Shown here: in pieces, positions 1 through 55,190 of the stretch
Layout: every line of letters starts with the position of its first letter
How positions within the stretch are numbered: position 1 is the first letter of the stretch
Assembly: GCA_021158405.1 (NCBI GenBank)
Contig: JAGGUP010000147.1
Coordinates: 1 to 55,190, forward strand
Direction of reading: 5' to 3'
Source: Bacteroidales bacterium
GTDB lineage: Bacteria; Bacteroidota; Bacteroidia; Bacteroidales; UBA12170
DNA: 55,190 nt
Notes under the pieces: generated by a model
The model's database searches: none
Seen by the model: the letters and a program-made list of their open reading frames with translations, nothing else
What the model was told of the DNA's origin: nothing
Position numbers and translations under genes: made by a program

Positions 1-492
1 AACACCATCAACGCGTGTACCTTTTAAGAATACATCGGCTTGAATTTCCACAGCTCTTAAAGCTGAAGCTGAGTCCGTTGTAAAAAATGGATTTCCAGTT
101 CCTCCGGCAATAATCACCACTTTTCCTGCTTCTAAATAATCGACCGCAATTTTACGACTCATCGGTTCAGCCATTGGTTTCAAAGTAAGGCTCGAAAGCA
201 ACTTTACACTCAGTCCAGTTTTTTCAAGTTCTCCTTGAAGTGCTAATGAATTAATGGTGGTCGCTAACATTCCCATATAATCACCCTGAACACGATCCAT
301 TCCTTTTCCAGCGCCTTGCAATCCTCGGTAAATATTTCCACCACCAATTACAATTCCAACCTGAACACCTTCATTCACCACATCCTTAATCTGAGAAGCA
401 TAACTGGATAATTGTTCAGGGTCGATTCCAAATTGCTGATCACCCATCAAGGCTTCGCCACTTAATTTGAGTAATATTCTTTTAAATTCCAT
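1..492 (-). CDS. pyrH: UMP kinase (uridylate kinase), 3' part truncated by the window edge
   Basis: Minus-strand translation from ATG at 492: MEFKRILLKLSGEALMGDQQFGIDPEQLSSYASQIKDVVNEGVQVGIVIGGGNIYRGLQGAGKGMDRVQGDYMGMLATTINSLALQ... matches PyrH. Confidence 0.95.
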   Translation of the reverse strand, partial: MEFKRILLKLSGEALMGDQQFGIDPEQLSSYASQIKDVVNEGVQVGIVIGGGNIYRGLQGAGKGMDRVQGDYMGMLATTINSLALQGELEKTGLSVKLLSSLTLKPMAEPMSRKIAVDYLEAGKVVIIAGGTGNPFFTTDSASALRAVEIQADVFLKGTRVDGV

Positions 493-635
493 ATCGCTTT
501 AATTTGGCATATTATTTTTCAAAACTAAACTGTTGTTTTCCAGTTTAAAATATTTATTTAATTCTCTATTTAGACTTTGATAACATTTGTGTCAACTTTG
601 AAGTTCTATACTTTATAACTATTACACAAAGTTAA

Positions 636-2207
636 TTAATTTATTGCGGCCTTAACTTTTCTAACCACATCAATAATAGTTCCATCCACCCATTTGATAG
701 CAGCTACAATTTCATCGGTAAACTCAGGCTTATCGGGTATACCGCAAATAGCTTCTGCCTCCGCTTTTAATTCTTCAATTGTTTTTATGGGCAAACCGGA
801 GTTTTTTAATTTTTCGATTAAATCTGTTCTACGCGGATTGATAGCGATTCCTCTTTCAGTGGCAATCACATCTATCAATTCTCCCGGACCACAAAGAGTT
901 GTTACCTCATCAACGATTACAGGAATACGATCGCGGAAGAGCGGAATTGGCAAAATCGTACATTTAGAGAAAAGGCAGTTTTGCCAACCTCCAATACCGT
1001 GTAATAAAGCGCCATCAGAATGAGTGACTACATTGGCATTAAAATGAACATCCACTTCAGTAGCTCCAAGAATTACGACATCAATCATACTTGCAAAATT
1101 TCCTTTGCTATGATAATTATAAGAAGTAAAAGGACTTGTGGCTAAATGATTTTCATTTTCCCGCATAGAGCGAACTCCTTCTAAATCGAAAGTTTGGCCA
1201 TCGAGTATATAATCTACCAAACCATCTTCCAGCATTTTAACTGGATATTGATTGCTTCCAGCACGAATAAAACGTGCTTTCCATCCTTTTTCTTTCAATA
1301 TTTCGGCGAAATAAATTCCAATACTTAGAGCAGTGCCTCCCGCTCCGGCTTGATAAGAAAACCCATTTTGAACTATCCCTGCTTCCACACAAAATTGAGC
1401 AGTTATTTCTGCAATCAAAAGCCTATCCGGACTCTTGGTAATTTGAGTAGTTCCGGAAATTATTTTATCAGGATCGCCTACTTTTCCAACCAAAACCGTA
1501 TAATCAACATGATTTCCATGAATCTGAAAAGGGACGCAAGGAAATGGAACCAAATTGTCGGTTACCACGATTACTTTTTCGGCATATTGAGAATCTCCCA
1601 AAGCAAAACCAAGCAAACCGCAGGCTGCCGAACCATTTACACCATTAGCATTCCCAAAAGCATCTGCTGAAGGAGCAGCAATTACAGCAATATCAATCTG
1701 AACTTCTCCATCTTGAATAGCTTGATATCTTCCTCCATGAGATCGAAGAATTCCAACTCCTGCCATTTTGCCCTCCGAACAGAAACGCCCCAAAGCACCA
1801 TTCATACTCCCTTCAATATGATGAATTGTTCCATCTTCTAAATAGGGGATTAAATGTTCGTGACAAGGGAATGATGCCGAAGGAAACCAACGTAAACCTT
1901 TAATTCCCATCTCATGGGCAATATCAAAGATTTGATTTGCAATTAAATCTCCATCTCTAAAATGATGATGTGTTGAAATAGTCATCCCATCTTTTAATCC
2001 CGATTTAATCAGCGCTTCTTTTAGGTTTGCTACTAATTTGTTTCCATCTGCGGGATAATCGGCACAACTTGGAATAAGCGGAGCATGTTTTCTACCACTT
2101 GGACGAAATTTACCGACTCCTTGAAAAGCGGTATGTTGTTCGCCATTAATAATTTCAGGAACTATTCTACCAGCGGCGTTTTTAACTAATTTATCGTATT
2201 TTTTCAT
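636..2207 (-). CDS. citF: Citrate lyase alpha subunit (citrate CoA-transferase)
   Basis: 523 aa, full-length CitF-like (GKFRPSGRKHAPLIPSCADYP, TISTHHHFRDGD, SHGGRYQAIQDGE). Confidence 0.93.
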   Translation of the reverse strand: MKKYDKLVKNAAGRIVPEIINGEQHTAFQGVGKFRPSGRKHAPLIPSCADYPADGNKLVANLKEALIKSGLKDGMTISTHHHFRDGDLIANQIFDIAHEMGIKGLRWFPSASFPCHEHLIPYLEDGTIHHIEGSMNGALGRFCSEGKMAGVGILRSHGGRYQAIQDGEVQIDIAVIAAPSADAFGNANGVNGSAACGLLGFALGDSQYAEKVIVVTDNLVPFPCVPFQIHGNHVDYTVLVGKVGDPDKIISGTTQITKSPDRLLIAEITAQFCVEAGIVQNGFSYQAGAGGTALSIGIYFAEILKEKGWKARFIRAGSNQYPVKMLEDGLVDYILDGQTFDLEGVRSMRENENHLATSPFTSYNYHSKGNFASMIDVVILGATEVDVHFNANVVTHSDGALLHGIGGWQNCLFSKCTILPIPLFRDRIPVIVDEVTTLCGPGELIDVIATERGIAINPRRTDLIEKLKNSGLPIKTIEELKAEAEAICGIPDKPEFTDEIVAAIKWVDGTIIDVVRKVKAAIN

Positions 2208-2245
2208 CTTTCTTAAATTATGAACTGCAAGATGTCGGTTTTGTC

Positions 2246-2312
2246 ATTCTGATCCGTCGTCTGAGGGAGAAGAATCTCCTTACATTAATGAGATCCTTTG
2301 CAAATGCTCAGG
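2246..2312. repeat. Degenerate intergenic inverted-repeat element
   Basis: Left arm gtcattctga...aagaatctc, right arm gagatcctttgcaaatgctcaggataac (reverse complement gttatcctgagcatttgcaaaggatctc), in the citF-citDE intergenic gap. Confidence 0.5.
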
Positions 2313-2359
2313 ATAACCATCTAAAGTGTTAAAAAAATATTTCTGTTTTCCATCACGGT

Positions 2360-3598
2360 TTACTTATCAAAACCTGCTAGCCAATCTTTCTTTAGTTTTC
2401 CCATATCAACTGCCAATTGAATTACTTTCTCTGCACGTTTCACAACAGGAGCATCAATCATTTTTGTGCCCAAAGAAACAACACCCAAGCCGCTTTTTTT
2501 GGCATCAAGGAAAGCCAGATAAATTCTTTTTGCTTTCTCTATTTCCACACTATCAGGAGCAAAATTCTCATGAATTACGCGGATTTGACGTGGATGAATA
2601 CAACCCATGCCATTAAATCCTAAACTCTTAGAAATTTGTACATTTTTTTTCAATCCTTCCATATCCGAAACATCGGAAAAAACAGAATCAATGGCTTGAA
2701 TTCCAGCCGCTACAGCTGCATTAACCAAAGTGGCACGAGCAAAAAATGATTCGTTAGCTTCTGCCGTCCGACGCACACCCAGATCAGCTGTATAATCTTC
2801 AAGTCCAATGGCCATTGACGATACCGTTTCGGTTGCTGATGCAATAGAAAAAGCATGTATCACACCTTTGGCACTTTCTATAATAGGCATCAACCAAACA
2901 GGATTTTTTAAACCGTAATTTAATTTTATTTGCTTAATTTTTTCATCAACAGCTTTCAATTGTTCTGCAGCTTCTACCTTTGGAACCAAGATCAAATTAA
3001 CACCATGTGGAATCACATAATCAAGATCTTCCAATCCCTGCTCCCCTTGATTGATTCTAACCATGCGCTCTGCGCCATAAAAATTCAAGGAACGTAAAGC
3101 ATTCCTAACCAAAAAACGAGCTTCATGCTTTTTGCCTGGTGCCACAGCATCTTCCAAATCCAAAATTAAAGCATTAGGTTTATGGATACCTGCGTTAAGC
3201 ATAATACTTGGCGAATTTCCAGGCAAATACAAACGCGAAAAACGATGCTGCTCTTTTTTACTACGCGTTTGGTTTTCTTTTAAAGTTTCAAGCAAATATT
3301 CTTTAGTGGTTTGTTTTAGTAGTTTAATTGCTGCTTCTAATCTTGCTGCAATTACAAAAGGCAAAGCCCCACTATCCTCAAACAAAACGGAGGCATTATC
3401 AATATTAAAAAAAACAAGTATATCAAGAATTAATTCTCTATTCGACTTGCCAAACATAACGTCCACTTTAGAATGTACCTCGAGTTGAATACCTCCCGAA
3501 GATTTAAGTTCTAATTCGATAAAACAATCAGAACGAACACCCTTTCCCCTATTCCCTATTTGAACTGTTTTCATATTTTCTATTGGCATAAATGACAT
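2360..3598 (-). CDS. Fused citrate lyase acyl-carrier protein (CitD) and citryl-CoA lyase beta subunit (CitE)
   Basis: N-terminal ~95 aa resembles CitD (VRSDCFIELEL...VDVMFGKSNRELILDIL...GALPFVIAARLEAAIKLL); remainder is CitE (SRLYLPGNSPSIMLNAGIHKPNALILDLEDAVAPGKKHEAR). Confidence 0.85.
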   Translation of the reverse strand: MSFMPIENMKTVQIGNRGKGVRSDCFIELELKSSGGIQLEVHSKVDVMFGKSNRELILDILVFFNIDNASVLFEDSGALPFVIAARLEAAIKLLKQTTKEYLLETLKENQTRSKKEQHRFSRLYLPGNSPSIMLNAGIHKPNALILDLEDAVAPGKKHEARFLVRNALRSLNFYGAERMVRINQGEQGLEDLDYVIPHGVNLILVPKVEAAEQLKAVDEKIKQIKLNYGLKNPVWLMPIIESAKGVIHAFSIASATETVSSMAIGLEDYTADLGVRRTAEANESFFARATLVNAAVAAGIQAIDSVFSDVSDMEGLKKNVQISKSLGFNGMGCIHPRQIRVIHENFAPDSVEIEKAKRIYLAFLDAKKSGLGVVSLGTKMIDAPVVKRAEKVIQLAVDMGKLKKDWLAGFDK

Positions 3599-3609
3599 TT
3601 TAACAAATT

Positions 3610-4764
3610 TTAAAAGCGCATTTCTAGCAATGATTTTAAGCGATCTTCAGTCAAAGCTTTTTGTTCTCCTAAATTAATTTCTCCTCTTTTTTTAAGCTTA
3701 TTAAGCACGTCATCAATTGCATTTTCGGAAATTCCATATTCGCTCAATCGAGTTTTTGTTTCTAAACTTTTAAAAAATTCTTCTGTTTTAATAATCGCCT
3801 GATCGATTAAAAGTTCCTCATCCTCTTCGAAGAGGTTCCAAATATTTTTCGCAAAGCGAATGAGCTTCTCATGCTTTTCTTTACGCATAACTTCCATCAT
3901 TCCAGGCAAGATAACGGCTAAAGATTGTGCATGATCTAATCCATACAAAACCGTCAATTCGTGCCCAATAACATGTGTAGCCCAATCGGTTGGAACACCC
4001 AAAGCCAACTGACCATTCAAAGCCATAGTTGCAGCCCACATGGTATTAGCGGCTACATCATAATCAAATTCTTTAAACACATAATCATAGCCATATTCAA
4101 TCAGAGTAAGCATAACACCTTCTGCCCAACGATCTTGTATTTCAGCTTTATTTGGAAAGGTAAGATATTGCTCCATTACGTGAACGAAAGTATCGATAAC
4201 ACCATTTGCCAATTGCGATTTTGGCAATGTTTTTAAAACACAAGGATCAAGAATCGAAAACTTTGGATATATATATGGACTCCCAAATGAAAGTTTTTCA
4301 TTGGTTTCATCGTTGCTTACCACAGAAAAAGGATTCATTTCCGTCCCAGTTGCAGAAAGCGTTAAAACAACACCCATCGGTATAGCCGATTTAATCGGAG
4401 CTCCTTTCTGACAAATATCCCAGGCATTTCCTTCGAAATGAGTAGCGGCAGCTACAAATTTAGTTCCATCAACAACGGAACCGCCTCCAACTGCTAATAG
4501 AAAATCTATTTTTTCATTTTTAACAATTTCTACCGCTTTCATCATCGTATGATAGCGAGGGTTTGGCTCTATTCCACCAAACTCAAAAAAAGTAAATTCA
4601 GATAATGCCTTTTTTACTTGATCGTAAACGCCATTTTTAAAAATACTACCGCCACCATAAGTAATTAACACTCTGCTTCCGGCAGGAATTTCTTTTGAAA
4701 TAGAGGCAATGGTATCTTTTCCAAAAATGACTTTTACCGGATTTTTATATTGGAAATTGTACAT
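3610..4764 (-). CDS. yqhD: Iron-containing alcohol dehydrogenase, YqhD/BDH type
   Basis: 384 aa; RVLITYGGGSIFKNGVYDQV, FGGIEPNPRYHTMMKAVEIV, LLAVGGGSVVDGTKF, DWATHVIGHELTVLYGLDHAQSLAVILP. Confidence 0.88.
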   Translation of the reverse strand: MYNFQYKNPVKVIFGKDTIASISKEIPAGSRVLITYGGGSIFKNGVYDQVKKALSEFTFFEFGGIEPNPRYHTMMKAVEIVKNEKIDFLLAVGGGSVVDGTKFVAAATHFEGNAWDICQKGAPIKSAIPMGVVLTLSATGTEMNPFSVVSNDETNEKLSFGSPYIYPKFSILDPCVLKTLPKSQLANGVIDTFVHVMEQYLTFPNKAEIQDRWAEGVMLTLIEYGYDYVFKEFDYDVAANTMWAATMALNGQLALGVPTDWATHVIGHELTVLYGLDHAQSLAVILPGMMEVMRKEKHEKLIRFAKNIWNLFEEDEELLIDQAIIKTEEFFKSLETKTRLSEYGISENAIDDVLNKLKKRGEINLGEQKALTEDRLKSLLEMRF

Positions 4765-5063
4765 GCTATCTTTTTTTCAAAAATAGCAAAATTTTGGGGG
4801 CAACTTAGGCTTGATGACTAAATATTATACTCAAATCCTTTGGATAATCGTAGAAAAACAAAAATCGATGTATTTAATTTTCTTAAAAAGAATAAAATAC
4901 CACCAAAAACACTTCGTTTAGACATCATTAATTTTCAAATAATAAGCCTTTGTATTTATTCAACACTTTGTAATCAATTTTAGTAGAAAAAATAATAATA
5001 AATCCTTTTTCTAGTAATCGGAATCCTCCAAAAAAATTAATTTTGCATAAACACATTCTAATA

Positions 5064-6959
5064 ATGAAGAAAAACCTATTTCAAGGAAATACCTATGTAA
5101 TACTATTCTATCGCTTAATCGTTTTCCTTCTTTTTTTAAGTCTTTCCCGCTTCTGTCTGTATTTTTTTAATGTGGGTTATTTTGGAGAATTGAAAGCAGC
5201 AGATTTAGTTTCAATCTATATCCAAGGTCTTCGTTTTGATGTAGCCGCTTTAATAATGATAAATGCGCCTTTGATTTTCTTTAGAACTCTACCCTTTCGC
5301 TTTAATAAAAAAGAATCCATACTCAAAATTATTCTTTACATAACGCTGTTATTAAATAGTTTAGCAATTATTTTTAATCTGATTGATATTGTCTATTTTC
5401 GTTTTACATTAAAAAGAAGCACTTTCGATTTATTTAATTTTATAGATGCGAATGTTGGATTATTCGATATTTTCAAAACCTTAATTTCTGATTTTTGGTA
5501 TCTCATTATTCTTGCCGGTTTAATGATCTTTTTAATGATTTACACATCTCTATTTTATAAAGAAAGAATAGTCTCTGCCAAACAAACCATCTCTCAAACA
5601 ATTTATAAGAGTATTCTTTTTGTGGTCATTCTGGGAATAAGTATTCTAGGAATGCGAGGAGGTATTCAATTAAAACCAATCAATTTAATTGATGCCGGAA
5701 GAATGGTTAATTCCAATGAGGTTCCTTTGATTTTAAACACCCCTTTTAGCCTATTAGTAACGATAGGGAAACAAAAATTGGAAAACAAATCCTGGTTTAA
5801 TCCTGAAGAAGCGAAAATGCTCTATAACCCAATACACCAATACAATAGAGAAGGCATAGCCCTTCAAAAAAAGAATGTAGTGGTATTGATATTAGAAAGT
5901 TTTTCCGCCAATAAAATTGGATATTTTAATGCTCAGCAAAAAAGCTTAACACCATTTCTTGACAGCCTACTTTATCAATCGCTTACATACAACGGAATTG
6001 CAAACGGAAAGAAAAGCATAGAAGGAATTCCCGCCATACTCTCCGGCATTCCATCATTAATGAGACAACCCTTTTTAACCTCCTCCTATTCTGCAAATCA
6101 ATTTACCAGTTTGGCTGGCTTATTACAGAAAAAAGGATTTACAACCGCCTTTTTTCATGGGGGAAAAAATGGAACTATGAATTTTGACAGCTATGCTGCC
6201 AAGGCCGGTTTTGAATCGTATTTTGGAATGAATGAGTATGCAAATAATTCTGATTATGACGGTAGCTGGGGGATTTGGGATCATAAATTCTATCCTTTCT
6301 TCAAAGCTAAACTTGACAATTTAGAGGAACCTTTTGTTGCAGCATTTTTTAGTTTATCTTCTCATCATCCTTATGGCATTCCTAAACAATATCAGTCTAA
6401 GTTTTCAGAATCAGATCCTTTAGACAACAGTATTACCTACTCCGATTTTGCGCTCTCCAAGTTTTTTGAATCGGCAAAAACAGAAGACTGGTACGCCAAT
6501 ACTTTATTTGTTATTAGTGCCGATCATACAGCCGAACTTCCAAATACTGCCGATTCCAGTAACCTGATTCATTTTGAAATTCCAATTGCTTTTTTTGCTC
6601 CTAACGATACGGTCTTATTGAAAACAGAACACCGAAAAACCATCCAACAAAGTGATATTTTACCTACTGTTTTGGATTATCTTCATTATTCAGAACCATT
6701 TGTTACTTTTGGAAATTCAATTTTTGATCTTTCAGCTCCTGATTTTTCTGTTTACTACTTGAATGAAATTTATCATATTTTTGGCAAGGACTTTATTTTA
6801 GAATACGATGGCTTCAAATTCACAAATCGAACATTAAATTCAAAAGAAATGATGGATTCTAAAAAACAATATCTTATCGAAAATCAAATCAAAGCACTAA
6901 TTCAAAATTATGCTGATTGTATGAATCATAATCAATTAATTCCCACAAGTCAAAAATGA
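5064..6959 (+). CDS. LTA synthase family / alkaline phosphatase-superfamily membrane protein (phosphoglycerol-transferase-like)
   Basis: Multi-TM N-terminus, then VVVLILESFSANKIG, NGKKSIEGIPAILSGIPSL, FSLSSHHPYGIP, VISADHTAEL. Track start at 5043 is TTG; ATG at 5064 is more likely. Confidence 0.8.
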   Translation: MKKNLFQGNTYVILFYRLIVFLLFLSLSRFCLYFFNVGYFGELKAADLVSIYIQGLRFDVAALIMINAPLIFFRTLPFRFNKKESILKIILYITLLLNSLAIIFNLIDIVYFRFTLKRSTFDLFNFIDANVGLFDIFKTLISDFWYLIILAGLMIFLMIYTSLFYKERIVSAKQTISQTIYKSILFVVILGISILGMRGGIQLKPINLIDAGRMVNSNEVPLILNTPFSLLVTIGKQKLENKSWFNPEEAKMLYNPIHQYNREGIALQKKNVVVLILESFSANKIGYFNAQQKSLTPFLDSLLYQSLTYNGIANGKKSIEGIPAILSGIPSLMRQPFLTSSYSANQFTSLAGLLQKKGFTTAFFHGGKNGTMNFDSYAAKAGFESYFGMNEYANNSDYDGSWGIWDHKFYPFFKAKLDNLEEPFVAAFFSLSSHHPYGIPKQYQSKFSESDPLDNSITYSDFALSKFFESAKTEDWYANTLFVISADHTAELPNTADSSNLIHFEIPIAFFAPNDTVLLKTEHRKTIQQSDILPTVLDYLHYSEPFVTFGNSIFDLSAPDFSVYYLNEIYHIFGKDFILEYDGFKFTNRTLNSKEMMDSKKQYLIENQIKALIQNYADCMNHNQLIPTSQK

Positions 6960-7825
6960 AAAAAATCCGAATCATCATCAATCCTATAAGCGGATCAGGT
7001 AAACAAATTAGAGCCGAAAAAGCAATTAAAAAGATACTTGATAAAGGCTTATTTGAAAGTGAAATTATATATTCCCAGCGAAAAGGGCATATCACATCAC
7101 TTGCAATAGAAGCTGTCGAAAAAGAATATGATGCTGTTATAGTAGTTGGTGGCGATGGCTCCCTAAATGAAGCCGCTCAAGGACTTATAGGAACAAATAC
7201 TGCCCTTGGAATAATTCCCATTGGCTCAGGAAATGGGCTGGCGAGGCATTTACATATTCCAATGTCATTATCCGGAGCAGTTAATAGAATAAATCAATTT
7301 AATACTAGACGAATTGATACTGCAAAGGTTAATGAGCATTCTTTTATCAGTATAGCAGGCTTGGGATTTGATGCAAAAGTGGCCGATCAATTCAGCCAAA
7401 GTAAAAAACGTGGATTATGGAATTATGCAAAAATTAGTATTCGCGAATATTTCAGATTTACCAATCAAAAATATCGTTTAATTTTAGATTCATATATTGT
7501 TGATACAGATACTTTTATGATTATTTTTGCTAATTCAAACCAATTTGGAAATAATTTTGTTATAGCTCCAGAAGCTAAAATAGACGACGGCTTTTTAGAT
7601 GTGTGTTTAGTGAAAAAACCAAAGCTTTACGAGATACCTGGAGTAATTATTAATTTGTTTGAGAAAAATATCCATAAATCCAAATGGCTTGAAGTTAGAA
7701 AAGCAAAACAAATAAAAGTTGAATTAAAAAATATCGCATTAATGAATATTGATGGGGAAGCTATTCAAGATAGCGGAGCTATTAATATTACTATAAATCC
7801 ATTATCTTTGTCCGTACTTATTTAA
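6956..7825 (+). CDS. Diacylglycerol/lipid kinase family protein (DgkB/YegS-like)
   Basis: RIIINPISGSGK, VVGGDGSLNEAAQGL, LGIIPIGSGNGLARHL; ATGA overlap with the upstream gene. Confidence 0.88.
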   Translation: MKKIRIIINPISGSGKQIRAEKAIKKILDKGLFESEIIYSQRKGHITSLAIEAVEKEYDAVIVVGGDGSLNEAAQGLIGTNTALGIIPIGSGNGLARHLHIPMSLSGAVNRINQFNTRRIDTAKVNEHSFISIAGLGFDAKVADQFSQSKKRGLWNYAKISIREYFRFTNQKYRLILDSYIVDTDTFMIIFANSNQFGNNFVIAPEAKIDDGFLDVCLVKKPKLYEIPGVIINLFEKNIHKSKWLEVRKAKQIKVELKNIALMNIDGEAIQDSGAINITINPLSLSVLI

Positions 7826-7833
7826 GTATTCCT

Positions 7834-8181
7834 ATGTCGAAAAAGAAAAAAACCAAAAATATTATTGGCGACGTGATGTATTCTACTAATCCGAATTTTG
7901 AATATGAACTCGAAAAAGATATTGAAACTTTAGCTCCTTCAGAACAAGACCTTAGAATATGGCTCGACAAAAAGCACAGAGGGGGAAAACAGGCAACGCT
8001 AATAAAAGATTTTATTGGAAATGATACTGATTTGAAAGAATTAGCAAAAATATTGAAATCTAAATGTGGAGTTGGAGGATCATCTAAAGAGGGGGAAATT
8101 ATTATCCAAGGCGATTTTAGAGATAAAATTCTTGAGATTTTAAAGAATCTGGGATACAAAGCAAAAAAAGCAGGGGCATAA
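7834..8181 (+). CDS. yciH: Translation initiation factor SUI1/YciH-like protein
   Basis: 115 aa; RGGKQATLIKDFIGNDTDLKELAKILKSKCGVGGSSKEGEIIIQGDFRDKILEILKNLGYKAKKAG. Confidence 0.88.
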   Translation: MSKKKKTKNIIGDVMYSTNPNFEYELEKDIETLAPSEQDLRIWLDKKHRGGKQATLIKDFIGNDTDLKELAKILKSKCGVGGSSKEGEIIIQGDFRDKILEILKNLGYKAKKAGA

Positions 8182-8214
8182 AAAAACCTGTCCATTGATT
8201 AATGAACAGGCACT
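8182..8214. terminator. Hairpin terminator, probably bidirectional between yciH and the convergent DUF2795 gene
   Basis: aaaaaaCCTGTcCATTgattAATGaACAGG; T-tract on the minus-strand exit. Confidence 0.75.
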
Positions 8215-8218
8215 ATTT

Positions 8219-8440
8219 TTAATATTCATCTTCGTTAAAGAAAAAATCTTCTTTAGTTGGATAATCTGGCCATAAATCTTCAATTCTATCGTATGTTTCG
8301 CCCTCCTCTTCAATCTCAGCTAGGTTTTCTGCCACTTCAGCTGGAGCTCCAGAACGAATACAAAAATCAATTAATTCTTCTTTAGTAGCTGGCCAAGGAG
8401 CGTCTTCCAACTTTGAGGCTAATTCTAAGGTCCAATACAT
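8219..8440 (-). CDS. DUF2795 domain-containing small acidic protein
   Basis: 73 aa MYWTLELASKLEDAPWPATKEELIDFCIRSGAPAEVAENL... Confidence 0.75.
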   Translation of the reverse strand: MYWTLELASKLEDAPWPATKEELIDFCIRSGAPAEVAENLAEIEEEGETYDRIEDLWPDYPTKEDFFFNEDEY

Positions 8441-8662
8441 AGTTTTACTTGTTTGTAATTTTTTGCAAAAATAATTTTTTTTTGCAATAAAACAAGATAC
8501 TTTTTTAAAACTACACTAAAAACTACAAACAACAGTTAATAAATATATTAAAAATAGATTCAATCTACTGAATATCAGTTTTATAAAATGGCATTTTGAA
8601 ATTTATTATTTTTTATTGTACAATAGAATAAAGTGAAAGCGAAAGCCTTCTGATTATTCCTT

Positions 8663-9634
8663 TTATTTGAGGGCAAATTTCTTAAGTCCCTCTGGAATTA
8701 AACTGTAACTAGTTGAAGGTGCAGGAATAATTATGCTTTGTCCTTGTTCCTCAATAATCTTCATCCCTTTCTCCTCATTAAAAAAGAATTCCAGAAAAGC
8801 ATTTGCCAGCTTAGGGCTTGGAGCATTCTTCAACTGAGTAATTCCATAAACCATTGGACTTCCCGATAAACTAAAAAACTCACCTGGTTTCTTTCCAAAA
8901 ATACTCACTTGAGCCTTCTCATACCATTCTTTTAAATTGGGATTTGACAAATTAATAGAATCGTTTAAAATCACCATATTTAAATGATGCTGCTGTGCAA
9001 CCGACTTATAAATATAAATATAATCAATGGCATTTACTTCCAATAAACCCAACAAATCGACTTCTTTAGGGCGGATAAAATTCTGATCTTTATCGAGTAT
9101 TTTCAAAATAGCAGGATTATTATTCTTCAAAGCTTCTAATTGCGTAGTCATTACCGATCGATACCCACAAGGATCGGAATTAGGATCTGCACGACCATAT
9201 ATAACATCAGGAGCAGCTAAAATATCAAACCAATTATTCGAATTAATCTCATCTGCTTTTTTTGCTTTATCCGTGTAGGCAATAACCATTTCATTTGCAG
9301 CAAAAGAAATATTCCAAGAAGCATAATCAGGAATTAAAAAGCGATCTATCACATTATAATCAGCCGATGCCATAATATCACAATCCTTTTTTAGCTCTGT
9401 GATTTTTCTTGTGCAAGCAACACTTCCGGCAGGTTCTAACAATACATTTACACCCGGATTTTCTTTCTCAAATTCTTCGGCAATCAATCGGAAAGGGACA
9501 GACAAAGAACCCGCATGAAAAATAATTAAATTGCCACTGAGACCTTCTTTATGACTTTTATTATTCCCATTCTGACAAGAAAAAAAAGTAAGTGCAAAAA
9601 TTGAAAAACCAAGTAATAAGTAGTTTCTTTTCAT
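8663..9634 (-). CDS. wtpA: Tungstate/molybdate ABC transporter substrate-binding lipoprotein, WtpA/ModA-like
   Basis: Lipobox FFSC; LIIFHAGSLSVPFRLIAEEFEKENPGV, EPAGSVACTRKITELKKDCDIMASADYNVI, YGRADPNSDPCGYRS. Confidence 0.82.
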   Translation of the reverse strand: MKRNYLLLGFSIFALTFFSCQNGNNKSHKEGLSGNLIIFHAGSLSVPFRLIAEEFEKENPGVNVLLEPAGSVACTRKITELKKDCDIMASADYNVIDRFLIPDYASWNISFAANEMVIAYTDKAKKADEINSNNWFDILAAPDVIYGRADPNSDPCGYRSVMTTQLEALKNNNPAILKILDKDQNFIRPKEVDLLGLLEVNAIDYIYIYKSVAQQHHLNMVILNDSINLSNPNLKEWYEKAQVSIFGKKPGEFFSLSGSPMVYGITQLKNAPSPKLANAFLEFFFNEEKGMKIIEEQGQSIIIPAPSTSYSLIPEGLKKFALK

Positions 9635-9728
9635 CTTTAACTATTCGTTATGCAAAACTAAACATATCGATAAAAAAACAATCACAAAAACATGATCTTT
9701 CAAAAATAAAATGGTTTTGGAAATTGGA

Positions 9729-10184
9729 TTAGTTTTCGCGCAAAATTACATCGTCGTATTCTATTTCAAATGCCATCTTGTGCTTAGCTTCTTCTTGAGC
9801 AAGCCCAACAAACAAGTCTTTCAATTGAGAATTTCCCGTAGTTGAAGCCAATTTCATATACAAGCGATACGCCGCTTTTTCACGCTTCATTGCCAAAATT
9901 AAAGCATCTTGATAACTCATATTTTCAGAAACAGCCTGACGGACAAGATAATCAGCCATTTTCATATCCAAAATGGTTTGCTTTTCCAATTGAAAAACGC
10001 CTTCTTTTTTAACAAAAATCAATTTTTCTTTATGACCAATCTCTTCATTTGCATAGAGAGTAAAGGTTTCACGAATGCTATTATCTTTTGTTTTACTTGC
10101 TAATTCGAAATAAAAATCAGCTGCATTTTGCTCATTTTCAATGGCAAAATCTAAAATTTCGTCTACTGTTTGAAAGGCTTTCAT
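9729..10184 (-). CDS. Ferritin-like / rubrerythrin family protein
   Basis: MKAFQTVDEILDFAIENEQNAADFYFELA...ANEEIGHKEKL...KREKAAYRLYMKLA...LAQEEAKHK. The track ORF runs to 10394 but that would overlap gap; ATG at 10184 preferred. Confidence 0.8.
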   Translation of the reverse strand: MKAFQTVDEILDFAIENEQNAADFYFELASKTKDNSIRETFTLYANEEIGHKEKLIFVKKEGVFQLEKQTILDMKMADYLVRQAVSENMSYQDALILAMKREKAAYRLYMKLASTTGNSQLKDLFVGLAQEEAKHKMAFEIEYDDVILREN

Positions 10185-10278
10185 GGCTTCAAATTTTAAT
10201 GTCGAAAGATAGGGATTTTCAACTATTGAACAGTCATCATGAAAGAAAAAGCTTCTAACTTTGCAAAAAAAATATATT

Positions 10279-11292
10279 ATGTCCAAAATTCGCTTGGCAA
10301 TAAATGGTTTTGGCCGAATTGGTCGTGCTACTTTTAGAACCCTCATTTCAAATAAAAATATAGAAGTTGTTGCTATTAACGACTTAACCGACACATTAAC
10401 ACTCGCTCATTTGCTAAAATACGATACGGTGCATCGTTTATTAAAAGTAGAAATAAGTTTTGATAAAAACCATTTAACCGTAAATGGATACAAAACCATT
10501 GTTTTCAAAGAAAAAGATCCTGAAAAATTGCCTTGGAAAGATCTAAACATTGATGTTGTAATTGAATCAACCGGTTTTTTTACCACAAAATTAGGAGCAG
10601 AAAAACATTTGATAGCGGGGGCAAAAAAAGTAATCTTATCAGCACCTGCCAAAGGTGAAAATAGCGAAGAAATTCCTTTTGTGGTCTTGGGAGTGAATAA
10701 TGAGGTGATTAAAAAAGCCGATCGTATTATTTCCAATGCCAGCTGTACAACGAATAATGTAGCTCCATTAATCAAAATTCTGGATGAAAAATGGGGGATT
10801 GAAAAAGGTTTTATAACTACTGTTCACAGTTACACGAAAGATCAAAATATACTGGATGGTCCACATTCCGATTTACGCCGTGGAAGAACTGCCGCTGAAA
10901 ATATTGTCCCAACAACTACTGGAGCGGCTAAAGCTGTAACCAGAATTTTTCCTCACTTGAAAAAAAATATTGGTGGTGCCGGAATTCGTGTTCCAGTTCC
11001 AGACGGATCGCTAACCGATTTTACATGTATACTTTTAAAACCGGCATGCGTCGACGAAATAAATGCAGCATTCAAAGTCGCAGCGGAAAACGAACTGAAA
11101 GGAATTTTAGAATATACCGAGGACCCCATAGTTTCCAGAGATGTAATTGGAAATACACATTCTGCTGTTTTCGATTCTAAATTAACGGCTGTTTTAGGTG
11201 ATAAGAATAAATTGGTAAAGGTGATTGCCTGGTATGATAATGAAATGGGTTATTCAAATCGTTTGGTGGAATTGGTGGAGCTTTTTGCTTGA
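10279..11292 (+). CDS. gap: Glyceraldehyde-3-phosphate dehydrogenase, type I
   Basis: MSKIRLAINGFGRIGRATFR, ISNASCTTNNVAPLIKILDEKWGI, WYDNEMGYSNRLVELV. Confidence 0.96.
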   Translation: MSKIRLAINGFGRIGRATFRTLISNKNIEVVAINDLTDTLTLAHLLKYDTVHRLLKVEISFDKNHLTVNGYKTIVFKEKDPEKLPWKDLNIDVVIESTGFFTTKLGAEKHLIAGAKKVILSAPAKGENSEEIPFVVLGVNNEVIKKADRIISNASCTTNNVAPLIKILDEKWGIEKGFITTVHSYTKDQNILDGPHSDLRRGRTAAENIVPTTTGAAKAVTRIFPHLKKNIGGAGIRVPVPDGSLTDFTCILLKPACVDEINAAFKVAAENELKGILEYTEDPIVSRDVIGNTHSAVFDSKLTAVLGDKNKLVKVIAWYDNEMGYSNRLVELVELFA

Positions 11293-11583
11293 TAGAAAAA
11301 GTTAATCATCATCTAATCTTTATAATCAATGTCGTTTCATATCTTTTATTAAAAAACGCCACTAATGCACTAATACCAAATTAATACCAAAACTACCGAC
11401 AAATTTATTATCTTTTTACGTTTCACTTCAGTAAAAATTTGAACTTTGTGAAACAAAAAAACATTTAGAATTTATATCGGCAATTTTGATCTCAAATTGG
11501 TATAATAAAACAAATTGCTATTAATGTTTGCATTAATATTATTCGTGAATTACCTTCGGTGAGGGCGTTGCCGTTCGTGGCAA

Positions 11584-11618
11584 TAAAAAACCCACACCAA
11601 AATTAATTGATGCGGGTC
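11584..11618 (-). terminator. Rho-independent terminator downstream of fumC
   Basis: Minus strand ACCCGCATCAATTAATTTTGGTGTGGGTTTTTT hairpin plus T-tract. Confidence 0.75.
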
Positions 11619-11640
11619 AAATTTTTAATTAAAACAAATA

Positions 11641-13035
11641 CTAACGATGTCCTAACATTTTCTTAGGATCGACAATCTCAGTAAATTCCGCATCTGTTAA
11701 GTAGCCAAGGGCTAAAGTAGCTTCGCGAAGAGTACTTCCTTCTTTATGCGCTTTTTTAGCAATTTGTGCTGCTTTTTCATAACCAATATGAGTATTTAAA
11801 GCCGTAACTAACATCAAAGAGCTTTCCAGATTGTGTTGAATATTTTTCAAATTGGCTTCAACTCCTACCATAGCATTATTGGCAAAAGAAACACAAGCAT
11901 CACCTAACAAACGAGCCGATTGCAATAAATTAGAAATCATAACGGGCTTAAAAACATTCAATTGAAAATGTCCTTGCATACCGCCTACGGTTATCGCTGC
12001 ATCATTTCCAATAACTTGAGCACAAACCATAGTTAATGCTTCATTTTGTGTTGGATTTACTTTACCAGGCATAATTGAAGATCCAGGTTCATTTGCAGGA
12101 AGGTTAATCTCTCCAATACTACAGCGAGGTCCGGAAGCTAAATAACGTACATTATTAGCAATATGCATCAAGCTAACCGCTAAAGTTTTTAAAGCACCCG
12201 AAGTTTCAACTACAGCATCATGAGCCGATAAAGCTTCGTATTTATTTGGAGCAGTAATAAATGGCAAACCAGTTAAGTCTGCGATTTTCCCAGCTACGTT
12301 AGCGTCATATCCTACGGGTGTATTTAAACCTGTACCAACTGCTGTTCCACCTAATGCCAATTCAGACAAATGTTCTAGAGTTGCTTCTAATGCTTTCAAT
12401 CCATGATCGAGCTGAGAAACATATCCCGAGAATTCCTGACCAAGAGTTAAAGGTGTAGCATCCATCCAGTGAGTACGACCTGTTTTTGCAATATCCACAA
12501 ATTCTTCTGCTTTTTTAGCTATGGTATCACGCAAAAGTTTTACACCGGGAATAGTCACTTCCATAATCAACTTATAAGCAGCAATATGCATAGCGGTTGG
12601 AAAAGTGTCGTTAGAAGATTGCGATTTGTTTACATCATCATTTGGATGAATTAATTTTGCTCCTGCTCCAAGCTTATTTCCAGCCAATACATGAGCCCTA
12701 TTCGAAATCACCTCATTTACGTTCATATTTGATTGTGTTCCTGAACCAGTTTGCCAGATCACTAATGGAAAGTTATCGTATAATTTTCCATCTAAAATTT
12801 CATCGGCTACTTTTGCAATTAAGTCTGCTTTTTCGCGAGCCATTCCGCCAATCTCAGCATTTGTTAAAGCTGCTGCTTTTTTTAAATAAGCAAAAGCATC
12901 AATAATTTCCCTTGGCATTGAAGCTTCAGGACCAATTTTAAAGTTCATTTTTGAACGTTGTGTCTGTGCACCCCAATATTTATTGGCAGGAACTTCAATA
13001 GATCCCATGGTGTCTTTTTCAATTCTATATTCCAT
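11641..13035 (-). CDS. fumC: Class II fumarate hydratase
   Basis: 464 aa; [21 protein letters not shown], signature [13 protein letters not shown]. Confidence 0.96.
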
Positions 13036-13081
13036 TTTGTATAATTTGTTATTTGGTTATTCTCTTTCTATTTTCTTCTCA

Positions 13082-13432
13082 TTACTTTTTGAAAAGTAGT
13101 TCCACATTTTCAGTGGGATCGCCTATTACTGCGCTATTGTCTTTAATGATAATTGGCCGCTGAATAAGTTTAGGATTTTTCACTAAAATCTTCACCCATT
13201 CCTTGTCGCTAAACTCTTTTCCTTTGAATTCCAACTTATAAACGGCTTCTTGTTTGCGAATGATTTGTTTGGGTTTTTTGTTTAGCTTTTCCAACGTCTG
13301 GGTTAAACTTTCAATCGTAAAAGGATGGTCTTTTAAATAGTACTTCAACTCAAAATCGTCCGTAAAACTTTCAAGGGCTTGCAGTCCGGTACGTGACTTT
13401 TTACATCTTGGGTTGTGATAAATTGTAATCAT
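13082..13432 (-). CDS. ArsC/Spx-family (arsenate reductase-like) protein
   Basis: MITIYHNPRCKKSRTGLQALE...KNPKLIQRPIIIKDNSAVIGDP. Confidence 0.85.
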   Translation of the reverse strand: MITIYHNPRCKKSRTGLQALESFTDDFELKYYLKDHPFTIESLTQTLEKLNKKPKQIIRKQEAVYKLEFKGKEFSDKEWVKILVKNPKLIQRPIIIKDNSAVIGDPTENVELLFKK

Positions 13433-13569
13433 AAGAAACAAATCTCTTCAAAGCTCAAAGTTAGGAAATAATCGACTTGCATGGGGATAATTTTGTTAAT
13501 ATAGAACGGTTTTAGAATAGAAATGCGTCAGCTTTTTTCTAATTTCTCTATGTTTGCAAAAAACAATAC

Positions 13570-14352
13570 ATGACTCTTATCGACTTCTTTATTTTAGTTA
13601 GTGCAGGAATAGCTGTTGGCTTTATCAATACCTTGGCCGGAGGAGGCTCAACGATATCTCTTTCAATATTAATGCTTTTAGGTTTATCACCGGCAATGGC
13701 TAACGGTACAAACCGCATTGGTATTGCTATTCAGAATATTGTTGGAGTAAGCAGCTTTAAACAACAAGGCGTTCTCGACACAAGAAAAGGTTTTTTATTG
13801 GCCATTCCAGCAACTGTCGGTTCTGTTGTTGGCGCTTTTATTGCCGTAGATTTAAACGAAGCTATTTTTGAAAAAACAATGGCAGTCATTCTTTTGGTTA
13901 TGCTCGTTTTTACACTTTTTAATCCACAAAAGCTTATTAAAGAACAATCAACACTCGTAAACAAAAAACTCAGTTGGAAACAATATGTTTTGTTTTTCTT
14001 TATTGGGATATATGGTGGGTTTATTCATGTAGGCATTGGTTATTTCCTGTTGGCTTCTTTAATTATGGGAGTCGGCTACGAATTGGTAAAAGCCAACGCT
14101 GTTAAAGTATTGATTGTTTTATTGTATACTCCTTTTTCCTTAGCCGTTTTTATATGGAACGATATGATTAATTATAAAATGGGATTCACATTAGCAATTG
14201 GCACAGCAATAGGCGCTTTCATTGCCAGTCGCTTAGCTGTAAAACGAGGTGCAGAATTTGTTCGCTGGGTTATCGTAGTTATTATTCTTTTAACGACAGC
14301 ACATTTGTTTGGAATTATTGATTTTGAACAATTCTTTCATCCTAATAAATAA
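13570..14352 (+). CDS. TauE/SafE (YfcA-like) family membrane permease
   Basis: GFINTLAGGGSTISLSILMLLGLSPAMANGTNRIGI; multiple TM segments. Confidence 0.88.
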   Translation: MTLIDFFILVSAGIAVGFINTLAGGGSTISLSILMLLGLSPAMANGTNRIGIAIQNIVGVSSFKQQGVLDTRKGFLLAIPATVGSVVGAFIAVDLNEAIFEKTMAVILLVMLVFTLFNPQKLIKEQSTLVNKKLSWKQYVLFFFIGIYGGFIHVGIGYFLLASLIMGVGYELVKANAVKVLIVLLYTPFSLAVFIWNDMINYKMGFTLAIGTAIGAFIASRLAVKRGAEFVRWVIVVIILLTTAHLFGIIDFEQFFHPNK

Positions 14353-14383
14353 ATCATTCCAATCAATAAATCAGTCTGGTTTT

Positions 14384-14405
14384 AAAAACCTACCGGGTTT
14401 TTTAT
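14384..14405. terminator. Rho-independent terminator
   Basis: AAAAACCtaccgGGTTTTTT between convergent genes. Confidence 0.6.
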
Positions 14406-14406
14406 C

Positions 14407-15054
14407 TTATTGGGACTTTGTATCGTGGTAATTTACGAGCGATTTAAAGTACAATGGAATCTCCGTTTGAAAAATCATTTCTTTTTTTGTGTAAGGATGT
14501 AGAATACTTAAGGAAAAAGAGTGAAGTCCCAAGCGCTTGATTTCTTTCTTTTTTTCTCCATACATTTTGTCACCCACTACTGCATGTCCCATCTCGGAGA
14601 AATGTACCCTAATTTGGTTTTTCCTACCGGTATGCAACTTGATTTCGAGCAAACTCAAATTACGGTGGAATTTTAACACTTTATAACCTGTTTTTGCAAA
14701 CTTTCCTTTTTTAGGATCATTTACAGAATAGACACGATGCGCTGTATTCTCAACTAAATAAGAGGTAATTTCGCCTTCTCTATTTGGCAGTTTCCCATAA
14801 ATGACTGCGACATATTTTTTACTAAACTCTTGCCAATTATCCTGCAAATAGCGTTTTGCCTGTTCATTTTTTGCAAAAACCAGAATCCCTGAAGTATCTT
14901 TATCCAAACGATGAACAATAAAGATTCTGTTTTTTGATCGAATATTTCCTTTTTTTACATAATCAGTCAAATGAAAATAAGCCGTTTTTTGTCTTTCCCT
15001 TTCGGCTCCAATGGTCAACAAACCATTTATTTTGTCCACAACCAAAATATCCAT
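14407..15054 (-). CDS. RluA-family pseudouridine synthase
   Basis: IFIVHRLDKDTSGILVFAKNEQAKRYLQDNW, GRKNQIRVHFSEMGHAVVGDKMYG. Confidence 0.88.
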   Translation of the reverse strand: MDILVVDKINGLLTIGAERERQKTAYFHLTDYVKKGNIRSKNRIFIVHRLDKDTSGILVFAKNEQAKRYLQDNWQEFSKKYVAVIYGKLPNREGEITSYLVENTAHRVYSVNDPKKGKFAKTGYKVLKFHRNLSLLEIKLHTGRKNQIRVHFSEMGHAVVGDKMYGEKKKEIKRLGLHSFSLSILHPYTKKEMIFQTEIPLYFKSLVNYHDTKSQ

Positions 15055-15114
15055 ATCCTCATATAGAATAGTAAGCCCGTGAGGCTGATGTTTCTTAGAT
15101 GGACTTTTAAATGA

Positions 15115-15390
15115 TGATTTTTATTTTATCCGCTTTTAGGAGTCTTTTCATTCGAAGGATCCAGTCTAATTTACATCAAACAGTTCTTACAATCGAAATT
15201 CAGCAAATACTTCCTATTCTGATCTTCGAGATAAAGAAACTCTTTTGGTGTGCTTTTTGCTCCTTAAAATCGCTCACAATATTCCAATTCATATTTACAA
15301 TAACGCGTTGTCATTAAAAGCTGATCCTCTTTTGAGGTGCTTATTTCAAGTGCTTTCTCCTGCTTTTGAATCTTCGAATAAACCGAGTTG
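15115..15390 (-). pseudogene. Decayed C-terminal remnant of a peptidase U32-family protein
   Basis: Minus-strand reading with stops: SVYSKIQKQEKALEISTSKEDQLLMTTRYCKYELEYCERF*GAKSTPKEFLYLEDQNRKYLLNFDCKNCLM*IR; resembles the U32 C-terminal MTTRYCIKYELxxC...PLYLED...FDCKxCxM. Confidence 0.55.
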
Positions 15391-15780
15391 AAATCCTATT
15401 GAGTTTCGAAAACCTGATAGGGTTCTTGATGTTTTTAAAAAATGAGCATAAACCTGAGTACGTTTTAATAAAAAAATTTATTTGTTTTTGCTATGGTATT
15501 TAATCCCTTATAATTTGAAAGCGATAATAATTATGCTGCAATAATTTTATTGTCAATAAAAATTATCTTCCTTCCAGTTTGATGGATTGTTTGCAATGTA
15601 TTTTTGAATGCGTTCAAATGATTCCTTATTTCTAATAATATGGTCATGAAAACGTGATTGCCAGGTAAAATTGAAATTTATTTTCCGTATTTCAAACGAA
15701 CAATACCCTTTATACCAGCGTATTGTACGTGAAATATTTTTATTTATCATTGGGTTTTTATTGCCGGCAAAACCGCCTAT

Positions 15781-15852
15781 GGTTTTGGTTGTTGGGGTTT
15801 TGGTTGTTGGGAATGGGGTTTCATGCAACGGGAATGGGGTTTCGCGCGTTGG
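15781..15852. repeat. In-frame tandem mini-repeats inside the RAYT coding sequence (2 x 15 bp and 2 x 21 bp)
   Basis: ggttttggttgttgg x2 (15781-15810); gaatggggtttcatgcaacgg / gaatggggtttcgcgcgttgg (15811-15852). Confidence 0.9.
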
Positions 15853-15857
15853 AAATG

Positions 15858-15885
15858 GTAAAGACGCGATTAATTGCGTCTCTAC
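15858..15885. repeat. 28-bp near-perfect palindrome embedded in the RAYT coding sequence
   Basis: GTAAAGACGCGATTAATTGCGTCTCTAC; self-complementary apart from two wobble-type pairs; read on minus as VETQLIASL. Confidence 0.9.
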
Positions 15886-16250
15886 GTCACCAACACTATA
15901 ATTCGTATCCAATTTATCAATTATCAATATCCGATGAACATGGTTCGGCATTACAACAAAAATTCCCAATTCTATAAACGAAAAATGATTCGGTATTTCC
16001 AGCCAATATTGTTCGGCTATTTTACCTATTTCAGATAATTTTATTTCCCCATCTGCAATTTTGCCAAAATAATGTTCATGGTTTTTAGTGCAAATAGTGA
16101 TAAAATACGCGCCATTTTTACCATAATCCCATGTTTGCAATCTGGCAGACGGTATGCGGTATTTGTTTTGGAATTTTCCATACAATCTCTTGATTTTAAA
16201 ACCCAAATCTTCTAAATTTCAAATTATATTTGTTCCTTTTAAGAATGCAT

Positions 16251-16413
16251 TTAGGACTTGTTGCGAAATAATTACTCCGTTTATGCTCGTTCTTTTACCC
16301 GTTAACCTTGTTAAAAAGTCTCGCCGTAGCTCTGCTATGCCTGCGTTTTTTGCCTCGTTACCGAACAAAATAACTTCGCCTGATCAGAGAACTTATTTCG
16401 TAACAAGCCCTTA
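16251..16413. mobile_element. MITE-like non-autonomous element with ~21-bp terminal inverted repeats
   Basis: Left TTAGGACTTGTTGCGAAATAA (16251-16271); right 16393-16413, reverse complement TAAGGGCTTGTTACGAAATAA; 18/21 identical; ~163 bp overall, no convincing ORF. Confidence 0.65.
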
Positions 16414-16947
16414 GTCTCTATCCTTTATAATATCCTCATTTTCTATTTTCTGACCATCATATTCTTGGAACTCATCATTCATATATTTAAGTTCGATCCC
16501 CACTTCTTTAAACATCTCTTCCGATTCCTGTCCTGAGTGGTATTTGCGTTCACAAACTACGCGTTCAATTCCGCAATTAATAATCAACATAGCGCAAGTT
16601 CTACAAGGTGTCATTCGGCAATACAAAGTACCGCCTTCCAGAGCAATCCCTCTTCGGGCAGCTTGTGTTATAGCATTTTGCTCTGCGTGAACGGTACGGA
16701 CGCAGTGCTGAGTTACATGTCCATCTTCATGGATTACCTTTTTAAATAAATGCCCAACATCATCGCAATGAGCTAAGCCTCTGGGAGAACCGACATATCC
16801 GGTAACTAAAATCTGACGGTCTTTTGTAATGACGCAACCGCTTCTTCCTCTATTGCAAGTAGCTCTTTCGGCAACAGTATCCGCAAGTTTAATAAAATAT
16901 TCATCCCAAGAAGGACGGATATGTTTAGGATTAAGTTTTTCGCCCAT
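16411..16947 (-). CDS. Deoxycytidylate (dCMP) deaminase family protein
   Basis: Zn motifs VHAEQNAI and PCRTCAMLI; SWDEYFIKLADTVAERATCNRGRSGCVITKD. Confidence 0.88.
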   Translation of the reverse strand: MGEKLNPKHIRPSWDEYFIKLADTVAERATCNRGRSGCVITKDRQILVTGYVGSPRGLAHCDDVGHLFKKVIHEDGHVTQHCVRTVHAEQNAITQAARRGIALEGGTLYCRMTPCRTCAMLIINCGIERVVCERKYHSGQESEEMFKEVGIELKYMNDEFQEYDGQKIENEDIIKDRD

Positions 16948-16949
16948 AG

Positions 16950-17504
16950 CTATATTATTTTAGAAATTACCTGTTCCACTTGCTGATGAAGCAAAGCAAA
17001 ATCGCCATTATTATCAAAAGCAAAATCGGCCAATTCAATACACTTTTTCAAATTCTGCTTGTTGATGTCGTGTGAATTCATTTCGCGTGCTTCATTGGCC
17101 AAAAAAGTCTCAAATGAAATTTTATCCGTTTCAGAGGCCCTTTGCACTATACGTTCATAGCGAATTTCCGGATCAGCATCAACAGCTAATAAGTAAAATT
17201 TGCCTTTGGAACGTAATGATTCTATCTCTCCGGGAGTTCGAATACTCTCAATAATTGCCGTTTTCCCACTTTTCAAAGCTTCTTTGTACAATTCATCCGT
17301 AATAAAAGAAGGCGAATTTTCCGCTCTTAATCGGTTAGCAACTAGTGTCATGCTATCGCGATTATTGGGCAAACCCAACTTTTCAATCTCATGAATTAAA
17401 TAGGCCCGAACAGAATAATGTGCTATTTTTTTTTGATTGACCAGATAATCAACAATGGTACCTTTTCCTGCACCCAAAGTTCCTGTTATTCCGATTATTA
17501 TCAT
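16950..17504 (-). CDS. P-loop kinase, dephospho-CoA kinase / nucleoside monophosphate kinase-like
   Basis: MIIIGITGTLGAGKGTIVDYLV Walker A; ESIRTPGEIESLR; start at 17504 overlaps the upstream stop (TAATG). Confidence 0.75.
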   Translation of the reverse strand: MIIIGITGTLGAGKGTIVDYLVNQKKIAHYSVRAYLIHEIEKLGLPNNRDSMTLVANRLRAENSPSFITDELYKEALKSGKTAIIESIRTPGEIESLRSKGKFYLLAVDADPEIRYERIVQRASETDKISFETFLANEAREMNSHDINKQNLKKCIELADFAFDNNGDFALLHQQVEQVISKII

Positions 17505-18094
17505 TAAATGCTCTCCATTTTTATATCTTTCAACCATTTAGTCATTTCAATTGGCTGATAGGCCGCCAACAAATCACATAATTCCTTTGGGTTTTCATGG
17601 AAAAAAACATTCTTACGATGTTCTCCTCTTACAAATCCTTCTGTTACAGCTAAATCGATAAAGCGAATAAGATGATCAAAATATCCATTTACATTATACA
17701 ATCCCATAGGCTTTGAAATAATTTGAAGCTGATCGAGAACCAAGACCTCCGCTAATTCGTCAAGCGTTCCAAATCCACCCGGCATAGCCACAAAACCATC
17801 AGAAATTTCGATTAGCAAATTCTTTCGCGCAGCCATACTTTCCACAATATGTAATTTTGTAAGTCCATGATGAGCAACTTCTTTATCAACCAAATGTTGT
17901 GGCATTACGCCTATTACTTCACTTCCAGCTTCCAGCATCCTGTCTGCAATGATTTTCATTAAACCCACATTGGCTCCACCATAGACAAGGCTATGACCTT
18001 TTTCTATAAAATAATCGGCTAAATTGAGAGCCTTCTTTTTATAGATTTCATCAAAGCCCATACTTGAGCCACAAAAAACACAAATTTTACTCAT
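17504..18094 (-). CDS. LOG-family (TIGR00730) Rossmann-fold protein, putative nucleoside 5'-monophosphate phosphoribohydrolase
   Basis: MSKICVFCGSSMG, LVYGGANVGLM, MAARKNLLIEISDGFVAMPGGFGTLDELAEVL (PGGxGTxxE). Confidence 0.9.
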   Translation of the reverse strand: MSKICVFCGSSMGFDEIYKKKALNLADYFIEKGHSLVYGGANVGLMKIIADRMLEAGSEVIGVMPQHLVDKEVAHHGLTKLHIVESMAARKNLLIEISDGFVAMPGGFGTLDELAEVLVLDQLQIISKPMGLYNVNGYFDHLIRFIDLAVTEGFVRGEHRKNVFFHENPKELCDLLAAYQPIEMTKWLKDIKMESI

Positions 18095-18130
18095 ATGCAC
18101 AAAGGTAAAAGAATTGGTTTACATCAAAAT

Positions 18131-18682
18131 TTAATATTCAGAATCTATTTGATCATGTAGCGTTTCTACTAATTTAAAAAGCGATTTAAGTTGTTCTAAG
18201 TCTTTATTCAAAGAAGCAATCCGAAGCAGAAGATTGTTTTCCTTCAACTCAATTCGTAGATCTCTAAAAGGCTCTTGTCTGGATATATTGCTAAGAATTC
18301 TGCGGTTTAACAAACGTTTTGTTTCTCGCTTTTCAGAAGCAAACAAACGAAATGAACGATCGAAATCAACATATTCTGTGATTATTTTCTCTAGACCTTT
18401 TGGAGCTCTACTGTTCAGTAAAGTTTTTCTATCGACTCTAAATTGCAAATTTTTAGGGTTTAAACATTCCGTTTGAAAACGAGTGTACGTTACACTTGCT
18501 CTTCCTTTCATTTTACTGTAAGAATCAATTGTTATTTCGCCCCAATCCAGCTGCTTTGTAATTACAGCCGCTTTAAAAAGTCCATTATCAACATATTCAG
18601 CACCTATAGAATTTGCAAAATGCTGCCAAATTTTCTTTTGACTAGCAAACATGGATTTAATACGACGTGAAATATTTCCCAT
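18131..18682 (-). CDS. Hypothetical protein, 183 aa
   Basis: Intact ORF with Shine-Dalgarno-independent start; no family recognised. Confidence 0.65.
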   Translation of the reverse strand: MGNISRRIKSMFASQKKIWQHFANSIGAEYVDNGLFKAAVITKQLDWGEITIDSYSKMKGRASVTYTRFQTECLNPKNLQFRVDRKTLLNSRAPKGLEKIITEYVDFDRSFRLFASEKRETKRLLNRRILSNISRQEPFRDLRIELKENNLLLRIASLNKDLEQLKSLFKLVETLHDQIDSEY

Positions 18683-18702
18683 AATACAAGTGTTTTTAAA
18701 GT

Positions 18703-20715
18703 TTAAAACAAACCTTCTATTAGTTGATCGTCGGCGAAATTTGGTAAAGTGACTTTTAAATCAGAATTACTTTCCATTGCGCGTTTTGCGGCAAAAACAG
18801 CACCTTCATTTCTAGCCCAGCTTCTTCGGCTGATGCCATTGTTTACATCCCAATAGAGCATCGATTTTAAACGACGATCGGCTTCTGCTGTTCCATCAAG
18901 TAGCATTCCAAAACCACCGTTGATTACTTCTCCCCAACCAACTCCTCCTCCATTGTGAATACTTACCCAGCTTGCTCCACGAAAAGAATCTCCAATTACA
19001 TTTTGAATAGCCATATCAGCAGTAAAAGACGAACCGTCATAAATATTTGAAGTTTCACGATAAGGAGAATCCGTTCCTGAAACATCGTGATGATCACGAC
19101 CCAAAACAATCGGTGCAGAAACTTTTCCATCCGCAATGGCTTTATTAAAGGCTTCTGCAATTCTAATCCGGCCTTCCGCATCGGCATATAAAATTCGTGC
19201 TTGAGAACCGACAACCAATTTATTTTCCTGTGCTCCCTCAATCCACTGAATATTATCTGCCATTTGACTTTGAATTTCTTTGGGAGAGATTTGCATGAGC
19301 TCATTCAAAATAGCAGCAGCAATTTTATCCGTTACTTCCAAATCTATTGGATTATTAGATGTACAAACCCAACGAAATGGACCAAAACCATAATCGAAAA
19401 ATAATGGCCCCATAATATCTTGAACATAGGAAGGATATTTAAATCGAATTCCATCAGCAGCCATTACATCTGCACCAGCGCGAGACGCTTCTAAAAGAAA
19501 AGCATTTCCATAATCGAAAAAATATGTTCCTTTGGCTGTGTGCTTATTAATTGCTTTTGCTTGTCTGCGCAGTGATTCCTGCACTTTTTCTTTAAATAAC
19601 ACAGGCTGATGAACCATCATTTCTTGAGATTTCTCCAAAGAAAAACCAACCGGATAATAACCACCTGCCCAAGGATTATGCAAGGAAGTTTGATCGGAAC
19701 CCAGTTCAACAAAGATATTTTCTTGATCGAATTTTTCCCAAACATCCACAATATTTCCTTGATAAGCAATAGAAACGACTTCTTTGTTTGCTTTAGCTTT
19801 TTTCACTCTGTTGGCTAATGCATCTAAATCATCAAAAACCTCATCAACCCATCCTTGAGAATGACGCGTATGTAATGCCTTTGGGTTTATTTCAGCAGCT
19901 ACTGAAACAACTCCCGCAATATTTCCTGCTTTTGGTTGAGCACCTGACATTCCACCCAAACCTGAAGTTAAAAACAATTTTCCTGCAAAGGGATCTTCAT
20001 TTGCTTTAGCTACTTTTCTGGCTGCATTCATCACCGTAATGGTAGTACCATGAACAATTCCTTGAGGACCAATATACATAAAAGACCCCGCAGTCATTTG
20101 TCCATATTGCGAAACACCCAAAGCATTAAATTTTTCCCAATCATCTTGTTTGGAGTAATTTGGAATCACCATTCCATTGGTAACTACAACTCTTGGCGCT
20201 TCTTTATGTGATGGAAACAAACCCATAGGATGACCGGAATACATCACCAAAGTTTGTTCATTCGTCATCGTAGCCAAATATTGCATGGTGAGTAAATATT
20301 GTGCCCAATTTTGAAAAACAGCGCCATTTCCACCATAAGTGATTAACTCATGTGGATGTTGTGCTACAGTATAATCCAAATTATTCTGAATCATTAACAT
20401 AATAGCTGCTGCTTGCTTTGATTGATGTGGAAATTCATCAATATGACGGGCATGTATTTCATAATCGGGACGAAAACGATACATATATATACGACCATAT
20501 TTCTTCAATTCTTCAGCAAATTCAGGAGCTAGAATAGCATGGTGTTTTGGATCAAAATAACGCAACGCATTTTTAAGCGCTAATTTTTTTTCTTCAACAG
20601 ATAATATATCTTTTCTTATCGGCGCATGATTTATATTGGAATCATACTTTTTAATTGGAGGAAGTGTTTCTGGAATACCTATCAGTATTTGCTTTTGAAA
20701 ATCGGATAACTTCAT
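18703..20715 (-). CDS. hutU: Urocanate hydratase
   Basis: 670 aa; RIYMYRFRPDYEIHARHIDEFPH, QHPHELITYGGNGAVFQNWAQY, MYSGHPMGLFPSHKEAPRVVVTNGMVIPNYS. Confidence 0.95.
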   Translation of the reverse strand: MKLSDFQKQILIGIPETLPPIKKYDSNINHAPIRKDILSVEEKKLALKNALRYFDPKHHAILAPEFAEELKKYGRIYMYRFRPDYEIHARHIDEFPHQSKQAAAIMLMIQNNLDYTVAQHPHELITYGGNGAVFQNWAQYLLTMQYLATMTNEQTLVMYSGHPMGLFPSHKEAPRVVVTNGMVIPNYSKQDDWEKFNALGVSQYGQMTAGSFMYIGPQGIVHGTTITVMNAARKVAKANEDPFAGKLFLTSGLGGMSGAQPKAGNIAGVVSVAAEINPKALHTRHSQGWVDEVFDDLDALANRVKKAKANKEVVSIAYQGNIVDVWEKFDQENIFVELGSDQTSLHNPWAGGYYPVGFSLEKSQEMMVHQPVLFKEKVQESLRRQAKAINKHTAKGTYFFDYGNAFLLEASRAGADVMAADGIRFKYPSYVQDIMGPLFFDYGFGPFRWVCTSNNPIDLEVTDKIAAAILNELMQISPKEIQSQMADNIQWIEGAQENKLVVGSQARILYADAEGRIRIAEAFNKAIADGKVSAPIVLGRDHHDVSGTDSPYRETSNIYDGSSFTADMAIQNVIGDSFRGASWVSIHNGGGVGWGEVINGGFGMLLDGTAEADRRLKSMLYWDVNNGISRRSWARNEGAVFAAKRAMESNSDLKVTLPNFADDQLIEGLF

Positions 20716-20801
20716 TGCTGTATTTTTAGATACGCAAAATTACAAATTCATTTGCAGAAAGGTGTAATGCTTTTTCAAAAAGCGAAGCAAATGCATTTAA
20801 T

Positions 20802-20908
20802 TTAACCGCAATGAACGCGGAGAAAATCCGCAATGAACGCAAGATTCTAAAAACCAACAATAAATGACATAGCGTACTTTGCGAAACCTTTGCGAACTCA
20901 GCGGTAAA
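20802..20908. repeat. Dispersed intergenic inverted-repeat element, copy 1 (TTAACCGCAATGAACGC family)
   Basis: ttaaccgcaatgaacgcggag...actttgcgaaacctttgcgaactcagcggtaaa. Confidence 0.7.
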
Positions 20909-21065
20909 ATCTAGATTTACATACTTTTATAGTTTAAAATGAGAATATCCTGATTAAATGTAATTTGACATAAACCTTAGGAAGCTTATATTTGATTATT
21001 ATAAGATTTTTTAGTCCTGTTTCAAAAAGCGAAAATTGTATCTTTGCGTTTTCAAAAAATACAAC

Positions 21066-21449
21066 ATGAAATTCATTTATCTTGCCTTGGGTGGAAGTAT
21101 TGGAGCCACACTCCGCTATATTTTATCGGCAATGCCTCATAAAATTTATTGGGGTGCTTTCCCACTTGGGACCTTGTTTGTAAACCTATTGGGCTCTTTT
21201 CTGATCGGCTTTAGCTTTATTTTATTCGGAAAAGATAATATTCCGGAAAACTTGAAATTCTTTCTTTTCATTGGCGTATTCGGAAGTTTCACAACATTTT
21301 CGACTTTTATGTTCGATAGCTTAAACCTTTTTAAAGGTGGTGATATCAAATTTGCTATCCTCAATTTGGGTGCCGCCAACATTGCCGGATTGTTTTTTGT
21401 ATATTTGGGTTATGTTTTAGGCCAATATATTGTAAATCAAATTCATTAG
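21066..21449 (+). CDS. crcB: Fluoride exporter CrcB/FluC
   Basis: MKFIYLALGGSIGATLRYILS, LGTLFVNLLGSFLIGF, GVFGSFTTFSTFMFDSLNL. Confidence 0.93.
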   Translation: MKFIYLALGGSIGATLRYILSAMPHKIYWGAFPLGTLFVNLLGSFLIGFSFILFGKDNIPENLKFFLFIGVFGSFTTFSTFMFDSLNLFKGGDIKFAILNLGAANIAGLFFVYLGYVLGQYIVNQIH

Positions 21450-21451
21450 TC

Positions 21452-21781
21452 ATGGAAGGTTTTGAAAAAAAAATGGAATTGCGACTTATCTTAAATGAAA
21501 ATGATTCCTATCATGGCCATAGTTTATGTCGCTTAGTTGTGGAGCATGCACATAAGTTAGGAATATCGGGAGCAACTGTTATGCAAACCAAAGGAGGCTA
21601 CGGAAGCCGACAACATATGCATTCTTCAGATATCTTAAGGCTATCTGTGGAATTACCTATTGTTATTTCGATAGTCGATAGTCAGGAAAAGCTAAATCCT
21701 TTAATCGAATACATTAAAGAGCGATACAAAGGGGGCTTAATCAGCTTACAAGAAATTTGGGTCAGTAAAAAGATAAAATGA
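21452..21781 (+). CDS. DUF190 domain-containing protein
   Basis: LRLILNENDSYHGHSLCRLVVEHAHKLGISGATVMQTKGGYGS; adjacent to crcB as is typical. Confidence 0.85.
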   Translation: MEGFEKKMELRLILNENDSYHGHSLCRLVVEHAHKLGISGATVMQTKGGYGSRQHMHSSDILRLSVELPIVISIVDSQEKLNPLIEYIKERYKGGLISLQEIWVSKKIK

Positions 21782-22347
21782 TTGAACTGGAACCCTTTTA
21801 CAATTGGCGTGGATTCTACACAGCTGAAACCGATGAGCAATCTCCATTTTTTGGGAGAGAATACAATGAAATAATGCTCGATCATCGTATATACGATACC
21901 TATATCCATCCGCAATGGGATGAATTTGGTTCGCTCACTTTATATATGAAAATCCTTTACACCGATCATAATTTAGGTTTTACCATTTGGGAGTTTATCG
22001 GTGAATGGAACGATACTTTGTATAACGACATTATGTACTTATACAGAAATGTGGTGGAAGAAATGATGGAAGCTGGTATCAAAAAATTTATTTTGATTGG
22101 TGAAAATGTTTTAAATTTCCATGCAGATGATGATAGTTATTATCAGGAATGGTTTGATAATATGGAAGATGGTTGGATAGTTGGTTTAAATTTTCTAGAG
22201 CATAATTTGCAAGAGATTAAAGCGGCGCGATTGGATTATTATATTTCTTTTGGTGGTGAATTTGATTATTTGGATTGGAGAACCTATAATCCGTTGAAAT
22301 TATTCCAGAAAATTGACAAACAAATGCAGTATCGTTTTGGGGAATAA
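21778..22347 (+). CDS. Hypothetical protein, 189 aa, acidic and aromatic-rich
   Basis: Intact ORF; ATGA overlap with the DUF190 stop; no family recognised. Confidence 0.75.
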   Translation: MIELEPFYNWRGFYTAETDEQSPFFGREYNEIMLDHRIYDTYIHPQWDEFGSLTLYMKILYTDHNLGFTIWEFIGEWNDTLYNDIMYLYRNVVEEMMEAGIKKFILIGENVLNFHADDDSYYQEWFDNMEDGWIVGLNFLEHNLQEIKAARLDYYISFGGEFDYLDWRTYNPLKLFQKIDKQMQYRFGE

Positions 22348-22357
22348 ATTTTGGTGT

Positions 22358-22390
22358 AGTGATACGATGACTCGGAGTCATCGTATCACT
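22358..22390. repeat. Perfect 16-bp inverted repeat with 1-nt centre, just upstream of acyP
   Basis: AGTGATACGATGACTC G GAGTCATCGTATCACT. Confidence 0.95.
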
Positions 22391-22400
22391 GAATATCTTA

Positions 22401-22673
22401 ATGATGAGAAAAACAGTTAGCATAAATATTTCAGGTCGTGTTCAAGGCGTTGGCTTTCGATATTACACCAAAAAGAAAGCTCAGGAATGCAATGTAAACG
22501 GTTTTGTACAAAATAAGCCCGACGGCTCCGTTTATATAGAAGCTAGTGGCGAAACGATTGATATTGATACATTTATTGATTGGTGCAAAAAAGGACCAAC
22601 TTGGGCGAGAGTAGAAAATTGTCGCATAAGTGAGTTCCCTGATCAGGAGTGGAAAGGGTTTGAGATTAGATGA
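22401..22673 (+). CDS. acyP: Acylphosphatase
   Basis: VSINISGRVQGVGFRYYTKKKAQECNVNGFVQNKPDGSVYIEASG. Confidence 0.93.
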   Translation: MMRKTVSINISGRVQGVGFRYYTKKKAQECNVNGFVQNKPDGSVYIEASGETIDIDTFIDWCKKGPTWARVENCRISEFPDQEWKGFEIR

Positions 22674-22689
22674 AATTATAATTCTAAAA

Positions 22690-23030
22690 TTCTTTGAGCT
22701 CCTTGGTGAAATCCTTTGGGTGACTTAGGGCTTAGTGGTAAATCTTTTATCTCGCAGGCGGTATGAAAAGGGATCGAAGGAAAGAGGATGCTTTTCGACT
22801 TCAGAACTTTCAAGCCTTTATCTCGTTAGGGATTATATATGGATAGCATTTAACACACGCATTCTATCACGTCCCATACGGGACGAAATAATATCTTTTG
22901 CTTAATTATTTTCTACCCATATTAAATGCCTACGGCATCTTCTAAATTTGACATAATACAAAACACCTTTGCGGCTCAGCGAGAAACAATACCAAGCAAA
23001 GACGCAAGAGACACAAAGAAAATGGTGAAA
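22690..23030. repeat. Cluster of degenerate intergenic repeat elements
   Basis: cttggtgaaatcctttgggtgacttagggcttagtggtaaa; palindrome CGTCCCatacGGGACG (22870-22885) in atggatagcatttaac...tacccatattaaatgcctacggcat; cctttgcggctcagcgag...gcaaagacgcaagagacacaaag. Confidence 0.55.
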
Positions 23031-23042
23031 AAATAAATCACT

Positions 23043-23720
23043 TTATATTTTAATCGCCTGTGTAATCTCCCGTTTGCCAATAGGGCCTGGCAAGGCATTT
23101 AAACTAAAACCCGCCGCTTTTAAAGCTCTTTTTACTTTTCCTTTTGCGGAATAGGTCATTAGAATTCCCTTGGGTTTCATGGCTAAATAAATCTTCCGAA
23201 AGATTTCTTCTGTCCAGAGTTCAGGCTGTAAATCGGGATTAAAAGCATCGAAATAAACCAAGTCGAAAGATTCTTTAGAAAAGGCTAACTCTTCTAGTTT
23301 TATCTTCTTTTTTTCAAACTTAAAATTAGATTGTATTTCTAATCTCTGATTCCAATCCATAGCATGCAGTTTCTTGAATAAGCTGTCATTTTCATCAGAC
23401 AAATTCAGTTTTTCTGAAAAATTCAGTTTTCCCACCAACTCCTTTTCCACAGGATAAGCTTCAATGGAAAGATAATCCACGTGAATATTACTTTTTATTG
23501 CAAATAAGAGACTTAACAAAGCATTTAAACCGGTCCCAAAACCCATTTCAAAAATAGATATAGAACTTTGTTCATTTGCTTTTTTCATCAATCCATTTTG
23601 AATAAAAATATGCTCAGATTCTTGAATAGCACCATGTGTAGAATGAAAATTTTCATCTTTTCCAATCAGCTCAATGGTTGTACTTCCATCTTCGGTAATC
23701 CTTATTTTACGTTTATTCAT
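23043..23720 (-). CDS. mnmD: tRNA (5-methylaminomethyl-2-thiouridine)(34)-methyltransferase MnmD
   Basis: FEMGFGTGLNALLSLLFA, SFDLVYFDAFNPDLQPELWTEEIFRKIYLAMKPKGILMTYSAKGKVKRALKAAGF. Confidence 0.9.
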   Translation of the reverse strand: MNKRKIRITEDGSTTIELIGKDENFHSTHGAIQESEHIFIQNGLMKKANEQSSISIFEMGFGTGLNALLSLLFAIKSNIHVDYLSIEAYPVEKELVGKLNFSEKLNLSDENDSLFKKLHAMDWNQRLEIQSNFKFEKKKIKLEELAFSKESFDLVYFDAFNPDLQPELWTEEIFRKIYLAMKPKGILMTYSAKGKVKRALKAAGFSLNALPGPIGKREITQAIKI

Positions 23721-23773
23721 TCATGCAAAAATACGTTAAGTTTTTTTGTATCTTTATAAAAATTAAAAGCCTT

Positions 23774-24505
23774 ATGTTGACGCAATTACACAAAAATCAA
23801 ATACTGTTTTTAGACATTGAAACGGTGGCGCAATTTCCTCTGTATGATGAAATACCCGAACGTTTACGCTTATTATGGAACAAAAAAGCAGCACTCTTGG
23901 CAAGAGGCGAAGAAGCTGATCCAGAGCAGCTTTATGATCGAGCAGGAATTTATGCTGAATTCGGGAAAATTGTTTGTATTTCTATTGGTTACTTTGAAAA
24001 GAAACTTCAAAAATTCAGGATTAAATCTTTTTTTGGTCATAATGAGAAATCTTTACTTATAGGTTTTGCTGAGATGTTAAACAAACACTTTCACTCCGAA
24101 AACGATTTATTATGTGCGCATAATGGGAAAGAATTTGATTTTCCCTATATCGCACGGCGACTTTTGGTAAACCAAATTAAATTACCCAAACTATTAGATA
24201 TTGCAGGTAAAAAGCCTTGGGAAATTAAACATCTTGATACGATGGAGCTATGGAAATTTGGCGATTACAAACATTATACTTCGCTAGATTTGTTGACGGC
24301 CATTTTTAATATTCCGTCTCCAAAATCCGATATCAACGGAAGTCAAGTAAATGAAGTGTATTGGAAAGATAAAAATGCAAAACGCATAGCGGAATATTGC
24401 CAGAACGATGTTTTAGCCATTGCTCAACTTATGAATGCCTATCAGGGAAAAGCGCTGTGGAAGGAAAAGGAACTTGAGTTTTGTGAGCTTTTAGAGATTA
24501 AATAG
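23774..24505 (+). CDS. DEDD-type 3'-5' exonuclease / RNase H-like (PolB-like exonuclease)
   Basis: ILFLDIETVAQFPLYDE; LLCAHNGKEFDFPYIARRLL; RIAEYCQNDVLAIAQL; start taken at ATG 23774. Confidence 0.85.
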   Translation: MLTQLHKNQILFLDIETVAQFPLYDEIPERLRLLWNKKAALLARGEEADPEQLYDRAGIYAEFGKIVCISIGYFEKKLQKFRIKSFFGHNEKSLLIGFAEMLNKHFHSENDLLCAHNGKEFDFPYIARRLLVNQIKLPKLLDIAGKKPWEIKHLDTMELWKFGDYKHYTSLDLLTAIFNIPSPKSDINGSQVNEVYWKDKNAKRIAEYCQNDVLAIAQLMNAYQGKALWKEKELEFCELLEIK

Positions 24506-24582
24506 TCACAGGATAACTTAAAAATGAAGGTGTTAAACTGTCATTTAAATACAGTCATCCTATGACTATTGAATAAAATAAA

Positions 24583-26367
24583 TCAATAATGATTCCTCTT
24601 TTTATAGCTCGTATGTAATAGGCGATGCGATACTTCTCCAAGTGGTTCTTTCAAAAATTCTTTATAAATCTTAATAATTTCCGGATTTTTGTGAGATTTC
24701 CGCACAGGCATATTCATATCCTCTTCGTAAATTGCTTCGGCCCTTTTCTTACGAATTTCATCATTCGTTGGGATGGGTTGTCCACCACCTCCGATGCATC
24801 CACCCGGGCAAGCCATCACTTCTATAAAATGATATGGAGATTTTCCGGCAGCAACCTGATCCATTATTTTTCGTGCATTTATCAATCCATGAGCTACCGC
24901 TACTTTTAGTTCTACACCTTCTAAGAAGCTCCAATCCGGCAAACAATTTTCCAGCTTTATTGCCGCTTCTTTTATTCCTTCCATTCCTCTAACAGGTAAA
25001 ATATTCAAATTATCAAAAGGAACATCTCTACCTGTAACCAACTCATAAGCAGTTCTCAGTGCAGCTTCCATAACGCCTCCGGTAGCACCAAAAATAGCAC
25101 CTGCTCCAGTCGATTCTCCCATAATACTATCAAATTCACTATCTTCCAGTTCGGCAAAATTTAAACCTGCCTGATTGATCATATGACCTAATTCTCGAGT
25201 GGTAAGCCCTGCATCAATATCTCGATAGCCGCTATCATTCATTTCTGGACGATTTGCCTCAAATTTCTTCGCCGCACAAGGCATAATTGAAATACTGACA
25301 ATATCTTTAGGATCGATTCCTTTTTTCTCCGCATAATACGTTTTTGACAAAGCGCCAAACATTTGCTGAGGAGATTTACACGTGGACAAATGTCCTAAAT
25401 GTTCAGGAAAGATATGCTCGATAAATTTTACCCATCCGGGTGAACAGGAAGTAATCATCGGAAGTTTTATAGAAGTATCATTTTCTACTAGTGCTTTTCT
25501 TAGCCTTTGCAAAAGCTCGTAACCTTCTTCAACAATGGTTAAGTCGGCTGAAAAATCTGTATCTAACACGGAATCAACGCCTAAACGCTTCAATGAGGTA
25601 ACCATTTTTCCAGTCACACGAGATCCAACAGGATAGCCTAGCATTTCACCGATTGCCACTCGCACAGAAGGAGCTGTATTTATTACCACATGTTTTTTCT
25701 CATTTCCAATAGCTTCCCAAACACGATCGAAATAACGTCTTTCGGTAAGAGCTCCTGTAGGACAATGAATAACGCATTGTCCACAATTGGTACAAATAGC
25801 TTCATTCAAAGGCAGATCCATAAAGGTAGAAATTTTCATATCTTTTCCTTTACCACTTACGGTAAGTGCATTCACATGCTGAAGTTCGGCACAAGTTCGA
25901 ACACAGCGCTGACAACGAACACATTTACTATCGTCTTTTTCTATCGACCAAGAAGAACGATCAATTTCAATATTTGGCTTTAAAACACTTAAATAGCGAT
26001 TGTTATCAATATTGTATTCGGCCGAAAGCGCTTGTAATTCGCAATTCATGCTTCGGTAACAAGTGGTACATTGCGTATTGTGTTCCGAAACCAAAAGCGC
26101 AACTATATCCTTTCTAGCATTGCGGACTTTAGGCGTATTGGTCTTAACAACCATGCCGTCTTCGGCAGGCACAGCACAGGAAGCTGAAAGGGTTTTACTT
26201 CCTTCTACTTCAACTACACAAACACGACAATTACCAGCAACACATAAATCCTCGTGATGACAAAGTGTTGGAATTCGAACATTGACTTTTTTTGCAGCAT
26301 CCAAAATGGTTTGACCCTTTTCTATGGATACTTTTTTATTATCTATGGTTAAATTTATTATTGACAT
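24583..26367 (-). CDS. hndD: [FeFe]-hydrogenase catalytic subunit, HndD/HydA-type
   Basis: [2Fe-2S] CHHEDLCVAGNCRVC; His-type HNTQCTTCYRSMNCELQ; CVRCQRCVRTC and CTNCGQCVIHCPTGAL; H-cluster motifs TSCSPGW, MPCAAKKFE, EVMACPGGCIGGGGQP; C-terminal small-subunit region. Confidence 0.96.
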   Translation of the reverse strand: MSIINLTIDNKKVSIEKGQTILDAAKKVNVRIPTLCHHEDLCVAGNCRVCVVEVEGSKTLSASCAVPAEDGMVVKTNTPKVRNARKDIVALLVSEHNTQCTTCYRSMNCELQALSAEYNIDNNRYLSVLKPNIEIDRSSWSIEKDDSKCVRCQRCVRTCAELQHVNALTVSGKGKDMKISTFMDLPLNEAICTNCGQCVIHCPTGALTERRYFDRVWEAIGNEKKHVVINTAPSVRVAIGEMLGYPVGSRVTGKMVTSLKRLGVDSVLDTDFSADLTIVEEGYELLQRLRKALVENDTSIKLPMITSCSPGWVKFIEHIFPEHLGHLSTCKSPQQMFGALSKTYYAEKKGIDPKDIVSISIMPCAAKKFEANRPEMNDSGYRDIDAGLTTRELGHMINQAGLNFAELEDSEFDSIMGESTGAGAIFGATGGVMEAALRTAYELVTGRDVPFDNLNILPVRGMEGIKEAAIKLENCLPDWSFLEGVELKVAVAHGLINARKIMDQVAAGKSPYHFIEVMACPGGCIGGGGQPIPTNDEIRKKRAEAIYEEDMNMPVRKSHKNPEIIKIYKEFLKEPLGEVSHRLLHTSYKKRNHY

Positions 26368-26384
26368 TAGTTTCCTTTTTTAAA

Positions 26385-27551
26385 TTAGTAGATCATTTCT
26401 TCACGGAAATTATTGACTATGGAAGAAAACGAATTCTGAACAGACTGTCCTAATCCACACTTAGACGCCACTTTCATTGTTTCGGTCAGTTTTAATAGCT
26501 GATTTAAATAGGAAGATGGTTTCTCTCCACGTTTTATAGCTTCGATGCCTTTTAACAGCTGCTGCGTTCCCACGCGACAAGGCGTACATTGTCCGCAAGA
26601 TTCTTCCGCAAAAAATTCTAAATAATCTTTCAGGACATTATACATGGAGCGAGATGAGTTAAAAATCATCATCGAACCTCCGGTTGGAACTCCTTCAAAA
26701 CCAATAATTTTATTTTTAAAATCTTTCCGAGGAACACAAAAACCAGAAGCACCACCAATTTGAACGGCTTTAGTATCACCATTGCCAAATTCTTTTACAA
26801 ATTCATCAACACCAATACCCAATTCCAATTCATATATTCCAGCTTTGGTAGTATCTCCAGATATAGAAAATACTTTTGATCCACGAGAATCTGAGGTTCC
26901 TAACTTTTTAAAAGGTTCTACTCCTATCCGTATAATCATGGTGCAGTACACCAGAGTTTCCACATTATTAATTACGGTCGGTTTTCCATTGTATCCAATT
27001 TTGGTTGGATAAGGTGGTTTGTTTCTGGGTTCTCCCCGCTTGCCTTCCATAGATTCAAAAAGTGCGCTTTCTTCACCACAAATATAAGCTCCGCTTCCTG
27101 AAAACATTTTAATAGTAAAATCTAATCCAAGATTTTGAATGTTCTTATTGAACTTTTCTATGAGTGGGTTTAAGTCTTTTAAGAGGAAATTGTACTCATT
27201 CCTAAGATAGACAAATCCTTCTTTTGCTCCTATAGCGTAAGCACATATTGCCATCCCAACCAATACTTTACTCGGAACGACATCAAGAATCTCTCTATCT
27301 TTAAAGGTTCCGGGCTCACCTTCATCTGCATTACAAATAACATATTTAACATCACTCTTTTCTGCCTTTGCCAATTTCCACTTTAATCCGGTAGGAAAAC
27401 CTGCGCCACCTCTCCCTCTTAATCCGGAACTTATGATTTGTTCAATAATCTGATCAGGAGTCATTGCTAGAGCTTTTTTGAGCACTTCTAAAGGCTCACA
27501 ATTAGCACAATCGAAAATAATATCTACTTTTTTTAATCCTTTATATCCCAT
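26385..27551 (-). CDS. hndC: NuoF-like NADH-binding hydrogenase subunit (HydB/HndC-type, minimal form)
   Basis: LRGRGGAGFPTGLKWKLAK, CNADEGEPGTFKDREIL, GSGAYICGEESAL, ESCGQCTPCRVGTQQLL; 388 aa. Confidence 0.92.
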   Translation of the reverse strand: MGYKGLKKVDIIFDCANCEPLEVLKKALAMTPDQIIEQIISSGLRGRGGAGFPTGLKWKLAKAEKSDVKYVICNADEGEPGTFKDREILDVVPSKVLVGMAICAYAIGAKEGFVYLRNEYNFLLKDLNPLIEKFNKNIQNLGLDFTIKMFSGSGAYICGEESALFESMEGKRGEPRNKPPYPTKIGYNGKPTVINNVETLVYCTMIIRIGVEPFKKLGTSDSRGSKVFSISGDTTKAGIYELELGIGVDEFVKEFGNGDTKAVQIGGASGFCVPRKDFKNKIIGFEGVPTGGSMMIFNSSRSMYNVLKDYLEFFAEESCGQCTPCRVGTQQLLKGIEAIKRGEKPSSYLNQLLKLTETMKVASKCGLGQSVQNSFSSIVNNFREEMIY

Positions 27552-27553
27552 GG

Positions 27554-28033
27554 CTAAAAATCAGTTAAATGTTTAGGGTCTAAATCACGTATAATATCAA
27601 TCGCTTTTTCGGGAGTTATTTCAGAATAAACATCATCGTTAACAAGCATAACTGGCCCTTTATGACACCAACCCAAACAATTGCTTTCTATTAAAGTAAA
27701 TTGTTTATCACGCGTAGTTTCTCCCATTTTTATTTTTAGAAGTTTTTCAATTGCTTGCACAATCTTTTGTTTACCCGACATTTTACAGCTAATTGTTTTA
27801 CAAACTCTGATGACATTTTTACCCACAGGCTTAGTAAATAAATAGGAATAAAAAGAAGCAGTTCCATATACTTCTGCTGAAGACAAATCGAGTGCTTTTG
27901 CTACTTCTACCATAGCTTTCTCTGTGAGATAATTTTCATCGGCCACAACCCCTTGCAATATAGGAAGCAAGTTATTTCTTGAACACCCATGTTTGTCAAC
28001 AAGTTCTTTCACCAAATTTTTTGTTTGAATCAT
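27554..28033 (-). CDS. hndA: NuoE-like [2Fe-2S] hydrogenase subunit (HydC/HndA-type)
   Basis: VRVCKTISCKMSGKQKIVQAIEKLLKIKMGETTRDKQFTLIESNCLGWCHKGPVMLVNDDVYSEITPEKAIDII. Confidence 0.92.
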   Translation of the reverse strand: MIQTKNLVKELVDKHGCSRNNLLPILQGVVADENYLTEKAMVEVAKALDLSSAEVYGTASFYSYLFTKPVGKNVIRVCKTISCKMSGKQKIVQAIEKLLKIKMGETTRDKQFTLIESNCLGWCHKGPVMLVNDDVYSEITPEKAIDIIRDLDPKHLTDF

Positions 28034-28046
28034 GATAAAATATTTA

Positions 28047-28064
28047 TTGTTATTTAATTAACAA
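28047..28064. promoter_or_regulatory. Rex-like operator 1 upstream of the hydrogenase operon
   Basis: TTGTTATTTAATTAACAA; one mismatch from TTGTTAANNNNTTAACAA; overlaps putative minus-strand TATCTTTG promoter element. Confidence 0.75.
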
Positions 28065-28077
28065 AGATATTGATATA

Positions 28078-28095
28078 TTGTTATATAATTAACAA
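28078..28095. promoter_or_regulatory. Rex-like operator 2 upstream of the hydrogenase operon
   Basis: TTGTTATATAATTAACAA; 31 bp from operator 1, same single mismatch. Confidence 0.75.
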
Positions 28096-28288
28096 TAAAC
28101 TATTTCGAAATAGAAATTTATAGTCATTCTAAATAACAAACTCCCATATATCACTGCTATATTGCTATTTACAAAAATATTAATTTCCTATTTAGAATCT
28201 TACTTTATCAGAAAAAGACAAAATAACAAACAGATTACTCCAAAAATTATTCGAACATAATTTTCTATAAATAGAGGAAAATAAATGA

Positions 28289-28318
28289 TTTGATTTGTAA
28301 AATATCTTTGTACTTTTG
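28289..28318 (+). promoter_or_regulatory. Bacteroidota-type promoter P1 upstream of rplM
   Basis: TTTG (28289-28292) N18 TACTTTTG (28311-28318), matching TTTG/TAnnTTTG. Confidence 0.6.
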
Positions 28319-28470
28319 CGCCCGCTAGTACAACAGCACCCCTGATTAATTTTAAAGTTAAATTAATTAGTAACAAGAACCTGATTAATAAGCAAAACAA
28401 GCCAATAAGAAGGGCGAAATGAAAAGATAAATGAAATGGTTAAGTTTATCTCGAATTAAGTCACTGAAAA

Positions 28471-28502
28471 TTTGGTAATTCTTGCTTTTGTTTCTATTTT
28501 TG
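28471..28502 (+). promoter_or_regulatory. Bacteroidota-type promoter P2 upstream of rplM
   Basis: TTTG (28471-28474) N20 TATTTTTG (28495-28502). Confidence 0.65.
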
Positions 28503-28549
28503 CAGCCCATTTTAAGGATGCATAGGTTCAACAAGTAAAATAATTGTAA

Positions 28550-29005
28550 ATGAATACATTAAGTTACAAAACACAGAGTGCAAATAAGCAAACCGTTCAA
28601 AAAGAATGGTTACTTATTGATGCTGAAAATGAAATTTTAGGCCGATTGGCTTCGAAGGTTGCGAATATTTTACGTGGCAAAAACAAACCTTTTTTCACTC
28701 CTCACATTGATTGTGGTGATTATGTGGTGATTATTAATGCCGATAAAATTCGTTTGACTGGAAATAAATGGGAACAAAAAACCTATATCCGCCATACTGG
28801 TTACCCAGGTGGACAACGCAGTAAAACTGCCAATGAAGTTATGGCTAGCAAGCCAACTGCTATGGTTGAAAAAGCGGTTAAGGGAATGCTTCCCAAAAAC
28901 AGACTTGGAGCAGAGTTATTCCGCAATCTAAATGTATATGCGGGAACTGAACATCCACATGCTGGTCAAAATCCTAAAGCTATTAACTTAAATACAATCA
29001 AGTAA
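28550..29005 (+). CDS. rplM: 50S ribosomal protein L13
   Basis: WLLIDAENEILGRLASKVANILRGKNKPFFTPHIDCGDYVVIINADKIRLTGNKWEQKTY. Confidence 0.97.
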   Translation: MNTLSYKTQSANKQTVQKEWLLIDAENEILGRLASKVANILRGKNKPFFTPHIDCGDYVVIINADKIRLTGNKWEQKTYIRHTGYPGGQRSKTANEVMASKPTAMVEKAVKGMLPKNRLGAELFRNLNVYAGTEHPHAGQNPKAINLNTIK

Positions 29006-29007
29006 TT

Positions 29008-29394
29008 ATGGAAATCATCAATTCCTTAGGCAGAAGAAAAAAAGCCATAGCTCGCGTTTATTTAAAAGAGGGTACAGGCCAAATCACTGTTAACAAAAAA
29101 GATTTCAAAACGTATTTCCCTACAGGGATATTACAATTTGTTGCACAACAAGCTTTTGAATTATCTGATACAGTTGGAAAATACGATGTAATTGCCAATT
29201 TAGACGGCGGTGGTATAAACGGACAAGCAGAAGCTTTACGTTTAGGTATTGCACGTGCATTGGTAAAAATTGATCCAGAATACAAGCCCGCTTTAAAAGC
29301 AAAAGGTTTAATGACACGTGACCCACGTATGGTGGAACGTAAAAAACCTGGTCAGCCAAAAGCTCGTAAGAAATTCCAGTTCAGCAAGCGTTAA
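29008..29394 (+). CDS. rpsI: 30S ribosomal protein S9
   Basis: GRRKKAIARVYLKEGTGQITVN; ends LMTRDPRMVERKKPGQPKARKKFQFSKR. Confidence 0.97.
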   Translation: MEIINSLGRRKKAIARVYLKEGTGQITVNKKDFKTYFPTGILQFVAQQAFELSDTVGKYDVIANLDGGGINGQAEALRLGIARALVKIDPEYKPALKAKGLMTRDPRMVERKKPGQPKARKKFQFSKR

Positions 29395-29495
29395 ACTATT
29401 TATAAATAATTGTTTAGTATCTAAATTATTGAGACTTCTGCACAACAGAGCTACTTAGTGATTGCGTTATTAAAGAATGTAAACAAAAACAAAAA

Positions 29496-30359
29496 ATGGC
29501 AAAAGTAGAATTTGACCAATTATTAGATGCCGGTGTGCATTTTGGTCACTTAAAAAGAAAATGGAATCCAAATATGGCTCCTTACATTTTTATGGAGCGT
29601 AACGGTATTCATATTATTGATCTTTACAAAACTCAAGCAAAATTAGAAGAAGCTGCTAATGCAATGAAACAAATTGCTAAATCAGGTAAAAAAGTTTTGT
29701 TTGTGGCAACCAAAAAACAAGCGAAAGAAATTGTAGCTGAAAAAATTTCAGTTGTAAATATGCCTTACGTTACTGAGCGTTGGCCTGGTGGAATGTTAAC
29801 TAACTTTGCAACTATTCGTAAAGCAGTTAAGAAAATGGCTTCTATCGATAAAATGGAAACTACAGCTCAGTATCAAAACCTTTCTAAACGTGAGCGTTTA
29901 CAAATTACACGCGAACGTGCTAAATTAGAAAAAAACTTGGGTAGTATTTCTGACTTAAACCGTCTTCCTTCTGCTCTTTTTGTTGTTGATATTATCAAAG
30001 AAAAAATTGCAATTGCTGAAGCCCGCAAATTAAATATTCCAACATTTGCTATTGTTGACACAAATAGTGATCCAACCCTAATTGATTTCCCAATTCCTGC
30101 TAACGACGATGCCGCAAAATCTATTTCTCTTATAATGGATGTTATGACAAAAGCGATTGAAGAAGGCTTAATGGAAAGAAAATTAACTCGCGATAAAGAA
30201 GAAGAGGATCACAAAGAAGAAAATGAAGCAAAAAAAGCTCGTGCTTTGGCCGAAAATAAAGATGACGACAAGACCAAGGATACAGTAAAACGTCCTCGGA
30301 AACGCATTTCTAAAGCAAAAGTAGATGAGAATAATGCTGAAAAAAATATTAAGAAATAA
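29496..30359 (+). CDS. rpsB: 30S ribosomal protein S2
   Basis: LLDAGVHFGHLKRKWNPNMAPYIFMERNGIHIIDLYKT; NDDAAKSISLIMDVM. Confidence 0.97.
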   Translation: MAKVEFDQLLDAGVHFGHLKRKWNPNMAPYIFMERNGIHIIDLYKTQAKLEEAANAMKQIAKSGKKVLFVATKKQAKEIVAEKISVVNMPYVTERWPGGMLTNFATIRKAVKKMASIDKMETTAQYQNLSKRERLQITRERAKLEKNLGSISDLNRLPSALFVVDIIKEKIAIAEARKLNIPTFAIVDTNSDPTLIDFPIPANDDAAKSISLIMDVMTKAIEEGLMERKLTRDKEEEDHKEENEAKKARALAENKDDDKTKDTVKRPRKRISKAKVDENNAEKNIKK

Positions 30360-30374
30360 AAAAACAATATAAAG

Positions 30375-31205
30375 ATGGCAAATATAACTGCTGCTGAAGT
30401 AAATAAATTAAGAAAGCAAACAGGTGCCGGCATGATGGATTGCAAAAAAGCACTTGTTGAAAACGATGGCGATTTCGAAAAGGCAATTGACTTTTTGCGC
30501 AAAAAAGGTCAAAAAGTTGCGGCTAATCGTTCCGACCGTGATGCTGCCGAAGGTGTAGTATTATCTAAAGTTAGTGATGACCATACTTTTGGTGCTGTTA
30601 TTATGATTAACTGCGAGACAGATTTTGTAGCTAAAAACAGCGATTTTGTTAAATACACTCAAGATGTTCTTGACCTTGCAATTGCCAATAAAGCAAAAAC
30701 AACTGATGAAGTTTTGGCTCTAAGCCTAAACGGCGTCTTAGTTAAAGATTCTTTGGTTGACCAAATCGGAAAAATTGGTGAAAAAATTGAGCTCGGCGGA
30801 TATGCTGTATTAGAAGAGGCTTCTCTTTCTTCATACGTTCACCCAGGCAACCGCATTGCTTCTTTAGTTGCTTTAAACAAAGTAATTGATAATATCGCTG
30901 AAATTGGTAAGGATATGGCCATGCAGGTAGCTGCAATGAGCCCTATCGCTATTGATCAATCTCTTGTAGATCAAGCAACTATAGATCATGAATTAGCACT
31001 TTTCCGCGATGTTATTCGCCAAGAAGGAAAACCTGAAGCGCTAGTTGAGAAAATTGCTATGGGAAAATTGAATAAATTCTTTAAAGAAAGCACCTTATTG
31101 AACCAAGATTTTATCAAAGGCTCTAAACAAAGCGTTAGCGCTCATTTGAAAAGTTTCGATAAAGATTTGACAGTTAGTAATTTCAAGCGTTTTGCATTAG
31201 CATAA
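30375..31205 (+). CDS. tsf: Elongation factor Ts
   Basis: ITAAEVNKLRKQTGAGMMDCKKALVENDGDFEKAIDFLRKKG. Confidence 0.97.
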   Translation: MANITAAEVNKLRKQTGAGMMDCKKALVENDGDFEKAIDFLRKKGQKVAANRSDRDAAEGVVLSKVSDDHTFGAVIMINCETDFVAKNSDFVKYTQDVLDLAIANKAKTTDEVLALSLNGVLVKDSLVDQIGKIGEKIELGGYAVLEEASLSSYVHPGNRIASLVALNKVIDNIAEIGKDMAMQVAAMSPIAIDQSLVDQATIDHELALFRDVIRQEGKPEALVEKIAMGKLNKFFKESTLLNQDFIKGSKQSVSAHLKSFDKDLTVSNFKRFALA

Positions 31206-31228
31206 ACATTGAAACAGATTAAATGAGA

Positions 31229-31258
31229 GCCATCAGTCAGTTGATTGATGGCTTTTTT
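31229..31258. terminator. Rho-independent terminator after tsf
   Basis: GCCATCAgtcagttgatTGATGGCTTTTTTA. Confidence 0.8.
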
Positions 31259-31262
31259 ATGT

Positions 31263-33005
31263 TTAAGGTAGTTTTATTTCGATGTGTTTTTGAATAACTT
31301 CAATTAATTTTTCCGGAGAGAAGGGTTTGCTAATATATTCGTTCATTCCTACAATAAAACATTTTTCAATATCCTCTTTAATTGTATTTGCTGATAAGGC
31401 AATTATCAAGCAAGACGGAAGCTCTTTTCCCGTTTCAATAGCTCTTATTTTAGAAGTCGCATCAAAGCCATTCATTACCGGCATTTGAAGATCCATGAGC
31501 ACGATTTTAAATTCTCCATTCTGAAAACGTTCCACGGCTTCAAAGCCATTTTCAGCAATTTCAACATTGAATCCAAATTTCTTTAAAGCAAAAAAAGCGA
31601 TTTTCTGATTTATCTTGTTGTCTTCAACTAATAAAACAGGTAATTGTTCAGGTGTGCGAGCCTCTCTTTTCTCAATTATTGAAGATCCTTTATTCAAATC
31701 TACACTAAACCAAAAGGTACTTCCTTTATATTCAGCACTTTCCAAACCAATTATTCCACCCAAATAAGAAACCGTTTTTTCAGCCATAGCCAACCCAATT
31801 CCGGTTCCTTGATAGCCCTTTGTACTCGATGAATCTCCTTGTGTAAAGGAGGAAAACAATTCTGATTGCAATTCCTTCTTTATTCCCAATCCAGTATCTT
31901 TAATACTAAATTTCAAACGGATATTCTGCTCTTTCTGCTGTTCTGCCTGAACAAATAAATGCACAAAACCTTTGTTCGTAAACTTAATAGCATTCCCAAT
32001 CAAAATATTTAATATCAATTTTATTTTTTCAACATCTCCAATAAAAATATCCGGCAAACCTTGAGCTATAAAGCTTTGCATATCGATCATTTTTATCTTT
32101 ACCTGATCTTGATATTTATCATTTACTTCCTGAATTAAGTTGCGTAAATTAAATGTTTCGTTATGAAGAATCCATTCGCCTTTATCAAGCGATTCTAAGA
32201 GCAACATAGAATCAACCATTTCTAACAAAGAGGCTCCGGAGCTATTAATATTCTCAACAAGTTCGATGGCTAGTTTATCAGTTAGCATGGGCTTTAAAAG
32301 TGCGCCACTACCCAAAATACCATGTAAAGGAGTCCGTATTTCATGACTTAAATTAGTTAAAAAGGCTTGTCTACTTTTCACGCCTAATAATGCTTTCTCT
32401 TTAGCGATTTCCAACTCTTTCTTAAATTGCAACCGTTCACTAAGATCAAAACAATAAACCATCACTCCTTCTGTCTGGTCTTCAATATCCTTCATAGGAA
32501 AGAGATAAGCATTCAAAAGCAACTGTTCTTGTTCCAGTCCAAACATGATTTCTTTACCTTGTACTTCTCTCCCTTGCTCAATTACCTGCTTTTCTATTTG
32601 CTCCAATTCCGTCAAATAATGACCAATCTGTAAGTGATCATTTTTTAAACCAATGAGTTCGTCGATTGAAAGATTAGCCAGTACAGCAAAGGTCTGGTTA
32701 GCGTAAGTATATTCAAGATTTTTGTTTTTAAAATAAATCATTGCAGGTGACAAGGCTAAAAAATCTCGAACTTGCTTTAAGGCCAATTTCAGTAAAGAAA
32801 GCTCCCGATTGCTTTCAAGTTTACTTTTTAGGCTTTGTATTTCCTTGTCTTTCCGTTTTAATTCAGCCTGAAACCGTTTCAATTTGTTAGCGCTTTCCTT
32901 ATCAATATTATCTGAGTTCTTTCTCATTTTTTGTATTGACAAAGGCGTGTCTGAATAATCTTTAATATTTTTTCCTGATTCTAACATAACATATAAATCA
33001 AGCAA
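31263..33005 (-). CDS. Hybrid sensor histidine kinase/response regulator (PAS-HisKA-HATPase-REC), no obvious TM
   Basis: TNLSHEIRTPLHGILG, IGNAIKFTNKG, GTGIGLAMAEK, PVLLVEDNKINQKIA...MDLQMPVMNGFDAT. Confidence 0.92.
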   Translation of the reverse strand: MLDLYVMLESGKNIKDYSDTPLSIQKMRKNSDNIDKESANKLKRFQAELKRKDKEIQSLKSKLESNRELSLLKLALKQVRDFLALSPAMIYFKNKNLEYTYANQTFAVLANLSIDELIGLKNDHLQIGHYLTELEQIEKQVIEQGREVQGKEIMFGLEQEQLLLNAYLFPMKDIEDQTEGVMVYCFDLSERLQFKKELEIAKEKALLGVKSRQAFLTNLSHEIRTPLHGILGSGALLKPMLTDKLAIELVENINSSGASLLEMVDSMLLLESLDKGEWILHNETFNLRNLIQEVNDKYQDQVKIKMIDMQSFIAQGLPDIFIGDVEKIKLILNILIGNAIKFTNKGFVHLFVQAEQQKEQNIRLKFSIKDTGLGIKKELQSELFSSFTQGDSSSTKGYQGTGIGLAMAEKTVSYLGGIIGLESAEYKGSTFWFSVDLNKGSSIIEKREARTPEQLPVLLVEDNKINQKIAFFALKKFGFNVEIAENGFEAVERFQNGEFKIVLMDLQMPVMNGFDATSKIRAIETGKELPSCLIIALSANTIKEDIEKCFIVGMNEYISKPFSPEKLIEVIQKHIEIKLP

Positions 33006-33113
33006 AAAGCAAGAATTAGACCAAACGCTATATCAAGTATAATATATTCTAATCCAAATAATTGCAAATAATGTTTAGAAAATCCATTCTCAAATTGAGA
33101 TTTTTTCCAAATA

Positions 33114-35000
33114 TTATAATCCCCGAATGGCTTTTAAGATACCTTCTACATCAAAGCCACAAATAGATTGTAGCTCTTCTGGTTTTCCATGTTCAATAAA
33201 TTGATCCGGAATACCAAGCGCTGTTATTTGTGCTTTATAATTGTATTTTGCCTTAAACTCAGCAACTGCACTTCCTAATCCCCCTTTTAAACTTCCATCC
33301 TCAATCGTGATCACTTTTTCATATTTACTAAAAACGGAATGCAATAAATCTTCATCAATAGGTTTAAGAAAACGCATATCAAAGAGAGCGATATCCTTTT
33401 CCTCTTGCATTTTAATAGCCTCTGATGCAAAATTACCAACATGTCCCAACGAAAGTATGGCCAAATTATTTCCGTTTTTTATCATACGTCCTTTCCCAAT
33501 AGGAAGAATTTCAGGTATATTTCGCCAATGATCAAGCACTCCTCTTCCCCGTGGGTAACGGATTGCAAAAGGACCTTGATCGTAATTTTCGGCAGTAACC
33601 ATCAAATTTCGTAACTCGGTTTCGTTCATAGGTGCGGAAATCACCATATTTGGTACAGTATGTAAATAGGCCAAGTCGAATGCGCCATGATGTGTTGATC
33701 CATCTTCACCCACTAATCCGGCACGATCAATACAAAATACAACCGGCAATTTTTGCAATGCAACATCATGAATAATCTGATCGTAAGCTCTTTGCATAAA
33801 GGTAGAATAGATCACACAAAAAGGCTTCATTCCCGCGGCAGCTAAACCTGCCGCAAAAGTAACCGCATGTTGCTCTGCAATTCCAACATCAAAAGCCCTA
33901 TTCGGCATTGTTTTTATTAATTTCAACATCGAGCTACCTGTAGGCATAGCAGGAGTTATCCCAACTATTTTCTTATTTTTCTCCGCCAATTCCACCAGTG
34001 TTTCCCCAAAAACATCCTGGTATTTTTGCGGTAAATCTATTTTTAATTTTGGGATTAACTTTCCTGTTTTCTTATCAAAATTACTGGGGGCGTGAAATGT
34101 TATAGGATCATTCTCAGCAGTATTTAAACCTTTTCCCTTTTTAGTAATTATATGTAAAATTTTTGGTCCTGGAATTTTTTTTAAATCATTTAAAATCCGA
34201 ATTAAACGTAAAATATTATGTCCATCTTCAGGCCCAAAATATCTAAAATTCAAAGACTCAAAAAGATTGCTTCTACTTAATAATGATATTTTAATAGCGG
34301 TTTCCAGTCTTCGGAAAAATTGTTGGGCTTTACTCACATATTTATTCCGAGAACCTAAAAACCTCCAAATACGATCTTTAATTTTGTTGTAAGTCTTAGA
34401 AGTAGAAATATTGATTAGATATTTGTGTAAAGCGCCACCACCTTCGTCTATGGAAATTCCATTATCATTCAAAATTACGAGCAAATTGGCATTAGAAACT
34501 CCCGCATTATTAAGTCCTTCCATTGCCATTCCACCTGTCATGGCGCCATCTCCAATAACTGCAATATGCTGACGATCAGTTTCTCCTTTTAATTGTGCTG
34601 CCACCGCCATCCCCAAAGCTGCTGAAATAGACGTAGAAGCATGTCCACTACCAAATGCATCGTACTCGCTTTCAGTCATTTTTGGAAATCCGGAAATTCC
34701 ATTTAATTTCCGGTTAGTTTTAAATTCATCTCGTCGACCCGTAAGGATTTTATGTGGATACGCTTGATGACCCACATCCCAGATTAACTTATCATAAGGT
34801 GTATTAAACACATAATGCAAGGCGATGCTGAGCTCTACAACTCCCAAACTAGAAGCCAAATGTCCTGGATTTGTTGATATTACATCAATAATATGCTCAC
34901 GTAATTCAGTGGCAAGCTTGCCCAAGTCTGCCAAATCAACTTTTTTCAAGTCGTCTGGATTATTTATTCCTGCCAATATACTCTTCTCTATTTTCTTCAC
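33114..35000 (-). CDS. dxs: 1-deoxy-D-xylulose-5-phosphate synthase
   Basis: GHLASSLGVVELSIALHYVF, KLIWDVGHQAYPHKILTGR, VIGDGAMTGGMAMEGLNNAG, DRAGLVGEDGSTHHGAFDL. Confidence 0.97.
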   Translation of the reverse strand: MKKIEKSILAGINNPDDLKKVDLADLGKLATELREHIIDVISTNPGHLASSLGVVELSIALHYVFNTPYDKLIWDVGHQAYPHKILTGRRDEFKTNRKLNGISGFPKMTESEYDAFGSGHASTSISAALGMAVAAQLKGETDRQHIAVIGDGAMTGGMAMEGLNNAGVSNANLLVILNDNGISIDEGGGALHKYLINISTSKTYNKIKDRIWRFLGSRNKYVSKAQQFFRRLETAIKISLLSRSNLFESLNFRYFGPEDGHNILRLIRILNDLKKIPGPKILHIITKKGKGLNTAENDPITFHAPSNFDKKTGKLIPKLKIDLPQKYQDVFGETLVELAEKNKKIVGITPAMPTGSSMLKLIKTMPNRAFDVGIAEQHAVTFAAGLAAAGMKPFCVIYSTFMQRAYDQIIHDVALQKLPVVFCIDRAGLVGEDGSTHHGAFDLAYLHTVPNMVISAPMNETELRNLMVTAENYDQGPFAIRYPRGRGVLDHWRNIPEILPIGKGRMIKNGNNLAILSLGHVGNFASEAIKMQEEKDIALFDMRFLKPIDEDLLHSVFSKYEKVITIEDGSLKGGLGSAVAEFKAKYNYKAQITALGIPDQFIEHGKPEELQSICGFDVEGILKAIRGL

Positions 35001-35241
35001 CTCATAAATCGATATGCAACAAAATTACTGAAGATTTTTGGTTTAATACTCTTTCATTCTCATTTCAAAGAATAAGCCCTTTTCTTAAGCAATCAAAAGT
35101 GAAATTAAAGGTGGTTCACCACATAAATCCTTATTTTTGCAAAATAAATAAATTGAAACATCTGTAACAAATAGCTAAAACAAACAGAAAAAGGATTATT
35201 ATACTTGTTTCTAAAAGACTGAAATATACAATTATTATTAA

Positions 35242-36402
35242 ATGAAAAAAGGCCTCGCCATTCTTGGATCTACAGGATCTATCGGTACACAAGCATTACA
35301 AGTTATTAGTGCTTGGCCTGATCTTTTTTGTTTGGAATTAATTAGCGGACATAGCAACGCCGAATTACTGTTGTCTCAGATAGAACAATTTCGCCCTAAG
35401 TATGCTGTAATTACTGAAGAAAGGGCTTACAAAAAAGTCTCGAAATCACTTTCCGGCAGTACAACAAACATTTTATTTGGAGAAGAAAATCTACTTCAGT
35501 TATTGGAAATTCAAGAAATTGACACCGTATTAATTGCCATTGTGGGATTTGCTGGTTTAAAACCGCTTATCCATTCTATTCAATATCATAAAAAAATTCT
35601 ACTGGCGAATAAAGAAAGTTTAGTCATTGCAGGTGAATATATTATGCCATTAGCGAAGAAAAATAATTGCAATATTATTCCAATTGATTCCGAACATTCA
35701 GCAATTTTTCAATGCCTTATAGGAGAAGAAAAAAACACCCTTAAGAAGGTAATTCTCACAGCGAGCGGAGGTCCGTTTTTAAATTACGACATTGATAAAT
35801 TCAAACTGATAAAACCTGAAAAAGCGCTTAATCATCCCATTTGGAAAATGGGTAAAAAAGTAAGTGTTGATTCTGCAAGTCTTATGAATAAAGGACTTGA
35901 AGTGATTGAAGCACGTTGGCTTTTCGGTTTGAGACCTAATCAGATAAATGTAATTATTCATCCTCAATCTGTCATTCACAGTCTTGTTCAATTTACTGAT
36001 GGAAGCCTTAAGGCACAGCTTAGCGAAGCAGATATGCGACTTCCGATACAATATGCTTTGCATTATCCAAATCGGGCAAAAAAATCCTTATCACAATTTT
36101 CGTTAATTGACAATACTGAACTCACTTTTCAGCAAGTAGATCGCAAAAAATTTCGTAATCTTGCACTCGCATTTAATGCTATGGAAAAAGGCGGTAATCT
36201 GCCGGCCATTTTAAGTGCTGCTAACGAAGTTGCAGTTCAAGAATTTTTAAACGGGAGATGGCCTTTTTATAGAATTCCCGAATTGGTTGAAGAAATGATG
36301 AACCATCAACTATTTATTTCTGAGCCCGATTTACAAACATATTATGAAACAACAAAAAAATGCTTTGCAGATAGCGAAGCCTACATCAGAAAGCACACAT
36401 AG
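35242..36402 (+). CDS. dxr: 1-deoxy-D-xylulose-5-phosphate reductoisomerase
   Basis: GLAILGSTGSIGTQALQVI, PIDSEHSAIFQCL, VDSASLMNKGLEVIEARWLF. Confidence 0.97.
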   Translation: MKKGLAILGSTGSIGTQALQVISAWPDLFCLELISGHSNAELLLSQIEQFRPKYAVITEERAYKKVSKSLSGSTTNILFGEENLLQLLEIQEIDTVLIAIVGFAGLKPLIHSIQYHKKILLANKESLVIAGEYIMPLAKKNNCNIIPIDSEHSAIFQCLIGEEKNTLKKVILTASGGPFLNYDIDKFKLIKPEKALNHPIWKMGKKVSVDSASLMNKGLEVIEARWLFGLRPNQINVIIHPQSVIHSLVQFTDGSLKAQLSEADMRLPIQYALHYPNRAKKSLSQFSLIDNTELTFQQVDRKKFRNLALAFNAMEKGGNLPAILSAANEVAVQEFLNGRWPFYRIPELVEEMMNHQLFISEPDLQTYYETTKKCFADSEAYIRKHT

Positions 36403-36405
36403 AAT

Positions 36406-37743
36406 ATGGATATATTAGTTAAAGTATTACAATTACTGCTGAGCCTTTCAATTTTAGTTATTATACACGAGTTTGGCCACTTTGCAGCCGCGAAAATATT
36501 TAAAACCAAAGTAGAGAAATTTTACCTGTTTTTCAATCCTTGGTTTTCCCTTTTTAAATTTAAAAAAGGAGAAACAGAATATGGCATCGGCTGGTTACCT
36601 TTAGGCGGTTATGTTAAAATTGCCGGAATGATTGACGAATCTATGGACAAAGAACAAATGAGCCATGAACCTCAACCATGGGAATTTAGATCAAAACCGG
36701 CATGGCAGCGACTAATAATTATGCTTGGTGGTGTGATTATGAATGTTGTTTTGGCGATGTTGATTTATATCGTAATGATGGCTGCCTTGGGTGAAAAATA
36801 CCTGCCTACTTCCGCAGTTAAATATGGTGTACAAGTCGATTCCTTAGGAATGGAAATGGGTTTGCAAAATGGAGATAAGATTTTAAGCATTGACGAAAAT
36901 GAAGTTGAAAATTTCCTGAAAATTCCTGCTTTCATCATTATGGAACAAGCCAAAACTGTTCAGATTGATCGCAACGGAGAATTAGTCAATTTACAAATTC
37001 CAAATGGATTTCTTGCCAAATTAATAAAGTCGGAAAACCCTGGGTTTATTTTGCCTAGAATTCCTGTTCGTATTAGCGGATTTGCCAAAAAATCAAATGC
37101 CCAAACTGCCGGACTTAAAGAAAAGGACTGGATTTTAGCTGTTAATGGTAAAGAAGTCTCTTTTTTCGACCGTTACAGTTATTTTTCAGATAGTATTAAA
37201 GCACATCCTTCTGAAACTGTAGCTATATTAATTGAACGAGAAGGCCAAAAAATCGCTTATCAAGTTCCTGTTAACGATGCAGGTTTGGTAGGTTTAACCG
37301 TAGCCGCTGATATAGAGAATGATTTTGTTTGGAACAGTAAAAAATACAACCTTCTGGAAGCTATCCCTGTAGGGATTAAAAAAGCAAATGACGGCATTGC
37401 CAATTATCTAAAGCAATTGAAACTACTTTTTGCACCAGACGTTCAAGCCTATAAATCGGTTGGTGGCTTTATGCGTATTGGGAGCATCTTTCCTGCTACT
37501 TGGGATTGGGTTCGCTTTTGGGAATTAACTGCCTTTTTATCTATTATGCTTGCCGTTTTGAATATTCTCCCCATTCCTGCATTGGATGGAGGACATGTTT
37601 TATTCTTAATCTACGAATTGATTGCACGCCGTGCGCCTAGCGATAAATTCTTAGAATACGCACAAATGGTAGGTATGTTTTTGCTATTTTCATTGCTTAT
37701 TTTGGCTAATGGAAACGACATCTATCATTATTTTATAAAATAA
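36406..37743 (+). CDS. rseP: RIP metalloprotease RseP (site-2 protease)
   Basis: IIHEFGHFAAAKIF (HExxH), GWLPLGGYVKIAGM, PDZ region, LPIPALDGGHVLF. Confidence 0.94.
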   Translation: MDILVKVLQLLLSLSILVIIHEFGHFAAAKIFKTKVEKFYLFFNPWFSLFKFKKGETEYGIGWLPLGGYVKIAGMIDESMDKEQMSHEPQPWEFRSKPAWQRLIIMLGGVIMNVVLAMLIYIVMMAALGEKYLPTSAVKYGVQVDSLGMEMGLQNGDKILSIDENEVENFLKIPAFIIMEQAKTVQIDRNGELVNLQIPNGFLAKLIKSENPGFILPRIPVRISGFAKKSNAQTAGLKEKDWILAVNGKEVSFFDRYSYFSDSIKAHPSETVAILIEREGQKIAYQVPVNDAGLVGLTVAADIENDFVWNSKKYNLLEAIPVGIKKANDGIANYLKQLKLLFAPDVQAYKSVGGFMRIGSIFPATWDWVRFWELTAFLSIMLAVLNILPIPALDGGHVLFLIYELIARRAPSDKFLEYAQMVGMFLLFSLLILANGNDIYHYFIK

Positions 37744-37761
37744 TTTTTCGATACTAAAAGT

Positions 37762-38547
37762 TTGGAAACGCCAATTACAAAAAAGGTCTATTTTTTTTCA
37801 GATGCCCATCTGGGAATTCCCGATTATGCTTCCAGCTTAAAACGAGAGCGTTTGATTGTGCAATTCCTTGAAAGTATTCAGAAAGATGCCTTGGAAATCT
37901 ATTTGATGGGCGATTTATTTGATTTTTGGTTTGAATATAAAGCAGCTATTCCTAAAGGATATGCACGTTTATTAGGCAAACTGGCTGAGATAACCGATTC
38001 CGGAATTCCAATCTTCTTTTTTAGAGGCAATCACGACATTTGGGCTTTTGATTATTTGCAAAAAGAATTGAATATACAAATTGAGCGCAAACCACAAATT
38101 AAAGAAATCCTTGGGAAAAAATTCTATCTCGCTCACGGCGATGGTTTAGGAAAAGGCGATTATGGCTATAAATTCCTTAAAAAAGTTTTTGAGCTCAAAT
38201 TAAATCAATGGCTTTTCCGATGGGTGCATCCCGATATTGGTTTACGAGCGGGTTCTTTTTTTAGTCGTAGAAATAGATATACCAATGAAGTACATGATCA
38301 GAAAACAAATTATGTAAATCGGCATATTCCTTTGTTAGAAACGGGGCTACCCAAGTATGCTAAAGAAATTATGGCTAAAGGAGAAAAGATTGACTATTTT
38401 GTTATGGGTCATTATCACCGCAAAGAGATCCTTGAATTAGGAAATAATGCCCAGTTTATTTTCCTGGGCGATTGGATAAGTTTATTTTCCTATGGAGTAT
38501 TTGACGGGACTACTTTTGAACTAAAATCCTTTAAATCGCTTGACTAA
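37762..38547 (+). CDS. lpxH: UDP-2,3-diacylglucosamine diphosphatase (LpxH-like), TTG start
   Basis: VYFFSDAHLGIPDY, YLMGDLFDFWFEYK, FFFRGNHDIW, LAHGDGLGKGDYGYKFLKKVF. Confidence 0.85.
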   Translation: METPITKKVYFFSDAHLGIPDYASSLKRERLIVQFLESIQKDALEIYLMGDLFDFWFEYKAAIPKGYARLLGKLAEITDSGIPIFFFRGNHDIWAFDYLQKELNIQIERKPQIKEILGKKFYLAHGDGLGKGDYGYKFLKKVFELKLNQWLFRWVHPDIGLRAGSFFSRRNRYTNEVHDQKTNYVNRHIPLLETGLPKYAKEIMAKGEKIDYFVMGHYHRKEILELGNNAQFIFLGDWISLFSYGVFDGTTFELKSFKSLD

Positions 38548-38840
38548 TTATGCTGTTTTACCAGCTGTATCAATTGATCGGCCTGAAGAACACCTGCTTG
38601 CCTAAAAAGCTGATTTCCATTTTTATACATTGCAATTGTAGGTACGTTTCTAATCTGTAACTTTTGGGCAATGGCTTGATTTTTATCAACGTCTATTTTT
38701 AGGATTTTTACTCCATCACCTAATGCCTCTTTTACTTTCTTTAAAATGGGAGGCATCATTTTACAAGGGCCACACCATTCGGCCGAAAAATCGATTAAAA
38801 CAGGAATGTCTGATTTTATTAATTCGAAAAAATTAGCCAT
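38544..38840 (-). CDS. trxA: Thioredoxin
   Basis: VLIDFSAEWCGPCKMMPPILKKV; IRNVPTIAMYKNG. Confidence 0.92.
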   Translation of the reverse strand: MANFFELIKSDIPVLIDFSAEWCGPCKMMPPILKKVKEALGDGVKILKIDVDKNQAIAQKLQIRNVPTIAMYKNGNQLFRQAGVLQADQLIQLVKQHN

Positions 38841-38846
38841 TTTCTA

Positions 38847-39554
38847 TCAACTTTTATTTATAAATGCTAAACTATGACAAGCTACTAAGGCAGCTGTTTC
38901 TGTACGTAAGCGACTCTCAGAAATAGAAACCAGACTTACTCCGGCAGACTTTGCCATTTCAATTTCATTTGTACTAAATCCACCTTCAGGGCCAATAAAA
39001 ATCAAAACATCTTCTTTCTCTTTAATGATGGTTTCTATCCTCTCCTCTTTTGTAGCATTACACCAAGCCAAAAGTATTTTACTTTTATTTTGTTCCTTAA
39101 TTAGCTCACTAAACTTTTTCATAGGATTCATTTGTGGATGATATGCTTTTAATGATTGTTTTACCGCTGCCGTAATCACCTTATTCAATCGATCTGTTTT
39201 TACGCTGCTTCTTTCGGAATGATCGCATAAAATAGGCGTAATCTCATCAATACCAATTTCGGTTGCCTTTTCAAGAAACCATTCAAAACGTTCATTATTC
39301 TTTGTGGGAGCGACAGCCATGTGAAGATGATAATTTCGCTTCCCATATTGTGATTTACGTTCAATAATTTGCAAGTTACACCTCTTGGGATGATTATCGA
39401 TCAACTCTGCTTTAATCATATTCCCCTTACCATCGGTTAACCAAACCTCATCTCCATTAGTCAAACGTAAAACCCTAACCGCATGCTTCGATTCTTCTTC
39501 ATTCAATTGGTAATATTGATCATCCTCAATATCAGGAGTATAAAACAAATGCAT
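38847..39554 (-). CDS. rsmE: 16S rRNA (uracil(1498)-N(3))-methyltransferase
   Basis: EESKHAVRVLRLTNGDEVWLTDGKG; FIGPEGGFSTNEIEMAKSAGVSLVSISESRLRTETAALVA. Confidence 0.93.
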   Translation of the reverse strand: MHLFYTPDIEDDQYYQLNEEESKHAVRVLRLTNGDEVWLTDGKGNMIKAELIDNHPKRCNLQIIERKSQYGKRNYHLHMAVAPTKNNERFEWFLEKATEIGIDEITPILCDHSERSSVKTDRLNKVITAAVKQSLKAYHPQMNPMKKFSELIKEQNKSKILLAWCNATKEERIETIIKEKEDVLIFIGPEGGFSTNEIEMAKSAGVSLVSISESRLRTETAALVACHSLAFINKS

Positions 39555-39559
39555 GGATT

Positions 39560-40036
39560 TTACTTTTTTGATTTTTGAGCTTCTGTTTTCAATTTACTTA
39601 AACTATCTATGGTGATTTTCACCAATTCTTCTCGGATAGAATCTTGACGAATACTGTCTAATTTCATTTCCAAACGTATCTCCAGATCTTTTGCTTTAAT
39701 CTTATTCAATAAAATTATTGATTGATCATAAATAGATGTAATAGCGTCCTCATTTTGTGAATAATAAACCAGATTTTCTAAAAATTCTTCTTTAGTAATC
39801 TCATATTTTTTAAAAAGCAAAGGGTAATACACATAATTAGAATCACTTTTCCCTCTTAAAGAAAAAGGAATTTGATTGAGATAGGCTTCTATTAATTGAA
39901 CTTCACTGATAATTTCAGCCATTTTTTCTTCTGTAAGAAGAACTTTTGGAATTTTAACAGGTGCTTGTTTTTTTTCTGCACAAGCAGATAATAGAAAGGC
40001 CACACCCAGAAATACAACAAAAAGACGAATCTTCAT
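39560..40036 (-). CDS. DUF4296 domain-containing lipoprotein
   Basis: Lipobox LLSAC; LTEEKMAEIISEVQLIEAYLNQ...YPLLFKKYEITKEEFLENLVYYSQN. Confidence 0.78.
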   Translation of the reverse strand: MKIRLFVVFLGVAFLLSACAEKKQAPVKIPKVLLTEEKMAEIISEVQLIEAYLNQIPFSLRGKSDSNYVYYPLLFKKYEITKEEFLENLVYYSQNEDAITSIYDQSIILLNKIKAKDLEIRLEMKLDSIRQDSIREELVKITIDSLSKLKTEAQKSKK

Positions 40037-40090
40037 TTTCGTTAAATTTTAAGTGCAAAGGTAAGTTTTTCCTATTAAAGAATAGCAAGT

Positions 40091-42286
40091 CTAATTCCCA
40101 ACATCCGACATATACTTGATTCGCATCAAGCGGATTTCTTCTTCAGTAAATTCATCTTCCCCCAATTCTTCAAGAGCCTCTTGCATAGAATCTGATTCGG
40201 CTTCAGAAAAATATTCTAAAATATCTTCCTGATGGTATTCGTCTATCGTTTCATTGATATAATAGGTAAGATCCAGTTTTGTTCCTGCCAACACAATATG
40301 TTCAATTTCAGTAATCAGTTCGGCAACAGTAAGCATTTTTGAACCGGCAATGACTTCCAATGGCAATTTTTTATCAATACTTCTAATAATAAAAACCTTC
40401 AACCCCGATTTATTCACCACTGATTTCACAACCATATCCATTGGTCGCATAATCTCATTCTCTTCAACATAGGAGCTAATGAGATCAACAAATGGTTCAC
40501 CATATTTTGCTGCCTTGCCTGCACCAACTCCGGAAATATGTTTTAATTCTTCCAAGTTAGTCGGATATTGAACAGTCATATCCTCTAAAGATGGATCTTG
40601 AAAAATTACAAAAGGAGGTAACTTTTCCTTTTTTGAAATATCGCGGCGTAAGTCTTTTAGCATATTAAAAAGTACAGTATCAAGCGCATCTGTTTTAGCT
40701 GCTCCTGAGGCATAACCTTCCTCCATACTATCATAATCATGATCTTTTGTAAGTAACAAGGAATAAGGCTCCTCTAGAAAAGCCAGCCCAGCCGGAGTCA
40801 CTTTTAAAATACCATAAGTTTCAATATCTTTTGCTAATAAGCCCCGAATAAGCATTTGACGTAAAACAGCGTGCCAATGTTTTAAATCATAATCCATGCC
40901 CTGACCAAATATTTCTAATTTATCGTGTTTGGCATTTTTAATATCGGCATTCTTATCTCCTACTAATAAATTCACTATATAATCCCGCTTGAAAAGCTGC
41001 TTAACTGCTATCACAGCTTCTATCGCCCACACAACCTGCTCTTTACCTTCAAATTGTTCTTTAGGATTTAGGCAATTATCGCAGGCACCACAATTATCTT
41101 GGGTATATTCTTCACCAAAATAATGCAATAGCTGGCGATGTCTGCAAACGGATGATTCGGCATAGGAAACGGTTTCCTGCAACAGCTGCTTTGCAATTTC
41201 TTGTTCGGCAACCGGTTTGTTTTTATTAAACTTTTCGAGCTTCTCAATATCTCGAATACTATAAAACGTTATACAATTTCCTTCACCATCGTCACGACCA
41301 GCTCTTCCCGTTTCTTGATAATAACCTTCAATGCTCTTTGGAATATCATGATGAATTACATATCGAATATCCGGCTTATCAATTCCCATTCCAAAAGCAA
41401 TAGTAGCTACAATTACGTCCACATCTTCCATCAGAAACATATCCTGATTTTTTTTACGCGTAGCCGCATCCAATCCGGCATGATAAGGCAAGGCTTTGAT
41501 ACCGTTTACTTGTAAATTTTCAGCTATTTCTTCTACCTTTTTCCGGCTAAGACAATAAACAATACCTGATTTTCCAGGTTGAGTTTTAACATATCGGATA
41601 ATATCTTTATTAACATCCTTTGTTTTAGGCCTTACTTCGTAATATAAGTTAGGTCGATCGAAAGAAGATTTATAAACCGTTGCATCTTCTATTCCAAGAT
41701 TCTTCAATATATCTTGCTGCACTTTTGGTGTTGCTGTGGCAGTAAGCGCAATCACAGGAACATTATGTCCAATAGTATCGATTATAGGACGTAAACGTCG
41801 ATATTCCGGACGGAAATCGTGACCCCACTCCGAAATACAATGAGCTTCGTCAATCGCATAAAATGAGATATCTATTTGTTTTAAAAATTCTGCATTTTCT
41901 TCCTTAGTCAACGACTCTGGAGCCACATACAATAATTTCGTTTTCCCCTTGATCAAATCTGATTTCACAATAGCAAGTTCAGTTTTTGACAAAGAAGAAT
42001 TCATTACATGTGCAATACCTTCATCGGCACCAAAATTCCGAATAGCATCAACCTGATTTTTCATTAAAGCAATTAATGGCGAAACGATAATAGCTGTCCC
42101 TGTATTACTTAGAGCAGGCAACTGATAGCACATAGATTTGCCGCCACCGGTTGGCATAATTACAAATACATTTTCTCCGTCTAATAGACTATCAATAATT
42201 GCTTCTTGATTTCCTTTAAAAGTATCGAAACCAAAAATTTTTTTCAATAACTCTGCAAGTGAATGTTTATCCCTGACTAATGACAT
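40091..42286 (-). CDS. recQ: ATP-dependent DNA helicase RecQ
   Basis: VIMPTGGGKSMCYQLPAL, AIDEAHCISEWGHDFRPEY, GRAGRDDGEG, zinc-binding Cys, RQC and HRDC regions. Confidence 0.95.
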   Translation of the reverse strand: MSLVRDKHSLAELLKKIFGFDTFKGNQEAIIDSLLDGENVFVIMPTGGGKSMCYQLPALSNTGTAIIVSPLIALMKNQVDAIRNFGADEGIAHVMNSSLSKTELAIVKSDLIKGKTKLLYVAPESLTKEENAEFLKQIDISFYAIDEAHCISEWGHDFRPEYRRLRPIIDTIGHNVPVIALTATATPKVQQDILKNLGIEDATVYKSSFDRPNLYYEVRPKTKDVNKDIIRYVKTQPGKSGIVYCLSRKKVEEIAENLQVNGIKALPYHAGLDAATRKKNQDMFLMEDVDVIVATIAFGMGIDKPDIRYVIHHDIPKSIEGYYQETGRAGRDDGEGNCITFYSIRDIEKLEKFNKNKPVAEQEIAKQLLQETVSYAESSVCRHRQLLHYFGEEYTQDNCGACDNCLNPKEQFEGKEQVVWAIEAVIAVKQLFKRDYIVNLLVGDKNADIKNAKHDKLEIFGQGMDYDLKHWHAVLRQMLIRGLLAKDIETYGILKVTPAGLAFLEEPYSLLLTKDHDYDSMEEGYASGAAKTDALDTVLFNMLKDLRRDISKKEKLPPFVIFQDPSLEDMTVQYPTNLEELKHISGVGAGKAAKYGEPFVDLISSYVEENEIMRPMDMVVKSVVNKSGLKVFIIRSIDKKLPLEVIAGSKMLTVAELITEIEHIVLAGTKLDLTYYINETIDEYHQEDILEYFSEAESDSMQEALEELGEDEFTEEEIRLMRIKYMSDVGN

Positions 42287-42625
42287 TATTTTCTTTTTTA
42301 CTCAATAAAACTCTAGCTCCCAAATAGACAAAATGCGTTTTATTAAATGGCTATTTTAGTTTTTTTAATCTGTTGTTCGATAACAAATATAATAAAAAAA
42401 ACTTCCAATTACAAGAAAGAAATTTAAGCGTGAGGCAACTGTAATTCCTTCAAAATGCGCGCGAAGGTATATATTTTTTTTAACTTTAACAATAAAAAAA
42501 TCATTAAAAAATAAGCTTAAATAAAATCAATTCTCCTTCCGCTCACCTTCTATTTATTTAATTTTATCAAAAGAAAAATGCCCACTTCTAAAAAGAATTT
42601 ATCTTTGTAAATCAAAACTACTATT

Positions 42626-43591
42626 TTGAATAAAAGTCTCGATATCAAACAAATTGCAATTCGCACAATAAAAGAAGAAGTAAACGCTATTAGTCAGCTC
42701 TCTTCCTTTATCGACAATCAGTTTGTACAAGCCGTCCATTGCATTGCCGATTCAAATGGACGATTAATAATTACGGGGATTGGGAAAAGTGCCAATATTG
42801 CCAACAAGATAGTTTCCACCTTAAACTCTACCGGAACAGCTGCTGTTTTTATGCATGCCGCTGATGCAATTCATGGCGATTTAGGTATTATCCGTAAAAA
42901 TGATCTTGTTCTTTGCATTTCAAAAAGCGGCGAGTCTCCAGAAATCAAAGTTCTTATTCCGCTTATTAAAGGATTTGGAAATAAAATTATTGCGCTAGTT
43001 GGAAACACCGATTCTTACTTAGCCAAGCAAGCTGATTACATCCTGAATGCCAGTGTTGAAAAAGAAGCCTGTCCAAATAATTTAGCACCCACTTCAAGCA
43101 CTACTGCTCAATTAGTTTTAGGGGATGCTTTAGCGGTTTGTTTATTAGAGCTCAAAGGATTTACAACGGCCGATTTTGCAAAGATTCATCCCGGAGGAGC
43201 ACTTGGGAAACAATTATACCTTCAGGCGAAAGATATTATTATGCAAAATGAAAAGCCTCAGGTACAAAAAAATGCTTCCATCCAAACGGTCATCATAGAA
43301 ATGACTTCAAAACGTTTAGGCGCTACTGCCGTTCTTGATGGAGAGAATTTAATTGGCATTATCACCGATGGCGATTTACGCAGGATGCTTAATAAAAATT
43401 TGCAAATTGATCAGCTCAATGCAGAACAAATTATGAGTAAAAATCCAAAGCGAATTAATGAAGACACATTATTGGTAGATGCTCTAAATTTGATGCGCAG
43501 CAATAATATTACACAATTACCTGTTTGTGAAAACAATACATATTTAGGTGTTTTGCATTTGCATGATATCTTAAAAGAAGGAATTTTATAA
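42626..43591 (+). CDS. kdsD: KpsF/GutQ-type arabinose-5-phosphate isomerase (SIS + CBS), TTG start
   Basis: RLIITGIGKSANIANKIVSTLNSTGT, HAADAIHGDLGII, CISKSGESPEIK, LAPTSSTTAQLVLGDALAVCLLE. Confidence 0.93.
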   Translation: MNKSLDIKQIAIRTIKEEVNAISQLSSFIDNQFVQAVHCIADSNGRLIITGIGKSANIANKIVSTLNSTGTAAVFMHAADAIHGDLGIIRKNDLVLCISKSGESPEIKVLIPLIKGFGNKIIALVGNTDSYLAKQADYILNASVEKEACPNNLAPTSSTTAQLVLGDALAVCLLELKGFTTADFAKIHPGGALGKQLYLQAKDIIMQNEKPQVQKNASIQTVIIEMTSKRLGATAVLDGENLIGIITDGDLRRMLNKNLQIDQLNAEQIMSKNPKRINEDTLLVDALNLMRSNNITQLPVCENNTYLGVLHLHDILKEGIL

Positions 43592-43603
43592 TCCAATTTG
43601 AAC

Positions 43604-44329
43604 ATGTTACTACGAACTGAAAATATTATAAAAAAATACGGTAAAAGGACTGTTGTAAAAAATGTTAGCATCGAAGTCCATCAAGGTGAAATTGTTGGCT
43701 TGCTGGGTCCCAATGGTGCCGGAAAAACAACTTCTTTTTATATGATTGTGGGTTTAATTAAACCAAATGCAGGACGCGTTTTTTTAAACGATATGGAAAT
43801 TACAAATGAACCCATGTACAAAAGAGCCCAATTAGGTATTGGTTATTTGGCGCAGGAAGCCTCCGTATTTCGCAGTATGTCCGTTGAAGATAATATTGCT
43901 TCCGTGTTGGAATTTACCAAACTTACCAAAGAAGAACAGAATAAAAAATTAAATTCGCTGCTCGAAGAATTTGGCTTGCAAAATATACGTAAAAGTAAAG
44001 GCATTCAACTTTCGGGAGGCGAAAGAAGAAGAACAGAGATTGCTCGTGCTTTAGCTATGGATCCAAACTTCATTCTTCTCGACGAACCTTTTGCAGGAGT
44101 TGATCCCATTGCTGTAGAAGACATTCAAGCTATCGTTTCCAAGCTTCGCGAAAAAAATATCGGCATCTTAATCACCGACCATAATGTGCATGAAACATTA
44201 AAAATTACTGATCGAGCTTATTTGCTTTTTGAAGGTTCTATTCTTAAAACAGGAACTGCAGAAGAACTGGCTGCCGATCCGCATGTACGTAAGGTTTATT
44301 TAGGCGCTAATTTTGAGCTTCGAAAATAA
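43604..44329 (+). CDS. lptB: LPS export ABC transporter ATP-binding protein LptB
   Basis: [84 protein letters not shown]. Confidence 0.95.
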
Positions 44330-44361
44330 TTCTAAACTTAAAACATTTGCTTATTAAGAAC

Positions 44362-45669
44362 TTAAACCCGCTCTCTTCTATACGACCAAATCATTAGGAA
44401 AATAGCAATTAGTAATAAGAGCATTGCTATTCCAAAGGTAATTGTGTATCCAAAAAGTTCGAAAAACAATACACCAATCAGAGGGGCAATAAGTGCTCTA
44501 ACACCTGTTAATGATAAGTGAATTGCTTGCAAATCGCCTGCTTCTTCATCTTTACCAAAATAAGAGGAGCCAATAAACCAGACCAGAGACATTGTGGCCG
44601 CGAAAATACTTTGGAACAAAATATAAAACAGCAACATATAGTATAATTTGATATTTAAAAACTCAATATTTGCCGGAAAATATTCTGTCAAGGCTAAAAA
44701 GAAAAGAAACATCATCATAGAGCCAAAGGTGATGGCAGCAAACTTTCGTGGATCAATCCGCCCTAAAAGTCGCCCAAAAAAAGGCAATAGTAAAATGGCA
44801 ATAATATTATATGCGTTTTTATAAAATGCAATACTCGAATAATTCAATCCCAAGGCTCTGTCAAAATAAATGGTAATCACCGCTACCGTCGACATAAAAG
44901 CAAAACCATAGAGCATAAATCCAATTTCGAAATGTAAATACGACTTATTCGACTTCATCAACTGCCACATATTCTCCCAGGAAAATCGTACGGATTGTAA
45001 GAAAGACTTCTTAATCTCTACTTTTTCAACGACTTGATAAGGTATTGTTGACAAAAGAAGTATCGATCCTGTAGCAATAATCGCAATAAACGGGAAAACA
45101 TAGGTATAGACGTATGGATTCCAATCAAGCAGCAAACCATAAGCAAAAGTGACCACCAACATCACAATTTTATTAATCGAAACGGCTGAACTGTAAAGTT
45201 TGCTAAAATTTTCGTGACGATAAGCACTTTTTAAAAACAAGTTAATATTTGGCAAAACTATAGGTGATGCAAGAAAATACATAAAAAATATGCCAAGGAA
45301 TATAAAATGATAGATTCCATTTCCTTGCATAGCTACATCGCTTTTTGGGAAAAAAATCAATAAAAAGAGAGGCAATCGAGTAACCAGAGCGGTAACGCGT
45401 AGCAACTTTCTCTTATTCTTGATTCGACGAAGAAATTCGTTAATGAAAATTAAGCCTGTAAAAACAATTACACTGAATTGAAACAATACGCCCAATTCAA
45501 AATTTGTTCCTTTTAAACTTTTTATAAAAACAAATTCGTTTAATGCCAACACACCTAACACAATTCCCTCTAAAATACTGTACAACAAATGAATAAGAAA
45601 TGTATCTTTTTCCTTTTGGTTAAGTTGGTCGGTTTTATAGAATAACATAGGGCTTGCTTGTGGGTGCAA
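44362..45669 (-). CDS. MFS-type transporter
   Basis: 435 aa, ~12 hydrophobic segments. Confidence 0.75.
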   Translation of the reverse strand: MHPQASPMLFYKTDQLNQKEKDTFLIHLLYSILEGIVLGVLALNEFVFIKSLKGTNFELGVLFQFSVIVFTGLIFINEFLRRIKNKRKLLRVTALVTRLPLFLLIFFPKSDVAMQGNGIYHFIFLGIFFMYFLASPIVLPNINLFLKSAYRHENFSKLYSSAVSINKIVMLVVTFAYGLLLDWNPYVYTYVFPFIAIIATGSILLLSTIPYQVVEKVEIKKSFLQSVRFSWENMWQLMKSNKSYLHFEIGFMLYGFAFMSTVAVITIYFDRALGLNYSSIAFYKNAYNIIAILLLPFFGRLLGRIDPRKFAAITFGSMMMFLFFLALTEYFPANIEFLNIKLYYMLLFYILFQSIFAATMSLVWFIGSSYFGKDEEAGDLQAIHLSLTGVRALIAPLIGVLFFELFGYTITFGIAMLLLLIAIFLMIWSYRRERV

Positions 45670-45811
45670 ATATACTCTTGTTTTCCTGAAGGATTGACCA
45701 AATTATTACAATACCATTAGCTGTCCAAGATCTATTAAAAAGCTAATTTTCCATTCTGTAAAATTGGTTTAACTTTGTCGAATTCCTTTAAAGACTTAAA
45801 ACAATAATTTT

Positions 45812-46774
45812 ATGCTAAATGCGAAAAATTTTGCGCTAATTGGAGCTGCAGGCTACATTGCCCCACGGCATATGGCAGCTATTCAAGAAACCGGCAATAA
45901 TTTAGTCGCAGCACTTGATAAATTTGATAGTGTTGGGATTATGGATCGCTTTTTCCCGGAGGCAAGTTTCTTTACAGAACCCGAAAGATTTGACAGGCAT
46001 CTAGATAAATTGCGCCGATTAAATCAAGGACAAGCGGTTGATTATGTTAGTATTTGCACGCCAAACTACTTACACGATTCGCATATCCGCCTAGCCTTAC
46101 GTAACAATGCACATGCTATTTGTGAAAAGCCAATTGTTCTAAATCCTTGGAATGTGGATGCACTTCAGCTCCTTGAACAAGAAACTAAAAAAGAAATATA
46201 CACCATTTTGCAATTGCGCCTTCACCCTTCTGTGATAGAATTAAAGAAGAAGATACAAAATGGCTCAAAAGACAAGATTTACGACATTGATCTAAGCTAT
46301 ATTACTTCGCGTGGAAAATGGTATGACATCAGCTGGAAAGGTAATATTTCAAAATCGGGAGGAATTACCACAAACATTGGCGTTCATCTGTTTGATATGC
46401 TTTCTTTTGTTTTCGGGAAAGTCAAACGAAGTGATGTACACCTATTACAAAATAACAAAGCCGCCGGATATTTGGAGTTAGAGCAAGCCCGCGTCCGATG
46501 GTTTTTAAGCATCGATGGAAATGATATTCCTGCCGACAGAAAAGATCAGGGACAGAGTACATATCGTTCCATTTTAATGGAAGGAAAAGAATTTGAATTT
46601 AGTGGTGGATTTTCAGATTTACACACAGTCAGTTATCAAGAAATTCTTGCCGGAAATGGCTTCCGCATTGAGGAAGCTCGACAAAGCATTGAAATGGTGC
46701 ACGCTATTCGAAATGCAAAACCACTTGGCTTGCAAGGCGATTTTCATCCACTATTAAAAATTATTTCTGTTTAA
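45812..46774 (+). CDS. Gfo/Idh/MocA oxidoreductase, WlbA/WbpB-like (UDP-HexNAcA 3-dehydrogenase)
   Basis: FALIGAAGYIAPRHMAAIQETGNNLVAALDKFDSVGIMDRFFPEASFF; VSICTPNYLHDSHI; AICEKPIVLNPWN; ILQLRLHP. Confidence 0.88.
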   Translation: MLNAKNFALIGAAGYIAPRHMAAIQETGNNLVAALDKFDSVGIMDRFFPEASFFTEPERFDRHLDKLRRLNQGQAVDYVSICTPNYLHDSHIRLALRNNAHAICEKPIVLNPWNVDALQLLEQETKKEIYTILQLRLHPSVIELKKKIQNGSKDKIYDIDLSYITSRGKWYDISWKGNISKSGGITTNIGVHLFDMLSFVFGKVKRSDVHLLQNNKAAGYLELEQARVRWFLSIDGNDIPADRKDQGQSTYRSILMEGKEFEFSGGFSDLHTVSYQEILAGNGFRIEEARQSIEMVHAIRNAKPLGLQGDFHPLLKIISV

Positions 46775-46790
46775 TTAACGCTAAAATAAA

Positions 46791-47306
46791 TTGGGATATA
46801 CTATTACATACAATTGGTACGCCGTATATGTGCGTTCAAGAGCCGAAAAAGCTGTTTACGATCGCTTTATTGATCAGGGAATTGAAGCTTTTCTTCCCTT
46901 AGAACGTAAATTACGAAAATGGAGCGATCGTAAAAAATGGGTCGAAGTTCCCTATATCAATTCTTACGTTTTCGTTAAATCAAGCGAAAAAGAATATTTC
47001 GATGTGCTGAATACTTTCAACGTAATGCGTTATATTACTTTTGAAGGTAAAGCCGCCATAATACCTGAATGGCAAATTGAAGCCATGAAAAAAATAGTAA
47101 GTTCTAAGGAGTCTTTTCATTTTAGCAGCCATAGATTTCAAAAAGGAGAAAAGATTGTCATTGAATCTGGTGCTCTCACGGGCTATTCGGGAGAAGTTAT
47201 CTACGACAGTGATAAAAAGAAAAAGATTCTTATCCGTATTGACCAAATTGGATACTCGATGGTAGTTGAGATGGATATTCTGGAAGTTAAAAAGGTGAAA
47301 ACCTAA
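46791..47306 (+). CDS. UpxY/NusG-like transcription antiterminator, TTG start
   Basis: NWYAVYVRSRAEKAVYDRFIDQGIEAFLPLERKLRKWSDRKKWVEVPYINSYVFVK; C-terminal KOW-like ESGALTGYSGEV. Confidence 0.88.
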   Translation: MGYTITYNWYAVYVRSRAEKAVYDRFIDQGIEAFLPLERKLRKWSDRKKWVEVPYINSYVFVKSSEKEYFDVLNTFNVMRYITFEGKAAIIPEWQIEAMKKIVSSKESFHFSSHRFQKGEKIVIESGALTGYSGEVIYDSDKKKKILIRIDQIGYSMVVEMDILEVKKVKT

Positions 47307-47337
47307 ATTATAAACCCCAAGGTTTTATTAAAAAAGT

Positions 47338-47718
47338 ATGGAGCTCCAACTAGGTTTAAAAGCTGAATTCGAGATTATTGTAAGTCCTAAAGATACGGCT
47401 GCAAATTATGGTTCGGGTAGTCTGAAAGTGTTTGCCACACCAGCTATGATTGCACTAATGGAAAAAACAGCTATGATGTGTATTTCTGACTCTTTGGGAA
47501 AAAATCAAAATAGTGTAGGAACAGAAGTTCAGGTGAAACATCTGAAAGCAACTCCGCTAGGAGAAGCCGTTCTTTGCATTGCAGAGCTTATCGAAATAGA
47601 TCGCTCAAAATTGACTTTTAGAGTAGAGGCTTTTGATAATGACGGTATTATTGGAGAAGGAATTCACAAACGTTTTCTCATTGACGAAAAACAATTTATG
47701 GCGAAATTAAATCGCTAA
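47338..47718 (+). CDS. Thioesterase family protein (hot-dog fold, FlK-like)
   Basis: GSLKVFATPAMIALMEKTAMMCI...SVGTEVQVKHLKATPLGEAV. Confidence 0.8.
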   Translation: MELQLGLKAEFEIIVSPKDTAANYGSGSLKVFATPAMIALMEKTAMMCISDSLGKNQNSVGTEVQVKHLKATPLGEAVLCIAELIEIDRSKLTFRVEAFDNDGIIGEGIHKRFLIDEKQFMAKLNR

Positions 47719-47734
47719 TAACGAAAAATCACGA

Positions 47735-48991
47735 ATGATCGATTATAAAAAATTCACCCTTTCAAACGGTTTAACTTTACTTGTTCACAAAGACGATTCA
47801 ACGCCTATAGTCGCTGTAAATGTATTGTATAAAGTTGGTTCTAGAAACGAAACGCCTGACAAAACTGGCTTTGCACATTTGTTTGAGCATCTCATGTTTG
47901 GAGGGTCTGTAAATATTCCGAGCTTTGACCAACCTCTTGAAAAAGCGGGTGGAGAAAATAATGCGTTTACAAATAGTGATATTACAAACTATTATATCAC
48001 ACTTCCAAAGGAAAATCTTGAAACCGCTTTTTGGCTGGAATCTGATCGGATGTTGAATCTGGGATTTTCAAAAAAGAGTATGGATGTGCAACGTCAGGTT
48101 GTAATAGAAGAGTTTAAACAATCCTATTTAAATCAGCCTTACGGTGATGTTTGGTTATTGTTAAAACCATTGGCATACAAGCATCATCCCTATCGATGGA
48201 ATACGATTGGAAAAGAAATAAAACATATCGAAGATGCTAAAATGGAAGACGTAAAGGCCTTCTATAAAAAGTACTACAATCCAAACAATGCTATTTTGGT
48301 TGTTGCCGGAAATATTGAAGCCGAAGAAATATTGGCATTGACAGAAAAATGGTTTGGCGAAATTCCTGCAGGGAAAAAAATTCATGATGTACTTGTGCAA
48401 GAACCCGAGCAAACAGAATCTCGTTTTCAAGAAGTTTATCGCGATGTGCCGGTAGATTCGCTTTACAAAGCCTATCATATGGCAGCTCATGGAACTAAGG
48501 ATTATTATATTGCTGATTTGCTTTCCGATATTTTATCGAATGGTAATTCCTCACGCCTTTACCGAAAGCTTATCAAAGATGAAGGCATTTTCTCTGAATT
48601 AGACGCCTATATTACCGGCGATTTTGATCCGGGTCTTTTCGTTTTTAGCGGAAAACCAGCCGATGGGATTTCTTTAGAAGAAGCTGATAAACGATTGGTC
48701 GAAGAACTTGAATTGATTAGCAATGAATTGATTCCGAGTTTCGAATTACAAAAAGTAAAAAACAAATTGGAAGCAAGTCATATTTTTAGTGAAACCAGTG
48801 TATTAAATAATGCTATCAATTTAGCTATCGCCGAAAGTCTGGGAGATGCGAATACTGTAAATCTGGAAAAGGAAATCTACGCCAAAATAAGTGCTGAGGA
48901 AATTCAGCAAATAGCACAGGAAATTTTTCAACCCAAAAACGCTTCCACTTTGTATTACCGTTCAAACCAAGAAAAAAATGCAACTAAATAG
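47735..48991 (+). CDS. M16 family zinc peptidase, catalytic subunit
   Basis: GFAHLFEHLMFGGS (HxxEH). Confidence 0.93.
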   Translation: MIDYKKFTLSNGLTLLVHKDDSTPIVAVNVLYKVGSRNETPDKTGFAHLFEHLMFGGSVNIPSFDQPLEKAGGENNAFTNSDITNYYITLPKENLETAFWLESDRMLNLGFSKKSMDVQRQVVIEEFKQSYLNQPYGDVWLLLKPLAYKHHPYRWNTIGKEIKHIEDAKMEDVKAFYKKYYNPNNAILVVAGNIEAEEILALTEKWFGEIPAGKKIHDVLVQEPEQTESRFQEVYRDVPVDSLYKAYHMAAHGTKDYYIADLLSDILSNGNSSRLYRKLIKDEGIFSELDAYITGDFDPGLFVFSGKPADGISLEEADKRLVEELELISNELIPSFELQKVKNKLEASHIFSETSVLNNAINLAIAESLGDANTVNLEKEIYAKISAEEIQQIAQEIFQPKNASTLYYRSNQEKNATK

Positions 48992-50261
48992 AAACTCTGC
49001 ACCAAAAATAAAAACAATAAAAGAAATTGCTTTACCTGCTATCAATAAATCGAACTTATCAAATGACATTCCGGTTTTCACTATTAATGTTGGCACCCAG
49101 GAAGTTGTAAAAATACAACTTGTTTTTAAAGCAGGCATTTGGTTTCAATCACAAGCGCTTGAGGCTTTCTTTACCGGGCAAATGTTAGAAGAAGGAAGCA
49201 CTAAATATACAGCTGCCGAAATAGCCGAGAAACTGGATGATTATGGCGCTTTTGTCCATAAAAAAATAAATAGAGATAATGCTTGTATCGACATTTTCAC
49301 CTTAAACAAACATCTGACATCTGTTTTAACAATCGTTGCGGATATGGTGAAAAACCCGAAATTTGGAGAAGCAGAATTAAACCGCCTTCTCGAACAAGAA
49401 AAACAAGAGTTTATTGTTCGTAAGCAAAAAGTAACATATATCGCACAAAAACAATTTTCGGCCTTGCTTTTTGGCGAAAATCATCCTTATGGATCTTCTG
49501 CAAAACTTGAAGATTATGAGTCGATTACTCCTGCCTTATTAAAAGAATTCCATCAAAAATATTATGGCAGTAAGAATTGTCGGATTTTTATTTCAGGAAA
49601 AGTAAACGAATCGACTCTGAATCTAGTCAATAAATATTTCGGTGAAGACGATTGGGGCTCAAATACGCTAGTCAAAACCCTTCCCGTTAATGCCAATTCC
49701 AGCACTAATTTAAAGCATTTTATTCCTAAAGAAAATGTTCTTCAATCAGCTATTCGGATGGGAAAAAGAAGCATTGGAAGAAATCATCCCGATTATTTTG
49801 CTTTAAGCGTAGTAACGACCTTGTTTGGTGGCTATTTTGGTTCCCGATTGATGAGTAATATCAGAGAGGACAAAGGCTATACTTATGGTATTTATGCGGG
49901 TATTTATCCACAAATTCAGGATAGCTCCTTTATTATTAGTAGTGAAGTTGGAGCCGATGTAGCACAGAAAGCGCTAGACGAAATTCGGTTTGAACTGAAG
50001 CGTTTACGAACTGAAAGTGTGAAAGAGGAAGAATTAAGTTTGGTGAAAAATTATATCTCCGGGACTTTTCTCAGAACATTAAATGGACCTTTTGCCTTAG
50101 GGGAAGTGATAAAATCACTTTACGAACACGGCTTGCCGGAAGATTTTTATCAGCAGTACTTAAATCAAATTCATAATGTTAGTCCTGAAGATATTAAAGG
50201 CATTGCCAATCAATACTTGCAAGAAGATCAAATGATAGAATTAGTCGTAGGGAAAAAGTAA
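48978..50261 (+). CDS. M16 family peptidase-like protein, non-catalytic partner
   Basis: M16 fold with HxxEH lost (ALEAFFTGQMLEEGSTK); GGYFGSRLMSNIREDKGYTYGIY retained; 14-bp overlap with upstream gene. Confidence 0.92.
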   Translation: MQLNRNSAPKIKTIKEIALPAINKSNLSNDIPVFTINVGTQEVVKIQLVFKAGIWFQSQALEAFFTGQMLEEGSTKYTAAEIAEKLDDYGAFVHKKINRDNACIDIFTLNKHLTSVLTIVADMVKNPKFGEAELNRLLEQEKQEFIVRKQKVTYIAQKQFSALLFGENHPYGSSAKLEDYESITPALLKEFHQKYYGSKNCRIFISGKVNESTLNLVNKYFGEDDWGSNTLVKTLPVNANSSTNLKHFIPKENVLQSAIRMGKRSIGRNHPDYFALSVVTTLFGGYFGSRLMSNIREDKGYTYGIYAGIYPQIQDSSFIISSEVGADVAQKALDEIRFELKRLRTESVKEEELSLVKNYISGTFLRTLNGPFALGEVIKSLYEHGLPEDFYQQYLNQIHNVSPEDIKGIANQYLQEDQMIELVVGKK

Positions 50262-50267
50262 TTGTAT

Positions 50268-50320
50268 AAAGTAGAATTCTTTGGTTTTGATTGCTTTATC
50301 AAAACGGAATTCCTACTTTT
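50268..50320. terminator. Long imperfect hairpin between M16 pair and glyA
   Basis: AAGTAGAATTCTTTGGTTTTGAT tgcttt ATCAAAACGGAATTCCTACTTTT. Confidence 0.6.
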
Positions 50321-50386
50321 GTGATCTGTTTTTTCGATAAAAAATAGGATCATTAAGCTAATATAAAAACACAAAAAATATCCATT

Positions 50387-51667
50387 ATGTTAAGAGATAA
50401 GGAAATATTTGACCTGATTGCCAAAGAAAAACAACGTCAGATGCAAGGTCTTGAATTAATTGCTTCCGAAAACTTTGTTAGTGACGAAGTATTGCAAGCC
50501 ATGGGTTCTGTTTTAACCAATAAATATGCCGAGGGCTATCCCGGTAAACGTTATTACGGTGGATGCGAAATCGTTGATCAAACCGAACAATTAGCTATCG
50601 ATCGCGCCAAAGAATTATTCGCCTGTGATTATGCTAATGTTCAGCCTCATTCAGGAGCTCAGGCAAATATGGCCGTAATGCTAGCTTGTTTAAAACCAGG
50701 TGATACCTTTATGGGTCTAGATCTTTCGCACGGCGGACACCTTTCACACGGCAGCGCTGTTAACTCATCTGGGATTCTTTATAATGCTATTTCTTATGAA
50801 GTAACTGAAGAATCTGGTGAAGTGGATTATGATATGATGGAAGCGCGTGCTTTAGAAAGTAAACCAAAATTGATTATCGCCGGAGCTTCTGCTTATTCAC
50901 GCGATTGGGATTATGAACGTATGCGCGAGATAGCAGATAAAATTGGCGCTATTCTTTTTGCTGATATTTCTCATCCTTCCGGTTTAATTGCCAAAGGACT
51001 TTTAAATGATCCCCTTCCCTATTGCCATATCGTTACCACAACTACACATAAAACTTTACGCGGGCCACGCGGAGGATTGATTTTAATGGGTGAGGATTTT
51101 GAAAATCCTTGGGGAAAGAAAACACCTAAAGGAGCAACAAAAATGATGTCAGCTTTATTAAACTCTGCCGTTTTTCCAGGCATTCAAGGAGGTCCATTAG
51201 AGCATGTAATCGCTGCTAAAGCCGTTGCTTTTGGCGAAGCTTTGACCGATAATTATATGACTTATATCCTCCAGGTTCAAAAAAATGCAGAAGCTATGGC
51301 CGATGCTTTTATCGCTAAAGGATATCACGTAATTTCTGACGGTACAGATAATCACTTAATGCTAATCGATCTACGCTCTAAATTCCCTGAAATTACAGGA
51401 AAAGTAGTTGAGAATACTTTGGTTAAAGCCGATATAACAGTGAATAAAAATATGGTTCCTTTCGATAGCCGTTCTCCATTCCAAACTTCCGGTTTGCGTG
51501 TTGGAACTCCTGCTATTACCACTCGTGGTCTAAAAGAAGAACATATGCCAATAATCGTTGATTTAATTGATGAAGTTATTTCAAATATTGACAGTGAAGC
51601 TGTTCTGGAAAGCGTTAAAAAACGCGTGAATGAATTGATGAAGGATTTTCCTTTGTTTAAATGGTAA
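50387..51667 (+). CDS. glyA: Serine hydroxymethyltransferase
   Basis: [58 protein letters not shown]. Confidence 0.97.
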
Positions 51668-51694
51668 TAGCATAGTAGTCACGGCAAATCTAAA

Positions 51695-51777
51695 TTAACC
51701 GCAATAAACGCAAAGCATTAAATATTTCGTATATATAAATAGCGTCCTTTGCGCTTACTTTGCGACCATTGCGGTTA
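51695..51777. repeat. Dispersed intergenic inverted-repeat element, copy 2 (TTAACCGCAAT family)
   Basis: TTAACCGCAATAAACGCAAAGC...CTTTGCGCTTACTTTGCGACCATTGCGGTTAA; 11-bp perfect terminal repeats. Confidence 0.85.
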
Positions 51778-51821
51778 AAAATAATAAATTCTATATGTAG
51801 TATTGATCTTAATGCAAAACT

Positions 51822-53186
51822 ATGAAAAACCTATTCAAACTTTTTTTACTCCTTCTTTTTCTACAAAACACAGCTTTTGCACAGGAGGAAAGTGCTACCA
51901 CAATCAAAAAAATATACGATAATGCCATAACCACTCACCAAGCCTATCATCAGCTTGGCCTTTTATGCGAAAAAGCCCCCGGTCGATTAATTGGCACTCC
52001 CAATTCATTTATTGCAGTAGATTTAATGAAGAAATATTTGGAAGATTTAGGTGCTGATACCGTTTTTTTGCAAGCTTTCTCTTCTCCTGCTTGGATCTGT
52101 CATTCGGCGTCAGCAACAATGAATGTAAACGGCAAAGAAATTCCACTGAAAATGGATGCTTTAGGCCCATCAGCATCTACGCCTAAAAAAGGCGTCAATG
52201 CCGAAATTATTGAGGTAATGAGTTTGGATGAAGTCCGTGTATTGGGTCGGGAAAAAATTGAAGGGAAGATCGTTTTTTATAACCGTTCAATGAATCCCAC
52301 GTATTATAATACTTTTCGCGCTTATTCAGAAGCTGTGGATCAGCGCACTGCCGGACCTGGTGTTGCGAAGGAATTTGGCGCTATTGCTTCTATCACACGT
52401 TCTGTAAATAATAATTTAGATGATTTTCCACATACAGGCACCTTTCATGCGGAAGGGGATAAAATTCCAGCCATTGCCGTTTCAACTAATGATGCTGAGA
52501 AATTAAGTGCAGCATTGAAAATCAATCCGCATTTAAAAGTAAATATTAAAGTGGATGCGGAAGATATTAGTACAAACACCTACAATCTGATTGCCGATTT
52601 AAAAGGAAGCGAAAAACCAGATGAATACATAGTAGTTGGTGGCCATTTAGATGCCTGGCACAATACTCAAGGCGCTCACGATGATGGAGTTGGTTGTTTG
52701 CAATCGACTGAAGTTTTGCGTATGTTTAAGGATCTTGGTTTACAAAATAAAAGAAGTATCCGTGTCATCTTGTTTATGGATGAAGAATTATACCAATCGG
52801 GTGGAAAAGCTTATGCCGATTTCACAAGAGAGAATAAAATCAAGAATTATTTTGCATTAGAATCGGATGCAGGTGGATTTACCCCCCGATTTTTCACTAT
52901 AGGAGCATCTAAAGAAATAGTATCCAAAATTCAAGAATATCAATATTTACTTCAACCTTATGGCCTTGAAAAAATTATTGCCGGTGGCGGCGGAGTAGAT
53001 ATTGGTCCTTTGAAAAAATTAGGAGTCCCTCTTGCCGGTTACCGTTCTGATTGGCAACGGTATTTCGATATGCATCATAGTGCAAATGATAAATTCGAAA
53101 ATGTCAATTTCCGCGAAATGCAATTGGGCAGTGCCGCTATGGCGAGTTTGATTTATTTAATTGATCAATTTGATTTGGCGGAGTAA
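51822..53186 (+). CDS. Secreted M28 family metallopeptidase
   Basis: Signal peptide MKNLFKLFLLLLFLQNTAFAQ; GGHLDAWHNTQGAHDDGVGCLQS; FMDEELYQSGGKAYAD. Confidence 0.9.
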   Translation: MKNLFKLFLLLLFLQNTAFAQEESATTIKKIYDNAITTHQAYHQLGLLCEKAPGRLIGTPNSFIAVDLMKKYLEDLGADTVFLQAFSSPAWICHSASATMNVNGKEIPLKMDALGPSASTPKKGVNAEIIEVMSLDEVRVLGREKIEGKIVFYNRSMNPTYYNTFRAYSEAVDQRTAGPGVAKEFGAIASITRSVNNNLDDFPHTGTFHAEGDKIPAIAVSTNDAEKLSAALKINPHLKVNIKVDAEDISTNTYNLIADLKGSEKPDEYIVVGGHLDAWHNTQGAHDDGVGCLQSTEVLRMFKDLGLQNKRSIRVILFMDEELYQSGGKAYADFTRENKIKNYFALESDAGGFTPRFFTIGASKEIVSKIQEYQYLLQPYGLEKIIAGGGGVDIGPLKKLGVPLAGYRSDWQRYFDMHHSANDKFENVNFREMQLGSAAMASLIYLIDQFDLAE

Positions 53187-53211
53187 GTCAAATTTACTTC
53201 CTGTTTTTTTC

Positions 53212-53313
53212 ACCACAAAGGCACAAAGGCACGAAGAAATAAATTACTCAAGAAAGAATAAATTTGTTTTCAAATAAGCGTATAAAAACTTTGTGACTCC
53301 GTGTCTCTGTGGT
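53212..53313. repeat. Intergenic inverted-repeat element (ACCACAAAGGCACAAAGGCACGAAG family)
   Basis: Left ACCACAAAGGCACAAAGGCACGAAG (53212-53236); right 53289-53313, reverse complement ACCACAGAGACACGGAGTCACAAAG. Confidence 0.8.
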
Positions 53314-53380
53314 AATTTTTATTTCACAATAGTCACCATAGATTTCACAAAGAAACTCAAGTAAATAGAACCCAATTTAA

Positions 53381-53409
53381 AACGAAAAAGGCTGGATTTC
53401 TCCAGCCTT
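53381..53409 (-). terminator. Rho-independent terminator of trxB
   Basis: Minus strand AAGGCTGGA gaaa TCCAGCCTT followed by TTTCGTT. Confidence 0.85.
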
Positions 53410-53434
53410 CTCACAAATATATATTTCTTTAGTC

Positions 53435-54388
53435 TTATTCGTTTTCCCCAAGGAATCTTTCCGATTCGATAGCCGCCATACATCCTGAACCCGCAGCGGT
53501 AATGGCCTGACGATAAACCGTATCTTGAATATCACCTGCTGCAAATACACCGGGAATATTTGTCTTCGCGCTACCGGGAACGGTTTTAATGTATCCAACT
53601 TTATCTAAATCGAGCTGTCCTTTAAATAGATCACTATTTGGTTTGTGACCGATAGCCAGAAAAAATCCGGAGATATTTATTCGCTTTTCTTCGTTGGTTT
53701 TATTATTAATCAGGATAGCGCCATTTACAGCTTTATTAAAACCTGCTTTTTCGCCAACAATTTCTTTGGTGTTATGGTTCCACAAAATTTCAATTTTGGG
53801 ATTGTTCCTCACACGGTGTTGCATTGCTTTTGAAGCTCTTAACTCATCACGACGAACAATCATATACACTTTATTACACATGTTGGCAAGGTAAGCAGCC
53901 TCTTCACAGGCTGTATCTCCACCACCAACAACAGCTACATCCAATCCTTTATAAAAGAAGCCATCGCAAGTAGCACAAGCCGAAACTCCGCCGCCATTGT
54001 ATTCTTTCTCTGAATCTAAACCCAACCACATAGCAGAAGCACCAGTGGCAATAATCACCGTTTCTGCGACTATCGTTTTACCATCATCGGCTTTACAAGT
54101 AAACGGACGTTGTGAAAAATCAACATCAGTAATTTCTCCCCAACGTACATCAGCACCAAAACGTTTGGCTTGACGTTGCATATCTTCCATCATTTTCGGG
54201 CCTTCAGCACCATCAGGATAACCAGGGAAATTATCGACTTCGGTAGTAATTGTTAATTGTCCACCGGGTTGCATTCCTTGATACATTACTGGTTTTAAAT
54301 CTGCTCTTGCGGCATAAATTGCAGCAGTATAACCTGCGGGACCTGAGCCAATAATCAAGCTTTTTACATTTTCAACAGCTTCACTCAT
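53435..54388 (-). CDS. trxB: Thioredoxin reductase
   Basis: LIIGSGPAGYTAAIYAARADLKPVMYQG; SACATCDGFFYKG; VFAAGDIQDTVYRQAITAAGSGCMAAIE. Confidence 0.95.
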   Translation of the reverse strand: MSEAVENVKSLIIGSGPAGYTAAIYAARADLKPVMYQGMQPGGQLTITTEVDNFPGYPDGAEGPKMMEDMQRQAKRFGADVRWGEITDVDFSQRPFTCKADDGKTIVAETVIIATGASAMWLGLDSEKEYNGGGVSACATCDGFFYKGLDVAVVGGGDTACEEAAYLANMCNKVYMIVRRDELRASKAMQHRVRNNPKIEILWNHNTKEIVGEKAGFNKAVNGAILINNKTNEEKRINISGFFLAIGHKPNSDLFKGQLDLDKVGYIKTVPGSAKTNIPGVFAAGDIQDTVYRQAITAAGSGCMAAIESERFLGENE

Positions 54389-54559
54389 TGTATATTATTT
54401 TTTATGTTTTTATCTTTAGTCTTGGTCTACTCAAAAATTATTCCAGAAGAATTCATCGCAATTTAGACCTGATTTTTATTTCATTTTAGTCGGTTTTAAT
54501 TGAAAACCTGACAGAATGGCGAAATATTAATCCAATCTATGGATTTTTATAGTGAAAAA

Positions 54560-54640
54560 ATAACCGCAATGGCGCTAAGAAAACGCTATGATCGCTATGC
54601 TCTAATCTGAATGATGAAAACTGCGACCTTTACGTTTAAG
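54560..54640. repeat. Dispersed intergenic inverted-repeat element, degenerate copy 3
   Basis: ataaccgcaatggcgctaag...actgcgacctttacgtttaag. Confidence 0.5.
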
Positions 54641-54675
54641 TTTATTTATTATTGAAAACTTTTTTACAAAATAAT

Positions 54676-55190
54676 TCACACCTTTAAGATATAATCGAAA
54701 TCAGAAATACTCAGTTCTTCCATCTTGGGCTTTGAGATGTATTTGCTACATAAATTACAAGCGTAGTCAGGGTGTACTTTATACGTTGTGAACTGATAGC
54801 CCATATCTTCAGACGAATAACGTAACCTGAAATCAGTATAGAATTTTTTAAAGGAGAAAGAACTGAGCGACATACTTATTCCTTTTCCAATCGCTTTCAT
54901 ATAACTTTCTTTAAGCGTCCATAGCTGATAGAAATAATCGATTTGTTTTTCAATTCCAGAATATGCAAATAAATCTTCCAATTCTTCTTTGGTAAAAAAG
55001 CGTTTGGCTACTTTTAAGCGATCCCCTTTATTTTTTTCTATATCTATTCCCACGGCACAATCAGAAAAAGCAACTACCACATAATCTCCCGAATGAGAAA
55101 TATTAAAATGTGCTTTTGGATAACCTTTTAAAAAAGGCTTTTCGTGTTCATTATAGTCAAATTCTATTTTCATAGGATTCAACTTCAATG
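54676..55190 (-). CDS. 4'-phosphopantetheinyl transferase superfamily protein, 5' end off the window edge
   Basis: FNISHSGDYVVVAFSDCAVGIDIEKN; YQLWTLKESYMKAIGKGISM. Confidence 0.9.
   Translation of the reverse strand, partial: LKLNPMKIEFDYNEHEKPFLKGYPKAHFNISHSGDYVVVAFSDCAVGIDIEKNKGDRLKVAKRFFTKEELEDLFAYSGIEKQIDYFYQLWTLKESYMKAIGKGISMSLSSFSFKKFYTDFRLRYSSEDMGYQFTTYKVHPDYACNLCSKYISKPKMEELSISDFDYILKV

Follow-up and report, generated by a model that had tools for sequence, protein, structure and literature searches.

The control of hydrogenase genes by the NADH/NAD+-sensing repressor Rex is already known from Firmicutes and has been predicted in Caldithrix. In Thermotoga maritima, Rex control of hydrogen-production genes has reportedly been shown in vitro. 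For Caldicellulosiruptor bescii, Rex binding was published at the FeFe-hydrogenase and hydG promoters (PMC6391272), in Thermoanaerobacterium saccharolyticum TTGTTAAnnnnTTAACAA-type sites were predicted at hfsABCD, hydG, and ech, with two at adhE (PMC5886521), and the [FeFe]-hydrogenase operon to which rex is linked in Caldithrix abyssi carries a candidate Rex site (PMC5317091). No characterised Rex from Bacteroidota was found in the literature, which is weak evidence given that the literature was only partially covered. Within this phylum, a Fur box (ATTTAGAATTATTCTAAAT) was described in Riemerella anatipestifer, where EMSA showed binding of Fur to fragments carrying the box (PMC5609570). In the window (i.e., the whole stretch of 55,190 nucleotides that was analyzed here, part of a Bacteroidales draft genome), the operon hydCBA is preceded by two palindromes, which on comparative sequence evidence are very probably tandem operators for Rex at the hydCBA promoter, with repression that would be relieved by NADH.

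The hydCBA operon and its predicted operator pair

The genes hydC, hydB, and hydA form a closely spaced series on the minus strand (Table 1). HydA scored 871 bits against the family 'NADH-dependent [FeFe] hydrogenase, group A6' (cutoff 765), while HydB consists of the NuoF core only and reads T/K when aligned with the A232/M234 position of Thermotoga maritima HydB. A threonine or serine in place of A/E at HydB 232 and the lack of M at 234 were reported for non-bifurcating NADH-dependent beta subunits (PMC7311640), a signature that the window HydB carries; TFK was present in 73 of 79 named orthologous loci. The hydrogenase is thus predicted to take electrons from NADH alone and is probably ferredoxin-independent, so that the enzyme and its predicted repressor would both respond to NADH.

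Table 1 Features of the hydCBA locus (positions in the window)
Feature	Position	Strand	Remarks
hydA, [FeFe]-hydrogenase catalytic subunit	24583..26367	-	NCBIfam NF040763
hydB, NuoF-like flavin subunit, 388 aa	26385..27551	-	without extra Fe-S domains; PGTFK non-bifurcating signature
hydC, NuoE-like, thioredoxin-like [2Fe-2S] subunit	27554..28033	-	first gene of the operon
Proximal Rex operator (predicted), TTGTTAATTAAATAACAA	28047..28064	-	overlaps the -7 element and the expected transcription start
Bacteroidota-type -7 promoter element, TATCTTTG	28062..28069	-	TTG doubles as the first three bases of the proximal operator
Distal Rex operator (predicted), TTGTTAATTATATAACAA	28078..28095	-	covers the -33 region
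Fur-type box, ATTTAGAATGACTATAAAT, 19 bp	28116..28134	-	2 mismatches to ATTTAGAATNATTCTAAAT; fixed distance upstream of the distal operator

Two perfect TTGTTA-N6-TAACAA palindromes of 18 bp are located upstream of hydCBA with a centre-to-centre distance of 31 bp (plus-strand letters TTGTTATTTAATTAACAA for the proximal and TTGTTATATAATTAACAA for the distal one), and these were the sole matches to TTGTTANNNNNNTAACAA at zero or one mismatch in the 55-kb window. Both matched the Rex-operator palindrome TTGTKAA-N4-TTMACAA at 13 of 14 positions (i.e., within the one to two mismatches accepted). An earlier note on this DNA had given exactly these letters and coordinates, and its further statements were borne out as well: each site is one base off TTGTTAANNNNTTAACAA, and the proximal site overlaps the -7 element on the minus strand, where CAAAGATA of the plus strand reads TATCTTTG and three bases are common to both. 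The predicted occlusion of the -33 and -7 regions by Rex follows from this geometry.

The whole 2.94-Mb draft genome was searched with the motif, using the reversed motif as control. The perfect motif occurred at four places, two of them being the hydC pair, vs. two for the control; given this genomic density, the probability of encountering another perfect site within 40 bp is ~1e-4, and two sites never occurred together when the intergenic region (560 bp) was dinucleotide-shuffled 20,000 times. With one mismatch allowed, no genome-wide enrichment was observed (36 matches vs. 54 for the control), and matches with two mismatches, as well as those to the composite promoter-operator pattern, were also no commoner than their reversed controls genome-wide. 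Motif matching alone can therefore not identify the regulon, and independent evidence was sought; the case is built on pairing, position, and conservation. Genomic matches that lacked conservation are not claimed as Rex sites, as their counts did not exceed those of the reversed controls, and 13 of the 36 sites with up to one mismatch were dropped for being intragenic.

Other predicted targets and a Fur-type box

The earlier note had expected a genome scan to return promoters such as those of adhE, ldh, and pta; these three were absent among the genomic sites with up to one mismatch and bulk enrichment was lacking, but hydE, hydG, mutA, rex, and a second hydrogenase-type cluster were recovered. 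The maturase genes hydE and hydG (identified by TIGR03956 and TIGR03955, respectively) are preceded by fused promoter-operator elements that recur in congeners (TACCTTTGTGAATAATTTAACAA, with zero mismatches, and TATCTTTGTGAATTGATTAACAG). A Rex-type site is located 86 bp upstream of mutA, the gene for the small subunit of methylmalonyl-CoA mutase, and in the genus eight of nine mutA loci have such a site together with an adjacent Fur-type box, the ninth (G008) being unjudged as its automatic start call falls inside the gene. Two Rex-like sites are also carried by a second NuoE/NuoF hydrogenase-type cluster on contig C145. The Rex wiring appears to cover the maturation genes and a gene of the propionate pathway as well.

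The locus on C145 (L274, G000:C145; 1725-1742, 3691-3708, and 4457-6892) encodes a second NuoE, a long NuoF of 648 aa with extra ferredoxin-type domains, and response regulators, and the contig stops before any HydA. On C15, a motif match adjoins the gene for a methylmalonyl-CoA decarboxylase alpha subunit, and on C71 another lies in the vicinity of a proline dehydrogenase gene.

The Fur-type box upstream of the operator pair (16 of 18 positions matching the 19-bp ATTTAGAATNATTCTAAAT palindrome) had been overlooked by the earlier note, whose interpretation was otherwise largely supported. It was 90% conserved in an alignment of ten promoters (nine of them from the genus, counting the own genome, and the tenth from a different family), and boxes with at least 13 of 18 matching positions were present upstream of hydC in 63 of the 79 named loci, starting in clusters 74-76 or ~64 bp upstream of the start of the -7 element. 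Genome-wide, seven matches were found vs. one for the control, also near rnfB, 2-oxoacid dehydrogenase genes, and sucA, and the genome has two Fur-family genes. A Fur-type regulator, acting at this candidate box ~40–50 bp further upstream, is probably a second input to hydCBA. The frequency and fixed distances of the box, its recurrence near rnfB, 2-oxoacid dehydrogenase genes, and mutA, and the two encoded Fur-family proteins would also fit a hydrogenase mainly controlled by iron through this box, with Rex as a minor modulator. We consider this unlikely, as the promoter core is covered by the Rex sites and not by the Fur-type box, and hydE, hydG, and rex carry Rex sites, while the regions upstream of hydE and hydG in the own genome yielded no good Fur-type box. 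Joint control by Rex and a Fur-type regulator is compatible with the Rex explanation.

The Fur-type boxes on contigs C18, C28, C52, and C141 of G000 (L109, L112, L113, and L115) have 2-oxoacid dehydrogenase genes, sucA, and rnfB in their neighbourhoods, and not iron-uptake genes. A second conserved element was observed ~65 bp upstream of the box at hydC (~28185-28198; minus strand TTCTAAATAGGAA, TTCTAAATAAGGAA-like in most congeners); it may represent another box or a half-box.

The rex gene and conservation of the sites in relatives

The earlier note saw no rex in the window and proposed looking for it elsewhere; the genome encodes one clear homologue on another contig (C35:41044-41664, minus strand, 207 aa). 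The protein exceeded the cutoffs of PF06971 (48 bits, cutoff 27), NF003995 (196, cutoff 126), NF003996 (187, cutoff 138), and NF003994, aligned over nearly its full length with the Bacillus Rex 2vt2 (E-value 3e-38), and combines a winged-helix N-terminus with an NAD(H)-binding Rossmann domain, in which the GxGNxG loop reads GAGNLG and the AFD..P.KIG motif is present. Its own promoter carries the same operator fused to a -7 element (TAACTTTGTTTGTTAATTAACAA, ~12 bp ahead of the ATG), a predicted autoregulatory site; congeners have a similar element at rex.

The sites also go together with rex across relatives. The region upstream of hydC could be read in 29 relatives, and a site (at least 12 of 14 matching positions; 1.7% expected by chance per sequence) was found in 21 of 22 with a close rex vs. 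none of 7 without (Fisher p = 5e-6). In 50 genomes of the named set, a close rex was present in 31 of 33 with a site (one being a partial match at a contig edge, G094) vs. 7 of 17 without (Fisher p = 9e-5), p-values that overstate independence as the compared genomes are kin. The exceptions, i.e., two genomes that bear the site and have no obvious rex orthologue (G099 and G100) and the seven named loci with rex and no strong site, are possibly due to assembly gaps, weaker sites with 17-bp spacing, or another regulator. In another family (G023), hydC, a long hydB, hydA, an [FeFe]-hydrogenase/histidine-kinase fusion, a response regulator, and a hybrid kinase are followed by rex (L272, G023:C68, 1287-9606), an arrangement in which Rex shares a gene cluster with a putative sensory hydrogenase; in G058 the order is the same as judged by gene size only.

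A second, distant Rex-like group (~30% identity) was observed in G012, G035, G039, and other relatives, sometimes alone, and genomes with only this group mostly lacked hydC sites. It was set aside as a partner of these sites, since it does not go with them.

CRP/FNR-family regulators recognise half-sites that resemble TTGTTA/TTGTGA, and an FNR- or HcpR-like protein could in principle bind the palindromes instead of Rex, all the more as two perfect or near-perfect genomic matches adjoin CRP/FNR-type genes. We regard this as very improbable, given that the rex promoter is itself overlapped by this operator and the presence of the site tracks rex; moreover, sister families have rex in physical clusters with hydrogenase genes. 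The two matches in question lie between CRP/FNR-type regulator genes and an SQR-like (G000:C163:20427-20444) or DsrE-like gene (C52:20342-20359), and may belong to the adjoining regulators.

Sites with at least 12 of 14 matching positions were present in 62 of the 79 named Bacteroidales loci, 22 of which had two or more, and in some relatives two abutting sites 17 bp apart are found instead. Relative to the start of TAnnTTTG, site starts fell at -28/-27 (34 cases), +5 (10 cases), and +15 to +18 (26 cases), clusters that correspond to one predicted operator that covers the -33 region and a second located at the -7 element or immediately beyond it; as the positions are locked to this element across the order, they support the proposed hydC promoter. 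In the ten-promoter alignment, half-site columns had a mean identity of 95% vs. 61% for the flanks (Mann-Whitney p = 5e-12). That the sites are functionless palindromes of an AT-rich intergenic region, as the lack of enrichment of relaxed matches might suggest, is already contradicted by this conservation and by positions locked to the -7 box in dozens of genomes, as well as by the improbable pairing and the shuffles without doubles, and has a negligible probability.

Predicted regulation and comparison with known systems

Rex binding, its release by NADH, and the direction of regulation, with induction at a high NADH/NAD+ ratio, are what we infer from established Rex biochemistry, and for the direction and ligand also from the work on Rex at C. 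bescii hydrogenase genes and the predictions for T. saccharolyticum and Caldithrix abyssi. At low NADH/NAD+, two Rex dimers would occupy one face of the DNA at a distance of about three helical turns, one over the -33 region and the other over the -7/start region, and RNA polymerase would be kept off. When NADH rises, Rex would take it up and leave the DNA, and the derepressed cell would produce the [FeFe]-hydrogenase, which is predicted to depend on NADH and probably not on ferredoxin, along with its maturases (HydE and HydG) and additional Rex, whereby electrons could be disposed of as H2. More tentatively, there may be a small Rex regulon throughout the Bacteroidales (hydCBA, hydE, hydG, and methylmalonyl-CoA mutase). 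Fusion of the operator with the phylum-specific -7 element would be frequent in this regulon, and hydCBA and mutA would have a Fur-type box in addition, at a fixed distance, so that one promoter could read both NADH/NAD+ and iron.

Such regulation would yield a rule, open to testing, on the conditions under which Bacteroidales produce H2 and perhaps propionate. This is of importance in sediments, digesters, and guts, where they cross-feed with hydrogen consumers. The Rex control of hydrogenase, mainly described in Firmicutes, would be extended to Bacteroidota, where the composite signature TAnnTTTGTKAA-N4-TTMACAA can serve as a search pattern, and the pairing of an NADH-sensing repressor with an enzyme predicted to use NADH alone would form a simple closed feedback loop.

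The locus resembles that of C. bescii (PMC6391272) in the Rex family, the 18-bp operator, the coverage of structural and maturation genes, and rex autoregulation, while C. bescii is a Firmicute with the general TTGTGAA consensus; the window differs by its tandem sites, by the additional Fur-type box, and by the fusion of the operator with a TAnnTTTG promoter of Bacteroidota. The sites in T. saccharolyticum (PMC5886521) are of a similar type; however, alcohol dehydrogenase genes are the main targets there and none was among the best sites here. Caldithrix abyssi (PMC5317091) shares the link between rex and the hydrogenase operon, but has a single site, an enzyme described as bifurcating, and rex as the first gene of the operon. 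As far as known from its sequence, the window enzyme is similar to the non-bifurcating Hyd1ABC of Syntrophomonas wolfei (PMC5626996, PMC7311640), a trimeric HydABC with a NuoF-like beta subunit and T/S at the position of Thermotoga HydB A232. The 19-bp palindrome of R. anatipestifer (PMC5609570), from the same phylum, matches the upstream box of the window, but its targets include iron-uptake genes, whereas here the boxes are at hydrogenase and central redox genes. In kind, the system is ordinary, and its place as a Bacteroidales member of the Rex-hydrogenase regulon is strongly supported; the less ordinary features are the promoter-fused tandem operator and the conserved Fur-type box.
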